NCBI RefSeq assembly: GCF_947500795.1
Contig: NZ_CANMTE010000001.1
Span: 496,001 to 560,000 of the forward strand
Reading direction: 5' to 3'
Length of the DNA: 64,000 nucleotides
Source: an uncultured Gelidibacter sp.
GTDB taxonomy: Bacteria; Bacteroidota; Bacteroidia; Flavobacteriales; Flavobacteriaceae
Part shown: piece by piece, positions 1 through 64,000 of the stretch
How positions within the stretch are numbered: the stretch's first letter is position 1
How the letters are laid out: each line of letters begins with the position of its first letter
The notes under the pieces: generated by a model
Told to the model about the DNA's origin: nothing
The model's database searches: none
What the model saw: the letters and a program-made list of their open reading frames with translations, nothing else
Made by a program: the position numbers and the translations under genes

Positions 1-932
1 GGCTGAATCCCTATCAAATAGAATACAACTTCCTTACTGTGCTTCTTAGCATGAAGGATATGGGTGAAACCGAATGGAAATAACTTTCCTTTAGTTTTTT
101 GTAACGCTTTTGCAAACGAAGGCATGACAATAGCAAATGCTACTAATTCATCATTTTTATCAACAACAAATTTGATATACTCAGGATTGACAAAACTGAT
201 AAACTTTTTCTTGAAATACTCTTTTTGAATATCCGTAATGGCAACAAATGAAGATAAAGAGGCGTAAGATTTATTGAAAAGATCAAACATCTTGTCAACA
301 TAAGGCATAACTTCCTCTGTTTTAGTAAATCCTAAAGCCTTTAGTTCATAACGTCTTTTAATCAGTTCTTGGGCCTTATGAAACTGCTCAATTTTCACAT
401 TTGAAAATGGGAAGCGGCTTTCAGAATATAATTTTTCATCCTTATACCCTAATTCTTTAAAATGGTCTACATAATAAGGATAGTTGTACCAGGTAATCAT
501 ATTGCCCATATGTTCATAGCCTTCGGTCATGACACCAACTTTGTCTAAATTTGAAAATCCTACAGGGCCTTCAACATATTCTAAGTTATTTGCCTTACCA
601 ATCTCATGGACTTTCTCTAAAAGAGCTTTGGTCACTTCAATATCATCAATCACATCGAACCAACCGAAACGCATTTTTCTTTGGTTCTGATTTTTCACTT
701 CCAACCAATTGATAATAGCTGCAACTCTTCCAACAATGTTATTGTTTTTATACGCTAAAAAGAACGTCGCTTCAGCATCATTAAAGATTGGGTTTTTCTT
801 CTTGTTAAAAGTTTCCAGTTCCTGTTTAATGATAGGAGGCACCCACTGTGATGAGTCTTTATAAAGTTCAAAAGGGAATTTAACAAAAGCCTTTAATTCC
901 TTTGGGGAACTTACTTGTTTAATTGTAATCAT
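1..932 (-). CDS. GNAT-like N-acetyltransferase family protein (3' end outside window)
   Basis: The reading frame is open from an ATG at 932 to the left edge, so the C-terminus is missing and the ORF track does not list it. My translation begins MITIKQVSSPKELKAFVKF and runs about 310 residues without a stop. It resembles the roughly 370-residue acyl-CoA N-acyltransferase-fold proteins common in Bacteroidota, with motifs such as NNIVGRVAAIIN and EGPVGFSNLDKVGVMTEG. There is no signal peptide, so it should be cytoplasmic. The substrate is unknown. It lies directly downstream of the outer-membrane-like gene at 942-1916 on the same strand, with only 9 bases between them, so the two are probably cotranscribed. 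The family call is from memory of sequence style and is moderate. Confidence 0.75.
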   Translation of the reverse strand, partial: MITIKQVSSPKELKAFVKFPFELYKDSSQWVPPIIKQELETFNKKKNPIFNDAEATFFLAYKNNNIVGRVAAIINWLEVKNQNQRKMRFGWFDVIDDIEVTKALLEKVHEIGKANNLEYVEGPVGFSNLDKVGVMTEGYEHMGNMITWYNYPYYVDHFKELGYKDEKLYSESRFPFSNVKIEQFHKAQELIKRRYELKALGFTKTEEVMPYVDKMFDLFNKSYASLSSFVAITDIQKEYFKKKFISFVNPEYIKFVVDKNDELVAFAIVMPSFAKALQKTKGKLFPFGFTHILHAKKHSKEVVFYLIGIQ

Positions 933-941
933 AAAGTGGTC

Positions 942-1916
942 TTAAAAATTGCCGTTACTGTTAAAGTCAGTTTCTTTTTTTCTTTGGATATCGCGTTCTT
1001 GCATTCTTAGTTCATCTCTAGCAGGGATGCCGTTGTCAATTTCCTTGTCCTTATGAAAATCAAAGCGGTAGGACATTCCGAAATTCACTCCAAGAACAGA
1101 TGGCGTGTCTTTTGTATTAAACGTTAAAGCGGTATCCAACTGAAAATTCTTATTCCAAAGGTAAGCACCTCCAAAACGGAATAATTCATCGGCATAAAAG
1201 TCGCTGATAATACCTTGCGCCTCCCCGAAAACTGCCCATTTTGGGTTGAATGAATGCGTTAAGGTGAAGATATATTGATAATCTGATTGGTCTGTTCCAA
1301 TTCTATCGGCAATTAAATTGATAACAAAAACCCATCCACCCACAAAATTATTTTGCGAAATTAAGGCAACTTTCGGGCTGAATCCTTCAATTCCTGGAGC
1401 TGTATAAGGATTGTCTTTTGTATCAAAATTGGCACCAGCGTAAATAGCCACTGCTGGTATTAATGATTTCCATTTAAACTGTCGGTTGGCTTTCCAACTG
1501 TATAAATTTGGTTTTTCTTCTCCTGCTTTTCGGTACGGATCATAAATCATGTATTTCGCACCAATTGTCAAATTTTTGAAATTACCACGATCATATTCGG
1601 TTGGGGTGCCTGAGGAATTATAAGTTTGGGTATCGTTTTGATAGGTGCCCTGGATGTTCAATTCCAATTCTTCAAAAAGCAATCCGTAACGTGCTGCAAA
1701 ATCGGCTCCAAACCCTGAAACCTCATAATTTAAAAGCGAATGCTCTTCCTTAAGAAGATAAGGGCCAGCCTCAAATTGAAGGACATTAGTGCCAACTGAA
1801 AAGGCGCTTTGTGAAACGCCGGGCCTGTTGGAATTGATGACTTCAGTATATTGAGCTACTGCGAAATTGGTGAACGTGAAAATTAAAAATATTAAGGATA
1901 TTTTGATGGATTTCAT
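942..1916 (-). CDS. Secreted beta-barrel-like protein (phenol-degradation MetA-pathway/transporter-like family)
   Basis: A signal peptide (MKSIKISLIFLIFTFTNFAVAQ) precedes a beta-rich chain of about 300 residues that starts with VINSNRPGVSQSAFSVG and ends in a short charged tail. This pattern matches proteins often annotated in flavobacteria as transporter or MetA-pathway of phenol degradation, which are predicted small outer-membrane barrels of unknown substrate. The ORF track starts it at a TTG at 1937. I prefer the ATG at 1916, because it puts the signal peptide at the N-terminus and the TTG falls inside a TAGTTTTG promoter element. It probably leads the transcript into the acetyltransferase-like gene. 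The outer-membrane location is inferred. Confidence 0.75.
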   Translation of the reverse strand: MKSIKISLIFLIFTFTNFAVAQYTEVINSNRPGVSQSAFSVGTNVLQFEAGPYLLKEEHSLLNYEVSGFGADFAARYGLLFEELELNIQGTYQNDTQTYNSSGTPTEYDRGNFKNLTIGAKYMIYDPYRKAGEEKPNLYSWKANRQFKWKSLIPAVAIYAGANFDTKDNPYTAPGIEGFSPKVALISQNNFVGGWVFVINLIADRIGTDQSDYQYIFTLTHSFNPKWAVFGEAQGIISDFYADELFRFGGAYLWNKNFQLDTALTFNTKDTPSVLGVNFGMSYRFDFHKDKEIDNGIPARDELRMQERDIQRKKETDFNSNGNF

Positions 1917-1934
1917 TTTCGAATCGATTAGGCT

Positions 1935-1942
1935 CAAAACTA
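1935..1942 (-). promoter_or_regulatory. Bacteroidota-type -7 element (TAGTTTTG)
   Basis: On the minus strand the bases read TAGTTTTG, an exact match to the TAnnTTTG -7 consensus of Bacteroidota housekeeping promoters. It lies about 20 bases before the ATG at 1916, and its TTG is what the ORF track took as a start codon. I see no convincing -33 TTG at the right distance, so confidence is moderate. Confidence 0.45.
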
Positions 1943-2095
1943 CATATTTTTTTTGATTTTGAATTGCTTTTAATCGATGGAAAGGAGGATTGTTTTAACA
2001 TATAAATTTTTGTCACAAGTGAGCAAACTCCACCAAACAGCGGTATTTTATATTTTTTTTAAGTATTTAAAACGGATTATAAAGGCGAAGAATCG

Positions 2096-2103
2096 TACTT
2101 TTG
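2096..2103 (+). promoter_or_regulatory. Bacteroidota-type -7 element (TACTTTTG)
   Basis: TACTTTTG matches the TAnnTTTG consensus and ends 18 bases before the ATG at 2122. The TTG inside it is the ORF-track start of the DUF4834-like gene, so that start would lie inside the promoter. It would drive the 2.1-7.7 kb plus-strand run. No clear -33 TTG is visible. Confidence 0.45.
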
Positions 2104-2121
2104 GAGAAAAATTATTTGACT

Positions 2122-2397
2122 ATGCAAATGGCGTCCTTCACGGGTTTTTTAAGAACCATTTTGATTATTTTATTGGTTTGGTATGGCGTTAAGATTCTTA
2201 TGAGACTTTTCGCTCCGTATTTTGTGCGCTATATGTCCAAGAAAGTAGAAGAGCGTTTTGGTGGTCAGTTTCAGCAACAGCAGCAGGACAGAAATCGTCC
2301 TAAAGAAGGTGAGACCGTTATTGACAAAATACCTGAGCAACGCCGAACTTCTGATAAAAAAGTAGGGGAGTACGTGGATTACGAAGAAATTGATTAA
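2122..2397 (+). CDS. DUF4834-like small membrane protein
   Basis: A protein of about 91 residues has one hydrophobic segment near the N-terminus (FLRTILIILLVWYGVKILM), a basic stretch, a Gln-rich linker and an acidic end (KVGEYVDYEEID). This is the layout of the DUF4834 family, found in Bacteroidota next to YfhO-type genes; function is unknown. The ORF track extends to a TTG at 2101, but that codon lies in a TACTTTTG promoter element, so ATG 2122 or ATG 2128 is more likely. The yfhO-like gene follows after 30 bases on the same strand, suggesting one transcript. Confidence 0.8.
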   Translation: MQMASFTGFLRTILIILLVWYGVKILMRLFAPYFVRYMSKKVEERFGGQFQQQQQDRNRPKEGETVIDKIPEQRRTSDKKVGEYVDYEEID

Positions 2398-2427
2398 TTT
2401 TCCGCAATCAAACAATCGCAATACTTC

Positions 2428-4860
2428 ATGGCTTCGTCACTAAAAAGATTCCTACCACATTTCTTAATAATTATTGGTTTTATCGCACTGTCACTGGCTT
2501 ATTTTAGCCCGGTTTTGAGTGGGAAGCAAATATTCCAGAGTGACATCATGCAGTATATTGGAATGTCTAAGCAGCAAACCGATTTTAGAGCTGCCACTGG
2601 CGAAGAAACCTATTGGACCAACAGTGCATTTGGAGGCATGCCTACATATCAATTAGGAGCCAAATATCCGCACAATTACATAAAAAAATTAGATTCGGTT
2701 TTACGTTTTCTACCAAGGCCGGCAGATTACTTGTTTTTATACTTCATCGGCTTTTATATTCTATTACTAACGCTAAAAGTCAATTATAAATTGGCTGCAC
2801 TGGGCGCATTGGCCTTTGGGTTTTCTACTTATCTTATTATCATTCTTGGCGTTGGACACAACAGTAAAGCACATGCTATTGCCTATATGCCTTTGGTATT
2901 AAGTGGGATATTACTGGTCTTTCAAAAAAAATATATTTTCGGGTTTTTATTGACTACTGTTGCGATGGCGCTTGAACTTGGTGCTAATCATTATCAAATG
3001 ACCTATTATTTATTGTTGTTGGTACTGATAATGGGAGCGGTCTATTTATTTGATGCCTATAAAAAGAACCTATTGCCTCACTTCTTTAAATCGGTGGGCA
3101 TTATGTTTATAGCGGTTGTTCTTGCCATTGGCATGAACGCCACAAATATTTTGGCAACTCAGGAGTATGTAAAAGAAAGTACCCGTGGCAAAAGCGAATT
3201 GACCATCAATCCGGATGGCACTCCTAAAGAAATAACCTCTGGGTTGGACAAAGAGTACATTACAGAGTATAGTTATGGCTTTTTAGAAACTTTCAATCTT
3301 TTTATTCCAAGACTTTTGGGTGGTGGTAACGGAGAAGATGTTGGTAAGGATTCTGAAATGTATAAGTTTTATACGGGAATTGGTGCAAGTCCGGTAGAGG
3401 CTATGCGCGAAGTGAAACACACACCAACGTATTGGGGAGACCAACCAATTGTAGAAGCACCTGCCTATGTTGGCGCCGTGGTATTATTCCTTTTTGTATT
3501 TGCACTTATTGTTGTAAAAGGCCGTTTAAAATGGTGGCTCGTTGGTGGTACCATTGTGTCTTTATTATTGTCTTATGGGAAGAACCTCGGCTTTTTAACA
3601 GACTTCTTTATTGATTATGTGCCGATGTACGATAAGTTCAGGGCTGTAAGTTCTATTCAGGTCATTTTGGAGCTTTGTATTCCTGTGTTGGCAATATTTG
3701 GATTAGTGCATCTGTTCAATGATTTTGAAAAGAATGAAGGCAAGTTGAAGGCGTTAAAGATTGCTGCTGGAATTTCTGGAGGACTTGCTATTTTATTCTT
3801 ACTGTTTAAGGGCTCCTTCGACTTTGTAGGCGTTAATGATGGGTATTTTAGACAGGCTTATGGCGAATATGGACAGAGCTTTGTAGACGCCTTAAAAGCG
3901 GATAGAAAGTCAATGTATACTACAGATACATTGCGGACCTTAATGTTGGTATTGCTTTCTGCTGGTGGTATTTGGTTGTATTTACAAAAGAAGTTATCTC
4001 AAAATGCATTAGTTGTTGTATTTGCAGTACTCATACTTTTTGATTTGGTCAATGTTGATAGGCGTTATGTTAACAATGAGAATTTTGTATCGGCACTTCA
4101 GGTGAGCAAACCTTATCAGGCCAATGCTGCAGATTTGGAAATCCTAAAGGATGATGGCCATTTTAGGGTGTTTGATGTGGCTTCAAGTGGGGCTCGAGCA
4201 TCTTATTTCCACAATTCGCTTAGTGGTTATCATGCCGCAAAATTAGGTCGCTATAATGAGTTATTTAATTTCTATATCGCTAAAAATAATATCAATGTAT
4301 TGAATATGCTCAATACGAAATACATTATTGCTGATGATGAACAAGGCGGAATTTTTCCTTATGAAAATGAGGACGCCAATGGCAATGCTTGGTTTATTTC
4401 TGAGATAGAAAAAGTGAATTCTGCTAATGCAGAAATGACTGCTTTAGAAAATTTAGATACTAAAATTAAGGCTGTAACTACGCAAGATTTGGCTGCTGCT
4501 AAATTCAAGATAGATTCAACTGCAACACTATCATTATCAGAATATAAACCGAATTACTTAAAGTATAGCTCTAACAATAGTAACGATGGATTTGCAGTGT
4601 TTTCTGAGATCTATTATGGCGATGGTTGGAACGCATATGTAGATGGAAAGTTGCAACCACATTACCGAGTCAACTACGTGTTACGCGGAATGCCAATTCC
4701 GAAAGGACAGCACACCATCGAATTTAAATTTGAACCGCAGGTTGTTAAAACTGGAAGTACAATTGCCTTAGCGAGTAGTGCATTGGTTGGACTGTTAATT
4801 TTGGTTGGGATTGTATATATGCGAAAGCAGATTCGTGAGAAAGGTGACACCATCTCATAA
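2428..4860 (+). CDS. YfhO family multispanning membrane protein
   Basis: An 810-residue protein with many hydrophobic helices over residues 1-530 and one at the C-terminus, and a soluble beta-rich segment (about 540-770) containing YYGDGWNAYVDGK and GQHTIEFKFEP. This is typical of bacterial YfhO proteins, GT-C-fold-like membrane proteins thought to glycosylate lipids or cell-wall polymers; the Bacteroidota members are not well characterised. It sits just after the DUF4834-like gene and 68 bases before a GT4 glycosyltransferase and flippase, which supports a role in surface glycans. Length fits the family. Confidence 0.88.
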   Translation: MASSLKRFLPHFLIIIGFIALSLAYFSPVLSGKQIFQSDIMQYIGMSKQQTDFRAATGEETYWTNSAFGGMPTYQLGAKYPHNYIKKLDSVLRFLPRPADYLFLYFIGFYILLLTLKVNYKLAALGALAFGFSTYLIIILGVGHNSKAHAIAYMPLVLSGILLVFQKKYIFGFLLTTVAMALELGANHYQMTYYLLLLVLIMGAVYLFDAYKKNLLPHFFKSVGIMFIAVVLAIGMNATNILATQEYVKESTRGKSELTINPDGTPKEITSGLDKEYITEYSYGFLETFNLFIPRLLGGGNGEDVGKDSEMYKFYTGIGASPVEAMREVKHTPTYWGDQPIVEAPAYVGAVVLFLFVFALIVVKGRLKWWLVGGTIVSLLLSYGKNLGFLTDFFIDYVPMYDKFRAVSSIQVILELCIPVLAIFGLVHLFNDFEKNEGKLKALKIAAGISGGLAILFLLFKGSFDFVGVNDGYFRQAYGEYGQSFVDALKADRKSMYTTDTLRTLMLVLLSAGGIWLYLQKKLSQNALVVVFAVLILFDLVNVDRRYVNNENFVSALQVSKPYQANAADLEILKDDGHFRVFDVASSGARASYFHNSLSGYHAAKLGRYNELFNFYIAKNNINVLNMLNTKYIIADDEQGGIFPYENEDANGNAWFISEIEKVNSANAEMTALENLDTKIKAVTTQDLAAAKFKIDSTATLSLSEYKPNYLKYSSNNSNDGFAVFSEIYYGDGWNAYVDGKLQPHYRVNYVLRGMPIPKGQHTIEFKFEPQVVKTGSTIALASSALVGLLILVGIVYMRKQIREKGDTIS

Positions 4861-4928
4861 ATAGGCCCTTTAGAATTTATAAACGATAATTATATCAAAA
4901 GATTCCCGCCTTCGTTGGAATAAAGATT

Positions 4929-6206
4929 ATGCCAAAAAAAGCACTTATCATTACGTATTATTGGCCCCCAGCAGGTGGGCCTGGAGTGCAGCGTTGGTTG
5001 AAATTCGTAAAATATCTTCCTGATTTCGGCATACATCCAATAGTATATATTCCGGAAAACCCTAGTTATCCTTTATTGGATCAAACCTTGTTGGATGACA
5101 TCCCAAAAGAGGTCACTATTCTAAAACAACCCATAACCGAGCCCTATAGATTAGCAGAGATCTTTTCAAAACAAGCTTCGAAAACCATTAGTTCTGGTGT
5201 CATTCCCAAAGAGAAGAAACAAACGGCTATTCAGAAATTAATGCTCTATGTGCGTGGTAATTATTTTATTCCAGATGCCAGAAAAGAATGGGTAAAACCT
5301 TCCGTGAGCTATTTATCTTACTACATTAAAGAACATCAAATTGAAACAGTAATCACGACCGGTCCGCCGCATAGTTTACATTTAATTGGCTTACAACTTA
5401 AAGCGCGGTTAGGGATAAAATGGATTGCCGATTTTAGAGATCCGTGGACCACAATTGGTTATCATAAAAAATTAAAACTCAGTGCAAGTGCCGCTAAAAA
5501 ACATGAGCATATGGAAAAGCAGGTGCTCACTACCGCTGATCATATAATTGTTACTAGTGGGAATACCAAAACGGAATTTGCAGCAAAATCAAACCGGCCT
5601 GTCACCGTAATTACCAATGGTTATGATTACCAACAACTCCCTAAGACAGAAAAAGACCAAAGGTTTTCTGTAGCGCACATTGGATCCTTATTGTCTGAAC
5701 GTAATCCAAAAGCATTGTGGAAAGTTTTAGGTGAACTCATTCAGGAACACGACCATTTTAAAGATACCTTTATTCTAAAATTAATCGGTGTGGTAAGTGA
5801 CGATGTGCTTAATACAATCCGACAATTCATACCGGAAAATAATATTGATATTGTGGGCTATGTCACTCATAAGGAAGCTTTAGTGCATCAAAGACAATCT
5901 CAATTGTTATTATTGATTGAAATAGATTCCGAAGATACCAAAGCCATTATTCCTGGAAAATTGTTCGAATATATGGTGGCTGAAACTCCTATAGTTGCGG
6001 TAGGTCCGCCAGATTCTGATGTTGAAGGTATTATAAAGTCTACAAATACAGGTCGATATTTTGGTTATCACTCAGAGCCGGAATTAAAAGCCCATCTTTT
6101 ATCTTGTTACGAAGCTTATAAAAATTCAACCCTCGCCACGCACCCGATAGGTTTGCAGCAATACAGCAGAAAGGCCTTAACCCAAAAATTGGCAGAACTC
6201 ATCTGA
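4929..6206 (+). CDS. GT4-like glycosyltransferase
   Basis: A 425-residue GT-B-type glycosyltransferase. The N-terminus (ITYYWPPAGGPGVQRWLKF) is the typical acceptor-domain start of flavobacterial GT4 enzymes. The C-terminal half has a nucleotide-sugar-domain pattern, with the segments GKLFEYMVAETPIVAVGPPDSD and TNTGRY, which place the donor-binding Glu. No signal peptide is seen, so it should act at the cytoplasmic face of the inner membrane. It lies between the YfhO and flippase genes with 48-68 base gaps, so it likely belongs to one glycan assembly operon. Donor and acceptor cannot be told from the sequence. Confidence 0.87.
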   Translation: MPKKALIITYYWPPAGGPGVQRWLKFVKYLPDFGIHPIVYIPENPSYPLLDQTLLDDIPKEVTILKQPITEPYRLAEIFSKQASKTISSGVIPKEKKQTAIQKLMLYVRGNYFIPDARKEWVKPSVSYLSYYIKEHQIETVITTGPPHSLHLIGLQLKARLGIKWIADFRDPWTTIGYHKKLKLSASAAKKHEHMEKQVLTTADHIIVTSGNTKTEFAAKSNRPVTVITNGYDYQQLPKTEKDQRFSVAHIGSLLSERNPKALWKVLGELIQEHDHFKDTFILKLIGVVSDDVLNTIRQFIPENNIDIVGYVTHKEALVHQRQSQLLLLIEIDSEDTKAIIPGKLFEYMVAETPIVAVGPPDSDVEGIIKSTNTGRYFGYHSEPELKAHLLSCYEAYKNSTLATHPIGLQQYSRKALTQKLAELI

Positions 6207-6253
6207 CACTTGTCTTGCAACTCAAAATTCTTATCTTCGGGTTTTAATATTCT

Positions 6254-7711
6254 ATGGGAATAGTCACCAACCAATCTTTTAAGAATACCATCACCACGTA
6301 TTTAGGGTTTGCCATTGGCGCTTTGAATACTTTGTATTTGTATGCGTTCTTTATTTCTGATGTGCACTATGGCTTGATTTCCTTTATGTTATCTACCGCT
6401 ACTATCATGATGCCTTTAATGGCTTTTGGTGTGCACAATACCATTGTAAAATTCTATTCCACATTTAAAACCAAGAACTCACTCAATAGTTTCTTAACAC
6501 TGATGCTGTTTTTGCCCTTAGCCCTTATCATTCCTACGGGGTTAATTGGTGCGCTGGCTTATGAAAACATCGCTAGTTTATTGTCGCAAAAGAACCCAAT
6601 TATTGGCGATTATGTGTGGTATATATATTTTGCCGCCATAGTTATGGCTTATTTTGAGGTGTTTTTTGCATGGGCAAAAACCCAAATGCAAACTGTTTTT
6701 GGGAATTTTTTAAAAGAAGTCTTCCATCGCATAGGTATTATGGTGCTGCTTTTTTGTGTCTATTTTGAATGGATCTCGGTGGACACCTTTATAGCTGGAG
6801 TAATTGGGGTATATGCCTTACGCATGTTGATTATGATGTTCTATGCGTTTAGTATCCGTTTACCTGTTTTTAGGTTCAACAGAATTGATAAGTTAAGCTC
6901 AATTTTAAAATATACGTTTCTAATCATTATTGCTGGCTCTATCGCAACTGTCATTTTAGATATTGACAGTTTTATGTTGGGAATGTATATTCCTATTGAA
7001 AAGGTAGCCTATTATGGCGTTGCTATTTACATCGCTACAGTAATTGTTGTGCCTTCAAGATCCATGCAGCAAATCCTTCAGCCGTTAACGGCAAAATACC
7101 TCAATGAGAAAAATAAAGTGGCTTTGGAAGATTTGTATGTAAGGAGCTCGCAGACTTTATTTATTATTGGTGGACTTATTTTCTTGCTGATTATATTGAA
7201 TATCAATTCACTTTATGAAACGATTCCAGCTCAGTTCAGCGGTGGATTAATTGTGGTGTTTTTGGTGAGTTTAGCCAAGCTATATGACTGTTTAATGGGG
7301 TGTAATAACGTGGTACTGTTTAATAGTGATTATTACAGAGTAGTGTTGCTATTTGGTGTTATCTTGACCATCCTTACCGTGGTTCTCAACATGATATTTA
7401 TTCCGAAGTATGGCATCAACGGATCGGCATTTGCGACCTTCTTGGCCGTCTCAGTATACAACTCCATTAAAATCTATTTCGTAAAACGGAAATTCAATAT
7501 GATGCCTTTCACCATGGACACAGGAAAAGTGGTGCTCGTGTTAATTGTAATGATTGGACTGTTCTATTTCTGGGAATTCCCATTTCATCCATTGGTAAAT
7601 ATTGCTTTAAAATCGGGTTTAATTGCGATAGTGTATATCGTTGTGATTTTAAAAATGGAGGTGTCAGATGATATTAGCGCGCTGATTCGGAAGTATTTGA
7701 AATTGAAATAG
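6254..7711 (+). CDS. Wzx-like polysaccharide/oligosaccharide flippase
   Basis: A 485-residue, almost entirely hydrophobic protein with about 12-14 predicted helices and a MATE/MVF-like character. It starts with QSFKNTITTYLGFAIGALNTLY, which resembles flavobacterial lipopolysaccharide or polysaccharide biosynthesis flippases. It would move lipid-linked glycan from the cytoplasmic to the periplasmic side of the inner membrane. It is the last gene of the 2.1-7.7 kb co-directional run, after a glycosyltransferase, which fits that role. The substrate is unknown. Confidence 0.87.
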   Translation: MGIVTNQSFKNTITTYLGFAIGALNTLYLYAFFISDVHYGLISFMLSTATIMMPLMAFGVHNTIVKFYSTFKTKNSLNSFLTLMLFLPLALIIPTGLIGALAYENIASLLSQKNPIIGDYVWYIYFAAIVMAYFEVFFAWAKTQMQTVFGNFLKEVFHRIGIMVLLFCVYFEWISVDTFIAGVIGVYALRMLIMMFYAFSIRLPVFRFNRIDKLSSILKYTFLIIIAGSIATVILDIDSFMLGMYIPIEKVAYYGVAIYIATVIVVPSRSMQQILQPLTAKYLNEKNKVALEDLYVRSSQTLFIIGGLIFLLIILNINSLYETIPAQFSGGLIVVFLVSLAKLYDCLMGCNNVVLFNSDYYRVVLLFGVILTILTVVLNMIFIPKYGINGSAFATFLAVSVYNSIKIYFVKRKFNMMPFTMDTGKVVLVLIVMIGLFYFWEFPFHPLVNIALKSGLIAIVYIVVILKMEVSDDISALIRKYLKLK

Positions 7712-7771
7712 GAGTGAAGATCAGATATGTTGGATTTCAGTTAATATCAATCCCTCCATTTCGGTAGGTAT

Positions 7772-7823
7772 AAAAAAAGGAAAATCCCGCAAGGTGCTTT
7801 GAGGCATACTACTTGCAGGACAT
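7772..7823 (-). terminator. Rho-independent terminator for the secreted repeat protein gene
   Basis: On the minus strand an imperfect stem (GTCCTGCAAGT with ACCTTGCGGGAT) is followed by a T-rich run ending TTTTTTT. It lies about 30 bases past the stop of the 7856-9133 gene. Confidence 0.6.
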
Positions 7824-7855
7824 TCCCACTAACCAACCAATTATTTTATAGAGAG

Positions 7856-9133
7856 TTAATTATCTCTACCTTGCGTAGATCTTGACCTAGTGTTAGACGC
7901 TTGTCTGTCCATTTTGGTGTTTGCTCTACTGTTGTTTTGCCTTGCACGGGTATTTCTACTAGTGCTTTCTGCTTTATTATATGTACGCGACGGCGCTGCG
8001 TTTGGTTTTCTTTCAACCGATTTTTTTTGTTCTACTCTCGTGTTTGCAGGTCTAGAAGGAGCAGATGCTGTGTTCTGTCTTCTGCTGTCTCTTCCTACTG
8101 CACCTTTACTTGTGTTTTCATTTCTAGGGGCACGAGCTGCATTTCTGCTATCCGCACTTCTTTCGCCAGACCTTGAAACATTCGTATTGGCAGGACGTTC
8201 ATTGCCTCTTGTTGCCTGCACATTACGTTGGCCTTGTGTTCTACCTGATGTTTCTCTGTTCATAGTTCTTGGCGCACTTGCATTACCTCTCGAACTCTCA
8301 ACACTTCTTTGTGAACTTTGAGAACGTGTTGCCGAACTGTTTACTCTCGCATTGCTTCCTCGTGAAGATGACGCATTACTTCTATGAGACACAGCATCTT
8401 GTCTGTAACGATCACTGATGCGGGAATTAGTAGCAACTGCATTTCTTCTGCCAGAACTGTTAGAATATTGACGTGGTTGCGGCGTATATCTTACAGGTGT
8501 TCTATAGTTATTTGCGTATGGTCTGTAATAATGGTGTCTTATAGGTTTGTAATGTTGTCTATAAGGTTTTACGTAAACTACACGGTATTCACGCGCAGGT
8601 ACGACATAATAATTATGCCATGGACGGTGTACATACACACGGTTATAGACGTTGATATACCCGGAATAGTGCGTAAATCTATGGTGACGGTCATAAAACA
8701 CCTGTAAGCCACCTACACGACTCACATAGCCGTTATGATTATAATGGATATTAACATTTCCTGCTTGTGTTATACGTCCGTAGTAATCATAGTAAATTGG
8801 AACATTTTCAATTTGTATGATGGCACCATAGTCGTCATATTGCAGATAAGGGCTATAGTCGTAACCATTATTGAAACTAAATGACACGTTTGGTGTGTTT
8901 ATAGTAACATGAGTATTAGGACCATAATTTGGAGCATAGAAGTCAAATTGACCATCTGGGAACACAGAAAATTCAATACCACCTTCAGTGAAAATAAAGG
9001 AATTGCCATACCCTTTTTTACCCTTAGGGTGTTTTTTACTGTATGAATTATCTTTAGCTGTTGTGGTGGTTGTTGCGTTTACTGACATCCCAATAAGGAA
9101 CATTGCAGTAAAAAGTAAAGCTAACTTTTTCAT
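7856..9133 (-). CDS. Secreted protein with 16-residue repeats and a basic Arg/Ser/Asn-rich tail
   Basis: The 425-residue product has a clear signal peptide (cleavage likely near residue 20, after SVNA), a beta-rich N-terminal domain with an aromatic segment, then four back-to-back 16-residue repeats at residues 99-162. A Tyr/His/Arg-rich stretch follows (about 163-210). The last 200 residues are a low-complexity Arg/Ser/Asn/Ala/Thr-rich tail, likely disordered and strongly basic. I recognise no enzyme domain. Export to the periplasm or surface is inferred from the signal peptide; a structural or DNA/polyanion-binding role is only a guess. It is a single-gene unit with its own terminator. The plus-strand ORFs opposite it are shadows of the low-complexity tail. 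Confidence 0.85.
   Translation of the reverse strand: MKKLALLFTAMFLIGMSVNATTTTTAKDNSYSKKHPKGKKGYGNSFIFTEGGIEFSVFPDGQFDFYAPNYGPNTHVTINTPNVSFSFNNGYDYSPYLQYDDYGAIIQIENVPIYYDYYGRITQAGNVNIHYNHNGYVSRVGGLQVFYDRHHRFTHYSGYINVYNRVYVHRPWHNYYVVPAREYRVVYVKPYRQHYKPIRHHYYRPYANNYRTPVRYTPQPRQYSNSSGRRNAVATNSRISDRYRQDAVSHRSNASSSRGSNARVNSSATRSQSSQRSVESSRGNASAPRTMNRETSGRTQGQRNVQATRGNERPANTNVSRSGERSADSRNAARAPRNENTSKGAVGRDSRRQNTASAPSRPANTRVEQKKSVERKPNAAPSRTYNKAESTSRNTRARQNNSRANTKMDRQASNTRSRSTQGRDN
8648..8839 (-). repeat. Four tandem 16-residue (48-bp) coding repeats
   Basis: Residues 99-162 of the secreted protein split exactly into four 16-residue units: YDDYGAIIQIENVPIY, YDYYGRITQAGNVNIH, YNHNGYVSRVGGLQVF and YDRHHRFTHYSGYINV. 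The pattern is roughly Y-D/N-x-x-G-x-I/V-x-x-x-G-x-V/I-x-V/I-x, and a partial fifth unit (YNRVYVHR) follows. The DNA has diverged, so this is an old amplification, not a recent one. Confidence 0.75.
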
Positions 9134-9605
9134 GAATGTTTGTTTTTAAGTATTTATACGCTATAGGCAACACAAACAATGTGCCAAAAACTTTAAGATA
9201 ATATTATGATATTGGATTACAGGCAGTTATGTGTTTGAAGACTGGTTATAAAGAGGGATATTAAAGCGTCAAGCGCCTAATATTTGAATTAAAAAAGACA
9301 AAATTCAGGTGTGATTTTGTGATTTTATTAAGTATCTATAATAAAGTCAAGTGATGGTCCACATTCACATAGCCCTTAAAACATTGGCAGACAAACTTGA
9401 TAAAAAGGCTTTTAGAAGTGTTTACTCTAATACTTCATGAAATTGCGTTCTGTAAACCGTAATGAAACCTAAATACTATAAAATCATTCTTATTAACCTG
9501 TTTTTATCAATTATGCGAACGTCTCTTCGTGAACCCGGTTTTAAATGCTTATCTTTTCCGATTTAACAATAAAGTCTATATATTTAGGCTATTTTAATTA
9601 TTTAT
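9134..9605. other. Divergent intergenic region, about 470 bp
   Basis: This stretch separates the minus-strand secreted repeat protein from the plus-strand sterol-desaturase-like gene. I find no tRNA, convincing ORF or strong hairpin. A TATATTTA near 9579-9586, close to the TAnnTTTG consensus, could be the -7 element of the plus-strand gene. Confidence 0.4.
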
Positions 9606-10520
9606 ATGGATTTTACAAATCCCCTGGTATATGGGGTTCCTTTCTTTTTAGGGTTGATTTTATTAGAGCTCACCTACAGCAAAACACATAATCACAAAGA
9701 ATTATACAAATGGAAAGATCTCGTCTCTAGTCTCGGCATGGGCGTAGGTTCAGCAGTTATAGCGCCACTTGTTAAAACTGTTACGGTCATTCTTCTATTT
9801 AATTTAGTGTATGACTTTTTCAATCCCTTGGTAGATGGTGTTCGCACCAATATTATGGGATATGAATCATTTGGATATGCTTGGTATATTTGGGTTTTAT
9901 GTATGTTGTGCGATGATTTCTCCTATTATTGGTTTCACCGACAGAATCATATGGTAAGGTTCTTTTGGGCTGCACACATTGTACATCATTCGTCCGATAA
10001 TTTTAATTTAGGTACTGCCGTAAGAAACGGTTGGTTTACCATATTCTATAAACCTTTATTTTATGTCTGGATTGTAGCCATTGGTTTTCCTCCAGAAATG
10101 CTCGTAGTATGTTTAGGTATTGAGGCGCTTTGGCAGTTTCAATTGCATACGGTATTTGTTCCGAAATTGGGCTTTCTCGATAAATTTCTGAACACCCACA
10201 CTATGCATCAGGTGCATCACGCCTGTAACCTTGAGTATATGGATAAAAATCATGGTGGGATTTTAAATGTTTTCGACCGAATTTTTGGAACGTGGAAACC
10301 TCTGGACGAAAGCATCGATATCACGTATGGCGTTACTAAACCACCTGAATCCTATAATTTATGGGTGATTTTGACGCACGAATATACCGATATTTGGAAC
10401 GACATGAAGAAGTCAAAAAATCTTTATCATAAGTTTATGTACGTTTTTGGACCTCCAGGCTGGAGTCATGATGGGAGTACAAAAACTGTAAAGCAGATCA
10501 GGCAAGAGATGGCCATGTAA
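9606..10520 (+). CDS. Sterol desaturase/fatty acid hydroxylase family membrane enzyme
   Basis: A 304-residue integral membrane protein with the clustered histidine motifs of the di-iron fatty acid hydroxylase superfamily: HRQNH, HIVHH and HTMHQVHH, in the expected order between hydrophobic helices. Family members use O2 to hydroxylate or desaturate lipids at the membrane. The substrate here is unknown; bacterial members modify carotenoids, ether lipids or fatty acids. It stands alone, with an AT-rich upstream region and the DUF3667 gene 134 bases downstream. Confidence 0.9.
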   Translation: MDFTNPLVYGVPFFLGLILLELTYSKTHNHKELYKWKDLVSSLGMGVGSAVIAPLVKTVTVILLFNLVYDFFNPLVDGVRTNIMGYESFGYAWYIWVLCMLCDDFSYYWFHRQNHMVRFFWAAHIVHHSSDNFNLGTAVRNGWFTIFYKPLFYVWIVAIGFPPEMLVVCLGIEALWQFQLHTVFVPKLGFLDKFLNTHTMHQVHHACNLEYMDKNHGGILNVFDRIFGTWKPLDESIDITYGVTKPPESYNLWVILTHEYTDIWNDMKKSKNLYHKFMYVFGPPGWSHDGSTKTVKQIRQEMAM

Positions 10521-10654
10521 CAAGACCTTCAAGAGGAACCGGAATCTGAAGTTTTGGTGTCTCGTACCCAGTTGTGAATTTTCTGTAGGAATCCCTGCCT
10601 GTCAAAGATGGGATTAGGCATTTTTCACTACATTTAGAGCTCTAATAGAAACGT

Positions 10655-11704
10655 ATGTCGAGATCTTTAACGGAATGTAAAAATTGTTTACAACGGTTTA
10701 AGAGTCATTATCCTTACTGTCCATACTGCGGACAAAAATCAGGTCATCAATTAACTTTAGGTGTTCTATTCAATAATACATTAAGCAATTATTTTTCAGT
10801 AGACGCGCGATTCTTTAAGAGCTTCATTCCCTTAATGATTAAGCCAGGATATCTTGCAGAGCAATTTGTGCAAGGCCGACGCTTGCTATACTTGCATCCT
10901 GCGCAGATGTATTTGTTTATCTCCATCGTGTTTTTCTTCTTGTTTTCTTTTATCAGTCGAAACCAGGTAGAATATATTGATAGTGAAATCAAGAAAGATA
11001 TTGAACGTAGTCATCGTTATAAAGATTCAATTAATAAGAGTGTTGAAGCGAATAAAAACTTCACGTTGATGAGTGATGATTCATTAACTGCCTTAACACA
11101 AGCGCCTAAAACGGATAGTATAATTCAACCGAAAAAGAAAAAAAGCAGTGGCGGATTTTTCGATAGTTTTAATGAAATGGAAATAGATTCCATGCTAAGA
11201 GCTGGAACCTCTGACGAAGTCATTTACAGAAAAATGGGGATGACGGCGGACGATGGTTTTATTACAAAACGGGCTTATAAACAAGCGCTTAAGTTCTTTA
11301 AAAGTAAAAGTGGAGGCTCCATTCTAAATGCCTTTACGGACAGTATCCCTTTGGCAATGTTTATTTTACTGCCAATTTTCGCGCTGATTTTAAAAGTCTT
11401 TTATTATAAAAAGGGGAGGTTTGCGCATCACTTGGTCTTCAGTTTCTACTTTTTTGCGTTTATTTTTGCGATGCTCACGCTCATTGTCATTGCCAATTTA
11501 ATATGGGCTGATTTCCCAGGCGGGATTGTGACGTTAATGATGCTATCTATTTTTATTTACTTGATTATAGGCGTAAAACGATTTTATAATCAAGGATGGT
11601 TTTTGAGTTTTGTTAAAACCACCATGATCACTTTTGTGTTTTTATCGTTCGTTTTACCTTTGGCCATCGTTATAATGGGATTGATGGCGTTCTTATTCTA
11701 TTGA
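10655..11704 (+). CDS. DUF3667-type protein with N-terminal zinc ribbon
   Basis: The 349-residue protein opens with a CxxC...CxxC zinc ribbon (CKNCLQRF...YCPYCGQ, residues 8-27). An amphipathic segment, a hydrophobic helix near residues 85-100, a charged soluble region and three or four C-terminal membrane helices follow. This is the DUF3667 architecture, common in Bacteroidota; function is unknown. The gene ends 14 bases from the convergent uvrA stop. Confidence 0.82.
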   Translation: MSRSLTECKNCLQRFKSHYPYCPYCGQKSGHQLTLGVLFNNTLSNYFSVDARFFKSFIPLMIKPGYLAEQFVQGRRLLYLHPAQMYLFISIVFFFLFSFISRNQVEYIDSEIKKDIERSHRYKDSINKSVEANKNFTLMSDDSLTALTQAPKTDSIIQPKKKKSSGGFFDSFNEMEIDSMLRAGTSDEVIYRKMGMTADDGFITKRAYKQALKFFKSKSGGSILNAFTDSIPLAMFILLPIFALILKVFYYKKGRFAHHLVFSFYFFAFIFAMLTLIVIANLIWADFPGGIVTLMMLSIFIYLIIGVKRFYNQGWFLSFVKTTMITFVFLSFVLPLAIVIMGLMAFLFY

Positions 11705-11718
11705 TAAACTGTTTATTG

Positions 11719-14508
11719 TTATAGTTTTTCCTTCAAATATTTACCAATCACTGATTTTTTGTTTTTCACCAATTCTTCCGGCGTGCCTACAGCAATCACT
11801 TTTCCACCTCTTTCTCCGCCTTCCGGACCTAAATCAATAATGTAATCAGCACATTTGATTAATTCGAGATTGTGTTCAATCACTATGATGGAATGTCCTT
11901 GTCCGATTAATGCTTGAAAGGATTTCAAAAGTTTTTTGATGTCATGAAAATGAAGTCCTGTGGTAGGTTCATCAAAAATAAATAAGGCATTATCGCTTTT
12001 TGATCCTTTTCCGAGAAAAGTTGCCAATTTAATACGTTGTGCTTCACCACCAGAAAGTGTAGAGGAGCTTTGTCCTAAGGTCACATAGCCTAAACCAACA
12101 TCTTGTAAAGGCTGTAATTTGCTTTGTATTCTAGTCTCCTGGTGTTCTTCAAAAAACGCAATGGCATCATCAATAGTCATGCTCAACACATCATCTATGT
12201 TTTTGCCTTCAAAAGTTACTTCTAAAACTTCTTTTTTGAAACGCTTACCATTACAAGCTTCACATGTTAAATGTACATCGGCCATAAATTGCATTTCGAT
12301 GGTAACTTCACCATCTCCTTTACATGTTTCGCAGCGGCCACCATCCACATTAAAACTAAAATGTTTAGCCTGATAATTTCTGATTTTACTCAGTTTTTGA
12401 CTCGCAAAAAGAGCTCTAATATCGTCATAAGCCTTCACGTAAGTAACAGGATTGGATCGTGAAGAACGACCAATTGGATTTTGATCAACAAACTCAATAT
12501 GTTTGATGTTTTTATAATTGCCTTTCAATTCAGAAAATTGTCCTGGCTTATCACCAAAACCGGTTAATTCTTTCTGAATGGCCGGAAATAGAATTTTTTT
12601 AACCAATGTACTTTTTCCACTTCCAGAAACGCCAGTTATAACGGTCAGCATCTCTAAAGGAAGCGTAACATCAACATTTTGTAAATTATGTTCTCTTGCT
12701 CCAACAATATCAATATGATATTTGGATGTGCGTCGCTTTTTTGGTACTTCTATCTTGAGTTTGCCGTTTAAGTATTTTGCAGTTAAAGACTCAGATTTCA
12801 GAATATCATCATAGGTGCCTGCAGCAACAACTTCACCACCAAGCGTTCCAGCTTCGGGTCCAATATCGATAATTTCATCGGCCGCCTGCATAATATCTTC
12901 ATCATGTTCTACCACTATAACAGTGTTTCCTAAATCGCGTAAGGCTTTAAGAACCATAATCAGTTTTTCGGTGTCTTTTGGATGCAGGCCGATACTTGGT
13001 TCATCCAAAATATACATAGAGCCTACTAAACTACTGCCTAATGAAGTTGCCAGATTAATACGCTGACTTTCACCGCCCGATAACGTATTGGACTTTCTGT
13101 TAAGCGTTAAATAATCGAGTCCCACATTAGATAAAAACTCGAGCCTGTTGGAAATTTCCTTTAATAGGCGCTTGGCAATGGTGGTATCATGTTCATTCAG
13201 CTCAAGGTTCTTAAAAAATACAATCAGTTTATCTAAAGGTAAGGTTACCAAATCGGTAATTGTAACACCTCCAACTTTTACATAATTGGCTTCCGGTCTC
13301 AAGCGTTTTCCATGGCATTTGCTGCATTTAGTTTTGCCTCTGTAACGCGAAAGCATCACCCGATTCTGGATTTTATAAGCCTTCGATTCCAATTCTGCAA
13401 AGAAACTGTTCAAGCCTTCAAAATGAGAATTGCCTTCCCAAATTAATTCTTTTTGAGCATCTGTTAATTGGAAATACGGTTTATGGATAGGGAAATCAAA
13501 TTTATGGGAACTGTTGACCAGTTGATCTTTATACCAGCTCATGCTTTCACCACGCCAAGGGAAAATGGCGTTTTCATAAACTGATAATGCCGTATTTGGG
13601 ATGACCAAATCTTCATCAATTCCAATAACATCTCCATAACCTTCACATTTGGGACATGCACCATAAGGATTGTTGAAACTGAACAAATGCACATTAGGTT
13701 CCAAAAACGTCATCCCGTCTAACTCAAACTTATTATTGAATTCGGTTTGTTTGTTATTGGAAAGCGACTCTATAATAGTGGTGCCTTTCCCTTCAAAAAA
13801 AGCAGTTTCAATAGCGTCTGCCAAGCGGTTGTAAAAATCTTCCTCATGTTTCACAACAATCCTGTCAACCACTAAAAAGACTTCTTTTTTAAGATCTTTT
13901 TCTAAAGCATCTTCAATACGCAACACTTCATTCTTGTACTGTACGCGGGCATAACCTTGTTGCTGAAGCACCTTTAGTTTATCAACCATTGTACGGCCTT
14001 CTTCTAAAGAAATAGGAGCGAGGAGCAGTAATTTTTCGCCATCCTCAAAAGATTTCACCAAATTGAGAACATCAGCAGTAGTATGTTTTTTTACTAATTC
14101 CCCAGAAATAGGAGAGTAGGTCTTGCCAATTCTGGCGAACAATAATTTTAAATAATCGTAGATTTCAGTAGTAGTTCCAACCGTAGATCTCGGGTTGGTG
14201 GAATTGACCTTTTGCTCTATCGCAATTGCTGGAGCAATCCCTTTAATGTAATCTACCTTTGGTTTGTTAAGTCGCCCTAAAAACTGACGCGCATAACTGG
14301 ACAAGCTTTCAACATAGCGCCGTTGTCCTTCAGCATATAAGGTATCAAATGCCAAACTCGACTTTCCTGAACCTGACAGCCCAGTTATCACCACCAATTT
14401 ATTACGAGGAATCACCACATCCATGTTCTTCAGATTGTGGAGATTGGCCCCTTTAATAATGATGTTTTGCTTCGGATTTACTTCGGAAAGATTAACGTAC
14501 ATAGTCAT
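11719..14508 (-). CDS. uvrA: Excinuclease ABC subunit A
   Basis: A 929-residue UvrA, the damage-recognition ATPase of nucleotide excision repair, which loads UvrB on damaged DNA. Two ABC modules are complete: Walker [10 protein letters not shown] at about residue 43 with signature LSGGESQR and Walker [11 protein letters not shown]; and Walker [10 protein letters not shown] with signature LSGGEAQR and Walker [11 protein letters not shown]. The zinc-binding cysteine pairs are present (CPKC, CSKC, and CETC with CEAC). Length matches the family. The start may be Met1 or Met3. No uvrB or uvrC is adjacent, as is usual. It is transcribed toward the DUF3667 gene. Confidence 0.97.
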
Positions 14509-14599
14509 TTTGGCATATAAGAATGCAAAGATACTACTTCTAAATCAGTCATAAAATAAAGTTATTGTGCAATAAATTGTTAAAGTTTCAGTTGTTTTT

Positions 14600-14631
14600 T
14601 TGTTTTTTTGATTTGAATATTGTTATATTTG
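14600..14631 (+). promoter_or_regulatory. Promoter of the sigma factor gene (TTG-N21-TATATTTG)
   Basis: A TTG at 14600-14602 and a TATATTTG at 14624-14631 are spaced by 21 bases, fitting the Bacteroidota -33/-7 promoter pattern. It predicts a transcript start near 14638 and a leader of about 90 bases before the ATG at 14731. Confidence 0.65.
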
Positions 14632-14730
14632 ACGCCATACATCCAAATAAAACAGACGCCTATACCATACAATTACTTTATATAGATTAACCCCAAGCAA
14701 GGAAATTTCCTGGCATTTAAAGTAATTATT

Positions 14731-15315
14731 ATGGAACTCGAACTTATCACAGACGCTGTTTTAGTGAACAATTATATCAAGGGAGAAGAGAATGCGCTCT
14801 CAGTATTGATCACCAGGCACAAGCAAAAAATTTATAGTTTTATCTACTCTAAAGTTTACGATAGAGATATCACTGAAGATATTTTTCAGGATACGTTTAT
14901 CAAGGTCATCAAAACCCTTAAACTAGGAAAATACAATGAAGAAGGTAAGTTTTTACCTTGGGTGATGCGTATTGCGCACAACTTGGTAATTGACCACTTC
15001 AGAAAAAGCAACCGTATGCCTAAATTCGACAATACTGGGGAATTTAGCATTTTTTCTGTGTTGAGCGATGCTTCATTAGATGCGGAAAAAGGAATGATTA
15101 AAGAGCAGATTGAATCTGATTTAAGACGCTTAATTCAGGAATTGCCAGAAGATCAAAAGGATGTGCTTGTGATGCGCATGTACAACGACATGAGTTTTAA
15201 GGAAATATCAGAAAAAACAGGTGTGAGCATCAACACAGCATTAGGGAGAATGCGCTATGCTTTAATCAATTTGAGAAAAGTTATTGAGGAGAAAAACATA
15301 ATTTTGACAAATTAG
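14731..15315 (+). CDS. ECF-like sigma-70 family RNA polymerase sigma factor
   Basis: A 194-residue sigma factor with region 2 (RHKQKIYSFIYSKVYDRDITEDIFQDTFIKV, then WVMRIAHNLVIDHFRK, about residues 28-90) and region 4 (LPEDQKDVLVMRMYNDMSFKEISEKTGVSINTALGRMRYALINLRK, about 135-185). It would direct RNA polymerase to its own promoter set. No anti-sigma gene with a zinc motif or transmembrane helix lies downstream; instead a 47-residue ORF follows at 15375 in the same unit, ended by a terminator. A strong housekeeping-type promoter lies 100 bases upstream. The regulon cannot be inferred. Confidence 0.93.
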   Translation: MELELITDAVLVNNYIKGEENALSVLITRHKQKIYSFIYSKVYDRDITEDIFQDTFIKVIKTLKLGKYNEEGKFLPWVMRIAHNLVIDHFRKSNRMPKFDNTGEFSIFSVLSDASLDAEKGMIKEQIESDLRRLIQELPEDQKDVLVMRMYNDMSFKEISEKTGVSINTALGRMRYALINLRKVIEEKNIILTN

Positions 15316-15374
15316 TTATACTAAAGTTAAATTTGCTGCGTTTATAGGTTTATAATCAAACAAACTCTCCTATA

Positions 15375-15518
15375 ATGGCAAAACTTTACTCTGAGTGTCC
15401 CCAAAAAAACAACAACCTGAATCCAAAAGAAGAAACTGTTGATTTTCTTTTGAATTATTCTAAGGCTTTAACTGTTATACATTGTAATAAATGGAAGTTT
15501 GAAGCACTTCTAAACTAA
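15375..15518 (+). CDS. 47-residue conserved-looking microprotein downstream of the sigma factor
   Basis: This ORF is too short for the track. An ATG at 15375 opens a frame of 47 codons ending TAA at 15518. The product begins MAKLYSECPQKNNNLNPKEE, continues with a hydrophobic/aromatic stretch and ends NKWKFEALLN; it has two cysteines, at residues 8 and 36. It lies 59 bases after the sigma-factor stop and directly before a terminator, so it is very likely on the same transcript. From memory, similar tiny proteins sit beside this sigma factor in other Flavobacteriaceae. The function is unknown; a modulator of the sigma factor is a guess. Confidence 0.65.
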   Translation: MAKLYSECPQKNNNLNPKEETVDFLLNYSKALTVIHCNKWKFEALLN

Positions 15519-15523
15519 GATTT

Positions 15524-15560
15524 AAAAAGTCCCGAGAATTAGCTTAACGGGACTTTTTTT
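15524..15560 (+). terminator. Rho-independent terminator of the sigma factor unit
   Basis: A perfect stem AAAAAGTCCCG / CGGGACTTTTT with a 13-base loop and a run of seven T residues. It ends the sigma factor plus microprotein transcript. Confidence 0.85.
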
Positions 15561-15601
15561 ATGCGCCATAAATGCGATATTCTTAGAGTTTGCTTAGAAG
15601 A

Positions 15602-16270
15602 TTATAGGATGAATTTTGGATTCTTTTTATAATAGTCTTTAATAACACTTGCTCTCCCAATTGTTTTGGTGATGATGTCTTTTTCTAAATCCCAGCCACG
15701 CGCCGGAGAATATTCCCTTCCATACCAAATAATTTGAAGGTGTAAGTCATTCCATAATTCTTTCGGGAAAAGGCGTTTGGCATCCCGTTCTGTTTGCACC
15801 ACATTTTTCCCGTTTGTAAAATTCCAACGGTACATTAGTCTGTGAATATGCGTATCTACAGGAAAAGCAGGAATACCGAAAGCCTGAGACAGTACCACAG
15901 CTGCCGTTTTATGTCCTACAGCTGGAAGTTCTTCCAACGCTTCGTATGTTTTAGGTACTTCACCATTGTGCTTGTCAATAAGGATATGGGATAAGCCATG
16001 AATCCCTTTGCTCTTCATCGGGGAAAGACCAACAGGTTTTATAATTTCACGTATTTCTTCAACCGAAAGCTTAATCATGTCATACGGATTATCAGCTTTT
16101 TCGAAAAGGAGTGGTGTAATCTGATTCACCCGAACATCTGTACTTTGTGCGGATAACAATACGGCGATTAAAAGGGTATAAAGATCTTTATGGTCTAAAG
16201 GTACAGGGATTGTTGGATACAGTTGCTTTAACGTATTTATAACAAAATCTACCTTTTCTTGTTTGGTCAT
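15602..16270 (-). CDS. nth: Endonuclease III-like DNA glycosylase lacking the iron-sulfur cysteines
   Basis: A 222-residue HhH-GPD base-excision glycosylase/AP lyase. The helix-hairpin-helix carries the catalytic Lys (LPAVGHKTA, Lys121) and the catalytic Asp lies in FPVDTHIHR (Asp139), matching Lys120 and Asp138 of E. coli Nth. The C-terminal four-cysteine motif that holds the [4Fe-4S] cluster in most Nth proteins is absent; that region reads GREYSPARGWDLEKDI. The track's start at 16333 adds an unlikely N-terminal extension running into the divergent bcp gene, so I use ATG 16270. It probably removes oxidised pyrimidines. Confidence 0.92.
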   Translation of the reverse strand: MTKQEKVDFVINTLKQLYPTIPVPLDHKDLYTLLIAVLLSAQSTDVRVNQITPLLFEKADNPYDMIKLSVEEIREIIKPVGLSPMKSKGIHGLSHILIDKHNGEVPKTYEALEELPAVGHKTAAVVLSQAFGIPAFPVDTHIHRLMYRWNFTNGKNVVQTERDAKRLFPKELWNDLHLQIIWYGREYSPARGWDLEKDIITKTIGRASVIKDYYKKNPKFIL

Positions 16271-16307
16271 AAGTTGTATTTTTACAAATATCAAATTTAA
16301 AACAGTT

Positions 16308-16763
16308 ATGACCAAATTAAAAGCAGGAGACAAGGCGCCAAATTTTTCGGCAAAAGATGAACAAGGAAATACGATTTCGTTATCAGATTATAAAGGGAAG
16401 AAATTAGTCGTTTTTTTCTATCCAAAAGCTAATACGCCAACCTGTACAACCGAGGCATGTAACCTAAGAGATCATTACAAGGAATTAAAAGAGCAGGGAT
16501 ATGAAATTTTGGGTGTGAGTGCTGACAGCCAAAAAAGGCAATCCAATTTTAAAGAGAAATACGATTTTCCTTATCCTCTGTTGGCAGATGAAGACAAAGA
16601 GGTTATTAAAGCGTTTGATGTGTGGGGAGAAAAGAAATTTATGGGACGCACCTTTGATGGAATTCACCGTGTCACCTTTGTAATTGATGAAAATGGCATT
16701 ATAGAAAAAGTGATTGATAAAGTAAAGGCCAAAATACATACAGAACAGATTTTGGCGGAATAA
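16308..16763 (+). CDS. bcp: Thioredoxin-dependent peroxiredoxin of the BCP/PrxQ type
   Basis: A 151-residue thioredoxin-fold peroxidase that reduces hydrogen peroxide and organic hydroperoxides in the cytoplasm. The peroxidatic cysteine lies in NTPTCTTEACNLRD (Cys46) and the resolving cysteine five residues later (Cys51), the classic alpha-helical BCP arrangement. The ATG at 16308 gives the family N-terminus MTKLKAGDKAPNF; the track's upstream start at 16263 reaches into the divergent nth gene and is rejected. Only 37 bases separate the nth and bcp starts, so they share a small divergent promoter region, pairing oxidative DNA repair with peroxide removal. Confidence 0.95.
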   Translation: MTKLKAGDKAPNFSAKDEQGNTISLSDYKGKKLVVFFYPKANTPTCTTEACNLRDHYKELKEQGYEILGVSADSQKRQSNFKEKYDFPYPLLADEDKEVIKAFDVWGEKKFMGRTFDGIHRVTFVIDENGIIEKVIDKVKAKIHTEQILAE

Positions 16764-16781
16764 GTAGTCATATAGAATCAT

Positions 16782-16821
16782 AAAAAAAAGACCTTAGATG
16801 TTATTCTAAGGTCTTTTTTTT
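16782..16821. terminator. Bidirectional terminator between bcp and the 483-residue protein gene
   Basis: The stem AGACCTTAGA / TCTAAGGTCT has an A-run on the left and a T-run of nine on the right, so it works for both converging genes. It overlaps the stop region of the minus-strand gene by about two bases. Confidence 0.85.
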
Positions 16822-18271
16822 ATTCCTCTCTAAAAACTTCTTCAGCTTCATACCCGAAGAGGCTCTTTTCTTTTATGATTTTTGCAACACCCGGTGGAAG
16901 CATTGACTCCCAACCTTCATCTCCTGAAGCAATTGCTTTAAGTACCGATCTTGAGAAAATAGTGAGGATGCTCGGATCGAAATCTGTGATATCCACCACT
17001 TTGCCATTATACTTAAAGAATTTATATAATTCCTTCATTCGCGGATGTACTTTTAAGGTTTCGCTATCCGTCAACGTGCCATCTTCATTTACCATCGGGT
17101 AAAGATACACTCGTAAATCCTTAAAGAACAGCTTACCAAAAGCTTCCAAAATACCACCACTTAAATGACGGTAATATTTCTCATCAAAAATGTCCACTAA
17201 ATTGTTGACACCCATGGCAAGCCCCATTCTGTTTTTAGAATATTGAGAAAAATATTCCACCAATTTATAATACTCCTGAAAGTTGGAAATTAAAACGGTA
17301 TGGCCCAATGAACACAGTAATTTTGCTCTGTCCATAAAGTCCTGTTCGTCAATTTCTCCTTCAGCTCTTAAGTTGGAAAGCGTAATCTCAAAAACAACTT
17401 GGGTGTTATTAGGGTCAACCTTGTTTTCTTTGACGAACATTTCATAAGATTTCTCAAACATGTCAATATTGACCTTGGTAACGGGTCTGAAACTACCGCG
17501 TAAAGCCAAAATGTTTTTCTTATAAAGTATTTTTGCAGGAAGAACGTTATTTCCATCAGGAGCAAACATAACCGCATCCGTCATGCCGTTTTTTACCAAT
17601 TGTAAACTCATCAAACGGTTGTCGACATTTTCAAATACAGGACCTGCAAAGTTAATGGTGTCAATTTCTATTTGATCCTTATCTAAATGGTCATATAAAT
17701 AGCGCAATAACTTTTTAGGCTCATTGTATTTATAGTAGGCACCGTATATAAGGTTCGTCCCTAAAATTCCGAGGGTTTCTTGCTGTAGTCTGGCGTCATT
17801 CTCTTTAAAACGCAAATGCAGAATGATTTCATTGTAAGGTTTGTCCTGCTCAATTTGATATCTGATTCCTACCCAGCCATGGCCTTTGTACTGTTTTGCA
17901 AAATCGATAGTGGCTACCGTATTTGCATAAGAAAAGAACATCTTATTTGGATGTTTATCTCTCGAAAGACGTTCTTCAATCAAGTTGATTTCGTGATCTA
18001 ACATTTTACGCAAACGCGCTTCTGTTACATAACGGCCGTCACTTTCTATACCGTAAATAGAGTCACTAAAATCTTTATCATAAGCTGACATTGCCTTAGC
18101 GATGGTACCTGAACCTCCACCAGCTCTAAAGAATTGACGAACAGTTTCCTGTCCTGCGCCAATTTCTGCAAAAGTTCCGTATATATTCTCATTGAGATTA
18201 ATACGAAGTGCTTTAGTTTTAAGCGACGGAATATCTTCGAATTCCTTGTCGCCCTTTAAGGTAATCTCCAT
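16820..18271 (-). CDS. Conserved cytoplasmic protein of unknown function (483 residues)
   Basis: No signal peptide, transmembrane helix or classical motif is visible. The N-terminal third contains a Gly-rich segment (FFRAGGGSGTIAKAMSAYDKDFSD), and the rest looks like a mixed alpha/beta globular protein with many charged residues. Proteins of this kind are widespread in Bacteroidota. From memory, annotation pipelines sometimes label them TonB-dependent receptor or nicotinate-nucleotide adenylyltransferase. Neither label is supported here: there is no beta-barrel or plug, and no GxFxPxHxGH nucleotidyltransferase motif. It is a single gene divergent from the MBL hydrolase. The ATG at 18271 gives a sensible N-terminus (MEITLKGDKEFEDIPSLKTK). 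Confidence 0.8.
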   Translation of the reverse strand: MEITLKGDKEFEDIPSLKTKALRINLNENIYGTFAEIGAGQETVRQFFRAGGGSGTIAKAMSAYDKDFSDSIYGIESDGRYVTEARLRKMLDHEINLIEERLSRDKHPNKMFFSYANTVATIDFAKQYKGHGWVGIRYQIEQDKPYNEIILHLRFKENDARLQQETLGILGTNLIYGAYYKYNEPKKLLRYLYDHLDKDQIEIDTINFAGPVFENVDNRLMSLQLVKNGMTDAVMFAPDGNNVLPAKILYKKNILALRGSFRPVTKVNIDMFEKSYEMFVKENKVDPNNTQVVFEITLSNLRAEGEIDEQDFMDRAKLLCSLGHTVLISNFQEYYKLVEYFSQYSKNRMGLAMGVNNLVDIFDEKYYRHLSGGILEAFGKLFFKDLRVYLYPMVNEDGTLTDSETLKVHPRMKELYKFFKYNGKVVDITDFDPSILTIFSRSVLKAIASGDEGWESMLPPGVAKIIKEKSLFGYEAEEVFREE

Positions 18272-18336
18272 GTTATAGATTGAGTTTTGTCAGGCACAAA
18301 GGTATCGAATTGCTATCTTAAAAGAAAAAATAAACT

Positions 18337-18344
18337 TACTTTTG
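18337..18344 (+). promoter_or_regulatory. Bacteroidota-type -7 element (TACTTTTG)
   Basis: TACTTTTG fits TAnnTTTG and ends 17 bases before the TTG start of the MBL hydrolase. A TTG at 18310-18312 lies 24 bases upstream, slightly long for a -33 element. It implies a leader of about ten bases and leaves no room for an earlier start. Confidence 0.5.
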
Positions 18345-18361
18345 TTCTAAACTAATCACCT

Positions 18362-19123
18362 TTGAAAGTAACATTTTTAGGAACCGGTACATCTCAAGGA
18401 ATTCCAGTTATAGGAAGCACTCATCCCGTATGTTTAAGTGAAAATCCGAAGGACAAACGGCTACGTGTTTCAGTATTAATTGAATGTGATCGGTTTACTT
18501 ATGTGATCGATTGTGGTCCTGATTTCAGGCAACAAATGTTGAATGCGCAGTGCACGCGATTGGATGGAATTATTTTTACACACGAGCATGCTGATCATAC
18601 TGCAGGTTTGGATGATATAAGGCCATTTTATTTTAAACAAGGAGATATTCCAATTTATGCCCATACGCGCGTTTTAAAATCCCTTAAAGAACGCTTTGGT
18701 TATATATTTGAAACCGAGAATAAATATGCTGGAGCTCCTGGAGTTACGCCAATTAAGATTGAAAACAAGCCTTTTGAAGTTGGAAATTTAACCGTTGTTC
18801 CTATTAATGGAATGCACTATAAGCTTCAAGTATTTGGCTTCCGATTTAATGATTTTGCCTATTTAACCGATATGAAATCAATTAAGGAGGAAGAGATTAA
18901 AAAATTGAAGGGCGTTAAGGTTCTTGTGGTAAATGCATTGCGGGAAACGGAACATATTTCTCACTTCAATTTAGAGGAAGCGTTAGAGGTGATTGATAAA
19001 GTTAAGCCAGAACGCGCTTACCTGACGCATATAAGCCATATGCTTGGGTTTCATGATGAAGTTGAAAAGAAGCTGCCTAAAAATGTCTTTTTGGCTTATG
19101 ACAACCTACAAATTAAACTGTAA
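18362..19123 (+). CDS. MBL-fold metallohydrolase (PhnP-like), TTG start
   Basis: A 253-residue metallo-beta-lactamase-fold hydrolase. The metal-binding motif FTHEHADHTAG (HxHxDH) is intact, with an upstream Asp (VIDCGPDFR) and downstream histidines (NGMHY and THISHMLGFHDE). It resembles the PhnP group of cyclic-phosphate phosphodiesterases; the true substrate in Bacteroidota is uncertain. The start codon is TTG: the translated N-terminus MKVTFLGTGTSQGIP is the normal start of the family, and no in-frame ATG is close. It is followed after 5 bases by a small membrane-anchored protein gene. Confidence 0.92.
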   Translation: MKVTFLGTGTSQGIPVIGSTHPVCLSENPKDKRLRVSVLIECDRFTYVIDCGPDFRQQMLNAQCTRLDGIIFTHEHADHTAGLDDIRPFYFKQGDIPIYAHTRVLKSLKERFGYIFETENKYAGAPGVTPIKIENKPFEVGNLTVVPINGMHYKLQVFGFRFNDFAYLTDMKSIKEEEIKKLKGVKVLVVNALRETEHISHFNLEEALEVIDKVKPERAYLTHISHMLGFHDEVEKKLPKNVFLAYDNLQIKL

Positions 19124-19128
19124 AACTT

Positions 19129-19323
19129 ATGAAAGGTAAAATCTTTACGTATGCATTCATCTTTGCATTACTATTAATGGTATTTCAATATGTAAATTCC
19201 AAAAATATCTTTGAATCATACCAAGAGAAAATGACAAAGCTGATTGAGCGCGAAGCAATTCTCAAAGATTCTATCGCACAATTAAATAAGGAATTACAGA
19301 AATATAAGTCCCAACCGGAATAA
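19129..19323 (+). CDS. Small membrane-anchored coiled-coil protein
   Basis: A 64-residue protein with an N-terminal hydrophobic helix (residues 5-20) and a charged helical tail with heptad-like character (YQEKMTKLIEREAILKDSI). It begins 5 bases after the MBL hydrolase stop, so the two are probably cotranscribed. It has no recognisable domain; it may be a single-pass inner-membrane protein with a periplasmic or cytoplasmic coiled coil. Function is unknown. Confidence 0.72.
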   Translation: MKGKIFTYAFIFALLLMVFQYVNSKNIFESYQEKMTKLIEREAILKDSIAQLNKELQKYKSQPE

Positions 19324-19353
19324 CGCAGTAGCGTAAAAATCCAATTATAGCGC

Positions 19354-20010
19354 TTACTTTTCTAATCGCTGATTCAACCAGCTTCTAAATTCGTAGAAAT
19401 TTTGTGGCGCTACGCCATGACCTGTGGGAAATTCACTATACGTGTGTTTTACGCTTAGCGAATTTAAAAACTGCGGTACTTTTCTTGCCCATTCAACAGG
19501 AATTACCTGGTCTTGACTTCCGTGCGAACAATAGAATGCCAAACGTGAATAATCTTTAGTTTCAATATCGTCCGGCAACATCTCAGGACTGATATAGCCA
19601 CTTAATGCAATAACATTTTTAACTTTTTCAGGATAGGTGAGTGCCACGGCGTAACTCAATATGGTGCCTTGGCTAAAACCTAAAAGCGAAACTGTATTTT
19701 TATCAATAGGATACGTCTCTTTAACTTCATCAATAAATTTTGAAATCAAATCTCTCGATTTAATGGCCTGCTCATTATCATTCCATTTGTTCATTTCTGC
19801 ATCAAAATTAATGGCATACCACGCATTTCCGTAAGGTTGGATTGGGTAAGGCGCTCTTGCAGAAATAATGAACAACTCTTCTGGCAATTCTGAAGCGAAT
19901 CCGAAAAGGTCGTTTTCATCACTTCCATATCCATGAAGCATGATAAGTACAGGTGCGTTTTCTGTTAAAATTGATGGTCTTGTAACGTGATGTAATGAAA
20001 GATCAGACAT
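19354..20010 (-). CDS. Alpha/beta hydrolase, phospholipase/carboxylesterase family
   Basis: A 218-residue cytoplasmic serine hydrolase of the carboxylesterase/phospholipase family. The nucleophile is in LLGFSQGTIL (GxSxG), the acid in HGSQDQVIP and the histidine in PTGHGVAP; the oxyanion-hole segment is MLHGYGSDENDLFG. It would hydrolyse short-chain esters or lysophospholipids; the substrate is not known. It is the last gene of a tight four-gene minus-strand operon, two bases after the DUF4870 gene. Confidence 0.93.
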   Translation of the reverse strand: MSDLSLHHVTRPSILTENAPVLIMLHGYGSDENDLFGFASELPEELFIISARAPYPIQPYGNAWYAINFDAEMNKWNDNEQAIKSRDLISKFIDEVKETYPIDKNTVSLLGFSQGTILSYAVALTYPEKVKNVIALSGYISPEMLPDDIETKDYSRLAFYCSHGSQDQVIPVEWARKVPQFLNSLSVKHTYSEFPTGHGVAPQNFYEFRSWLNQRLEK

Positions 20011-20012
20011 AA

Positions 20013-20339
20013 TTAATTGATATTTTTAAACCATTCTTGGAATTTTTCACCTAGAACAGGAATCGGTTTGTATTGTTCTTTAATGGCATGATACAGCCCA
20101 AAAAGCCAAGCCACGAAGGTAATGGTCCAAAATGCAGTTCCCAAAAAACTATTGATGTATTTTTCGACCATGTTTGAAACAAGGAGCATTATAATCAACC
20201 CCAACATTTGACGGATATGGAATGATGTAAATGGATTGCGCTTTTCCAAATTCATGATGATGGCAATAATGAGGCCTACAAATGTGAAATAGCTAACAAT
20301 GGCCAGTGTTTTGCCTTCTTTTACGGTGGAATTTTGCAT
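20013..20339 (-). CDS. DUF4870-type small membrane protein
   Basis: A 108-residue protein with three or four hydrophobic helices (residues 11-30, 43-60 and 66-88) and the motif LEKRNPFTSFHIRQMLGL, typical of DUF4870/Tic20-like small membrane proteins. The function is unknown. It lies one base after the dihydroorotase-like gene and two bases before the esterase gene, so its expression is tied to both. Confidence 0.82.
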   Translation of the reverse strand: MQNSTVKEGKTLAIVSYFTFVGLIIAIIMNLEKRNPFTSFHIRQMLGLIIMLLVSNMVEKYINSFLGTAFWTITFVAWLFGLYHAIKEQYKPIPVLGEKFQEWFKNIN

Positions 20340-20340
20340 C

Positions 20341-21594
20341 TTAATTTAGAACTAATTGATTGTTTGAATAAATACCGTAAACCTTACCTTTTAATTTAAA
20401 GTCCTCAAAAATTGTGTTTTTTGAAGTGGAATGAAGTATTTTCTTAGTAAAAGTGTAATTTTCTGTAGGATTGAACAAGGTCAATTTTGCTTTTTCTCCA
20501 ACTGAAATTGAATTGGAATTTATGCCGTAACGCTCTTTTCCTTTGGTCAATAAATCAATGGTTTTCTTTAAAGTGAACACTGTATTTAAAGCTCCAAAAG
20601 CGGATTCTAAACCAACCGTGCCATATTTAGCGTAATCAAATTCAACTTTTTTATGCTCAATATCTATCGGATTATGATCAGATGTGACCATGTCAATTGT
20701 GCCATCTTTTAACCCTTCAATAAGCGCATCACAGTCTGATTGTGTGCGTAATGGAGGCAAAACCTTAAAGCGTGTATTGAAGGTTTTTAACTCTTCATCT
20801 GTCAATATTAAATTATGAATTGCAACGCTACAACTCACATCAAGCTTTTTAGCTTTCGCATTTCTGATGAGCTCAACAGATTTCGCAGTAGATATGGTTG
20901 GGATATGGAGTTTTCCGCCAGTATATTCCAATAAAAACAAATCACGTACAATTTGCAATTCTTCCGCCAATGTCGGATTTCCTTTTAAACCGAGAGATGT
21001 ACTCATGACATTCTCATTCATCACGCCTAAGCCTGAAATTTTAGATTCCTGAGGAAATGAATACACTAAGCCATCAAAATTGCTTGCGTACTGCAGGGCT
21101 AATTTCATCAAATTCGGATTTCGGACAGGCTTTTGGTAATCATAAAAGGCAATGGCACCAGCATTCTTCATATCATAAAGCTCTGCAAGGTCTTCGCCTT
21201 CACTGTTTTTGGTTAATGCACCCACAGGGAACAAGTTGACCGCATTGCCCTGTGCTTTTCCTTTTACAAATGAAATATCAGCATTACAATCAATTGCCGG
21301 ATTGGAGTTTGAATTCATCGCGACATCTGTAAAACCTGACAATGCAGCGGTTTTAAGTCCGTTAGCGATGGTTTCGCGTTCTTCATAACCTGGCTCACCG
21401 AAACTCACACTACTATCAAACCAGCCTTGGGAAACGTGTAGGTTATCCAAAGTAATCTCTTTGAATTTAGAAGGGGCTTGAATGTCTTTCTGAATTTGGG
21501 TAATGATGCCCTTTTCTATAAGGATATCGCAGGTTTCATTGTGAAAATCGCTTTTGGAATCTACTATCGTAGCCGATTTTATGAGTACGTTCAT
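20341..21594 (-). CDS. Dihydroorotase-like protein with a degenerate metal site
   Basis: A 417-residue amidohydrolase-fold protein alignable to dihydroorotase by the FGEPGYEERETI, TSDHNPIDIEHK and GLESAFGAL segments. The first metal motif, normally HxH in GFIDxHxH, reads GWFDSSVSF. The segment that should carry metal-binding histidines (HxxHxST-type) reads KLHIPTIST. The Asp in TSDHNP remains. It is therefore probably not a working zinc dihydroorotase, though most pipelines will name it PyrC. From memory, other Flavobacteriaceae carry the same degenerate form, so it is likely under selection for another role such as a scaffold. It overlaps the upstream vWA gene by four bases (ATGA), implying coupled translation. 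Confidence 0.85.
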   Translation of the reverse strand: MNVLIKSATIVDSKSDFHNETCDILIEKGIITQIQKDIQAPSKFKEITLDNLHVSQGWFDSSVSFGEPGYEERETIANGLKTAALSGFTDVAMNSNSNPAIDCNADISFVKGKAQGNAVNLFPVGALTKNSEGEDLAELYDMKNAGAIAFYDYQKPVRNPNLMKLALQYASNFDGLVYSFPQESKISGLGVMNENVMSTSLGLKGNPTLAEELQIVRDLFLLEYTGGKLHIPTISTAKSVELIRNAKAKKLDVSCSVAIHNLILTDEELKTFNTRFKVLPPLRTQSDCDALIEGLKDGTIDMVTSDHNPIDIEHKKVEFDYAKYGTVGLESAFGALNTVFTLKKTIDLLTKGKERYGINSNSISVGEKAKLTLFNPTENYTFTKKILHSTSKNTIFEDFKLKGKVYGIYSNNQLVLN

Positions 21595-23513
21595 TTAAGA
21601 AATTTTAAGATGAGCATTTCAATAATTAAAAAAGCTACTGCAAAAATAACAAACCATTTCCATAGCTCATTAACATTTGTCATACTTTTTATATCCTCAA
21701 TTGCGGTAGCAACAGAAGTGTTTTTTGCACTGTGTTTTACGTCAGCAAGATTCATATAACTAAGCGCGCTTTCTGTTCTGTCGTAGTTATAACTGAGGTG
21801 TTGCACCACATTCTCCTTGTTCTTGACTTCAAAAATGCCAGCAGTATTTGGAAACTCATCTGTAACCATCTGAACTTTATGAGTATATGTTTTTTGTTGT
21901 GGAATAATAGAGGTTTCTCCTTGTTCTAATTTTAAAATCGCGTCCTGTTGCAGTGTGGTGTTAATATCAATGGTGTTTTGGGTCCCCACAGTATAATATA
22001 AGCGCGGTAATTTTAAACTTTGCTTTCCAATATTGTAAAGTACAGGAACAATTAAAGGCGAATTTTTAAAATTTGAGTTGCCGTCATCCAAAGCTGCGGA
22101 AAAAGCATATGTATTATTTGACTGTATTAAAAATGGCGTGTTGTCTTCATAACTTAAAATTGAAATCCCTGAATTAGTAAAACCATAATAGGAATTGACT
22201 TTTGGATATTGGAAATTATCCACTTTTTTGTCGAATACATTGTCTAAAAGTGGGTGAGAAAAGTTGATTTTTGTAATACGTTTTTCTAGTGCTTTTTTTG
22301 GCGATAGATTAGGTAATAAAAAATTGTTATGTAATTGATTGTAAGATGTTAAATCAGATTCATTTGAAGGAATGATTAAAACACTTCCGCCATCTTCTGA
22401 AAACGATTTTAAGGAGGTTGTTAAGCTTGCAGGGATACTTTTTAATTGATTGAGGATAATCAAATTTTGGTTGACGATACTATTATAATTAAGTGCATTA
22501 GAATTGACTAAAGTCAAGTCGAATTCATCTTTTGTATATAATTTTTTCAAGAACTCAGCGTCCGCTTCGTTGATTGCTAAAACTTTGATGCGTTCATTCG
22601 AATCCAGATTGAAATAGAAGGTATTATCATAGGTGAGTTGTGCATCGTCTATGGTGATTTTCCCTTTAAAAGCTTGATTGTTGGGGATGGTAAAAACGGT
22701 TTCAGCTGATGAATTGATATTCACTGCGCTTTTCGACATGAGTTGATCATCTTGAAATAACGACACTGGCAACGTTTCAATCGGTTCCCCTTGATTGCTG
22801 AGAAGCACTGTTAATTCGAGTGTTTCTACCCCTTTTTTTGAGATGTACAAAGAATCGATGCTGACATTAGCGCTTTTTGTAGGTTTTAATTGCACCAAGC
22901 AATAATTGATGAGACTATCGTTTTTAATTGATAAATCATCTTTATTGTGTTGAAAATCAGAAATTAGAACAAAGTTTTTGGTGCTTCCTTTGTCTTTAGA
23001 AAAAGTCTTTTCTCCTTTTAAGAGGATGGCTTCGTAATCTAACTGGTTGGGAGTATAGGATAATTCGATTAAATCATTTCTAATAGCCTTGATGCTTGTA
23101 TTGATAAACTGGAGATCATTGGTGAAAATGCTGATGGTTTCATTCTCGTCAACATGTTCTAATAAATCTTGAACGGCTGTATTTAAAAGCGTTCCATTAG
23201 CGCCCTTAGCTTGCATGCTAAACGAGTTATCCAAATAAATAACCGTTTCATTCTTAGTGTTGAAAGCGCTTGTATTGGTCTGATAAGGTTGCGCAAATGC
23301 GATAACTATACAGGCTAAAAGAAGTAAACGCGTCAATAAAGTGAGCCATTTTTTAATTTGCGAACTTTTGCGTGTTTGTATGGTGATGTTTTTAAGGAGC
23401 TGAACGTTGGTAAACGCTACTTTTTCAAAACGTCTGAGTTGAAATAAATGAATAATGATAGGAATGACAAGCAGTAGAAGCGCATAAAGAATTTCTGGAT
23501 TTTTAAACTGCAT
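21591..23513 (-). CDS. BatA-like N-terminal domain / vWA-type membrane protein
   Basis: A 640-residue protein. The first 90 residues are the BatA/TIGR02226-type N-terminus (MQFKNPEILYALLLLVIPIIIHLFQLRRF, then a second helix). A vWA-like domain follows (VIYLDNSFSMQAKG, DxSxS motif), then a long periplasmic beta-rich region, and a C-terminal helix (about 617-638) ends in KFLK. This layout is common in Bacteroidota, where relatives often lie near MoxR/Bat genes; here they are absent. It heads the operon containing the degenerate dihydroorotase, DUF4870 protein and esterase. Function is unknown; the vWA domain suggests protein binding in the envelope. Confidence 0.88.
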   Translation of the reverse strand: MQFKNPEILYALLLLVIPIIIHLFQLRRFEKVAFTNVQLLKNITIQTRKSSQIKKWLTLLTRLLLLACIVIAFAQPYQTNTSAFNTKNETVIYLDNSFSMQAKGANGTLLNTAVQDLLEHVDENETISIFTNDLQFINTSIKAIRNDLIELSYTPNQLDYEAILLKGEKTFSKDKGSTKNFVLISDFQHNKDDLSIKNDSLINYCLVQLKPTKSANVSIDSLYISKKGVETLELTVLLSNQGEPIETLPVSLFQDDQLMSKSAVNINSSAETVFTIPNNQAFKGKITIDDAQLTYDNTFYFNLDSNERIKVLAINEADAEFLKKLYTKDEFDLTLVNSNALNYNSIVNQNLIILNQLKSIPASLTTSLKSFSEDGGSVLIIPSNESDLTSYNQLHNNFLLPNLSPKKALEKRITKINFSHPLLDNVFDKKVDNFQYPKVNSYYGFTNSGISILSYEDNTPFLIQSNNTYAFSAALDDGNSNFKNSPLIVPVLYNIGKQSLKLPRLYYTVGTQNTIDINTTLQQDAILKLEQGETSIIPQQKTYTHKVQMVTDEFPNTAGIFEVKNKENVVQHLSYNYDRTESALSYMNLADVKHSAKNTSVATAIEDIKSMTNVNELWKWFVIFAVAFLIIEMLILKFLK

Positions 23514-23620
23514 TCCTTTTTCTGATTTTTAGCTGTTGAAGACGCGTGTCAAATATAAAAAATACGTCAGGATAAACGCCCTCTAGTTTTGAGAATTTTA
23601 ACCGTAATATACTGAGTTTA

Positions 23621-24628
23621 CTAACAAAAAAAGAAATAATCTTCTGCTTTTGCCAACCCAAGATTTTCTAATACTGATGTGATTCTTTTTTGAGAAGTTT
23701 TATTGGCTACCGTTACGATTACCTGAGGATGTTCTAATTCGTTTAGAACGGATACCGCCTGCAGTTCAATATGATAGATGATATGGCCAATCTTCTTCGG
23801 ATTATTGCAAATCCATACAAATGGAATCTTGCGTTTTTTTAAGAATCTAGCACAAAACTTACCTTTAAATCCGGCGCCCCAAATCACTAAGGGTTGACCT
23901 GGACGTCTGTCGAGCTCCAAAAAGTAATCTAACTTTAATTTCAAAAAATGATTTGCCGCATAATTGTCATCTGTTCTAGAGGTTCTTGTAGTGTAATCCC
24001 GCCAATGATGAAGCGTTGAGTCACTGGGAATACATTTTAAACCGTGTTTATAAAACCGAAACGCCAAATCATAATCTTCAGGATACATATCGCTTTCAAA
24101 AGCACCACAGGCAATTAAATCTTCCCGATGGACCATCCAGCAAGGTGAGGGGATAACGCATTCTTTGTAAATGTCAGTGTAGTTAGTTCCTTCTAATGTC
24201 AATCCGTTGAGCCATTTTTCATAATTCTGATAGCCTTCACCAAGCGCTTCATCAGAAAAATAGTTGACCAAACCCAGTGCGACATGGCCTCTGCCTTCTG
24301 TTTTTAAATCCTCTAACATGACTTCTAACTTAATGGGCGCCATTAGGTCGTCACTATCCATACGTGTAACATAAGCGCCTGAACTGTTTTTAAAAGCCAA
24401 TCTTAAGGCATCAATAATACCACTGCCGGAATTTTTAAACAGTTTAATTCGGTCGTCCTTTTGAGCAAACCCCGCTACAATGTTATAACTGTCATCTGTA
24501 GAGTGGTCATCCACAATTAGTAATTCCCAATGGGGATAGGTTTGATAGATTATGGAGTTGAGACAGTCTTCTAGATATAAAGAACTGTTTCTAAAAGGTG
24601 TTAAAATGCTGATTAAAGGTGATGACAT
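23621..24628 (-). CDS. GT2 glycosyltransferase with a C-terminal Rossmann-like domain
   Basis: A 335-residue protein. Residues 1-230 are a family 2 glycosyltransferase (ISILTPFRNSSLYLEDCLNS, LLIVDDHSTDDS, and the DxD-type RMDSDDLMAP). Residues about 245-335 form a second small domain starting VIWGAGFKGKFCARFL, which resembles a nucleotide-binding Rossmann fold. It is a cytoplasmic enzyme adding a sugar to an unknown acceptor. It is a single gene with a terminator in front of it and the vWA operon behind it. Confidence 0.9.
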   Translation of the reverse strand: MSSPLISILTPFRNSSLYLEDCLNSIIYQTYPHWELLIVDDHSTDDSYNIVAGFAQKDDRIKLFKNSGSGIIDALRLAFKNSSGAYVTRMDSDDLMAPIKLEVMLEDLKTEGRGHVALGLVNYFSDEALGEGYQNYEKWLNGLTLEGTNYTDIYKECVIPSPCWMVHREDLIACGAFESDMYPEDYDLAFRFYKHGLKCIPSDSTLHHWRDYTTRTSRTDDNYAANHFLKLKLDYFLELDRRPGQPLVIWGAGFKGKFCARFLKKRKIPFVWICNNPKKIGHIIYHIELQAVSVLNELEHPQVIVTVANKTSQKRITSVLENLGLAKAEDYFFFC

Positions 24629-24641
24629 ACTGCTAAAATAT

Positions 24642-24678
24642 AAAAAAGCCTGATGATTGGTGTCATCAGGCTTTTTTT
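24642..24678. terminator. Strong hairpin between the GT2 and S10 peptidase genes
   Basis: The stem AAAAAAGCCTGATGA / TCATCAGGCTTTTTTT has a six-base loop and is flanked by A and T runs. Both neighbours are on the minus strand, so it terminates the S10 peptidase transcript ahead of the GT2 gene. Confidence 0.85.
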
Positions 24679-24694
24679 AAAGGTAACTAGTGTC

Positions 24695-26176
24695 TTAATA
24701 TTTGGCAGGTTTTCCTTTAGAATCAGAATCCTTAATAAATTGTCTGATATCATCCGTTGCCAATTTCAAATCTTCTTTTCTCAAATACATCATGTGGCCA
24801 CTGCGATAGCCTTTAAAGGACACGCGGTCTTTCATTCGTCCACTAGGATCCATTTGGCCTACAGTATATTTGGCGGCAAAATAAGTGGTTGCACCATCAT
24901 AATAACCAGACTGAACCAATACTTTTAAAAATGGATTTTGGGCCATTGCCTGACGTAAGCCATCTCTTGTGTTATCATTCTGTCTGTCCCAAGGATGTAC
25001 ATCGCCAAACATATTGTATTTAATGTCGGTTTTAAATTTTAGCTTTTCCCTGATATAATAATTGATTGCAGGAGTGAAGGAGTGAAGCCATGACGTTAAT
25101 TCTGCGTTATAATCTGGTCTATCGCCAGCGGTCATTTTATCAATACCTAAATAGCGTGAATCCAATCTTCCAATGGTGTAGCCATCTTTACGAAGTAATT
25201 CTTTCCAGAAAAAATTGGTCGGAACATTCAAATTATGATCAATAATTGAGGTTTTGCTCAATCCAGAATACAAACTCATTTTTTCAGCCACTTCGTTTCT
25301 TTCTGCATCAGAAATAAAGCCTCCTTTTGCAATTGCTGGCATCACTTTATCAATGGTATAGGATTCCACTTCAGGCAGGATTTCTAATAAATCTTTTTGT
25401 TGTAACGCAGGTGATAACGCTTTTTGGTACCAAGCTGCAGCGGTAAAATAAGGTAAATTTAAAGCGGAATAAATCGGCTGATCTGTAGAATATATTTTAT
25501 AATCGGCTGGAGAAACTAAAATAACGCCGTTTAAATACATCCATTGGCTATTTTGCAGTTCGCGAGACAAGCCCATCACTCTTGGTCCGCCGTAACTCTC
25601 GCCAATTAAATATTTTGGAGATTCCCAACGATTGTTTCGAGTCACAAATGTGTTCATCCATTCTGCCAAATATCTAATATCCGCATTGATTCCAAAAAAT
25701 GATTTTCGGTCAGGAAGTTTTCCGTCTTTATCTTCAACCATACGTGAATAACCAGTATTTACAGGATCGATAAAAACAATGTCCGCAACATCTAAAATGG
25801 AATTAGGATTGTCTTTTACACCGTATGGTTGTACAGGGTAACCTTCCTCGTCCATATTCAGAATTACAGGACCCGTATAGGCAATATGCATCCATGCAGA
25901 TGCGGAACCTGGTCCGCCATTAAATGAAAAAATGATTGGTCGTTTTTCTTTTTCACTGTTGCTTTTTCTATAGTACGTATAAAATAAGGTCGCTGTAGGT
26001 TCACCTTTGTCATTCCATACGGGTTGCGTTCCCGCGATAGCTTGGTAGGCCAAATTTTGACCATTAATGTTAATAGAATGATTGGTGACAACCATGGTGT
26101 CTAAAGGAATTTTTTTAACCTGCGAAAACAGCAGGCTTGTAGAAAATGTAGCAATTAGTAAAAAGAGGTTTTTCAT
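24695..26176 (-). CDS. S10 family serine carboxypeptidase-like protein, secreted
   Basis: A 493-residue protein with a signal peptide (MKNLFLLIATFSTSLLFS). It has the S10 carboxypeptidase motifs: SFNGGPGSAS (oxyanion and substrate binding), the nucleophile in IGESYGGPR, an Asp in QSGYYDGATTY and a His in YRSGHMMYL. It would cleave C-terminal residues from peptides in the periplasm or outside the cell. Bacterial S10 peptidases of this length occur widely in marine Bacteroidota. It is monocistronic, with a terminator downstream. Confidence 0.93.
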   Translation of the reverse strand: MKNLFLLIATFSTSLLFSQVKKIPLDTMVVTNHSININGQNLAYQAIAGTQPVWNDKGEPTATLFYTYYRKSNSEKEKRPIIFSFNGGPGSASAWMHIAYTGPVILNMDEEGYPVQPYGVKDNPNSILDVADIVFIDPVNTGYSRMVEDKDGKLPDRKSFFGINADIRYLAEWMNTFVTRNNRWESPKYLIGESYGGPRVMGLSRELQNSQWMYLNGVILVSPADYKIYSTDQPIYSALNLPYFTAAAWYQKALSPALQQKDLLEILPEVESYTIDKVMPAIAKGGFISDAERNEVAEKMSLYSGLSKTSIIDHNLNVPTNFFWKELLRKDGYTIGRLDSRYLGIDKMTAGDRPDYNAELTSWLHSFTPAINYYIREKLKFKTDIKYNMFGDVHPWDRQNDNTRDGLRQAMAQNPFLKVLVQSGYYDGATTYFAAKYTVGQMDPSGRMKDRVSFKGYRSGHMMYLRKEDLKLATDDIRQFIKDSDSKGKPAKY

Positions 26177-26376
26177 GTTGTTGGAATTTTAACCTTTAAA
26201 GATAAAACGATTTCTTAAATGCCGTTTTAAAATCTGTTAAAAATTGATGAAATACATCCTTTTTTTATATGCTAAAAGCTTCTATTGGATAGTTGCGAAA
26301 TGTATATTGATACTTAAAAAAATTTATATCGCGTCTTACAATATTATGTATGAAGAGTTTATCAAAAGCGGTTGAT

Positions 26377-27570
26377 TTATTTAGCAATTGTAAACGTGAA
26401 CACACTTCCTTTTCCTAGTTTTGAACTCACATGGATATCACCTCCTAATTTGATCACCAAATTTTTAATGGTGCTCAGCCCGATGCCTGTACTAGGTTTT
26501 GTATCATTTTTATGAGGAATGGAAGTGAATAGCTGAAAGATTAACTCTTGTTTGTTTTTTGCAATACCAATGCCATTATCCGAAACCGAAAATTCATGGT
26601 ATTCTGGTAGTGATGTGTAAGAAACATCAATTATGCGTTCGTCTTTGTCATTATATTTTAAAGCATTATCCACTAAATTAATAAGTATTTGAGTTAATAC
26701 CGATTTGTTAATATTTTGAATTGCTTCTGTCGCGTGACAGTTTAAAACATCTGATTTCGTTAATAAAAGTTGCTTTAAATCTTCGCAAAGTTCTGATAAC
26801 TGAACATCTTGATGTGCTGCTTTTAATAACTCATCAGCTTTATAATGGAGTAGAATTCCGTCAATATAATCTTTAAGAATTAAGGCGGAGTCGTTGATGT
26901 AATCTAAGTATTCTAAAGATGAACTTGATATTTTCTCCGACAAATCATCTTTTAAAAGCTGCGTCAACGAAATGATATTAGCCAAAGGCGATTTCAAATC
27001 GTGGGACACATGGCTTGCAAACTTTTTAAGTTCTACATTATGCAAAGTCAGTTGCTTTTTAGCAGTTTCCAACTTCATGTTCTGACGTCTTAACTCCATC
27101 GAATTAACCACCTGTTTTGCTAGAATTATAAGCGCGTCTTTTTGAGTGTCGCTTAAAGTTCTCGGTTGATGGTCAAATATGCACAAGGTTCCCAACGCAT
27201 AGCCTTCCGGGTTGACCAATGGTACGCCGGCATAAAAGACCGCATCTGCAGTATTTACAAGCGGATTGTCAATAAACCGCTCATCCATTCTGGCATCTTT
27301 GATAATGAAAATTGGATCTTCAGTGAGAATAGCATGTCCGCAGAACGAAATATCTCTCGGTGATTCTTGAAAGGGTACACCGTAATGCGCCTTAAAAAAA
27401 TTACGATCACGATCAAGAATGGTAATTAAAGAGATAGGAACTTCACAAATTGTAGAAATAAGCTTCGTTATATTATCATAATCGCCTTCAGGAATTGTGT
27501 CTAGTAGGCGGTATTCTTTAAGAACCTCTAATCGTTGTAGTTCATTTGCAGGCAATTTGGGGATGATCAT
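26377..27570 (-). CDS. GAF-domain sensor histidine kinase, soluble
   Basis: A 397-residue kinase. A GAF domain covers about residues 20-160 (SFCGHAIL, FYAGVPLVNPEGYALGTLCIFD). The dimerisation/His-acceptor helix contains SHVSHDLKSPLAN near residue 190. The HATPase domain has the N box (ILINLVDNALKYN), G1 (VSDNGIGIA) and G2 (TGIGLS). No transmembrane helix is seen, so it is cytoplasmic and probably senses a small molecule or redox signal through the GAF domain. No response regulator is adjacent, so it is an orphan. Confidence 0.92.
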   Translation of the reverse strand: MIIPKLPANELQRLEVLKEYRLLDTIPEGDYDNITKLISTICEVPISLITILDRDRNFFKAHYGVPFQESPRDISFCGHAILTEDPIFIIKDARMDERFIDNPLVNTADAVFYAGVPLVNPEGYALGTLCIFDHQPRTLSDTQKDALIILAKQVVNSMELRRQNMKLETAKKQLTLHNVELKKFASHVSHDLKSPLANIISLTQLLKDDLSEKISSSSLEYLDYINDSALILKDYIDGILLHYKADELLKAAHQDVQLSELCEDLKQLLLTKSDVLNCHATEAIQNINKSVLTQILINLVDNALKYNDKDERIIDVSYTSLPEYHEFSVSDNGIGIAKNKQELIFQLFTSIPHKNDTKPSTGIGLSTIKNLVIKLGGDIHVSSKLGKGSVFTFTIAK

Positions 27571-27620
27571 GGTGTTATATTAGTTTAATAAGGTACGAAA
27601 ACTGATTTTTATTGGTTTTA

Positions 27621-28391
27621 TTATTTTGAAAAGTTTTCAAAAACGCCCAATCCAAATAATGCAAAATCATATTTTACAGGATCATCTTTATCCAAAGACC
27701 TTAAGTTATTATCAAGTTCCGTCAACGCCTTTGCGTCATTCTGTGTTCTTTTTAACAATCCTAATGAGCGCGCCACATTGCCAGAGTGTACATCTAATGG
27801 GCAAGATAATTGAGCAGGAGTAAGGGTTTGCCAAATTCCGAAGTCGACGCCATTGTTGTCATTTCTCACCATCCATCTTAAAAACATATTAATGCGCTTG
27901 GCTGCAGAATTCTTTAAGGGATCGCTGACGTGTTTTTGTGTTCGTGGCATATGGTCAATTTCAAAGAAAAGTTTTTTAAATTTATGAATCGCATTTTGGG
28001 TTGAGAATGCTTCTGAATGTTGCGAAAAAACAGCTTCCAATCCGCCGTGTTCCTTATAAATATGCTTTAGACTTTTAACGAATTGTATAAAATCGTCCTC
28101 ATTGAAGGTTCTATGAACAAAACCTTGTAGTTTCTCCAAATCGGTAGACTCATGATGCATTATAAAGTCGTAGGGAGAATGCTCCAGCATGTTCATCATT
28201 TTATTGGCATTGGTAATGATGCTTTTTCTGTTGCCCCAAGAAATGGTAGCAGTCAAAAATCCAGCGATTTCAATGTCTTCCTTTTTAGAAAATTGATGCG
28301 GAATTTGAATAGGATCACTTTCAATAAATCGCGGATGATTATAGGTAATGACTTTAGCGTCTAAAAATTCTTTAAGGTCTTGTTTGTTCAA
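27621..28391 (-). CDS. TIGR02757/DUF2400 family protein, TTG start
   Basis: A 256-residue protein of the DUF2400 family, recognisable from IAGFLTATISWGNRKSI, QLSCPLDVHSGNVARSLGLL and DDPVKYDFALFGLGVF. The C-terminal half resembles a helix-hairpin-helix glycosylase-like fold; a DNA-related role is possible but unproven. The start is TTG at 28391 (MNKQDLKEFLDAKV), which matches the normal family N-terminus; the next in-frame Met is around residue 44 and would remove conserved sequence. Cytoplasmic. Confidence 0.87.
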   Translation of the reverse strand: MNKQDLKEFLDAKVITYNHPRFIESDPIQIPHQFSKKEDIEIAGFLTATISWGNRKSIITNANKMMNMLEHSPYDFIMHHESTDLEKLQGFVHRTFNEDDFIQFVKSLKHIYKEHGGLEAVFSQHSEAFSTQNAIHKFKKLFFEIDHMPRTQKHVSDPLKNSAAKRINMFLRWMVRNDNNGVDFGIWQTLTPAQLSCPLDVHSGNVARSLGLLKRTQNDAKALTELDNNLRSLDKDDPVKYDFALFGLGVFENFSK

Positions 28392-28589
28392 TGGGAATAG
28401 GGCTTTTACATTGTAATTTAAAACAGTATATGAGTTAGCAATTTCCTTGCCATTATTAGATTTTATTCAATCCGTTTTTATTGGGGCGATTTAAGGTTTA
28501 ACGCAATAAGTGAAATTTTAGACTCATTACAGTTTTATGTTTCTCGAGTGATTTAAATTGGTTAATTTAGATCAAATCATTCAAATAAA

Positions 28590-28742
28590 ATGCTAATGAA
28601 ATCTCTTATAAAATTTGGATTAAAATCAGCTATAGCGCTTTTTGTCATTGGTATTGGTACCAAGTTGGGCAAGGATGCTATTGACGACTTAAAAGATTTT
28701 CAAGATAACCGTAAACAAGTAAATGATGGAGAACACAGATGA
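28590..28742 (+). CDS. Small single-pass membrane protein (50 residues)
   Basis: Not in the ORF track because it is short. The frame reads MLMKSLIKFGLKSAIALFV followed by GIGTKLGKDAIDDL and ends EHR. It has one hydrophobic N-terminal helix and a charged tail. The next ORF starts at 28723 and overlaps its end by 20 bases in another frame. The pattern of two overlapping small ORFs suggests a translationally coupled pair, but with no homology I cannot be sure either is expressed. Confidence 0.45.
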   Translation: MLMKSLIKFGLKSAIALFVIGIGTKLGKDAIDDLKDFQDNRKQVNDGEHR

Positions 28743-28908
28743 TATTGTAGATTCAACTTTAAATGTTGTAAGTAATTCTATAACCAATTTCGATAATGTT
28801 TTAGGCCACGTGCCTTTGTACAAAAGTGGCCACCAAATGGGTGGGGCTATAAGTCGGTTGATTGATCGTATCGTGGATAATATTCCAGGAAACAAACAAG
28901 AAATCTAG
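28723..28908 (+). CDS. Small soluble protein overlapping the 50-residue ORF (61 residues)
   Basis: The frame starts with two successive Met codons (28723 and 28726) and gives an acidic-to-neutral 61-residue protein ([20 protein letters not shown], ending NKQEI). It overlaps the end of the small membrane protein ORF by 20 bases. Its TAG stop at 28906-28908 lies in the palindrome CTAG, which also holds the stop of the convergent ABC ATPase gene. Coding status is plausible but unproven. Confidence 0.45.
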
Positions 28909-29564
28909 ACTATTTTCCCATCCACCATGACTAATTTCCGGTCGGCCATGTCTGCCAATTCTTCGTTATGGGTCACTATAACGAAGGTTTGGCCGAATTG
29001 GTCACGGAGTTTAAAAAATAGATTGTGAAGGTTTTCAGCACTTTCACTATCTAAATTCCCCGATGGCTCATCGGCAAATATTAATTCAGGGTTATTGATC
29101 AAAGCTCTAGCCACAGCAACACGTTGTTGCTCACCGCCTGATAATTCGCCTGGTTTATGATGGTAACGATGACTCAATCCTAAGAAATCCAACAATTCTT
29201 TAGCGCGTTTTTCAGCGTCTTCTTTAGCTGTTTTTTTAATAAAGGCAGGAAGACACACGTTTTCTAACGCTGTAAATTCTGGCAATAATTGGTGAAATTG
29301 AAAAATGAAACCTATATGTTCATTTCTAAATTTGGCCAAATTTTTATCGGATAGCGCCATTATGTCCACATCATTAATAAATAATGTGCCTTGATCTTTG
29401 GTTGACGCTCTGTCCAACGTACCTAAAATATGCAAGAGGGTGGTTTTTCCTGCTCCGGAAGCCCCAACAATAGATACAATTTCTCCTTTTTGAATATTAA
29501 GATCGACGCCTTTTAAAACGTGTAGGTCAGTGTAATATTTATGGATATTGGTAGCTTTAATCAT
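28905..29564 (-). CDS. LolD-like ABC transporter ATP-binding protein
   Basis: A 219-residue ABC ATPase of the LolD/MacB group. Motifs: Walker [11 protein letters not shown]-loop [17 protein letters not shown], signature [15 protein letters not shown], Walker [13 protein letters not shown] and H-loop VIVTHN. It would power a lipoprotein-release or related permease; no permease gene is adjacent. The track starts at 29594, but the ATG at 29564 gives the family N-terminus [11 protein letters not shown]. It converges on the small ORF at 28723-28908 with overlapping stop codons. Confidence 0.92.
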
Positions 29565-29817
29565 AGACTTAAAAAATGAAAGGCAATTTAGCATTTTGTT
29601 TCTTGCTGTACAATTATGAAACGGTATTCTTCAAAAACTGTATTTTCAATTTATTAGGTGAAATTTTCTGTTGCCTAAGCAGTGTCATTCCGATTTTTTT
29701 TTTAATAAATTTCGATCTATTATTTTTTCAATTCGAATTCTGATGATTGTTACTGATTTTTAAGGTTTGATTTTCAATAATATCGTGTATTTTTATCATA
29801 ACTAAAACAAGAAAGTA

Positions 29818-30414
29818 ATGCCTTACCAACATTTTGAAGAATATGATATTCAGGTTACAGAAGCTATTAAAGAGCGCTTTGAACATATTATTACAGATTT
29901 AGGTGAAGATGTAACGAGGGATGGGTTGCTGAAAACACCCGAGCGTGCTTCTAAAGCCATGCAGTTTTTGACGCAAGGGTATCATCAGAATGCTGAAGAG
30001 ATTTTAAAGAGTGCCATGTTCGAAGACTCTTATAATGAAATGGTAATTGTTAAGGATATTGAGGTGTATTCACTTTGTGAACATCATATTTTGCCCTTTT
30101 TCGGAAAAGCTCATATTGCCTACATTCCGAATGGGAAAATTGTTGGTTTGAGCAAACTGCCCCGCATTGTGGATGTGTTTGCAAGGCGCTTACAAGTTCA
30201 GGAGCGTTTAACGAAACAAATATTGGATTGTATCAATGATACGATTAAACCAAAAGGAGTGGCCGTTGTCATTGAAGCTTCGCACATGTGCATGATGATG
30301 AGAGGAGTTCAGAAGCAGAACTCTGTCACTACAACCTCAGGATTTAGAGGGCAATTCGAAAAAATAGAAACTCGTAATGAGTTTTTGAAATTGATTAGCG
30401 ATAAATTCTCATAA
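29818..30414 (+). CDS. folE: GTP cyclohydrolase I
   Basis: A 198-residue FolE, which converts GTP to dihydroneopterin triphosphate, the first step of tetrahydrofolate and biopterin synthesis. Zinc ligands are Cys87 and His90 (SLCEHH) and Cys158 (HMCMMMRG); the conserved [10 protein letters not shown] and GFRGQF segments follow. Length and motifs match the homodecameric type I enzyme. A weak promoter is possible upstream (TTG at 29767-29769 and TATTTTTA at 29788-29795). It is followed by a small membrane protein gene. Confidence 0.96.
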
Positions 30415-30465
30415 TATTTTTTTGGTATATTTTTTGTAATAATTAATCGAATTAATATTTATACC

Positions 30466-30738
30466 ATGAATTTAGATAACTTAAGTAAAAATCAAAAGTT
30501 AGTTCTCGGGATCCTTTTTGATGCCATTGGAATGATCACTTTTATTGATATTATATGGGCGCCTCTTTCAGGGTTCCTTATGACAAAAATGTACGCAGGA
30601 CGAAAAGGTAGGGTAGCAGGTATGTTTTCATTTATTGAGGAAATTCTACCAGGCTTTGATGTTATTCCGTCATTCACCATTATGTGGTTTTACACCTATG
30701 TGTTTGCAAAGAAACCGAAAACAATTCAAGTCAAATAA
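30466..30738 (+). CDS. Small conserved membrane protein (90 residues)
   Basis: The 90-residue protein has two hydrophobic segments (about residues 13-33 and 65-80) with a Gly/Arg loop between them (TKMYAGRKGRVAG). The second segment is preceded by FIEEILPGFDVIPSFT. Its function is not known. It lies 51 bases downstream of folE on the same strand and just before a terminator, so it is probably the second gene of the folE unit. Confidence 0.75.
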   Translation: MNLDNLSKNQKLVLGILFDAIGMITFIDIIWAPLSGFLMTKMYAGRKGRVAGMFSFIEEILPGFDVIPSFTIMWFYTYVFAKKPKTIQVK

Positions 30739-30771
30739 AAAAAATCCCTTTCAAATTTGAAAGGGATTTTT
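30738..30771. terminator. Bidirectional terminator
   Basis: A perfect palindromic stem AAAATCCCTTTCAAA / TTTGAAAGGGATTTT separates the folE unit from the convergent TonB receptor gene and can end both. Confidence 0.88.
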
Positions 30772-30776
30772 AGTTT

Positions 30777-33002
30777 TTAAAGCGTGTAAGTCAATCCTAT
30801 ATTGATATTACGGCCCATATTAAAAATACCTTCCGATTTTAATCGGGATAAATGATTGATGTATTTTTTATCGGTCAGGTTACTTCCTGAGATTTTAACG
30901 TCCAAATCATTATTGAATACTTTTACAACACCACCCAAGCCAGCGCCCAAAAGGTTGTACCCATCGGTTGACGTCTCAAAATCACCCAAATTATTTTGTT
31001 TAAAAGTAGATTTAAGCCTTACAAATCCATAAAACTTTTGAATGGATTTTGGATTAAATTCTACACGTAAGGTATTTGTCAGGCTATTAGCGGGAATAAG
31101 CGGTAAATAGCTGTCGTTATTTTGTTTTCCAGTAACCGTCTCAAAACTACTCTCAATATGCAACCAATCTAAAGGGTGAGGGTGGAAGTGCAATCCTATT
31201 TCGCCACCATATAAATTGGCGTCTGCCTGTAAATAATTATATACAGGTGTATTTTGAATTAATTCGCCATTTGGTGAAAGGAAAATATAGTTGTTCACTT
31301 TATTATAGAACGCATTCACAAATACTTCAACATGCTCATTCTTGAATTCTATAGCCAAATCAGCTTGAAAATTCTGCTCATTCTCTAACTGATCATTTCC
31401 AATTTCGTACCTGTTAGTGCCTTCATGAGTACCGTTTGATGTCAATTCAGCTAAATTTGGAGCTCTATAACCAGAAGCTAAATTTAATCTGGTTGTAATA
31501 TTTTGAGCCAGATTAGTTTTGACTCCAATAGCGCCATTAAAACTTAAAAAATTCTTGTTGATACCTGATAGCACGTCGATATTGCGATAGTCATAACGTG
31601 CACCAATTTGAATGTCAGATTTGTCAAAGTGGATGTGCGATGTTGCCAATATCCCAAAATCGTTAGTAGTAGCATCTGGGATTAATTGCTCTTCACCATA
31701 ATTGGTGTTGCTTTGGCTCATTCCTTGAACGCCTACGATAGTTTCAAATCTTCCAATTGTTGGCAAGTTATATTTGACATCATAGTTAAGCGTTTTTAAT
31801 TTCATTTGGAGTGCTGCCTCTAAATGTTCAGCTTCATCATCGTCATGTTCCTCATGGTCGTCGTCCTCGTCATGATGATGGTGGTGTTCTTCGAATTCTT
31901 TTCGGTCATTATAAAGCAGGCCTAAATTGACGTCTAAACTCGAGTTGTTGAAAAATACGGTAGATTTTGAACTCAATACGTGATTAGTCACTTCTTGAAA
32001 CGGAAGTAAAGGTGTTTTGTTGGTAGATTGTGCACCAACTGTTTCAGGAATGCCGAGTTTGGAATTATTTACATTATAACGTAATTCTGTCTTAAAGTTT
32101 GCAATTTGATACCCTAAACCAGCCTTCAGGTCTTGTTCTCTAAAGCGCGTATTTGTCACCCTGTAGTCGGCCGTATTGTAATCAGCGTGTTCTGCAATAC
32201 TACCTCTAAATAAAAACTTGAATTGATCGCCAGAAGCTTTATAGCCTACGTTTGTATTAAAACCTTTGGTGTTGCTAAAATAATTATAGCTGGCATCCGC
32301 TTGATTGGTATGAGATTGTGCAAATCTTTCAGGATTTAAATACAATACACCACCCAAGGCATCGCTTCCATAGAGTAGGGAAGCAGGTCCTTTAATGACC
32401 TCAATGCTCTCGATGCCTGAATCGCTCAAACCAAGTCCGTGTTCATCGCCAAATTGCTGATTTTCTAAGCGTACACCTTGTGCATACACCAATACGCGAT
32501 TGGAACTTAAGCCTCTAATTACTGGTTTTCCGATACTCACACCGGTGGTAACACTTTCAACTCCCGCAATGGACGTGATGCCATCAGCTAAGGTTACAGC
32601 GCCTTTAGTTTTTAAATTTGCGATAGTGGCGCGTTCAACCTTCATAACGTTTTCACTTTGTAGTTTGTGAAAAGGCGTGGAGATAATAATTTCTTCCATT
32701 TCAATAGCAGAAGGGATTAAATTAATATCAAAAGGTGTTGTGTACGGAAACGTAATACTTTGGGAAAAGGTTTCGTAACCAATGATGGAGACAATAATCT
32801 TATAGGTGCCATTTGGAATATTAGAAATAAGGTAGCTGCCATTTTCATCAGTGGTAGCGCCTTTTTCCAATTGTGGAACGTAAATATTGGCAAAAGTTAA
32901 AGGTTCATTTGTGTTTTTGTCCACTACATTTCCTTGTAGTGTGTTTTGTGCGTAAACGGCTGGTATTGCTAAAAATAGCAACAAATAGCATATGTATTTC
33001 AT
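30777..33002 (-). CDS. TonB-dependent receptor, putative metal (zinc) uptake, with a His/Asp-rich loop
   Basis: A 741-residue outer-membrane receptor. A signal peptide ends near residue 18. A carboxypeptidase-like domain follows (NTLQGNVVDKNTNEPLTFAN, to about 100), then the plug (VSIGKPVIRGLSSNRVLVYAQGVR) and a beta-barrel ending in YTL. A predicted extracellular loop near residue 375 carries a dense His/Asp/Glu cluster containing EEHHHHHDEDDDHEEHDDDE. This resembles ZnuD-type zinc receptors, so divalent-metal uptake is inferred, not shown. It is 54 bases downstream of a small His-rich exported protein, probably in one transcript. Confidence 0.9.
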   Translation of the reverse strand: MKYICYLLLFLAIPAVYAQNTLQGNVVDKNTNEPLTFANIYVPQLEKGATTDENGSYLISNIPNGTYKIIVSIIGYETFSQSITFPYTTPFDINLIPSAIEMEEIIISTPFHKLQSENVMKVERATIANLKTKGAVTLADGITSIAGVESVTTGVSIGKPVIRGLSSNRVLVYAQGVRLENQQFGDEHGLGLSDSGIESIEVIKGPASLLYGSDALGGVLYLNPERFAQSHTNQADASYNYFSNTKGFNTNVGYKASGDQFKFLFRGSIAEHADYNTADYRVTNTRFREQDLKAGLGYQIANFKTELRYNVNNSKLGIPETVGAQSTNKTPLLPFQEVTNHVLSSKSTVFFNNSSLDVNLGLLYNDRKEFEEHHHHHDEDDDHEEHDDDEAEHLEAALQMKLKTLNYDVKYNLPTIGRFETIVGVQGMSQSNTNYGEEQLIPDATTNDFGILATSHIHFDKSDIQIGARYDYRNIDVLSGINKNFLSFNGAIGVKTNLAQNITTRLNLASGYRAPNLAELTSNGTHEGTNRYEIGNDQLENEQNFQADLAIEFKNEHVEVFVNAFYNKVNNYIFLSPNGELIQNTPVYNYLQADANLYGGEIGLHFHPHPLDWLHIESSFETVTGKQNNDSYLPLIPANSLTNTLRVEFNPKSIQKFYGFVRLKSTFKQNNLGDFETSTDGYNLLGAGLGGVVKVFNNDLDVKISGSNLTDKKYINHLSRLKSEGIFNMGRNINIGLTYTL
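31825..31893 (-). other. Codons for the His/Asp/Glu-rich extracellular loop
   Basis: These bases encode about 23 residues composed almost only of His, Asp and Glu, inside the barrel of the TonB receptor. Low-complexity acidic/His loops of this kind bind divalent metals in zinc receptors. Confidence 0.7.
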
Positions 33003-33056
33003 AGATGTATTTTAATTAATTTAATGTGAATTGCGACTGAATTAAATTCAGTAATC

Positions 33057-33395
33057 CTAGATTAAATTAATTGAAGGGGGACCTCGAAGTGAAAAATGAA
33101 GGGTTTGAAATTCACTTAGAAACGAATAATGTGTAGGGATTATACTTTCAATGTGTGGAAATTCAAGGACTACCACATTGTTTTCAGGAATGGTAAAAGG
33201 AGTGTTTAATTTGAATTTATAAAATTCACATTCAACATCCTGTGTATGGAAATGTGCGTTAGATTCACCCAAACATACTTCATGATGATGCTCTTCAAAA
33301 ATATGCATGAATTTGGCTGCAGAAGGCAACAAAAAAGCCAACACTAAAACAAGTGTCAGTCCTTTGAAAAAAATATGTAGCCTTATTGTATTCAT
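33057..33395 (-). CDS. Small His-rich exported protein, possible metal-binding partner
   Basis: A 112-residue protein with an N-terminal hydrophobic signal or anchor (about residues 10-28) and a His/Cys/Glu cluster (IFEEHHHEVCLGES, AHFHTQDVECEF) in the mature part. I recognise no named family. It lies just upstream of the His-rich TonB receptor and overlaps the stop of the upstream membrane protein gene by one base (TAATG), so all three are probably cotranslated. A periplasmic metal-binding role is inferred. Confidence 0.7.
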   Translation of the reverse strand: MNTIRLHIFFKGLTLVLVLAFLLPSAAKFMHIFEEHHHEVCLGESNAHFHTQDVECEFYKFKLNTPFTIPENNVVVLEFPHIESIIPTHYSFLSEFQTLHFSLRGPPSINLI

Positions 33396-33889
33396 TAATT
33401 TAAAAATCGTTCCAAACCGAATCTACGTAACATTTTCTTTTCAAATTCCCAGAAGAATTTGAACTGGCCAAACAGCCATCCGTAAGCAACCAATAAAATT
33501 TGATAAAAGATGATGCCTACAATAATATACAAAATCCAATACAACACAATATTAAGGTTGTCTTTGGTTATACCGATTAATGCTATAATAGGTCTTCCAA
33601 TAAAAACTGACGAGGAACCTGTAATTGCAAAAACTATAAACACGCGGATCATTTCCCAACGGTAATCCACAGACCATTTGCGTTCAAATTTATCAAATAG
33701 GAACAAGGTCAGTTTTAAAAATCCAAAAAACAAGACAATGGTAAGTATGATTACCATAAATAAATTGATGCCACCAACTACAACATCAGCCAATCTATAG
33801 GAGGAATAACCTAGTATTAGGACACCTAAAACCGGAAAAAGTAGCTGCCAGTTATGTTGTATTTGCCAATTTTTTTTAAAATTTTCCAT
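33395..33889 (-). CDS. DUF6787-like small membrane protein
   Basis: A 164-residue protein with four predicted helices (residues 16-34, 39-60, 83-100 and 115-140). The C-terminus FFWEFEKKMLRRFGLERF matches my recollection of the DUF6787 family, sometimes mislabelled diacylglyceryl transferase. There is no lipoprotein diacylglyceryl transferase (Lgt) signature, so I treat the function as unknown. Its stop overlaps the start of the small His-rich gene (TAATG), suggesting translational coupling. Confidence 0.72.
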   Translation of the reverse strand: MENFKKNWQIQHNWQLLFPVLGVLILGYSSYRLADVVVGGINLFMVIILTIVLFFGFLKLTLFLFDKFERKWSVDYRWEMIRVFIVFAITGSSSVFIGRPIIALIGITKDNLNIVLYWILYIIVGIIFYQILLVAYGWLFGQFKFFWEFEKKMLRRFGLERFLN

Positions 33890-33925
33890 TGCGCCATTTT
33901 GCCGGGCAAAGATACTGTAATTCCT

Positions 33926-34360
33926 CTAAATTCGAGGTTCAAATGGGCCTAATCTTTGTTTGTAGGTTAATTGGAAGTAAATGAAATAGTTGTAAAGTTT
34001 GTAATTCACGTCATACCCATAATTGATATTCGGCTGATAGTCAATCTGAAGTTCATATAAATTACCATTATAACGTTGTGGTTGCGTTACACGTTGGTTC
34101 CATTCTATAACATATATTCTGTTTCTTCTTTCCAAATATTCTTGAGAGTAAAAGCCTTCGGGTTTTGCTCTCGAAGCAAGCCAGGAGTTAAAACCAGGTT
34201 CGATGATGAGGATCTCATATTCTAACGAATCGTTGGCAATCCTGACCGTATCTTGAGCGGTGCTATTGCTCATGGAATTCGTCTTGTTAGTTGATTTTGT
34301 GCTATTACAAGAGATAGTGAAAAATCCTAACAGCAAAATAAAGGTTACAATGGTTTTCAT
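33926..34360 (-). CDS. DUF6146-like lipoprotein
   Basis: A 144-residue protein with a lipoprotein signal (FFTISCNS, Cys at about residue 18) and a conserved core around GFNSWLASRAKPEGFYSQ, RRNRIYVIEWNQRV and NYFIYFQLTY. This fits the DUF6146 family of Bacteroidota, known only from sequence. It should be anchored in the outer or inner membrane. It stands between the DUF937 gene terminator and the DUF6787-like gene. Confidence 0.75.
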   Translation of the reverse strand: MKTIVTFILLLGFFTISCNSTKSTNKTNSMSNSTAQDTVRIANDSLEYEILIIEPGFNSWLASRAKPEGFYSQEYLERRNRIYVIEWNQRVTQPQRYNGNLYELQIDYQPNINYGYDVNYKLYNYFIYFQLTYKQRLGPFEPRI

Positions 34361-34428
34361 AGCGATTTAATTTGCTATTTAAATTACAATAATTATACCT
34401 AAAAGTCTGAGATTGAATTGTTTTTAAC

Positions 34429-34464
34429 AAAAAAAAAAGTCATGCTTTTAAAAGCATGACTTTC
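34429..34464 (-). terminator. Terminator of the DUF937 gene
   Basis: The perfect stem AAAGTCATGCTTTT / AAAAGCATGACTTT is followed, in the minus direction, by a run of about ten T residues. It ends transcription of the 34495-35142 gene. Confidence 0.85.
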
Positions 34465-34494
34465 TGAATTATAAAGATTTTTTTTGTGGTGATT

Positions 34495-35142
34495 TTATTT
34501 ATTTCCACCAAACAAACCGCCAAGCAATCCGCCTAGTCCACCTTTCTTTTTATTTCCGCCCATGGCCATTCCTGCAATATCATCCATAATACTACCATCG
34601 CCGTCAGCGTCAAGAATTGATTCTAAAAAGCTTTGATCGCCACGACCTTGCGTTGAATTACCTTGTAACAAACCTCCTAACATACCTTCTAAACCACTTG
34701 GGCTATTCACATTTTGCTGTTTGGCTTGGCTACCCAACATCCCCATTAAGATTGGCGCAGCAACTTTTAAGATTTGAGATACAGATCCTGCATCAATCCC
34801 TGATTTTGCACTAATAGCACTTTCAACAGTGTGTTGTTTGTTCCCTAGCACATGACCTAAAATTTTGCTGCCGTCATTCATTACGCTATCATCAACACCG
34901 CCACCAAATAAACTGCCTAAGTTATTTAAAATGCTTCCGTCGTGTTTACTATTTATAGCATTTAATAAGCCTTCAGCTCCTTGAGGAGAAGATGCATTAC
35001 GCTTCATTGCGGCCATTAAAAGCGGCATCGCCATCATTAAAACATCTTGTGTTTTACTTTCCGGTTGATTGGTTTGACCAGCCACACCGTTGACAATAGA
35101 TTTTCCAATATCACTATTTAATAGATCTAAAATTCCAGACAT
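34495..35142 (-). CDS. DUF937 domain-containing protein
   Basis: A 215-residue protein of the DUF937 family: the N-terminal MSGILDLLNSDIGKSIVNG, the repeated helical segment HTVESAISAKSGIDAGSVSQ, and a Gly-rich C-terminal tail (GGLGGLLGGLFGG). The family is widespread in bacteria without a settled function. A calcium-binding-like DADGDGSIMDDIAG loop is visible near residue 180. It is cytoplasmic or weakly membrane-associated; no signal peptide is seen. It has its own terminator and stands alone. Confidence 0.87.
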   Translation of the reverse strand: MSGILDLLNSDIGKSIVNGVAGQTNQPESKTQDVLMMAMPLLMAAMKRNASSPQGAEGLLNAINSKHDGSILNNLGSLFGGGVDDSVMNDGSKILGHVLGNKQHTVESAISAKSGIDAGSVSQILKVAAPILMGMLGSQAKQQNVNSPSGLEGMLGGLLQGNSTQGRGDQSFLESILDADGDGSIMDDIAGMAMGGNKKKGGLGGLLGGLFGGNK

Positions 35143-35178
35143 AATTTTTATTATTAAGTTTCACAACCTTAAAAATAC

Positions 35179-35212
35179 AAAAAATGCTTACAATAAGATT
35201 TATGTAAGCATT
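35179..35212 (-). terminator. Terminator of the serC-serA operon
   Basis: On the minus strand a perfect stem AATGCTTACA / TGTAAGCATT with a ten-base loop is followed by six T residues. It lies 25-58 bases beyond the serA stop. Confidence 0.82.
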
Positions 35213-35236
35213 ATAAGTTGTGTAATGTTGATATCT

Positions 35237-36199
35237 TTAAACTGCTTCAGTTTTTAAAATACTGATGATTTGAGCAGCCAATTCGGTGCCAATTCTATCC
35301 TGTGCCTCGTTAGTCGCAGCACCAATATGTGGCGTTAATGAAATACTACCATTCATTAAAACCTGAACCGCTGGTGTTGGCTCACTTTCAAAAGTATCTA
35401 ATCCTGCAAATGCAACTTTACCACTTTCGATTGCTTTAACAAGTGCAACTTCATCAATTACACCGCCTCTCGCTGCGTTCACGATGCCTACGCCATCTTT
35501 CATTGCCTCAAATTGCTTTTCTCCAATAACATAGCCTTCTTGGGCAGGCACATGTAAAGTGATAAAATCAGAGTGCTTCAAAATCTCTTTCATCGGTTCA
35601 GTCTCAATTTCAACATTGATAAACTGGCCGTTATAGAATTCCACTTTTATAGTCGCTTTACCTACAAATTTATCGCTAGCAATAACTCGCATCCCAACAC
35701 CAAGTGCTATTTTAGCAACTTCGCGACCAATACGTCCAAAACCGATAATTCCTAAGGTTTTTCCTCTTAATTCTGATCCTTTAGCATAATTTTTCTTCAG
35801 ATTGTTAAATCTGGAATCGCCATCTAAAGGCATGTTTCTGTTGGCATCATGTAAAAACCTAACGCCACCAAATAAGTGAGCAAATACTAATTCCGCAACC
35901 GATTGTGAGGAAGCAGCGGGTGTGTTGATCACATGTAATCCTTTGCTGCGTGCATAGTCTACATCAATATTATCCATCCCTACGCCACCACGCCCAATTA
36001 CTTTAAGGCTTGGGCAGCTGTCAATAAGTTCTTTTCTCACAGTTGTAGCACTTCTTACCAATAATACATCAATAGCTTTGTTGTTGATGTAGTTTGCAAG
36101 TTGTTCTTGGGCTACTGTAGTAGTGATTACTTCAAATCCAGCTTCTTTTAACGCATCTTGTCCGCTTTGAGAAATTCCGTCGTTTGCTAATACTTTCAT
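35237..36199 (-). CDS. serA: D-3-phosphoglycerate dehydrogenase, short form
   Basis: A 320-residue NAD-dependent 2-hydroxyacid dehydrogenase, with the Rossmann motif GIIGFGRIGREVA and catalytic Arg, Glu and His in VNAARGGVIDE and LTPHIGAATNEAQ. It lacks the C-terminal ACT regulatory domain of longer SerA forms, so no serine feedback through that domain is expected. An unusual insertion (ATIKVEFYNGQFINVEIETE) sits after the NAD domain's first half. Lying 103 bases downstream of serC on the same strand, it most likely catalyses the first step of serine synthesis. Confidence 0.93.
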   Translation of the reverse strand: MKVLANDGISQSGQDALKEAGFEVITTTVAQEQLANYINNKAIDVLLVRSATTVRKELIDSCPSLKVIGRGGVGMDNIDVDYARSKGLHVINTPAASSQSVAELVFAHLFGGVRFLHDANRNMPLDGDSRFNNLKKNYAKGSELRGKTLGIIGFGRIGREVAKIALGVGMRVIASDKFVGKATIKVEFYNGQFINVEIETEPMKEILKHSDFITLHVPAQEGYVIGEKQFEAMKDGVGIVNAARGGVIDEVALVKAIESGKVAFAGLDTFESEPTPAVQVLMNGSISLTPHIGAATNEAQDRIGTELAAQIISILKTEAV

Positions 36200-36302
36200 A
36201 AAATTTTTATTTTTTATCCCCTGGATTAAAATCGGGAGGGAACATTTTTATATTTTGTTTTGACTAGTTCTACTGATGTTTTGGTAATCAATAGATTTCG
36301 AT

Positions 36303-37367
36303 TTATGCTTTTGTTTCCAATTCGCTCATCACTTCAACAAGTGCCTTAACACTATCCAAAGACAAGGCGTTATACATGGAAGCTCTATAGCCACCAACAC
36401 TTCTGTGACCATTTAATCCACTGATTCCAGCCTCTTTAAGCATGGTGTCAAAAGTGTCTTTTAAATCGTCGTTAGCAAGTGTAAAGGTTGCGTTCATCAT
36501 GGAGCGGTCCTCTTTTGCAGCATATCCTTTAAATAGCGGATTAAGATCGATTTCTGAATAAATTACGCGAGCCTTCATTTCATTCAATTTTTCCATTGCT
36601 TTAATGCCGCCCATTTTTTTAATCCATTCCAACGTCAACATTGAAGTATATACAGCAAAAACAGGAGGAGTGTTGAACATGCTGCTTTTTGCAATATGAA
36701 CTTGGTAGTCTAAGATGGAAGGAATTTTACGGGATACTTTACCTAAAATTTCTTCTTTTACCACCACAAGTGTTGTTCCGGCAGGGCCCATGTTTTTTTG
36801 AGCACCAGCATAAATAAGATCAAACTTAGAAAAATCCAATTCACGCGAAAAAATATCGCTACTCATGTCACAAACCATAGGGATTGGCGAATTCGGGAAT
36901 TGTTTTATTTGAGTTCCGAAAATGGTATTGTTGGAAGTGCAGTGAAAATAATCATAATCTTCAGGGATTGTGTACCCTTTAGGAATGTAATTAAATCCTG
37001 CATCTTTTGACGAGGCTACTTCATGAATGTCATCGTAAATACGAGCTTCTTTAATCGCGTTATCACTCCAAGTTCCAGTGTTAAGATAACCGGCACGCTT
37101 TTCGAGTAAATTTTGAGCAACCATGATAAATTGCATGCTTGCACCACCTTGAAGGAATAAAGCTTTATAGCCTTTTCCTTCAAGACCCAAAAGCTCTAAT
37201 ACCAATGCTCTGGCATTCTCCATCACGTCCACAAAATGTTTGCTTCGATGCGAAATTTCCAATAAGGATAATCCTATATTATCGAATTCCACAACAGCCT
37301 CTGAGGCTTTTTGTAAGACTTCTTGAGGTAATATTGATGGGCCAGCGCTAAAATTGTGTATTTTCAT
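36303..37367 (-). CDS. serC: Phosphoserine aminotransferase
   Basis: A 354-residue PLP enzyme converting 3-phosphohydroxypyruvate and glutamate to phosphoserine and 2-oxoglutarate; it also acts in pyridoxal phosphate synthesis in some bacteria. Motifs: NFSAGPSILPQEVL at the start, FLQGGASMQF, and the PLP Lys in YAGAQKNMGPAGTTLVVV (near residue 190). The length is usual. Upstream of serA on the same strand, so the two form the serine biosynthesis unit; serB is not in the window. Confidence 0.97.
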   Translation of the reverse strand: MKIHNFSAGPSILPQEVLQKASEAVVEFDNIGLSLLEISHRSKHFVDVMENARALVLELLGLEGKGYKALFLQGGASMQFIMVAQNLLEKRAGYLNTGTWSDNAIKEARIYDDIHEVASSKDAGFNYIPKGYTIPEDYDYFHCTSNNTIFGTQIKQFPNSPIPMVCDMSSDIFSRELDFSKFDLIYAGAQKNMGPAGTTLVVVKEEILGKVSRKIPSILDYQVHIAKSSMFNTPPVFAVYTSMLTLEWIKKMGGIKAMEKLNEMKARVIYSEIDLNPLFKGYAAKEDRSMMNATFTLANDDLKDTFDTMLKEAGISGLNGHRSVGGYRASMYNALSLDSVKALVEVMSELETKA

Positions 37368-37443
37368 AGGTTTTTGGTTTTGGAAAGTTACAAAGGTGCT
37401 AAATTCATAAAGAAAAGTGGTTAATAATATAATAATTTATCCA

Positions 37444-38502
37444 CTATATTTTTGTCAAAAATGCAATTGTGTCTACATTGTCAGCATAGTCCCATAGCTT
37501 TGGATGTTGCGACTGTCCAAATGCTACAGAATTTTCTATGACGCCTTTAGACACTACACATTGAATGTTTTTTTCGTTATTATTTAAGATCGATTTTAGG
37601 TCGTCTAAATCGTTATAATATTCATAGAAAATAGTGGCAATTGGAGATCCGTAGCTCGCATCTTCCTTAATCATTAAAAATCCATTTTCTAAGAGATCAA
37701 ATTCGCTCATTAGATACACCGCCTTATTGTAATCGTAATTATTGGCATATTTATGTTGATTGATGATAGGATGCCAATCATACAGCCCTTTGAAGAATCC
37801 ATCAAAGCTGTAATCTTTAGGTACAAAGAGTTTTGACACGTTTCTGCAACCTAATCCATAATACCTAAAAATATCTTCTGACAGTGCCTTGAGTTCTTCA
37901 TCGCTTTCTTCACCAGTCAAAACGGCTACAGAGTTCCTGTTCTTTCTAATAATGGACGGTTTCCCTTTAAAATAATGTTCAAAATACCGCGCGGTATTAT
38001 CGCTGCCAGTTGCAATAACAGCGTCAAAAGCGGTTAGTTTTTCTTCTGTAAAAGTGATTTTACCTTTAAAGCCTGGCTCTACATGTTCTAAATATTTTGC
38101 TAAATAGGGTAGAAGTTGTTTGTCGTTAGAGGATTGCTTTACAATAACATCATACCCCGAAATAAGCACAGATAAGAAGTCATGAAAACCTACCAAAGGA
38201 ATGTTTCCAGCCATAATAATGGCTACTTTTTTAGCAGATATATCGTTAAAGTTATAAGTGCTCAACCATTGGTTAAGTGTATTGTCTTTTAGTGAGTTAG
38301 ACCAACCTTCTAAAGCAAAGGCGATGTTTTCTTTTGTAAACCATGCATTGTGCTCATGAGCCAATGTAATTTGATGTTTGAAACCATCAAAGAATAAGTC
38401 ATTAGCATTGGTGTTGTCGTTCTTCTGAAAGCCTTGTCTTGAGAATTGTCCTATAAATTCTCCTAATTTTACAAAAGCATTAATTCTTTGCTGTAAATCC
38501 AT
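37444..38502 (-). CDS. LuxC-type acyl-CoA reductase
   Basis: A 352-residue protein of the LuxC acyl-CoA reductase family: an NAD(P)-binding ALDH-like N-terminal part (KKVAIIMAGNIPLVGFHDFLS), and a likely catalytic Cys in YYGLGCRNVSKLFVP (near residue 226). It would reduce acyl-CoA or acyl-thioesters to aldehydes. In Flavobacteriaceae it is a common neighbour of serC/serA and of the ferredoxin gene; the physiological substrate is not known. No luminescence genes are nearby. Confidence 0.88.
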   Translation of the reverse strand: MDLQQRINAFVKLGEFIGQFSRQGFQKNDNTNANDLFFDGFKHQITLAHEHNAWFTKENIAFALEGWSNSLKDNTLNQWLSTYNFNDISAKKVAIIMAGNIPLVGFHDFLSVLISGYDVIVKQSSNDKQLLPYLAKYLEHVEPGFKGKITFTEEKLTAFDAVIATGSDNTARYFEHYFKGKPSIIRKNRNSVAVLTGEESDEELKALSEDIFRYYGLGCRNVSKLFVPKDYSFDGFFKGLYDWHPIINQHKYANNYDYNKAVYLMSEFDLLENGFLMIKEDASYGSPIATIFYEYYNDLDDLKSILNNNEKNIQCVVSKGVIENSVAFGQSQHPKLWDYADNVDTIAFLTKI

Positions 38503-38545
38503 TCTGTATTTGGTTATGAATTGTTTTGGCGTTATTTTTGCTTCG

Positions 38546-38553
38546 CAAAGTTA
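38546..38553 (-). promoter_or_regulatory. Bacteroidota-type -7 element (TAACTTTG)
   Basis: TAACTTTG on the minus strand fits TAnnTTTG and lies 44 bases upstream of the acyl-CoA reductase start. No clear -33 element is seen. Confidence 0.4.
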
Positions 38554-38684
38554 GAAAAATGAAATGAAGGAGATTTGTTTAAGTCCCACTTTTTCTAAAA
38601 GGGTTTAAAAATCTACAGAATCGGTTAAAAACCTATAAAATCTCATCAGTTTTTCTAAAGTAAAAATTTTAATGAAAAGAAGTT

Positions 38685-39038
38685 ATGGCAATTATAATAA
38701 CAGATGAATGTATTAACTGCGGTGCTTGTGAACCAGAGTGTCCAAATACTGCTATTTATGAAGGTGCTGACGATTGGAGATATAAGGACGGTACGAGTTT
38801 AAATGGCACTGTTGTGCTTCCTGATGGAAAGGAAGTGGATGCTGAGGAGTCTCAAGAGCCGATTAGTGATGAAATTTACTATATAGTTCCGGATAAATGT
38901 ACGGAGTGTAAAGGGTTTCATGAAGAACCACAATGTGCGGCAGTATGTCCTGTAGATTGTTGTGTTCCGGATGACGACCATATGGAAACAGAGGAACAGT
39001 TGTTGGCTAAACAACGTTTTATGCATCCTGAAGGATAA
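38685..39038 (+). CDS. 4Fe-4S dicluster ferredoxin
   Basis: A 117-residue soluble ferredoxin. The first cluster motif ([12 protein letters not shown]) begins at residue 9; the second half contains [22 protein letters not shown], with a long insertion between them typical of this Bacteroidota type. It carries electrons for cytoplasmic redox enzymes. It is divergent from the acyl-CoA reductase gene, with 182 bases between them, and ends at a terminator. Confidence 0.94.
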
Positions 39039-39060
39039 AAATAAAAATATCAGAAATAAA

Positions 39061-39088
39061 AAAAACCGAGCAAATTGCTCGGTTTTTT
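39061..39088. terminator. Bidirectional terminator after the ferredoxin gene
   Basis: AAAAACCGAGCAA / TTGCTCGGTTTTTT forms a perfect stem between the ferredoxin gene and the convergent TonB receptor gene. Confidence 0.85.
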
Positions 39089-39109
39089 AGTTTTAATAAC
39101 TAATTGAAA

Positions 39110-41837
39110 TTAGAACCTGTAGTTTATTTTAGCATAATAGTATGAACCACCAAAGCCCATCTGTACAGCATCCCAATAGCCACCGCCTTCCGTCCAATCA
39201 TCTTGTTGGTCAGGGTACACATTGAATAAATTATTGCTTCCAACATTCAATTTAAGGTTGTCAGAAATTTTAAAACCTAAATTAAGGTCGGTCACCATCT
39301 TTGCGCCATAAGTATCAGTTGCAGCTATAATTTGCTGTGCGAACCCACCATAATCTGCCGCGTCTTCAAATGTTTGAAAATCCAGCAAGTGCACTTCACT
39401 AAAGCGGGTAAAGCTCAAGCCTGCATCAAACCATTTTTTATTGTAATTAAGGGATAGACTCAACTTATTATCCGGTGCAGAGGCCAATAAAAAGGCTTTA
39501 TCGCGTTCGCCAAAGAAGGTTTGTTCGTCTAAACTGCCATTGAGCACTTTGTCAATTTTCATATCGTTAAAGTTACCTAAAAAGGTTGCTCCAAATGAGC
39601 TGTCTTCGCCAAGATTAGCTTTCCAAGATAAGATGACATCCAATCCGGTAGTTTTGGTGTCCACACCATTTGTGAAGAATTGTGCGGTGTCTACGCCTTC
39701 AATATCTGGCGCTTCAAACGTACCTGTTAAAACGATTCTGTCTTTTACATTAATATGGTACCCATCAATAGTAGCGGAAAACTGCCCGAAATTTGCAGTG
39801 AAACCTAAAGCTGCATTAAAAGCTTTTTCTTCATGTAACGGACCTATTCCGAAGGCAGCAGTCACCGGACTGTTGTTTGGTGATAGCAATTGATCACTGG
39901 CAACACCGCCAATAAAATTGGTGAATCTTAAGTTGTAATAAATCTGCGCTAAGGATGGTGCTCTGAACCCCGTGCTAACGGAACCACGAATGTTGATGTT
40001 ATCTGTGGCTTTTAAGCGGGCAGCTAACTTTCCATTGATCGTGCTTCCAAAATCGCTGTAGTTTTCAAAACGAGCAGCCAAACTAACTAAAAAGGCATCG
40101 GTAATATCAAATTCGCCATCTGCATACAAACTGATGTTGCTTCTGCTTCTATCAACCTCATTGGCTGGCGCATAACCAGGGAACCCTTGAGAGCCTCTTG
40201 GACGTGGAATAGCGTTTCCATCATCATCTAAAATAAGATCGCCATTGGCATCCATATAATTTACGGTTGAAGAATCAGGTGTGTTGGCATTAAAAGGGAC
40301 GCCATTTATATCATAAGTGGCCCATGAGCCTTCTTCACCGGCAAAAATTAGGAAGTTTTCAGTTCTGTATTCCGCACCAAACGCCAAGTTCATGCCGCTT
40401 AACACATCATCATAATATTTAGAAACATCAAAATTGATTGTATTTTGACTCAAACTATGTCCGCCCGCATCAAAATCAGTTGGAGAAACATCTACCAAGG
40501 AAGCATTGAGCGTTCCCTTTATATAGTAGTTGAATTTGTTAATACCGTAGGTGTTACTTATATCCACTTTCCAACCGCTCGCAGTTTCAGTGCGCACACC
40601 GGCAACAACAGAATTGTCAATAATAATAGATGTGATTCGTGGTGTGTAACCATTAGGGTAAATGGATTCCACTACACGCTCACCGTCATTCCTGGTGAAT
40701 GCGTAGGCATTGGTGTCTCTATAATTTCGTCCGCCAAACGCATAAACTTCTGTTTTGTCAGATACTGGGACTGCTATATTTCCAAAGAAATTAAAGCCAT
40801 CAATAGCGGCTTCTCCAAAACCTTTTCTAAAATCAAACGTAGGGCGTAACGTGTGATTTTTGCTTAAATATTCCGTTGTGAAATTAGCATAACCGCCCTT
40901 GTTGCCAACTTTAACGCCATAATTGGCCGTTACTTTAAGAGAGCCTCCATCAAAGTTTTTGTTTTTTCCAATGGCATTACCATCTCTTTCGGTGTCTAAA
41001 AAGAAACCGTCAGTATTCCAAAGCCCATAATTATCTTCTTGAAAAGCACTTGTGTCAACGTCAGCATTAGTGCTGTAAAAACCATAGTTAACACTACCTG
41101 TGGCCACATCGGTATCATTTTTCAACACAATATTAATAACACCAGCAATCGCATCTGAACCATATTGAGCGGAAGCACCATCACGTAAAATTTCAATACG
41201 CTTAATGGACGAAGCAGGAATGGCGTTCAAGTCTGTTCCAGTATTCCCACGACCACGGGTTCCAAATAAATTGATTAATGACGATTGGTGACGTCTTTTT
41301 CCGTTGATTAAAACAAGTGTCTGGTCAGGACCCAAACCACGCAACGATGCTGGATCGATATGGTCAGCACCATCACTACCAGATTGCTTATTGGCATTAA
41401 ATGAAGGCGCGGCATATTGCAGCAATTCATTGATTTCTACCTTTCCAAGCTGCGTCGTAACTTCAGAAACATCAATAACGTCAATGGCTACCGCGGTATC
41501 CAAGGAGGTGCGTTTAGGACTTCTGGAGCCTACTAAAACAACTTCTTCTAAGCTGACGCCATCTCCGAGTGTGACATCGATGGTGGTGCGGTTGTTTACA
41601 GGAATTTCTTGGGTGTTTGAGCCCACATAGCTAAAGACCAATGTGGCCGTGCCGCTCACGGAAATGCTGTAGCGCCCTTCAAAATCAGTTTGCACACCAT
41701 TTGTGGTTCCTTTTTCAATAACATTTTACGCCAGCCATTGGATTGCCATCAGAATCCTTTACGGTTCCTGAGACGTTCTGGGCTAAACATAAAGACATGC
41801 TAAACACGGTTAGCATTAAAGTAAAGATGTATTTCAT
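39110..41837 (-). pseudogene. TonB-dependent receptor interrupted by a +1 frameshift near its N-terminus
   Basis: The 861-residue ORF in the track starts inside the N-terminal beta-sandwich domain at a GTG (41695). In the other frame, an ATG at 41837 starts MKYIFTLMLTVFSMSLCLAQ, a signal peptide, then NVSGTVKDSDGNPMAGV, and stops soon after. Removing one A from the run of four (TTTT on the plus strand, 41724-41727) restores GVNVIEKGTTNGVQTDFEG, the expected continuation. The full receptor would be about 908 residues, with the plug (SLRGLGPDQTLVLINGKRRH) and barrel ending NYRF. Either the gene is broken in this strain or the base is a sequencing error. The substrate is unknown. Confidence 0.85.
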
Positions 41838-42012
41838 AGTTAAGTTGTTATGTATTAGTTAACATAAATATAAGAAAATATGTTAAAGCGATGAAAATCT
41901 GTAATAAAATGCTTAAAAAATTTAATTAAATTTAAATTGATGGTAAAAATTCAAGATTATTGTCATCTGATGGTCTTCAATTTTTTTCGTGCGATTTATT
42001 CAGATAATTGAC

Positions 42013-42020
42013 TAAATTTG
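42013..42020 (+). promoter_or_regulatory. Bacteroidota-type -7 element (TAAATTTG) before ychF
   Basis: TAAATTTG matches TAnnTTTG and lies 60 bases upstream of the ychF ATG. The leader that follows contains the inverted repeat TCAAGAA / TTCTTGA at about 42033-42061, which could form a weak hairpin. Confidence 0.45.
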
Positions 42021-42080
42021 CACCCTGAAATTCAAGAACACACTTTATACCTGATTCTTGATACTTAATACCACTATAAC

Positions 42081-43175
42081 ATGAAAGCCGGAATTGTAGG
42101 ATTACCAAACGTAGGAAAATCAACCTTATTCAATTGTTTATCTAACGCAAAAGCGCAAAGTGCAAACTTTCCGTTTTGTACCATTGAACCAAATATTGGT
42201 ATTGTAAACGTTCCAGACCCGCGATTAGAGCGTTTGGAGGCGTTGGTAAAACCGGTACGTGTGCAACCTGCTACGGTAGAGATTGTTGATATTGCAGGCT
42301 TGGTAAAAGGAGCGAGTAAAGGTGAAGGATTGGGAAATCAATTCTTGGCAAATATCCGTGAGACTGACGCTATTCTTCACGTATTGCGTTGTTTTGATAA
42401 TGACAATATTGTGCACGTTGACGGAAGTGTGAATCCTATCAGAGACAAGGAAACTATTGATATGGAGCTTCAATTGAAAGATTTGGAGACTGTAGATAAA
42501 AAACTTGAAAAAGTAAAACGTGCTGCAAAAACCGGGAATAAAGAAGCACAGAAAGAAGAAGCGGTATTGTTGAAGATAAAATCAGCACTAGAAGCGGGGA
42601 TTTCTGTAAGAGCTTTAGAGTTTGACAAGGAAGATTATGAAGAATTTGTGAATCCTGCGCAGTTCATCACAGATAAACCGGTGATGTATGTTTGTAATGT
42701 AGATGAAGGTTCTGCCGCTACTGGGAACGCATATGTTGAGAAAGTAAGAGAGGCTGTTAAAGATGAAAACGCTGAAATTTTAGTGTTGGCAGTCGGTACA
42801 GAAGCGGATATCAACGAATTGGACAGTTATGAAGAGCGTCAAATGTTTCTTCAAGATATTGGATTGGAAGAGCCAGGATCTTCAAAATTAATCAGATCAG
42901 CATATAAGCTTTTAAAGCAACAAACCTATTTTACAGCGGGTGTTAAAGAAGTGCGTGCTTGGACAATTGATGTTGGCGCAACAGCTCCTCAAGCAGCAGG
43001 CGTTATCCATACTGATTTTGAAAAAGGATTTATTAGAGCAGAAGTTATTGCTTATGAGGATTTTTCAGAATTAGGAAGTGAAGCTAAAGTAAAAGAAGCA
43101 GGAAAAATGCGCGTGGAAGGGAAAAACTATGTTGTTAAGGATGGCGATGTGATGCATTTCCTATTTAACGTATAG
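42081..43175 (+). CDS. ychF: Redox-regulated ATPase YchF
   Basis: A 364-residue Obg-family P-loop NTPase that binds ATP in preference to GTP and associates with ribosomes. Motifs: Walker [13 protein letters not shown] (residues 6-17), G3 [16 protein letters not shown], the variant G4 (CNVDE) typical of YchF, and the C-terminal TGS domain ([31 protein letters not shown]). Length and motifs match the family. Monocistronic as far as I can see. Confidence 0.97.
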
Positions 43176-43373
43176 TAACATAAAAAAACAGGACGTTGCT
43201 GTTGATGAAATCTTTGAAAACAGTTTCTTCAGCAGCAATGCCCCACTTTTTCTAAAATCTCGATTAGTGCAGTTTAGGCTATGAAATGAGCTTGTAGAGC
43301 ATCTGGATTAACAATATTTCATTTAACGATAATTAAATGCTTATCTTTAAAACAGATAAAAAATTTAAGTTTT

Positions 43374-43523
43374 ATGAAAATTATACTATGGATCGCTGCA
43401 GCAATCATCTTCTTCGTGGTGCTTTTTTACGTTTTTAAATTCGTATTTATTACCTCTTTAATTATTGCGCTTGCAATTCTTATCATACCCATTTTGTATT
43501 TTACATTTAAAGGGAAAAGCTAA
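43374..43523 (+). CDS. Small hydrophobic membrane protein (49 residues)
   Basis: Not in the ORF track. The frame reads MKIILWIAAAIIFFVVLFYV and ends YFTFKGKS, with two hydrophobic segments separated by a short FKFVF turn. It lies between ychF and parE on the same strand. A TATCTTTA at about 43341-43348 could be a weak -7 element. I do not recognise the family. Confidence 0.5.
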   Translation: MKIILWIAAAIIFFVVLFYVFKFVFITSLIIALAILIIPILYFTFKGKS

Positions 43524-43658
43524 TAGTACTGTTGCTTTTGCTTTTTTTAGCATTTACACACTATTTTTAACACTTTGTTAATTACTTTAGACCATTGCGG
43601 TTTTAAGTTTTATAGCGAAATGTTATATTAGCAACCTATCTAAATTTTTCACGCTTTT

Positions 43659-45524
43659 ATGTCTCAAGAAACCGACTATACCGAAGATAATATACGTTCG
43701 CTCGATTGGAAAGAGCATATCCGTATGCGTCCTGGGATGTATATTGGTAAGCTTGGTGATGGTTCTTCACCAGATGATGGTATTTACATTCTTCTAAAAG
43801 AAGTTTTGGACAACTCCATTGACGAATATGTTATGGGGGCTGGAAAAACTATTGAAGTTTCCATCCAAGGCAACAAAGTCATTGTCCGAGATTACGGTCG
43901 TGGTATTCCATTAGGGAAGGTTGTGGACGTGGTTTCTAAGATGAATACTGGTGGAAAGTACGATTCTCGAGCCTTTAAGAAATCGGTAGGTCTTAATGGT
44001 GTTGGTACAAAGGCGGTAAATGCATTGTCTCATTTTTTCCGTGTAGAATCTACGCGTGACAATAAGTCCGCTTCCGCAGAATTTTCGCAAGGAAATCTCA
44101 TCAATCAAGAATTGTTGGATGACACATCCAGAAGAAAAGGGACTAAGGTGTCTTTTGTTCCGGATGAAACTATCTTCAAAAAATATAAGTTTCGCAACGA
44201 ATATGTTGAAAAAATGCTCAAGAACTATGTGTATCTCAACACAGGTTTGACCATTGTTTTCAACGGCGAAAAATATTATAGTGAGCATGGATTGAAAGAT
44301 TTGTTGGAAGAAAACATCAACGAATCTGATATGGTTTATCCAATCATTCATCTTAAAGCTGACGATATTGAAATAGCGTTAACTCACAGTAAAACACAAT
44401 ATAGCGAAGAATACCATTCTTTCGTGAATGGTCAAAACACAACCCAAGGTGGGACACATTTAGCGGCATTCCGTGAAGCGCTTGTAAAAACCATTCGTGA
44501 GTTTTACGGCAAAAATTTTGATGCTTCTGATGTTCGTAAATCTGTTGTAACTGCAGTTGCCATTAAGGTAATGGAACCTGTATTTGAAAGTCAAACGAAG
44601 ACCAAGTTGGGTTCTACAGATATGGGAGGCGATTTGCCAACTGTAAGAACATTTGTTAACGACTTTGTAAAGACACATTTAGATAATTATCTACATAAAA
44701 ATCCTGAAACGGCTGATAAAATCCAACGCAAAATCCTTCAAGCAGAACGTGAGCGAAAGGAATTATCAGGCATTAGAAAACTGGCTAAAGACAGAGCGAA
44801 GAAAGCCAGTTTACATAATAAAAAACTACGTGATTGTCGTGTGCATTTTGGAGACACAAAAAATCCTCGTTACTTAGAATCTACCTTGTTTATTACTGAG
44901 GGTGATTCTGCATCAGGAAGTATCACAAAATCACGAGATGTAAACACACAAGCAGTGTTCAGTTTACGTGGTAAGCCTTTGAATTCTTATGGCATGAGCA
45001 AGAAAATTGTTTATGAAAATGAAGAGTTCAACTTGTTGCAAGCTGCTCTAAATATTGAAGAAACTATAGAAGACCTACGTTACAACAATATTGTAATCGC
45101 TACCGATGCCGATGTGGACGGGATGCATATCAGGTTGTTGTTGATTACGTTCTTTTTACAATTCTTCCCAGAATTAATTAAAGAAGGCCATTTGTATATC
45201 TTGCAAACACCGTTGTTTAGGGTGAGGAATAAAAAGGAAACTATCTATTGTTATTCTGAGCAGGAACGTCGTGATGCCATCGAAAAATTAAAACCTAAAC
45301 CAGAAATCACCCGATTTAAAGGTTTGGGTGAGATTTCGCCAGATGAGTTTGTTAATTTCATTGGAGAAAGTATTCGATTGGATCCTATTATGTTAGATAA
45401 AGACATGTCCATTGAAGCACTTCTAGAATTTTACATGGGCAAAAACACACCAGACCGACAAGAATTTATAATTGATAATCTTAAAGTAGAATTAGATATC
45501 GTAGAGGAAGTTCATGAGAACTAA
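43659..45524 (+). CDS. parE: DNA topoisomerase IV subunit B (type IIA)
   Basis: A 621-residue type IIA ATPase subunit. GHKL motifs: [24 protein letters not shown] and [14 protein letters not shown]. The transducer and the TOPRIM domain are complete ([25 protein letters not shown]). The short form without the large insert of Gram-negative GyrB, together with the adjacent A subunit, points to topoisomerase IV, the enzyme that decatenates daughter chromosomes. The stop overlaps the start of the next gene by 11 bases, so translation is coupled. Confidence 0.93.
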
Positions 45525-45996
45525 TAATGGGAGAGTAAAAAATATCATTGTATCAGTCTACTTTATTCTGATTGTGCTTGCCATAGTGCTAGCTACGATT
45601 TTTAGTGCCTTCAGTCATCTAACTTCCAATCCATTTCTCACTTTTGTAATTCTTTTGGTTGGATTTTTAGTCCTATTTTTTTCAGTTCACGCCATTTCAA
45701 AATATTTTGAATATGATAGTGATGGTGTAAAAGTAGTCGTCATAAACAAAGGACTTTTACTGACGGAATATTTGAATTACAGGGAGCACAAATTAGAATT
45801 TGATAAAGACAGATTAATGGCTTTTAAATTCAAAAATTATATTTTTTATAAGAGCCTGACTTTTTATATTAAAAATTCGAGAGATAAAATCAAAAAGGAA
45901 ACTTTTAATGTGACTTTGGTTACTAAAAAGAAAAGACGCTTTATTGGACAATCCTTAAGCAAGATCGTTAAAAACAATACAAAACCTACTAACTAA
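45514..45996 (+). CDS. Membrane protein with PH-like domain, coupled to topoisomerase IV genes
   Basis: A 160-residue protein of no named family that I recognise. Residues 8-35 and 40-62 are two membrane helices. The remainder ([57 protein letters not shown]) has alternating beta-strand character ending in a helix, like a bacterial PH-type domain. It overlaps the end of parE by 11 bases and precedes parC by 11 bases. A membrane tether or an unrelated passenger are both possible. Confidence 0.75.
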
Positions 45997-46007
45997 TACC
46001 CGCGAAA

Positions 46008-48653
46008 TTGGAAGAAGATCACCTACAAAATGATGATGAGAATATTCAGGAGCATTCTAGTAATGAAACCATTACAAGGGTTACCGGAATGTTTAAGGAT
46101 TGGTTTCTAGACTATGCTTCCTATGTTATTCTTGAACGTGCTGTTCCGGCTATAGAGGACGGATTTAAACCTGTGCAACGCCGTATTATGCAATCCATGA
46201 AAGATTTGGATGACGGACGTTATAATAAAGTGGCGAATATTGTGGGGCATACCATGCAGTACCATCCTCATGGGGATGCGAGTATTGCAGATGCCATGGT
46301 GCAAATTGGTCAAAAGGATATTTTGATTGACACCCAAGGAAACTGGGGAAATATTCTTACGGGAGATAGTGCCGCAGCGTCTCGTTATATTGAAGCGCGG
46401 TTGTCAAAATTTGCGTTGGATGTTGTTTTTAATCCGAAAATCACATCTTGGCAGGCCTCATATGATGGGAGACGAAAAGAACCTGTCAATCTTCCGGTCA
46501 TGTTTCCTTTATTGTTAGCGCAAGGAGGAGAAGGGATTGCGGTAGGGCTTTCTACAAAAATATTACCTCATAATTTTATTGAATTGATTGATGCGTCAAT
46601 CAAACATCTGAGTGGAAAGAAATTTACTATTTATCCTGATTTCCCAACGGCTGGGATTATAGATGTTACCGATTATAAAGACGGAATGCGCGGCGGAAAG
46701 GTGCGCGTTAGGGCTAAAATTTCTCAGTTGGACAAAAGTACTTTGGTGATTACTGAAATACCATTTAGTACCAATACTTCGTCATTAATCGATTCAATCC
46801 TTAAAGCGAATGAAAAAGGGAAGATCAGAATTAAGAAAATAGAGGATAACACCTCATCTTCAGTAGAGATATTAGTGCATTTACCTACAGGAATTTCACC
46901 TGATAAAACGATTGATGCATTGTATGCTTTTACCAATTGTGAAGTTTCCATTTCACCTTTGGGTTGCGTTATTGAAGATAATAAACCATTATTTGTTGGT
47001 GTTACTGAAATGTTGCGTCGTTCTACTGACAATACGGTGCAACTGTTAAAGCAGAATCTTGAGATTAAACTTGATGAGCTTGAAGAGCAGTGGCATTTTG
47101 CATCTTTGGAACGTATTTTTATTGAGAATAGAATTTATCGTGATATTGAGGAAGAAGAAACTTGGGATGGCGTTATTACAGCCATTGATAAAGGGTTACT
47201 GCCTCACATCAAACATTTAAAACGCACGATTACTACTGAAGATATTGAGCGTTTAACTGAAATCCGGATCAAGCGTATTTCTAAATTTGACATTGATAAG
47301 GCGCAGCAAAAAATTGATTCGCTCGAAGATCAAATTGCTCAAGTGAAACATGACTTGGCAAATCTGGTAGATTATGCGATTGCATATTTTACAAGACTTA
47401 AAAATGAGTACGGGAAAGGGCGTGAGCGTTTAACCGAAATTCGTTTGTTTGATGATGTAGATGCTACAAAAGTGATTATCAGAAACACCAAACTTTATGT
47501 AAATCGTGAAGAAGGTTTTGTAGGGACATCACTAAAAAGAGATGAATACGTCTGCGATTGTAGTGATATTGATGATATTATCGTCTTTACTAGAGACGGC
47601 AAAATGGTGGTCACTAAAGTAGATGCCAAAACGTTTATAGGCAAGGATATTATCCATGTTGAAGTATTCATTAAAAAAGACAAGCGCACCATTTACAATA
47701 TGATTTACCGAGATGGCGCCAAAGGTCCTTCATACGTAAAACGTTTTGCTGTAACTGGAATTACGCGCGACAAGGAATATGATTTGACCAATGGTAGTAA
47801 AGGTTCTATGGTTTGGTACTTCTCTTCAAATCCTAATGGCGAGGCAGAAGTTATCACTATCTTTTTACGACAAGTAGGAAGTGTCAAAAAACTGAAATGG
47901 GATCTTGATTTTGCGGACATCCTTATTAAAGGACGAAACTCAAAAGGAAATCGTGTCACAAAATATGCTATCAAGAAAATTGAACTTAAAGAGAAAGGTA
48001 TTTCAACCTTAAAACCTCGCAAAATATGGTTTGATGATACCGTTCAGCGTTTAAATGTTGATGGTAGAGGTGAGCTGATTGGCGAATTTAGAGGCGAAGA
48101 CCGCTTGCTGATTATTAACCAATCTGGTACTGTAAAAACAATATTACCAGAATTGACCACGCATTTTGATAATGATATGATCGTTTTGGAAAAATGGGTT
48201 CCCAAAAAACCTATTTCAGCCATTTATTTTGACGGTGAAAAAGAACGGTATTATGTGAAGCGCTTCTTTATTGAACAAGAAGGCAAAGAAGAATCATTTA
48301 TCTCTGATCATCCTAAATCGCACCTCGAAATTGTTTCTACAGATTGGAAGCCAATGGTGGAAGTAGAATTCACGAAGGAACGCGGTAAAGACAGAAAAGA
48401 TAATTTAGAAGTCAATTTAGAAGAATTTATCAGTGTAAAAGGAATTACCGCTTTAGGGAATCAGTTAACCAAGGAGAAGGTGAACCAAATAAACTTGTTA
48501 GAGCCGTTGCCGTATGAGGCTCCGGAGGAAGTGCCTGCGCAAGATATTGAAGTTGTTGATGAGGATGAAGTTTCAGATGGAAAAACTAATAAGGATGCAG
48601 AGCAGAATGATGACGATCAATTGGATGAAAATGGACAGGTAAAGCTGTTTTGA
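46008..48653 (+). CDS. parC: DNA topoisomerase IV subunit A (type IIA), TTG start
   Basis: An 881-residue breakage-rejoining subunit. The N-terminus has the winged-helix/tower core (WFLDYASYVILERAVPAIEDG), with the active-site Tyr127 in SAAASRYIEARLSKFA, a coiled-coil C-gate (DKAQQKIDSLEDQIAQVKHD) and a C-terminal beta-pinwheel. The extreme C-terminus is acidic (VVDEDEVSDGKTNKDAEQNDDD). Translation appears to start at TTG 46008 (MEEDHLQNDD); the first in-frame ATG comes 27 codons later, just before the conserved core. It follows the small membrane protein gene after 11 bases. Confidence 0.93.
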   Translation: MEEDHLQNDDENIQEHSSNETITRVTGMFKDWFLDYASYVILERAVPAIEDGFKPVQRRIMQSMKDLDDGRYNKVANIVGHTMQYHPHGDASIADAMVQIGQKDILIDTQGNWGNILTGDSAAASRYIEARLSKFALDVVFNPKITSWQASYDGRRKEPVNLPVMFPLLLAQGGEGIAVGLSTKILPHNFIELIDASIKHLSGKKFTIYPDFPTAGIIDVTDYKDGMRGGKVRVRAKISQLDKSTLVITEIPFSTNTSSLIDSILKANEKGKIRIKKIEDNTSSSVEILVHLPTGISPDKTIDALYAFTNCEVSISPLGCVIEDNKPLFVGVTEMLRRSTDNTVQLLKQNLEIKLDELEEQWHFASLERIFIENRIYRDIEEEETWDGVITAIDKGLLPHIKHLKRTITTEDIERLTEIRIKRISKFDIDKAQQKIDSLEDQIAQVKHDLANLVDYAIAYFTRLKNEYGKGRERLTEIRLFDDVDATKVIIRNTKLYVNREEGFVGTSLKRDEYVCDCSDIDDIIVFTRDGKMVVTKVDAKTFIGKDIIHVEVFIKKDKRTIYNMIYRDGAKGPSYVKRFAVTGITRDKEYDLTNGSKGSMVWYFSSNPNGEAEVITIFLRQVGSVKKLKWDLDFADILIKGRNSKGNRVTKYAIKKIELKEKGISTLKPRKIWFDDTVQRLNVDGRGELIGEFRGEDRLLIINQSGTVKTILPELTTHFDNDMIVLEKWVPKKPISAIYFDGEKERYYVKRFFIEQEGKEESFISDHPKSHLEIVSTDWKPMVEVEFTKERGKDRKDNLEVNLEEFISVKGITALGNQLTKEKVNQINLLEPLPYEAPEEVPAQDIEVVDEDEVSDGKTNKDAEQNDDDQLDENGQVKLF

Positions 48654-48711
48654 TCATTTAGCTGATTATAACTATGAGGATTAAAACGTTATCATAGCTT
48701 CAATAAAACTT

Positions 48712-48750
48712 AAAAAAGCACTTATATCATTTGATGTAAGTGCTTTTTTT
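48712..48750 (+). terminator. Terminator of the parE-parC operon
   Basis: AAAAAAGCACTTA / TAAGTGCTTTTTTT stem with a 12-base loop and seven T residues, about 60 bases after the parC stop. Confidence 0.85.
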
Positions 48751-48889
48751 GGTTTTATTTTTATCTGTAGTTACTGTCGAATTTTCTTGACCGAAGCGTA
48801 GAAAGCAGATCTTGAATCCTTATAAAGAAGCATATATCACTTTCCCTATAGAAATCTCAAAAATAGTTCTGGCTATAAGCTTTTACGAT

Positions 48890-49276
48890 CTATTTTACTT
48901 TGGTTGCAGTACCTTGTTCAACACGTTTCTTTTGACTCCCTGGTTGTACTGCCAAGCTGTATTCAAATGTATAGGAATCCTCTGAAGTAGTTAGAATTTT
49001 CATATGGATTGCTTTTTCTTCACTCATGTTTTTCGGATTGATATGTTTCATGATAAACTCACAGTCATTAATCCAACGTATGGAGGCGGTATCAATCTTG
49101 TTTTCATAATAGTCGATATTTAAATCTTCAGTTCTCACAAAACGTCCGATTTTTTCAACGCCATCAGTAGTGTACTTAAATTCAAATGTTCCAGTTTTAA
49201 AATCTTGACAGTTTCGTTCTTTATTATAACAACTGGTTAATAGAACTAAAAAAATAAGGGGTAAAAGCAATTTCAT
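48890..49276 (-). CDS. Small lipoprotein of unknown function
   Basis: A 128-residue protein with a lipoprotein signal (MKLLLPLIFLVLLTSCYNKE, lipobox Cys at residue 16) and a beta-rich mature part of about 110 residues (GTFEFKYTTDGVEKIGRFVR). The track start at 49297 adds seven residues; the ATG at 49276 gives the proper signal. In related genomes such genes next to parC are, as I recall, sometimes labelled DNA topoisomerase IV by context alone. Nothing here supports that name. Confidence 0.78.
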   Translation of the reverse strand: MKLLLPLIFLVLLTSCYNKERNCQDFKTGTFEFKYTTDGVEKIGRFVRTEDLNIDYYENKIDTASIRWINDCEFIMKHINPKNMSEEKAIHMKILTTSEDSYTFEYSLAVQPGSQKKRVEQGTATKVK

Positions 49277-49368
49277 GTGTAAAAGGTTTAAATGCAAAAT
49301 TAGTCAAAAGTAAACTATTCTGGAACTTAAATCCTGATAGAAGGCACGGTGATTAAAGCTGTCAATAC

Positions 49369-49758
49369 TTACATCTTGACAAAATCCTTAAAAGTTCCGT
49401 CTTTATAAAAAATCACAATTTTCTCGATGCTTTTGTCTGAAGTGTCAATTGTTGGTAGGGGTGTTTTTTCAACCTTTTTTTCCGGGATATTTTCTGGTGT
49501 ATGAACTTGTGAAGGAGAAATTGGATTGGATTGTGAAGGGAATTCACCTTTACCATTTAGGAGCCAATAGAGTTCAACTTCCGGATAGGAGGACAAAACT
49601 TTCAACACAAAATCCAGACTAGGTTTATTTCTACCAGATAAAATATGTGAAATACTAGAACGCTGAACACCTATTTTTTCAGAGAAAGATGAGGCGCTTT
49701 CAGAGTAGTAATCGATGACTTTTTGAAGTCGTTTTGAAAAATCATCACTGTTGATCAT
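49369..49758 (-). CDS. XRE-family helix-turn-helix regulator
   Basis: A 129-residue DNA-binding protein. The Cro/C1-type HTH spans about residues 9-65 (SASSFSEKIGVQRSSISHILSGRNKPSLDFVLKVL). The C-terminal part is Pro-rich (NPISPSQVHTPENIPEKKVE) and ends with IEKIVIFYKDGTFKDFVKM, a short beta-hairpin-like motif seen in Bacteroidota XRE proteins. It probably represses its own promoter and the divergent M14 peptidase gene through the TTTACA-AA-TGTAAA dyads in the shared upstream region. The start is ATG 49758. Confidence 0.9.
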   Translation of the reverse strand: MINSDDFSKRLQKVIDYYSESASSFSEKIGVQRSSISHILSGRNKPSLDFVLKVLSSYPEVELYWLLNGKGEFPSQSNPISPSQVHTPENIPEKKVEKTPLPTIDTSDKSIEKIVIFYKDGTFKDFVKM

Positions 49759-49784
49759 TGTAAACTAGCATTTGAAAATATAGG

Positions 49785-49800
49785 CGTTACAAATGTAACG
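49785..49800. promoter_or_regulatory. Likely operator: CGTTACA-AA-TGTAACG
   Basis: The two 7-base arms are exact reverse complements with a 2-base centre. The site lies 27-42 bases upstream of the XRE regulator ATG, where a repressor could block its own promoter. Confidence 0.6.
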
Positions 49801-50010
49801 AATACAATCAATATAGCCATATTAATTACTAAATATTGTTTAATTTTATTAAAGTTTAGTTTTAAGTCGTTAGACATAATTAACTAATTTAAAGTAATTT
49901 AAATGTAATTCAGCAAGCACCTTAAATTCAGCACACTAAAACGTATGATGTATTAAGGTGTGAGATATCAAACTGTATATAAATGTAAACAAAGTGTTAG
50001 GGATTTCTTG

Positions 50011-50024
50011 TTTACAAATGTAAA
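50011..50024. promoter_or_regulatory. Likely operator: TTTACA-AA-TGTAAA
   Basis: The same dyad, with 6-base perfect arms, 40-53 bases upstream of the M14 peptidase ATG. A degenerate copy (TTTACATTTGTCA) follows at 50035-50047 and a half-site (TGTAAAC) precedes it at 49984-49990. Confidence 0.6.
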
Positions 50025-50063
50025 ATATCATTTGTTTACATTTGTCATCACAATAAATTGAAT

Positions 50064-51230
50064 ATGGAAATAGCACGCTTATCACATCCTTATAAACACT
50101 ATTATGAGTCCTCTCTTTTTGGGCGCTATATTAATTTAGACCATATTCAACCTCTGCTCAAAAAACATAGTAGGACTTTTGAAACTGCAATTCTTGGAAA
50201 GTCAGTTTTAGGTGAAGACATTTATTTTATAAAAATCGGCACTGGCAGAACAAAGATTTTGATGTGGTCTCAAATGCACGGAAATGAAAGCACAACCACG
50301 AAAGCCATATTCGATTTATTGAACGTGTTGTCTGAACAGCAGCATGAAGCTGTCCGTAATCTTTTAAAAAATATTACGATTGGTATTATTCCAATGTTGA
50401 ATCCTGATGGCTCAAGGGCTTATACACGCCTAAATGCGAATCAAGTAGACTTAAATCGGGATGCTCAGGATTTAACGCAGCCAGAAAGCAGGGTGCTGAG
50501 ATCTTGTTTTGATAGTTTTATACCTGATTTCTGTTTTAACCTTCATGGGCAACGGACTATTTTTAGCGCGGGCACTACAAATAAGTCAGCAACGGTGTCT
50601 TTTCTTTCTCCTGCACAAGATGCAGCTTGTGCTGTGACCGACACACGAAGAAAGGCTATGGATGTTATTGTTGCAATGAATAAAATGCTTCAGGAGTACA
50701 TTCCGGGCCAAATTGGTACGTATGATGACGCCTTTAATATAAATTGTGTTGGTGATACCTTTCAGACGTTAAATGTGCCCACTGTTTTGTTTGAGGCTGG
50801 GCATTTTGCAAATGATTATGCAAGGGAGAAGGTGAGAGGTCTCATTTTTAAATCCATATGGACAGCGCTTTTGAAAATCGGTTTTGAAGACGTTCAAGGA
50901 ATTCATGAATCTGATTATTTCCAAATCCCAGGAAACGAAAAGTTATTTTTTGACATAATTGTAAGAAATGCAAAGTTAAAAACAGAGAACGGCTATGAAA
51001 TTTTAGACTTTGCAGTTCAATACGAGGAGAAATTAAAACAAAATGAGGTGGAATTTATTCCTAAAATTGAAAAAATTTCAGACTTATCTCATTTTTATGG
51101 ACATAAAGAAATTGATGCTAAAGGTACGCTTGTGATTTTGGATGAAATGAAACAGTTGAAAGCGGGTATCGAAATCGATTTCGTAATGATAAATAACGAA
51201 AAACACTCCTTTAATGTAGAAATAAAGTAG
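50064..51230 (+). CDS. M14 family zinc carboxypeptidase-like protein
   Basis: A 388-residue zinc peptidase-fold protein. Zinc ligands are His72 and Glu75 (MHGNEST) and His161 (NLHGQ); the substrate-binding segment NPDGSRAYTRLNANQVDLNRD and the catalytic Glu in VLFEAGHF are present. No signal peptide is seen, so a cytoplasmic role such as cleaving a cell-wall-derived or modified peptide is possible. The track starts at TTG 50058, but ATG 50064 fits better. Expression is probably controlled by the divergent XRE regulator. Confidence 0.87.
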   Translation: MEIARLSHPYKHYYESSLFGRYINLDHIQPLLKKHSRTFETAILGKSVLGEDIYFIKIGTGRTKILMWSQMHGNESTTTKAIFDLLNVLSEQQHEAVRNLLKNITIGIIPMLNPDGSRAYTRLNANQVDLNRDAQDLTQPESRVLRSCFDSFIPDFCFNLHGQRTIFSAGTTNKSATVSFLSPAQDAACAVTDTRRKAMDVIVAMNKMLQEYIPGQIGTYDDAFNINCVGDTFQTLNVPTVLFEAGHFANDYAREKVRGLIFKSIWTALLKIGFEDVQGIHESDYFQIPGNEKLFFDIIVRNAKLKTENGYEILDFAVQYEEKLKQNEVEFIPKIEKISDLSHFYGHKEIDAKGTLVILDEMKQLKAGIEIDFVMINNEKHSFNVEIK

Positions 51231-51262
51231 GTTTTAATGTATTATCTTCAGTAAATTTCTAT

Positions 51263-51270
51263 TATTTTTG
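51263..51270 (+). promoter_or_regulatory. Bacteroidota-type -7 element (TATTTTTG)
   Basis: TATTTTTG fits TAnnTTTG and lies 25 bases upstream of the Lrp/AsnC-like gene ATG at 51296. Confidence 0.4.
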
Positions 51271-51295
51271 TAAAAAATTTAATAATACACTAAAA

Positions 51296-51775
51296 ATGGG
51301 AAAGTTCAAATTGGATGAAATTGATCATCAAATTTTAGACATGTTAATTGATAATACGCGAATTCCGTTTACCGATATTGCTAAAAAATTAGTGATTTCT
51401 GCAGGAACAGTTCACGTGAGAGTTAAAAAAATGGAAGAGGCAGGGATTATTCAAGGCTCTTCATTGACTTTGGATTATAAAAAACTGGGGTATTCCTTTA
51501 TTGCATATGTTGGTGTCTTTCTTAATAATACCTCCCAAACCAAGTTTGTTTTGGAGCGTATCAATGAAATTCCATTTGTAACTGTGGCGCATATTACTAC
51601 AGGTAAATTTAATATCTTTTGCAAGGTGAGGGCTAGAAATACGTCCCACGCTAAGGATATTATCTTTATGTTAGACGATATTGAAGGAATTTACAGAACG
51701 GAGACCATGATTTCGTTGGAAGAAAGTATAAACGACAAAAAGCGTCTTATGCATTCTATTTTTAACGAACTATAA
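51296..51775 (+). CDS. Lrp/AsnC family transcriptional regulator
   Basis: A 159-residue regulator with an N-terminal winged HTH (LDEIDHQILDMLIDNTRIPFTDIAKKLVISAGTVHVRVKKMEEAGII, residues 5-52) and a C-terminal RAM/AsnC effector-binding domain (about 65-145). Such proteins respond to amino acids and act as dimers or octamers. The target is unknown; it follows the M14 peptidase gene and precedes a terminator, so it is a separate unit. Confidence 0.95.
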   Translation: MGKFKLDEIDHQILDMLIDNTRIPFTDIAKKLVISAGTVHVRVKKMEEAGIIQGSSLTLDYKKLGYSFIAYVGVFLNNTSQTKFVLERINEIPFVTVAHITTGKFNIFCKVRARNTSHAKDIIFMLDDIEGIYRTETMISLEESINDKKRLMHSIFNEL

Positions 51776-51797
51776 TATTTTTTGCATTTATAAATCT

Positions 51798-51833
51798 ATA
51801 CCCTTTGTTGAGCAATCGATAAAGGGTATTTTT
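51798..51833 (+). terminator. Terminator of the Lrp/AsnC gene
   Basis: The perfect 9-base stem ATACCCTTT / AAAGGGTAT is followed by a T-rich stretch. Confidence 0.75.
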
Positions 51834-51858
51834 ATGATCAATATTTAAATGTTTCCCT

Positions 51859-52374
51859 ATGAGTGTACGAAATTTAAGTTCTGACGAGTATAATGTGTAT
51901 TATCAGCCTTACCTAGATAAAGTTGGGGAAGGTGGCGCATTGGAAATTTTAAAGGGAAGCCGCAATATTGTTTCTTCATTTTTGGAAGGTATAAAAGAGG
52001 AAAAGTTCGCTTTTAGATATGCCGAAGGAAAATGGACCATAAAAGAAGTGCTTCTACATTTAATTGATACAGAACGGGTGTTTGCATACCGTGCATTATG
52101 TATTGCAAGAAAGGATCAAACCAAATTCTCGGGCTTTGATCAAGATGATTACGTCGCAAATAGTCAAGCTAATGAGAGAAGTGTGGAAAGTCTCTTATTG
52201 GAATATAAAAACGTTCGATCGGCTACGATATCTCTATTTGAAAGTTTCAATGATGAAGCGCTATTACAAACAGGCTATGCTAGTAATAGTCAGCTTTCTG
52301 TTAGGGCTATTGCGTTTATTATTGTCGGACATGAAAATCATCATCTGGACATCATTAAATCGCGCTATTTATAA
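51859..52374 (+). CDS. DinB-like four-helix-bundle protein
   Basis: A 171-residue DinB/YfiT-type protein. The putative metal-binding histidines are in LLHLIDTERVFAYRAL and GHENHHLDIIKSRY. Members of this superfamily often bind divalent metals and act as thiol transferases or have unknown roles. The gene converges on aroB with a 6-base overlap of their ends. Function is not determined by the sequence. Confidence 0.88.
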   Translation: MSVRNLSSDEYNVYYQPYLDKVGEGGALEILKGSRNIVSSFLEGIKEEKFAFRYAEGKWTIKEVLLHLIDTERVFAYRALCIARKDQTKFSGFDQDDYVANSQANERSVESLLLEYKNVRSATISLFESFNDEALLQTGYASNSQLSVRAIAFIIVGHENHHLDIIKSRYL

Positions 52375-53436
52375 TTTGTAATAGTCAAAAGCTTTAATAA
52401 TTAATTTATTTTCTACCAAGCAGTCAATTTTTGGCTTCCCAATTTGCTCTAACAGTACAAAGTTGATATTGCCATGCTCATTCTTCTTGTCATATTTCAA
52501 AAGATCTATAATGGCCTCGTGGTCTGAATTATCGATCTGTACTTTGTCAAAAATGTCAAGGAATGCTTTTTTTATGATTTCTAAGTCAGTTTTAGGAAAT
52601 TCTAATAGCTCAGATGAAATGTATGATTCCATAATCATTCCAATAGCAATCGCTTCGCCGTGCAGTAATTCCGGTTTATCAGTTTGACTTAAAAAATAAG
52701 ATTCGATAGCGTGCCCTAGAGTATGTCCGAAATTAAGCGTTTTACGCAATCCGTTTTCAAAAGGATCTTCAGTAACTATGGTGTTTTTTATTTGAACTGA
52801 TTGATGAATTAAATCATCTAAATCATTTAAGGTTAAGCTATCTAAATCTAAAAACTTGTTCCAATAAGCTTCGTCGTAAATAAGTCCGTGTTTGAGCATT
52901 TCTGCCAATCCGCTTTTTAAATGATTTTTCGGTAGCGTGTCCAGGAAGCCTGTGTCCACCAAAACCATATCCCCAGAAGAAATCACGCCTACCTGATTTT
53001 TTAGAGCTCCAAGGTCGACACCGGTTTTTCCACCTACAGAAGCATCAACCATTGCTAAAAGTGAGGTAGGGATATTAATATACTTCAAGCCGCGCTTAAA
53101 GGTGCAGGCTATAAATCCGCCAAGATCAGTAACAACGCCGCCGCCAACATTAATGACAAGAGCTTTCCTGTCAGCACCTAAATCGGACAATGCATTCCAT
53201 ACCCCTACGCAAGTGTCAATATTTTTGTTGATTTCTCCAGCTTCAATTTCGATTATTTCGCACTCTAAATTAGTTTCCAATTTAGACATGAAATGAGGTA
53301 GGCAATGTGTATGTGTATTGGTGTCTACAATGATAAATATTTTAGAAAACCGATTGTCTTTCAGGTAGTTGTTGAGTTTTTCGTATGCATTAGCATTAAA
53401 GTGAACGGTATAGGTGTCATTGGTAATTGAGGTCAT
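52369..53436 (-). CDS. aroB: 3-dehydroquinate synthase
   Basis: A 355-residue enzyme of the shikimate pathway converting DAHP to 3-dehydroquinate with NAD and a divalent metal. Motifs: VINVGGGVVTDLGGFIACTFKRG, the YINIPTSLLAMVDASVGGKTGVD block, GLAEMLKHGL, and the metal ligands in LNFGHTLGHAIE and LLHGEAIAIGM. Length is typical. Ends in a 6-base overlap with the DinB gene, and its start is 93 bases from the divergent proline dehydrogenase ATG. Confidence 0.97.
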   Translation of the reverse strand: MTSITNDTYTVHFNANAYEKLNNYLKDNRFSKIFIIVDTNTHTHCLPHFMSKLETNLECEIIEIEAGEINKNIDTCVGVWNALSDLGADRKALVINVGGGVVTDLGGFIACTFKRGLKYINIPTSLLAMVDASVGGKTGVDLGALKNQVGVISSGDMVLVDTGFLDTLPKNHLKSGLAEMLKHGLIYDEAYWNKFLDLDSLTLNDLDDLIHQSVQIKNTIVTEDPFENGLRKTLNFGHTLGHAIESYFLSQTDKPELLHGEAIAIGMIMESYISSELLEFPKTDLEIIKKAFLDIFDKVQIDNSDHEAIIDLLKYDKKNEHGNINFVLLEQIGKPKIDCLVENKLIIKAFDYYKL

Positions 53437-53504
53437 TATAAATAAGGCTTTTAATAAAGGATGAAATTAAGCAGTTTTTAATTAAATTATAGCGAATGAA
53501 TAAA

Positions 53505-53512
53505 TATATTTG
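53505..53512 (+). promoter_or_regulatory. Bacteroidota-type -7 element (TATATTTG)
   Basis: TATATTTG matches the TAnnTTTG consensus exactly and lies 16 bases before ATG 53529. It sits inside the N-terminal codons of the longer ORF-track version, which supports the later start. Confidence 0.55.
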
Positions 53513-53528
53513 CCATTATTTTTCCACA

Positions 53529-54701
53529 ATGGCTATACCTAAAATTTTTGAAAATACAGAAGTTGCTTTTAGTCTTAAAAGCGACTCAGAACTAGAGCGT
53601 GCTTACTTTCTTTTTAAGATGATATCTTATGAACCTTTGGTGAAGATTGGCACAGCTGCTACCAATTTTGCTTTAAAAGCACATTTGCCTGTAGAAGGTC
53701 TGATCCGTTCAACCGTTTTTGACCATTTTTGCGGGGGCGTCAATGAAGAGGATTGTTTACCTGTTATTGATAGCATGTATGAGAAAAACGTGAGTTCAGT
53801 TTTAGATTTTTCTGTTGAAGGAAAGGAAACAGAGTCACATTTTGATGCGGCTATGGAAAAAACGCTCAAGATCATCAATTTTGCTGATGAGAAGAAATCG
53901 ATGCCAATTGCTGTTTTTAAACCAACAGGATTTGGTCGTTTTTATTTGTATCAGAAAAAAGGTGAAGGAAAACCATTTACTGCAAAGGAGCAGGAAGAAT
54001 GGGATAGAGTGGTGGCTAGGTTTGATACCGTATGTAAATTAGCGAAAGAAAAGGATGTTGAGATTTTAATTGACGGCGAAGAAAGCTGGATGCAAGATGC
54101 GGCAGATGATTTGTGTGAAGCAATGATGCGTAAATACAATATAGGTGTTCCTATTGTTTACAACACTTTGCAGTTATACAGATGGGACCGATTGGACTAT
54201 CTAAAAAAACTACATGAACGTGCAAAAAAAGACGGCTTCAAAATAGGCGTGAAAATTGTACGTGGTGCTTATATGGAGAAAGAGCGTGATAGAGCCCAGG
54301 AAAATGGCTATGATTCGCCGATTTGTGCTACAAAGGAAGCTACTGATTTAAATTTTGATGAGACTTTAGAATACATTTTAAAAAATTTAGATACAATTTC
54401 ATTGTTTATTGGAACCCATAATGAGCGTAGCAGTTATTTGGCTATGCAGATGATGGAAGATTTAAAAATTGATAAAAGTGATAACCGTGTTTGGTTTGGT
54501 CAATTATATGGAATGAGTGATCATATCAGTTTTAATTTGGCAGCTCATGGCTATAATGTTGCCAAATATGTGCCTTTTGGACCCGTAAAAGATGTGATGC
54601 CTTATTTGATTAGAAGAGCAGAAGAGAACACGTCCGTTGCAGGGCAGACTAGTAGGGAGCTCATGTTGCTTAAAACAGAAAAACAGAGAAGAAAGTTATA
54701 A
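53529..54701 (+). CDS. Proline dehydrogenase, monofunctional
   Basis: A 390-residue FAD-dependent proline dehydrogenase that oxidises proline to pyrroline-5-carboxylate. Family segments: KIGVKIVRGAYMEKERDRA, FIGTHNERSSYLAMQMM, FGQLYGMSDHISF and DVMPYLIRRAEENTSV. It lacks the P5C dehydrogenase domain of bifunctional PutA. The track start at 53496 lies upstream of the promoter's -7 element, so I use ATG 53529 (MAIPKIFENTEVAF). It ends at a strong terminator shared with the convergent Wzc gene. Confidence 0.93.
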   Translation: MAIPKIFENTEVAFSLKSDSELERAYFLFKMISYEPLVKIGTAATNFALKAHLPVEGLIRSTVFDHFCGGVNEEDCLPVIDSMYEKNVSSVLDFSVEGKETESHFDAAMEKTLKIINFADEKKSMPIAVFKPTGFGRFYLYQKKGEGKPFTAKEQEEWDRVVARFDTVCKLAKEKDVEILIDGEESWMQDAADDLCEAMMRKYNIGVPIVYNTLQLYRWDRLDYLKKLHERAKKDGFKIGVKIVRGAYMEKERDRAQENGYDSPICATKEATDLNFDETLEYILKNLDTISLFIGTHNERSSYLAMQMMEDLKIDKSDNRVWFGQLYGMSDHISFNLAAHGYNVAKYVPFGPVKDVMPYLIRRAEENTSVAGQTSRELMLLKTEKQRRKL

Positions 54702-54735
54702 AAAAAACTCCGATGCAAATGCATCGGAGTTTTTA
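54701..54735. terminator. Bidirectional terminator
   Basis: AAACTCCGATGC / GCATCGGAGTTT with a four-base loop ends the proline dehydrogenase gene and the convergent capsule operon. Confidence 0.85.
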
Positions 54736-54737
54736 TT

Positions 54738-57062
54738 TTAAAATGGTCGAAATTCATACCATTTTTTCTTTCTATTAATATTAGGGTCATTACCATACCC
54801 ATAGCCATATCCACTCTTCGAAATAGTACCATTTAATAAGACAGTCATATTTGGTAACCTTTTTTCATTATACATTGTTTGCGCTATATGGAGTTGACGT
54901 TTGTCAATATTGTTAGCGCTAATAACATAAATTACCATATCAGCATATTTTGATATCAATAAAGTGTCTGTAACAAGTCCTACAGCAGCAGTGTCGACAA
55001 TTATATAATCATACTCATCTCTAACTTGTTCAAAAACTGTTCGAATTCTTTCGTTCATTAATAATTCTGCAGGGTTAGGGGGGATGGTGCCAGAAAGGAT
55101 GATATTAAGATAAGGGTTATTTTCTACTTGAATTATAACATCTTCCAGTCTTAAAGATGGATCAGAAATATAGTCAGTTAATCCAATTCTAGTGTCCATT
55201 TTTAAGTATTTTTCTACTTTTGGAACCCTAATGTCTGTTTCAATTAGAAGCACACGTTTTTGTGAAAAAGAGAGGGAGTGTGCTAAATTAATTGACGTGT
55301 GGGATTTACCTTCTTGGCTTGTAGTAGAAGTTACAAAAATAGTCTTGCCATTGGTGTTTTGACCTTTTAGCATGAAATCAATGTTGGATCGAATTATTCT
55401 AAAAGCTTCCGCCTTAGGTGTGTAATCCACCTTTTTTATGACATTACTTTTGCCCTTAGACATTGGTATATCTCCCAAGTAAGGAATTGATAATATATCC
55501 ATTACATCTTGTTTGTTGTGTAATTTAGTATCAAGTATGCTTGATATATAAATTGTAATTAATGGTATTAAGAAGCCAAGTACTAAAGCTCCTAAAAACA
55601 AGATTTCTTTAATTGGCCAAACCGGTACAGATGAAGCGTATGCTTTGTCAATAATAATAGCGTTAGGATTGGATATACCGTTCGCAATCGCTGCCTCCTC
55701 ACGTTTTTCGAGAAGATACAGATATAGAGATTCTTTGATGCTCTGTTGACGTTGTAAATCTCTAAATTGTCGCTCCTTTTTTGGAGCGGCGTACAATTGA
55801 GAAGATATTTTGGAATCTTGTCGATTTAAAGCATTCAATCTAATTTCATTTGTAGATTTTGAGTTGGATAGACCAGCACTTAGGGCTGTCTTCAAACTAT
55901 TGATTTCTTGATCTAAATTAATGATAACTGGGTTGTTTTCAGTTGAGGATTTTAATATCCTATTACGTTGCGCAACTAATTCATTGTGTCTTCGAGTCAA
56001 ATCGTTTATAGAATTATCTTCAAAAGACATGTTTGCAGGTATCATATCACTATTCGAATTATTTTTCTCAAGATAACCCTTCATATAATCGATAAGCTGC
56101 AGTTGTGTTGCTGTATTGACTTGTTGATTCTCAATTTCTTTTTCACTTTGCAGAAAAATATTGGCTTGTGATGATAAATCAGTTAATTTGTTATCTTTCT
56201 TTATAGTTTCTGCGGTTAAATCTACTTCTGATAATTCTTTGGAAATGACTAATAATCTATTATTGATAAACTCAGAAGTGAGTTCAACGACTTGTTGTTT
56301 ATTGTCATTAACATAACCGTTATACTCATCAATTAATGTATTTATGATATCCTCTGCCTTTGCAACAACTGGATCTTTTAGAGAAATAGATACGACGCTA
56401 GATTCCTTGTCAGCAGGTACAACTTCCACTTTTTGTTTGTAATAGTTGGTTACTTGATTTATATCCGAAAGTTTGATGATAATATCTTTGCCAACAGCCA
56501 TTTCCTTTTGTTCAAAATTTGGGGTAATAATTATTTCACCAAAGGAAGTCTTAATTTTATGACCGAAATTGTATGTTTTACTATCGTTTTCAAAAGTGAA
56601 TTCACTTTTTGATTTAACATTCAAAACCATTGAGGTATTGGTGTGTCGAACAATAGAATCATTACTCAAGAAACTAATAGAAAGGGGTGGGTTTTTATAT
56701 ATTTCAAGAGATTTTACTTTGCCCTTTATGAAATACTGCACATTGAGTTGTAGTTTATTTACAACTTCAGTCATTAAAGTTTTAGATTTAATAACTTGAA
56801 TTTCATCATCAACTTTACTAAAACTTTTCCCAAAAAAACCATAGGTGTTAACGGCATTTAATTCACTTAACGGATTCTTGTTTTTATCGTCATTAGCTAT
56901 TTTGATATTAGCCTTTACTGTATATTGATTAGTGGCATATCTTAAGTAAAGAAAAACTAATGAAAAACAGATTACAATACTAATTAAAAACCAGTTTTTA
57001 TTATTAAGATATTTGTCAAACTGTTCTCTTATTAGGTCTTTGTTTGGTGTAGGATTATTCAT
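54738..57062 (-). CDS. Wzc-type polysaccharide co-polymerase and tyrosine autokinase
   Basis: A 774-residue inner-membrane protein controlling polysaccharide chain length and export. It has an N-terminal helix (about residues 22-42), a Wzz-type periplasmic domain with coiled coil and the GNVR-like segment PKKERQFRDLQRQQSIKESL, a second helix near 490-510, and a cytoplasmic BY-kinase. Walker A is TSTTSQEGKSHTSINLA; Walker A-prime reads LLIETDIRVPK, with Glu replacing the first Asp of the usual DxDxR, and Walker B is IIVDTAAVG. The short C-terminal tail holds a GYGYGYG tyrosine cluster. Next to the Wza-like gene on the same strand. Confidence 0.92.
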   Translation of the reverse strand: MNNPTPNKDLIREQFDKYLNNKNWFLISIVICFSLVFLYLRYATNQYTVKANIKIANDDKNKNPLSELNAVNTYGFFGKSFSKVDDEIQVIKSKTLMTEVVNKLQLNVQYFIKGKVKSLEIYKNPPLSISFLSNDSIVRHTNTSMVLNVKSKSEFTFENDSKTYNFGHKIKTSFGEIIITPNFEQKEMAVGKDIIIKLSDINQVTNYYKQKVEVVPADKESSVVSISLKDPVVAKAEDIINTLIDEYNGYVNDNKQQVVELTSEFINNRLLVISKELSEVDLTAETIKKDNKLTDLSSQANIFLQSEKEIENQQVNTATQLQLIDYMKGYLEKNNSNSDMIPANMSFEDNSINDLTRRHNELVAQRNRILKSSTENNPVIINLDQEINSLKTALSAGLSNSKSTNEIRLNALNRQDSKISSQLYAAPKKERQFRDLQRQQSIKESLYLYLLEKREEAAIANGISNPNAIIIDKAYASSVPVWPIKEILFLGALVLGFLIPLITIYISSILDTKLHNKQDVMDILSIPYLGDIPMSKGKSNVIKKVDYTPKAEAFRIIRSNIDFMLKGQNTNGKTIFVTSTTSQEGKSHTSINLAHSLSFSQKRVLLIETDIRVPKVEKYLKMDTRIGLTDYISDPSLRLEDVIIQVENNPYLNIILSGTIPPNPAELLMNERIRTVFEQVRDEYDYIIVDTAAVGLVTDTLLISKYADMVIYVISANNIDKRQLHIAQTMYNEKRLPNMTVLLNGTISKSGYGYGYGNDPNINRKKKWYEFRPF

Positions 57063-57068
57063 TTTACG

Positions 57069-57857
57069 TTATTTAATTAATATTGCGACAATAGTTGCTA
57101 ATGTTGCAATAGCAGAAATAAGTACGCCATTATTAGGGTTAAAAGAGGACTGTCTTACTTTAGCGTTATTAGGCTCAACATAGATAACATCATTCTGAGT
57201 TAGATAATAAAGAGGGGAGTTGAGAATTCTTATTGATGTTAAGTCTAATTTTTTATATTGTTTTTTGCCATTAATATCCCTAATTAAAAAAACATTGTCT
57301 CTTCTTCCGTATATAGTCAAATCGCCGGCAAGTGCTATGGCTTCCGTTAGCGATACGCGCTCATCATCAATTGTAAAGGTTCCAGGTTTATTAACCTCTC
57401 CAATAACCGAAATCGTAAAATTTGCTAATCTAATGTTGACAATCGGATTTTTTAAATATTCAGAGAGTTTTAACTTAATCATTTCTGTAGCTTGAATACT
57501 ATTTAATCCTTCAAGCTTTAGGGTGCCAAGTACAGGAAACTCAATCGTGCCATCATTTTTAATTAAATAAGTTTGCATTTTTAGTGCACCTTGAGCGCTA
57601 ATTGCTGACCCGGAGTAAGATACGGCAGGTAAATTGAAAGGTCTAATTGCCTCAGGGTCGGGGCCTGAAATATCAATTGTTAACATGTCTCCAGTTTTAT
57701 AGATCAGATCAGGAGCATAAATTATATCATCAGAAGGAGTAGCAATTTTATCTTGAAAATAAATTATTTCTTCTCTCGGTGCACAAGAGGAAATTAAGAC
57801 AATCATAATAAGATAAAATAGTTTAATGCTTCGGTTAGATTTTATGTTTAATATCAT
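57069..57857 (-). CDS. Wza-like polysaccharide export lipoprotein
   Basis: A 262-residue lipoprotein (lipobox LISSCAPRE) with the polysaccharide export domain (YKTGDMLTIDISGPDPEAIRPF) and two SLBB-like domains (ISVIGEVNKPGTFTIDDERVSL, TQNDVIYVEPNN). A C-terminal hydrophobic helix is present (ISAIATLATIVAILIK), as in Bacteroidota Wza-like proteins. It would form the outer-membrane export channel. It lies 6 bases upstream of the wzc-like gene and 11 bases downstream of the dehydratase gene. Confidence 0.93.
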   Translation of the reverse strand: MILNIKSNRSIKLFYLIMIVLISSCAPREEIIYFQDKIATPSDDIIYAPDLIYKTGDMLTIDISGPDPEAIRPFNLPAVSYSGSAISAQGALKMQTYLIKNDGTIEFPVLGTLKLEGLNSIQATEMIKLKLSEYLKNPIVNIRLANFTISVIGEVNKPGTFTIDDERVSLTEAIALAGDLTIYGRRDNVFLIRDINGKKQYKKLDLTSIRILNSPLYYLTQNDVIYVEPNNAKVRQSSFNPNNGVLISAIATLATIVAILIK

Positions 57858-57868
57858 TTTATAATTTT

Positions 57869-59782
57869 TTAATTATTAATTCGGTTTTTATTTTTTTTAT
57901 CATCAAGAACTTCAAAAGTAGAGTTGTTTGAGATGTATTCTGGAATTAATGCTTTCAACGTAGATACGATCTCTAAAGGCTGGGTCGCGGAATTTATGGA
58001 AGTGAGCTTATTGATTTGCTCTTCTAAATTATGCGAATCAATATTCCTGGTTTTCGCAATCATTATTTTTTCATGATATGTACGCTTAGTGTTTTCTCCA
58101 TCGGCCAGAAGTTCTTCATAAATCTTTTCACCTGGTCTTAACCCTGTTATTTTGATTTCTATATCATCTGGATAGCGTAATCCTGACAGTATGATCATAT
58201 TTGTGGCGAGAGTGAATATTTTAATAGGTTCTCCCATATCAAAGACAAAAATTTCACCACCAGTTCCCATAGCAGCGGCCTCTAAAACAAGTTGACAGGC
58301 TTCAGGAATGGTCATAAAATAGCGTGTAATATCTTTATGAGTAACCGTAATAGGGCCACCTTTTTCAATCTGTTTTTTAAATAAAGGTATTACAGATCCG
58401 TTGGATCCTAGAACATTCCCGAACCTTGTAGTGATAAACCTAGTTTTTCCTTTTTCACCCAAACAGGTGACATATAGCTCAGCCGTTCGTTTAGTGGCTC
58501 CCATTACATTTGTCGGGTTAACTGCTTTGTCTGTAGAAATTAAAACAAATTTTTCTACACCATGTTTCACGGCTATGTCTGTCACGTTTTTAGTCCCTCC
58601 AACATTTACGCTCACGGCCTCATATGGATTATTTTCCATCAAAGGTACATGCTTGTAAGCTGCAGCGTGGAACACGACATTGGGTTTGTGTTGATTAAAT
58701 ATTTGATCAATTCTTAGTTTGTTTCTGACATCGGCTACAACGATTTCAATGTTTGAAATGCCTTTTGAATTAAATTCTTGCTGAACATCATACAGTGCCG
58801 ATTCTGCATTATCTACTAGAATCAACCTTTTATAGTTATATAAGCTTACTTTTCTGCTAATTTCACTTCCAATGGAACCTGCAGCTCCTGTAATGAGTAT
58901 GACTTTATTCTCGTATTCATTTATAAGTGTAGGATTAATTATGGATATTGGTTCTCTGCCTAATAAATCTTCAATTTTAATATTTTTAATTTGACCAATA
59001 CTTAAATCGCCATCGATCCAATGTTGCACTGGAGGTACTATTTTTACATGTAGTCCCAAATCAAATAAATATCCAGTTATATTTAGCAAACGAGGAGGAT
59101 CAATAGTTTGAATTGAGACAATAACCTCCTCCAGATGGTTTTTTGAAACCAGTTCTGGTGTTATACTTTTGAGATTATAGACAGGGAGAAGGTCTATTTT
59201 TTTTCCAACCTTGCTTTCATTGTCATCTATAAACCCAATAACTATATAACTTTTTTTAGGGTCATTACTAATCGCGTCATAGGTTATCATACCATTATTT
59301 CCTGCTCCATAAATCATGATTTTCTTAGTGTCAACGAAATCACTACTTAGTGCATTATACATAGACTTTATGAACAATTTAAAACCTATTAGAAAAAAAA
59401 TATTTAGTAAGAGATGTATATATATGATAGATCCAGGGACGTTAAATATTTCATTTTGAATATACTTCCGGCTAAAGAAAGTCGAAACAATCAAGAGTGT
59501 AGCCAAAATATTGACGCCAATTATGATGTTTATGATATCCTTAAAACCTGTGAATCTAACGACGCCCTTGTGAGATCCTACAGCTATAAAACTCACTATT
59601 GCTGCAAAGACCACAAAAGGAATTTGAATCAACATCGAATTGAAGTCAAATTCAAATTTGAAATTAAACCTAATAAAATAAGAAATGAAGAAGGTAATTG
59701 TTACAATCAATAAATCTATTGATAGCACCAACCATCTGGAGGCGTACTTTTGAGATATGTTATGTAAAATTTTATTTTTCAT
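57869..59782 (-). CDS. FlaA1/CapD-type nucleotide-sugar 4,6-dehydratase, membrane-anchored
   Basis: A 637-residue protein with four N-terminal membrane helices, a first Rossmann-like domain (IMIYGAGNNGMITYDA) and a second SDR domain (VILITGAAGSIGSEISRKV, ISTDKAVNPTNVMGATKRTAE). The catalytic region matches WbpM/PglF-type enzymes that make UDP-4-keto-6-deoxy sugars, usually from UDP-GlcNAc. It would provide the substrate for the aminotransferase encoded immediately upstream. Their coding ends overlap by one base (TAATG), so translation is coupled. Confidence 0.93.
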   Translation of the reverse strand: MKNKILHNISQKYASRWLVLSIDLLIVTITFFISYFIRFNFKFEFDFNSMLIQIPFVVFAAIVSFIAVGSHKGVVRFTGFKDIINIIIGVNILATLLIVSTFFSRKYIQNEIFNVPGSIIYIHLLLNIFFLIGFKLFIKSMYNALSSDFVDTKKIMIYGAGNNGMITYDAISNDPKKSYIVIGFIDDNESKVGKKIDLLPVYNLKSITPELVSKNHLEEVIVSIQTIDPPRLLNITGYLFDLGLHVKIVPPVQHWIDGDLSIGQIKNIKIEDLLGREPISIINPTLINEYENKVILITGAAGSIGSEISRKVSLYNYKRLILVDNAESALYDVQQEFNSKGISNIEIVVADVRNKLRIDQIFNQHKPNVVFHAAAYKHVPLMENNPYEAVSVNVGGTKNVTDIAVKHGVEKFVLISTDKAVNPTNVMGATKRTAELYVTCLGEKGKTRFITTRFGNVLGSNGSVIPLFKKQIEKGGPITVTHKDITRYFMTIPEACQLVLEAAAMGTGGEIFVFDMGEPIKIFTLATNMIILSGLRYPDDIEIKITGLRPGEKIYEELLADGENTKRTYHEKIMIAKTRNIDSHNLEEQINKLTSINSATQPLEIVSTLKALIPEYISNNSTFEVLDDKKNKNRINN

Positions 59783-60903
59783 TAATTAAAAAACTTGTTT
59801 ATCGTTTTAAAAACTCTTTCAAGTTCAGCATCGGACAAATTTGATCCACTCGGTAAACAGAGGCCTTTGTCAAACAATTCGTCTGAAACTCCATTAATGT
59901 AGCTGGGCGAATTTTTAAAAATAGGCTGTTGATGCATTGGTTTCCATAGTGGTCTGGATTCTATGTTCACTTTATCCAAAGCGAGTCTTAAATCTTCTCG
60001 TATGCTTTTGGAACTAAGTAATATACATGATAGCCAACGGTTAGAGAAGTATCCCTTTGGTTCATTTAAAAATGTGATGTTTCTATTATTTTCAAAAGCG
60101 TCTGAATAAAATTGATAATTAGATCTCCTTTTGGCAACATGGTTATCTAAAACAGTCATTTGCCCTCGACCAATTCCTGCAAGGATATTTGACATTCTGT
60201 AATTGTAACCAATATTAGAATGTAGGTAATGAGGAGCGTTGTCTCTAGCTTGTGTAGCTAAAAAAACTGCCTTATCTTTATCTTTCAATGACTTTGTTAC
60301 TAATGCGCCACCACCTGAAGTTGTGATTATTTTATTGCCATTAAAAGATAATATTGAAAGATCACCAAAGGTTCCGCATTTCTTACCATTATATTGACTT
60401 CCTAACGCCTCGGCACTATCTTCAACAACTGGAATATTATATTTTAATGCTATTTCCATTACCTTATCAACGTTATATGGCATACCGTAGAGGTGTACAG
60501 CAATAATAGCTTTAGGCTTGTTGCCTTTATCTATCCTGTCCTTTATTGCAATTTCCAATTGAATAGGGCATATATTCCAAGTCTCTCTTTCACTATCCAC
60601 AAAAACAGGGGTTGCGCCGAGATAAACAATTGGATTTGCCGAAGCTGAAAAAGTTTTACTCTGACAAATAACTTCATCGCCAACTTTAACATCTAATAAA
60701 ATTAGGGCTAGATGAAGAGCAGCGGTTCCAGAACTCAATGCTGATACAAATGTCTCTTCTCCAAGATAGCCTTTAATATCGTTTTCAAAACCAGTAACAT
60801 TTGGACCTAAAGGAGCAATCCAGTTTGTGTCAAAAGCTTCTTTTATATAAGATTGCTCATTGCCACTCATGTGTGGTGATGATAGCCAAATTTTAGGATT
60901 CAT
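59782..60903 (-). CDS. DegT/DnrJ/EryC1-type sugar aminotransferase
   Basis: A 373-residue PLP enzyme. The N-terminal LSSPHMSGNEQSYIKEAFDTNW is typical of PglE/perosamine-synthase-like aminotransferases; the PLP Lys is in SILSFNGNKIITTSGGG, and VEDSAEALGSQY is also present. It would transfer an amino group to the 4-keto sugar made by the neighbouring dehydratase, giving a 4-amino-6-deoxy sugar nucleotide. First gene of the minus-strand capsule operon, starting at the edge of the 580-base divergent region. Confidence 0.94.
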   Translation of the reverse strand: MNPKIWLSSPHMSGNEQSYIKEAFDTNWIAPLGPNVTGFENDIKGYLGEETFVSALSSGTAALHLALILLDVKVGDEVICQSKTFSASANPIVYLGATPVFVDSERETWNICPIQLEIAIKDRIDKGNKPKAIIAVHLYGMPYNVDKVMEIALKYNIPVVEDSAEALGSQYNGKKCGTFGDLSILSFNGNKIITTSGGGALVTKSLKDKDKAVFLATQARDNAPHYLHSNIGYNYRMSNILAGIGRGQMTVLDNHVAKRRSNYQFYSDAFENNRNITFLNEPKGYFSNRWLSCILLSSKSIREDLRLALDKVNIESRPLWKPMHQQPIFKNSPSYINGVSDELFDKGLCLPSGSNLSDAELERVFKTINKFFN

Positions 60904-61483
60904 AAGTAATAACTATTTCTTAATTAGTTTATTTGCTATTTCATTTAATGTAAATAGAGGGGTCTAGTACGATGCTTTAACGTATAGTTAAATATGCGTT
61001 AATATGTTATAAAACCCCAATTAAAACGATGAGAAGCAGATATTTACGTTGTTGTATGTATTCGAAATTTTAAAAACAACAAATCCTGTTCCTGAACTAA
61101 TTATGTATTGTGTAAGGAATAAAAATTGATAGTCTTCCTTTTAAAAAATTAATTTTCGTTCAGATCATATGGAATTTTATCTATGAAAATGAAATATACA
61201 TAAACTAAATAGCTTGAAATGACATTAGTTTGGTATTTGCGCATAATTTATGGTGACCTTATTGATTTGGGTTATTATGGTTACAAAATTTTTTATAGCA
61301 GTTTAAAATTAACTATATTATATAATAGGCATATTTAAGGAAATCGTTACATTAATAAATTCACAACATGAACCATGATTCTTATGCTTGACTTGTTTAA
61401 TTTTTATTATGTCCTGATTTTAAGTTGTATATCGTTAAAATCTCATTTATAATTAAATTTTTAATAAATTGGTAGTATAAACT
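60904..61483. other. Divergent AT-rich region, about 580 bp
   Basis: It separates the two capsule transcription units. I see no ORF, RNA or strong hairpin. A weak dyad (TTTAACGTAT...ATATGCGTTAA, about 60976-61001) is the only symmetric element, and no full TAnnTTTG promoter element is visible on either strand. The AT content is higher than in neighbouring coding DNA, as is common near polysaccharide loci. Confidence 0.4.
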
Positions 61484-62461
61484 ATGGGAATGAATATTTT
61501 GATAACGTCCGCGGGACGTAGAGTTTCTCTTGTAAGATCATTTCAATCAGAGATTAAAAAAACGGGTTTAAAAGTTAAAGTGTTTGCGGCAGATGCGAGC
61601 CCAATTTTATCTGCTGCATGTCAAGTTGCAGATGCATTTTTTGAGGTGCCTCATTTGGATTCTCCAAATTATATTGATGATCTCATAAACCTTTGTTTAT
61701 TCCACGATATTTCCTTAGTTATTCCAACAATTGATACAGAACTTCTTCATCTTGCAAAAAGTAAAGAACGTTTTAATGTCGAGGGAATCGAGGTTGTTAT
61801 TTCTTCTGTTGAATTTGTTGTTAAGTGTAGAGATAAACGATTGATTCATAATTTCTTTTTAGAACATAATGTAACCGTTGCGAAAGAATATACTAAAGAG
61901 GATTGTGAATTTCCACTTTTTATTAAACCATTTGATGGGAGTCGAAGTGTGAATACTTATATAGTACGTTCAAGAGGTGAATTAACAGAATATCATCTCA
62001 ATAATACTTCATTGATGTTCCTAGAATATTTGGATCATAATGAATTCAATGAATATACATGCGATTTATATTATAGTAGAGATCATAAATTAAAATGTGT
62101 TGTTCCAAGGAAGAGAATTGAAGTTAGGGATGGTGAAGTTTATAAAGCTTTGACTGATAGATGTTATTTGAATTCCTTTATAAAGGAAAATTTCAGTTAC
62201 ATTGAAGGGGCTGTTGGTTGTCTTACTTCTCAGTTCTTCGTTCATAAAAGAAATGATAAAAAAATTTACGGAATTGAAATTAATCCACGATTTGGCGGTG
62301 GGTATCCCTTAACATATTTGTCTGGTGCTAATTTCTCACAGTGGATCATTGAAGAGTATTTATTAGGAAATACAATTGACGACAAATTTGATGTCTGGGA
62401 GAGTGACTTATTAATGATTCGATATGATGATGAAGTTTTAGTTCATGGATATAAAGGTTAA
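61484..62461 (+). CDS. ATP-grasp domain protein
   Basis: A 325-residue protein with an N-terminal nucleotide-binding-like domain (MNILITSAGRRVSLVRSF) and an ATP-grasp fold: FPLFIKPFDGSRSVNTYIV and the metal-binding YGIEINPRFGGGYPLT motif near residue 275. ATP-grasp enzymes ligate a carboxylate to an amine or other nucleophile through an acyl phosphate. The carboxylate substrate may be a sugar acid or amino acid in the capsule. The track's ATG 61484 and a second ATG at 61490 are both possible starts. It overlaps the HAD gene by 17 bases. Confidence 0.88.
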   Translation: MGMNILITSAGRRVSLVRSFQSEIKKTGLKVKVFAADASPILSAACQVADAFFEVPHLDSPNYIDDLINLCLFHDISLVIPTIDTELLHLAKSKERFNVEGIEVVISSVEFVVKCRDKRLIHNFFLEHNVTVAKEYTKEDCEFPLFIKPFDGSRSVNTYIVRSRGELTEYHLNNTSLMFLEYLDHNEFNEYTCDLYYSRDHKLKCVVPRKRIEVRDGEVYKALTDRCYLNSFIKENFSYIEGAVGCLTSQFFVHKRNDKKIYGIEINPRFGGGYPLTYLSGANFSQWIIEEYLLGNTIDDKFDVWESDLLMIRYDDEVLVHGYKG

Positions 62462-63101
62462 CGAAAATACAGTAATTGTCTTCGATTTGGACGATACTTT
62501 ATATAATGAGTTGGATTTTTTAAAATCAGCATATAGGTCTATTGCCTTATTCTTGGAACCTAAAGATTGGAAACAATTATATTCAAGAATGTTTTCTCTT
62601 TACCGATCTAAAATCAATGTTTTTGAGTTTCTCATTAGTCGATATGAAGTTAGTAAGGAGAGTTTGATTTCAATGTATCAGAACCATTATCCAGATATTC
62701 AATTGTTTAATGGTGTGATTGAAGTTTTAGAGGCAATAAAATCAAATAAGGGTAGGATAGGAGTTGTAACTGATGGGAGAGTTATAACCCAAAGTTCTAA
62801 ACTAAAAAGTTTAGATATATTGAAATATATTGATAAAATAATTATCTCTGAAGAATTTGGTTCTGAAAAACCAAATGTGGAGAACTTTAAAGCTATTGAA
62901 GCTTGTTTATCTGGATTGGAGTATTATTATATCGCAGACAATTTAAAGAAAGATTTTATTGGACCTCACTTTTTAGGTTGGACATGTATTGCTGTAGTTG
63001 ATAATGGGAAAAATATTCATCATGACTCTTATAAATACATGGATTTATTAGAATTGCCTATAAATTTTATAGTTGATTTTAGTGATTTAAAAATCATTTA
63101 A
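62445..63101 (+). CDS. HAD-superfamily hydrolase
   Basis: A 218-residue HAD phosphatase-type protein. Motif I is VFDLDDTLYNE, motif II VVTDGR, motif III the Lys in GSEKPN, and motif IV YIADNLKKDF. A helical cap (about residues 25-90) follows motif I. It would dephosphorylate a small metabolite. It overlaps the end of the ATP-grasp gene by 17 bases, so translation is coupled; the pair probably acts in one biosynthetic step of the capsule. The gene ends 12 bases from the convergent sugar transferase. Confidence 0.9.
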   Translation: MDIKVNENTVIVFDLDDTLYNELDFLKSAYRSIALFLEPKDWKQLYSRMFSLYRSKINVFEFLISRYEVSKESLISMYQNHYPDIQLFNGVIEVLEAIKSNKGRIGVVTDGRVITQSSKLKSLDILKYIDKIIISEEFGSEKPNVENFKAIEACLSGLEYYYIADNLKKDFIGPHFLGWTCIAVVDNGKNIHHDSYKYMDLLELPINFIVDFSDLKII

Positions 63102-63113
63102 TAATTAAGGAAC

Positions 63114-63722
63114 CTATTGATTGGAACCTGTGAACTCTGGCATATTTATATTTTCAGAATTATTAATATCATTTCTTCCCAACACCTTTTGGATCGTTTT
63201 AAGCATTATTTTTAAATCAAGAAGAAATGATTGGTGCTCCACATAATAGACATCATACTCAAATTTTTTATCCCATCCTATGGCGTTTCTTCCATTAACT
63301 TGTGCCCAACCAGTAATTCCCGGCATCACTTCATGTCTCCTAATTTGCTCTTTATTATAATATGGTAAATATTTTGGCAAGAGTGGACGTGGACCAATTA
63401 AACTCATGTCCCCTTTAAGGATGTTAATTAATTGAGGTAATTCATCTAACGAAAATTTTCTACAAAGATTTCCAATTTTTGTTACACGTTGTAGCGCAGG
63501 CAACAGCTCTCCATTAGAATTGGTTTTATCATTCATGGTTTTGAATTTAATAATTGTAAAAGGTCTACAGTTTTTGCCAGTTCGGGTTTGGTAGAAAAAT
63601 GGTTTCCCATGATTAGAGATGCTTAATATAATAATTAATAAAATCAATAATGGGGAAATCAAGATTAAACCTATTAAGGTTGCTGTGACATCTATAAATG
63701 GTTTGATAAATTTGGAATACAT
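63114..63722 (-). CDS. Bacterial sugar transferase (undecaprenyl-phosphate sugar phosphotransferase)
   Basis: A 202-residue initiating sugar transferase (WcaJ/PglC core type), which places the first sugar phosphate on undecaprenyl phosphate. One N-terminal helix (DVTATLIGLILISPLLILLIII) precedes the conserved QTRTGKNCRPFTIIKFKTM, RKFSLDELPQLINILKGDMSLIGPRPLLP and MPGITGWAQVNGRN segments. The track's start at 63767 adds an N-terminus that reads into the upstream glycosyltransferase; ATG 63722 is used. It follows the glycosyltransferase stop by two bases. Confidence 0.95.
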   Translation of the reverse strand: MYSKFIKPFIDVTATLIGLILISPLLILLIIILSISNHGKPFFYQTRTGKNCRPFTIIKFKTMNDKTNSNGELLPALQRVTKIGNLCRKFSLDELPQLINILKGDMSLIGPRPLLPKYLPYYNKEQIRRHEVMPGITGWAQVNGRNAIGWDKKFEYDVYYVEHQSFLLDLKIMLKTIQKVLGRNDINNSENINMPEFTGSNQ

Positions 63723-63724
63723 AA

Positions 63725-64000
63725 TTATGTTTCTAATGATCGATATAAATCTAATAATTCTTTCCAAACGATCTCATTTTTATAATTTTTTAAAATTACT
63801 GTCCTGGAAGAATTCGCAAAAACTTTAGTTTTGTCAGGGTTGTTTATGAGATATTGCATTGCTTGAAGTAGGGATTCTTCGTCTTTAGGTCTAATTAAAA
63901 GACCATTTTTATTATGAGTTATTATTTCGTTGCAACCATTGATGTCTGTTGCTATACAAGCTAACTCCATAGCGCACGCTTGTAAGACCGCATTAGGAAA
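63725..64000 (-). CDS. GT4-type glycosyltransferase, C-terminal fragment (5' end outside window)
   Basis: The frame is open to the right edge. The visible 91 residues start FPNAVLQACAMELACIATDI, the typical end of a GT-B donor domain, and continue NGLLIRPKDEESLLQAMQYL. It is probably a capsule glycosyltransferase cotranscribed with the sugar transferase two bases downstream. Confidence 0.88.
   Translation of the reverse strand, partial: FPNAVLQACAMELACIATDINGCNEIITHNKNGLLIRPKDEESLLQAMQYLINNPDKTKVFANSSRTVILKNYKNEIVWKELLDLYRSLET

Follow-up and report, generated by a model that had tools for sequence, protein, structure and literature searches.

Most known loop-type switches of XRE regulators come from phages and mobile elements. 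RcoLS20, encoded on the Bacillus plasmid pLS20, controls genes of a mobile element from overlapping promoters by means of a 75-bp loop, and a 5-bp insertion led to a loss of regulation, which proved the loop (PMC4207663). For ImmR of the mobile element ICEBs1, the same article describes six sites, three at each of two divergent promoters that lie ∼130 bp apart, and looping is suggested there (PMC4207663).

Here, we analyzed the region between an XRE-family regulator (XRE) and a divergent M14 metallocarboxypeptidase (M14) in a window of 64,000 nucleotides, i.e., the whole stretch of DNA under study. The nearest relatives of its genome are Gelidibacter species, family Flavobacteriaceae. XRE shares with RcoLS20 the Xre family, divergent promoters, several operators and, as a prediction in our case, autoregulation; the operator itself is different (PMC4207663). 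With ImmR, it shares regulator sites at both of two divergent promoters (PMC4207663). The layout of an RcoLS20/ImmR-type switch was found, with the regulator divergent from its target and operators at both promoters, and an in-phase spacing of the site clusters was seen by sequence comparison alone. Unlike RcoLS20, XRE and M14 form a vertically inherited chromosomal pair whose sites span 190–260 bp, and ImmR differs from this chromosomal pair by its place on a mobile element. The switch design itself is already known from RcoLS20 and ImmR; new here are a chromosomal pair that is near-universal in a family, an arrangement of five sites merged with promoter boxes, and signs of a loop from genome comparison. 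In the literature searched, we found no published work on the XRE-M14 pair or on XRE itself, although this does not prove its absence.

The XRE-M14 locus and its conservation

The two genes are divergent and separated by 305 bp, which carry five sites of the form GTTTACA-NN-TGTAAAC (O1–O5). The intergenic region extends from 49759 to 50063, just as the original prediction had it, and the translation start of M14 is most likely the ATG at 50064. The features of the locus are as follows:

49369 to 49758, minus strand: XRE-family regulator, 129 aa, HTH_3 domain
49750 to 49765, unstranded: putative operator O1, GTTGATCATTGTAAAC, overlapping the XRE start codon; consensus GTTTAYCATTGTAAAC
49785 to 49800, unstranded: putative operator O2, CGTTACAAATGTAACG, superposed on the XRE -7 box
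49790 to 49797, minus strand: predicted -7 box of the XRE promoter, TACATTTG; TAnnTTTG at O2 in 95 of 109 loci
49850 to 49901, unstranded: AT-rich middle block, family consensus TaAAttnnnACTTTATATAAnnnnnttTAAntaACTGA, degenerate in this genome
49975 to 49990, unstranded: putative operator O3, GTATATAAATGTAAAC, weaker; 34–35 bp from O4 in most loci
50010 to 50025, unstranded: putative operator O4, GTTTACAAATGTAAAA, the strongest, covering the M14 promoter around -33
50034 to 50049, unstranded: putative operator O5, GTTTACATTTGTCATC, coinciding with the M14 -7 box; the spacing to O4 is 24 bp in 108 of 109 loci
50037 to 50044, plus strand: predicted -7 box of the M14 promoter, TACATTTG; TAnnTTTG at O5 in 108 of 109 loci
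50064 to 51230, plus strand: M14 metallocarboxypeptidase, 388 aa, Peptidase_M14 domain
51296 to 51775, plus strand: Lrp/AsnC regulator (lrp), the neighbor downstream of M14 in all 80 named loci

XRE was present in 214 of 221 Flavobacteriaceae genomes, corresponding to 196 of 203 genera (∼97%). Of the 80 named loci, 78 have a divergent M14 next to XRE and the remaining two are contig ends; among 102 XRE loci that were newly fetched, 100 have it. Between the genes, conservation is low outside a central block and a block at either end. The comparison indicates that XRE and M14 are a near-universal, vertically inherited chromosomal pair in this family, and the switch looks like stable household regulation. 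A putative DNA site, predicted promoters, and a probable target can now be named for a regulator found in ∼97% of the sampled Flavobacteriaceae, a large family of marine and soil bacteria of which nearly all members carry XRE.

The regulator scored 28 bits against HTH_3 (cut-off 23). Its HTH part (residues 1–78) contains the recognition helix QRSSISH..RNKPS, which is invariant in the XRE alignment, and is followed by a variable linker (∼78–106) and a conserved C-terminal β hairpin, IEKIVIFYKDGTFKDF (113–127). In an AlphaFold2 monomer model (pLDDT 77), residues 78–106 are disordered. A PDB sequence search with XRE gave no match. Among solved structures, the nearest DNA-binding folds are phage 434 Cro/repressor and SinR (TMt 0.81–0.88, 25–30% identity), with E-values of just 0.02–0.09; the linker and C-terminal hairpin have no counterpart in them.

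Putative operator sites, predicted promoter boxes, and the loss of the regulator

The five 16-bp sites occupy fixed positions across the genus and the family. The dyads originally predicted upstream of the regulator and of the peptidase are present as O2 and O4, respectively. A degenerate third copy and a half site had also been described between them; additional sites do exist, but they amount to three further ones, O1, O3, and O5. O1 and O3 are each weak in one arm. At ≤2 mismatches, 115 Flavobacteriaceae loci contained 513 sites versus ∼31 in dinucleotide shuffles, and nine loci of other families contained 51 versus 3.2, i.e., the sites are commoner than chance. Conservation of the dyads in related genomes had been proposed as a check, and they were kept across the genus, the family, and beyond.

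The sequence TAnnTTTG is the σA -7 consensus in Flavobacterium (PMC9723704). The M14 -7 box at O5 was kept also in loci with altered dyad arms, and its two central positions vary freely. A convincing TTG -33 element was found in neither promoter. O4 fits TAnnTTTG in just 28 of 109 loci, yet its arms TACA/TGTA are kept in at least 98 of 109 loci at every column, while its spacer is free (AT in 39, TT in 30, and AA in 29 of 109 loci). O1 never fits the box. Based on these patterns, O2 and O5 are best regarded as operator plus -7 box and O4 as an operator alone. The shared two-base spacer that had been put forward for O2 and O4 as evidence against chance is partly explained, because O2 and O5 coincide with TAnnTTTG boxes: the identical AA comes from the predicted promoter box in O2, whereas in O4 it is accidental. 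While the non-random occurrence of the dyads was borne out by the shuffles, the spacer does not count as independent evidence. The position of sites on -7 boxes and the helical register of the two clusters (see below) were absent from the original prediction.

At O1, the site reaches into the coding sequence. Codon 3 of XRE is AAC in 181 of 186 genes, compared to 28% in the remainder of the gene. For codon 2, ATA encodes 106 of 114 isoleucines (27% elsewhere in the gene) and GTA encodes 64 of 68 valines (32% elsewhere). These synonymous codons are skewed, and the coding sequence therefore seems to be held at the DNA level by O1. A translation-start preference could add to the skew, yet it would leave unexplained why a matching half site lies directly outside the gene.

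The repeats could also be merely Bacteroidetes -7 boxes that are palindromic by accident. The match of O2 and O5 to TAnnTTTG is what this explanation expects; it fails at O4, the best site, which rarely fits the box but keeps both arms, and at O1. Natural losses of the regulator bear on the same question. Six genomes without XRE retain an M14 orthologue, and in five of them the order lipoprotein-M14-lrp is intact; the regulator alone is therefore missing there. No dyad (≤2 mismatches) was found upstream of M14 in four of the six. Another (L285) has one dyad at the O4 position, 26 bp from a -7-like box and in exact register, which is a relict, and the last (L287) has merely weak dyad matches in a terminator-like tail. 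In contrast, -7-like TAnnTTTG boxes survive in three XRE-less genomes (L283, L284, and L286). Dyads that vanish with XRE while the boxes stay, together with the misfit of O4 and O1, refute promoter sequence as the full explanation, which we consider practically out of the question.

The opposite case is given by eight XRE loci that have no M14 next to them, some of them at contig ends. These contained 24 sites versus 1.6 expected, and dyads were kept in seven of the eight. Being lost with XRE and kept beside XRE without M14, the dyads behave as XRE operators and not as mere promoter sequence. Among XRE relatives without M14 in other families of the order, the dyad is kept in L058, L060, L061, and G046; L062 has no dyad at 2 mismatches. 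Because most of these M14-less relatives retain the dyad next to the regulator gene itself, autoregulation may have preceded the link to M14.

Operators of BlaI/CopY regulators resemble a TACAnnTGTA core. The dyads might accordingly belong to another regulator of TACA-NN-TGTA sites, such as a member of this group (Penicillinase_R), and two Penicillinase_R genes are indeed present in the genome. But there are no such dyads near either of them, dyad presence tracks XRE and not other regulators, and XRE-only loci of other families retain the dyads. XRE itself has no Penicillinase_R domain, its domain matches being HTH_3 and HTH_19 alone. We rejected this explanation, to which we give almost no weight, on the lack of dyads by the two genes.

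A wider regulon was rejected as well. The 16-bp pattern (≤2 mismatches) was not enriched genome-wide, occurring at 23 places compared to 30 for the reversed control, and across 40 genomes the XRE-M14 locus was the sole recurrent place of near-perfect sites. Since the motif is not enriched in the genome, the regulon of XRE seems to be essentially this one locus.

Spacing of the site clusters and the proposed loop

The distance between the cores of O2 and O4 in most loci was 188–189, 200–203, 209–214, 220–224, 231–234, or 257–259 bp and avoided half-turn values. The prediction of whole-turn spacing was set down before new genera were fetched, and 75 new loci were then tested; ten of the 85 new loci, in which O2 or O4 could not be recognized, were excluded, and in divergent loci the best match was taken as the site position. 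Among the 75, distances of 205–209 and 226–230 bp were empty and 215–219 bp was represented by a single locus. The Rayleigh vector at 10.5 bp was 0.79 for the O2-O4 distance, compared to 0.39 for the gene-to-gene distance, and the new loci thus confirmed the prediction.

Because relatives share ancestry, we also compared 81 pairs of loci that share no branches in a tree of XRE plus M14 (greedy choice, one tree). The O2-O4 distance differed by 0–2 bp in 51 pairs. In the 30 pairs that deviate by at least 3 bp, the differences grouped around multiples of 10.5 (P = 1.2e-4 with a mean cosine of 0.47; P = 1.8e-5 at period 11). The gene-to-gene distance in the same independent pairs was not phased (P = 0.57), and no phasing was seen for the M14-lrp gap, for which there were few pairs. 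The spacing of XRE-side and M14-side sites thus appears to vary in whole helical turns, which points to a DNA loop. This would be a rare case in which evolution seems to report a loop, with cluster spacing changing by whole turns across many genera.

Our preferred explanation, in which we have good confidence, is that XRE is a local autorepressor and a repressor of M14 that is bound as a looped complex. XRE dimers would bind the GTTTACA-NN-TGTAAAC sites and shut both promoters, i.e., act by repression rather than activation, because the two -7 boxes coincide with O2 and O5, the M14 promoter is covered around -33 by O4, with O3 farther upstream, and the XRE start codon is covered by O1. Two clusters, the pair O1 and O2 on the XRE side and the triple O3–O5 on the M14 side, are apparently in helical register, about 190–260 bp apart. 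Since the clusters are held in this register, their dimers would most likely join into one looped complex, with the oligomer contact perhaps made by the C-terminal hairpin, which is conserved and carried on a flexible linker. The loop would provide cooperative, tight co-repression and a buffered regulator level, and a signal would release the complex so that both genes are made. The earlier proposal of autoregulation plus control of the divergent M14 is supported by the conserved pair, the fixed sites on both promoters, their erosion without XRE, and their retention without M14.

Alternatively, XRE might activate M14 via O3 and O4 and repress itself alone. The M14 promoter, with no good TTG at -33, would suit an activator, as would the O4 center ∼24 bp upstream of the -7 box center and O3 further upstream. 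However, O5 sits on the M14 -7 box, where a bound protein should block the polymerase, and XRE-less genomes keep M14 with -7-like boxes, so we regard activation as improbable.

In 126 of 153 loci, 71–72 bp separate the middle block from O2. The distances of the block to O4 are near 130, 140, 151, and 161 bp, i.e., in steps of ∼10.5 bp. As a widespread element it was rejected: 11 scattered weak matches were found in 10 genomes, two of them at the XRE-M14 locus by coordinates. XRE could repress both genes without a loop, each cluster acting alone and the phasing arising from a protein at the middle block or from mutational bias. Local clusters already cover both promoters, and the block, conserved relative to O2, is itself in phase with O4, both of which would be compatible with such local repression. 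Yet the distances that served as controls in these genomes show no such steps, stepwise spacing between two clusters of a single regulator usually signals contact through a loop, and a middle block alone would need no phase with O4. We therefore consider repression without a loop unlikely, though it keeps some weight. Within the preferred looped complex, the block is possibly a bend or the site of an architectural protein, which is a guess.

The M14 peptidase and neighboring genes

M14 scored 60 bits against Peptidase_M14 (cut-off 21.6), which assigns it to the M14 zinc carboxypeptidases. The zinc ligands H72, E75, and H161, as well as N131-R132 and the catalytic E244, are invariant in 27 relatives. 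The best Foldseek matches were carboxypeptidases D, N, M, and T. Active-site residues and fold are common to M14, MpaA, and M14 carboxypeptidases (4axv, 3l2n, CPD, CPT), but with 29.1 bits M14 is far under the equivalog cut-off of 157 for the murein tripeptide amidase MpaA (NCBIfam NF007897) and by score is no MpaA. No direct support was found for a peptide or cell-wall fragment as the inducing signal, which the original prediction had considered.

ImmA, the partner of ImmR, is a metalloprotease that cleaves ImmR. By analogy, M14 could be the inducer, trimming the C-terminal hairpin of XRE and breaking the looped complex in an ImmA-ImmR-like positive feedback with a carboxypeptidase. M14 differs from ImmA in being a carboxypeptidase, and cleavage of XRE is not known. 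Moreover, XRE retains its hairpin although M14 is absent in at least one genome (G030), and M14 in turn outlasts the loss of XRE, both of which make this role very doubtful.

M14 is also kept without XRE in extremely reduced genomes, namely L099 (4579–5721; the 345-kb genome G051), with its active-site motifs, and L091, L093, and L100 (0.6-Mb genomes G086 and G095). These are probably insect symbionts. The retention suggests a core role for the peptidase; we found no report in the literature on the role of M14 in symbionts. A second M14 protein with 39% identity, in a longer frame of ∼490 aa, is encoded at L097 (G000 contig 2, 128492–129562), and this type is present across the genus without operators.

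A small lipoprotein-like protein (48890–49276, minus strand), for which there was no Pfam or NCBIfam match, is a conserved neighbor of XRE in the majority of the 80 named loci. Elsewhere in the window, a 160-aa membrane-protein-like ORF (45514–45996) lies between the genes for type II topoisomerase subunits (43659–45524 and 46008–48653).
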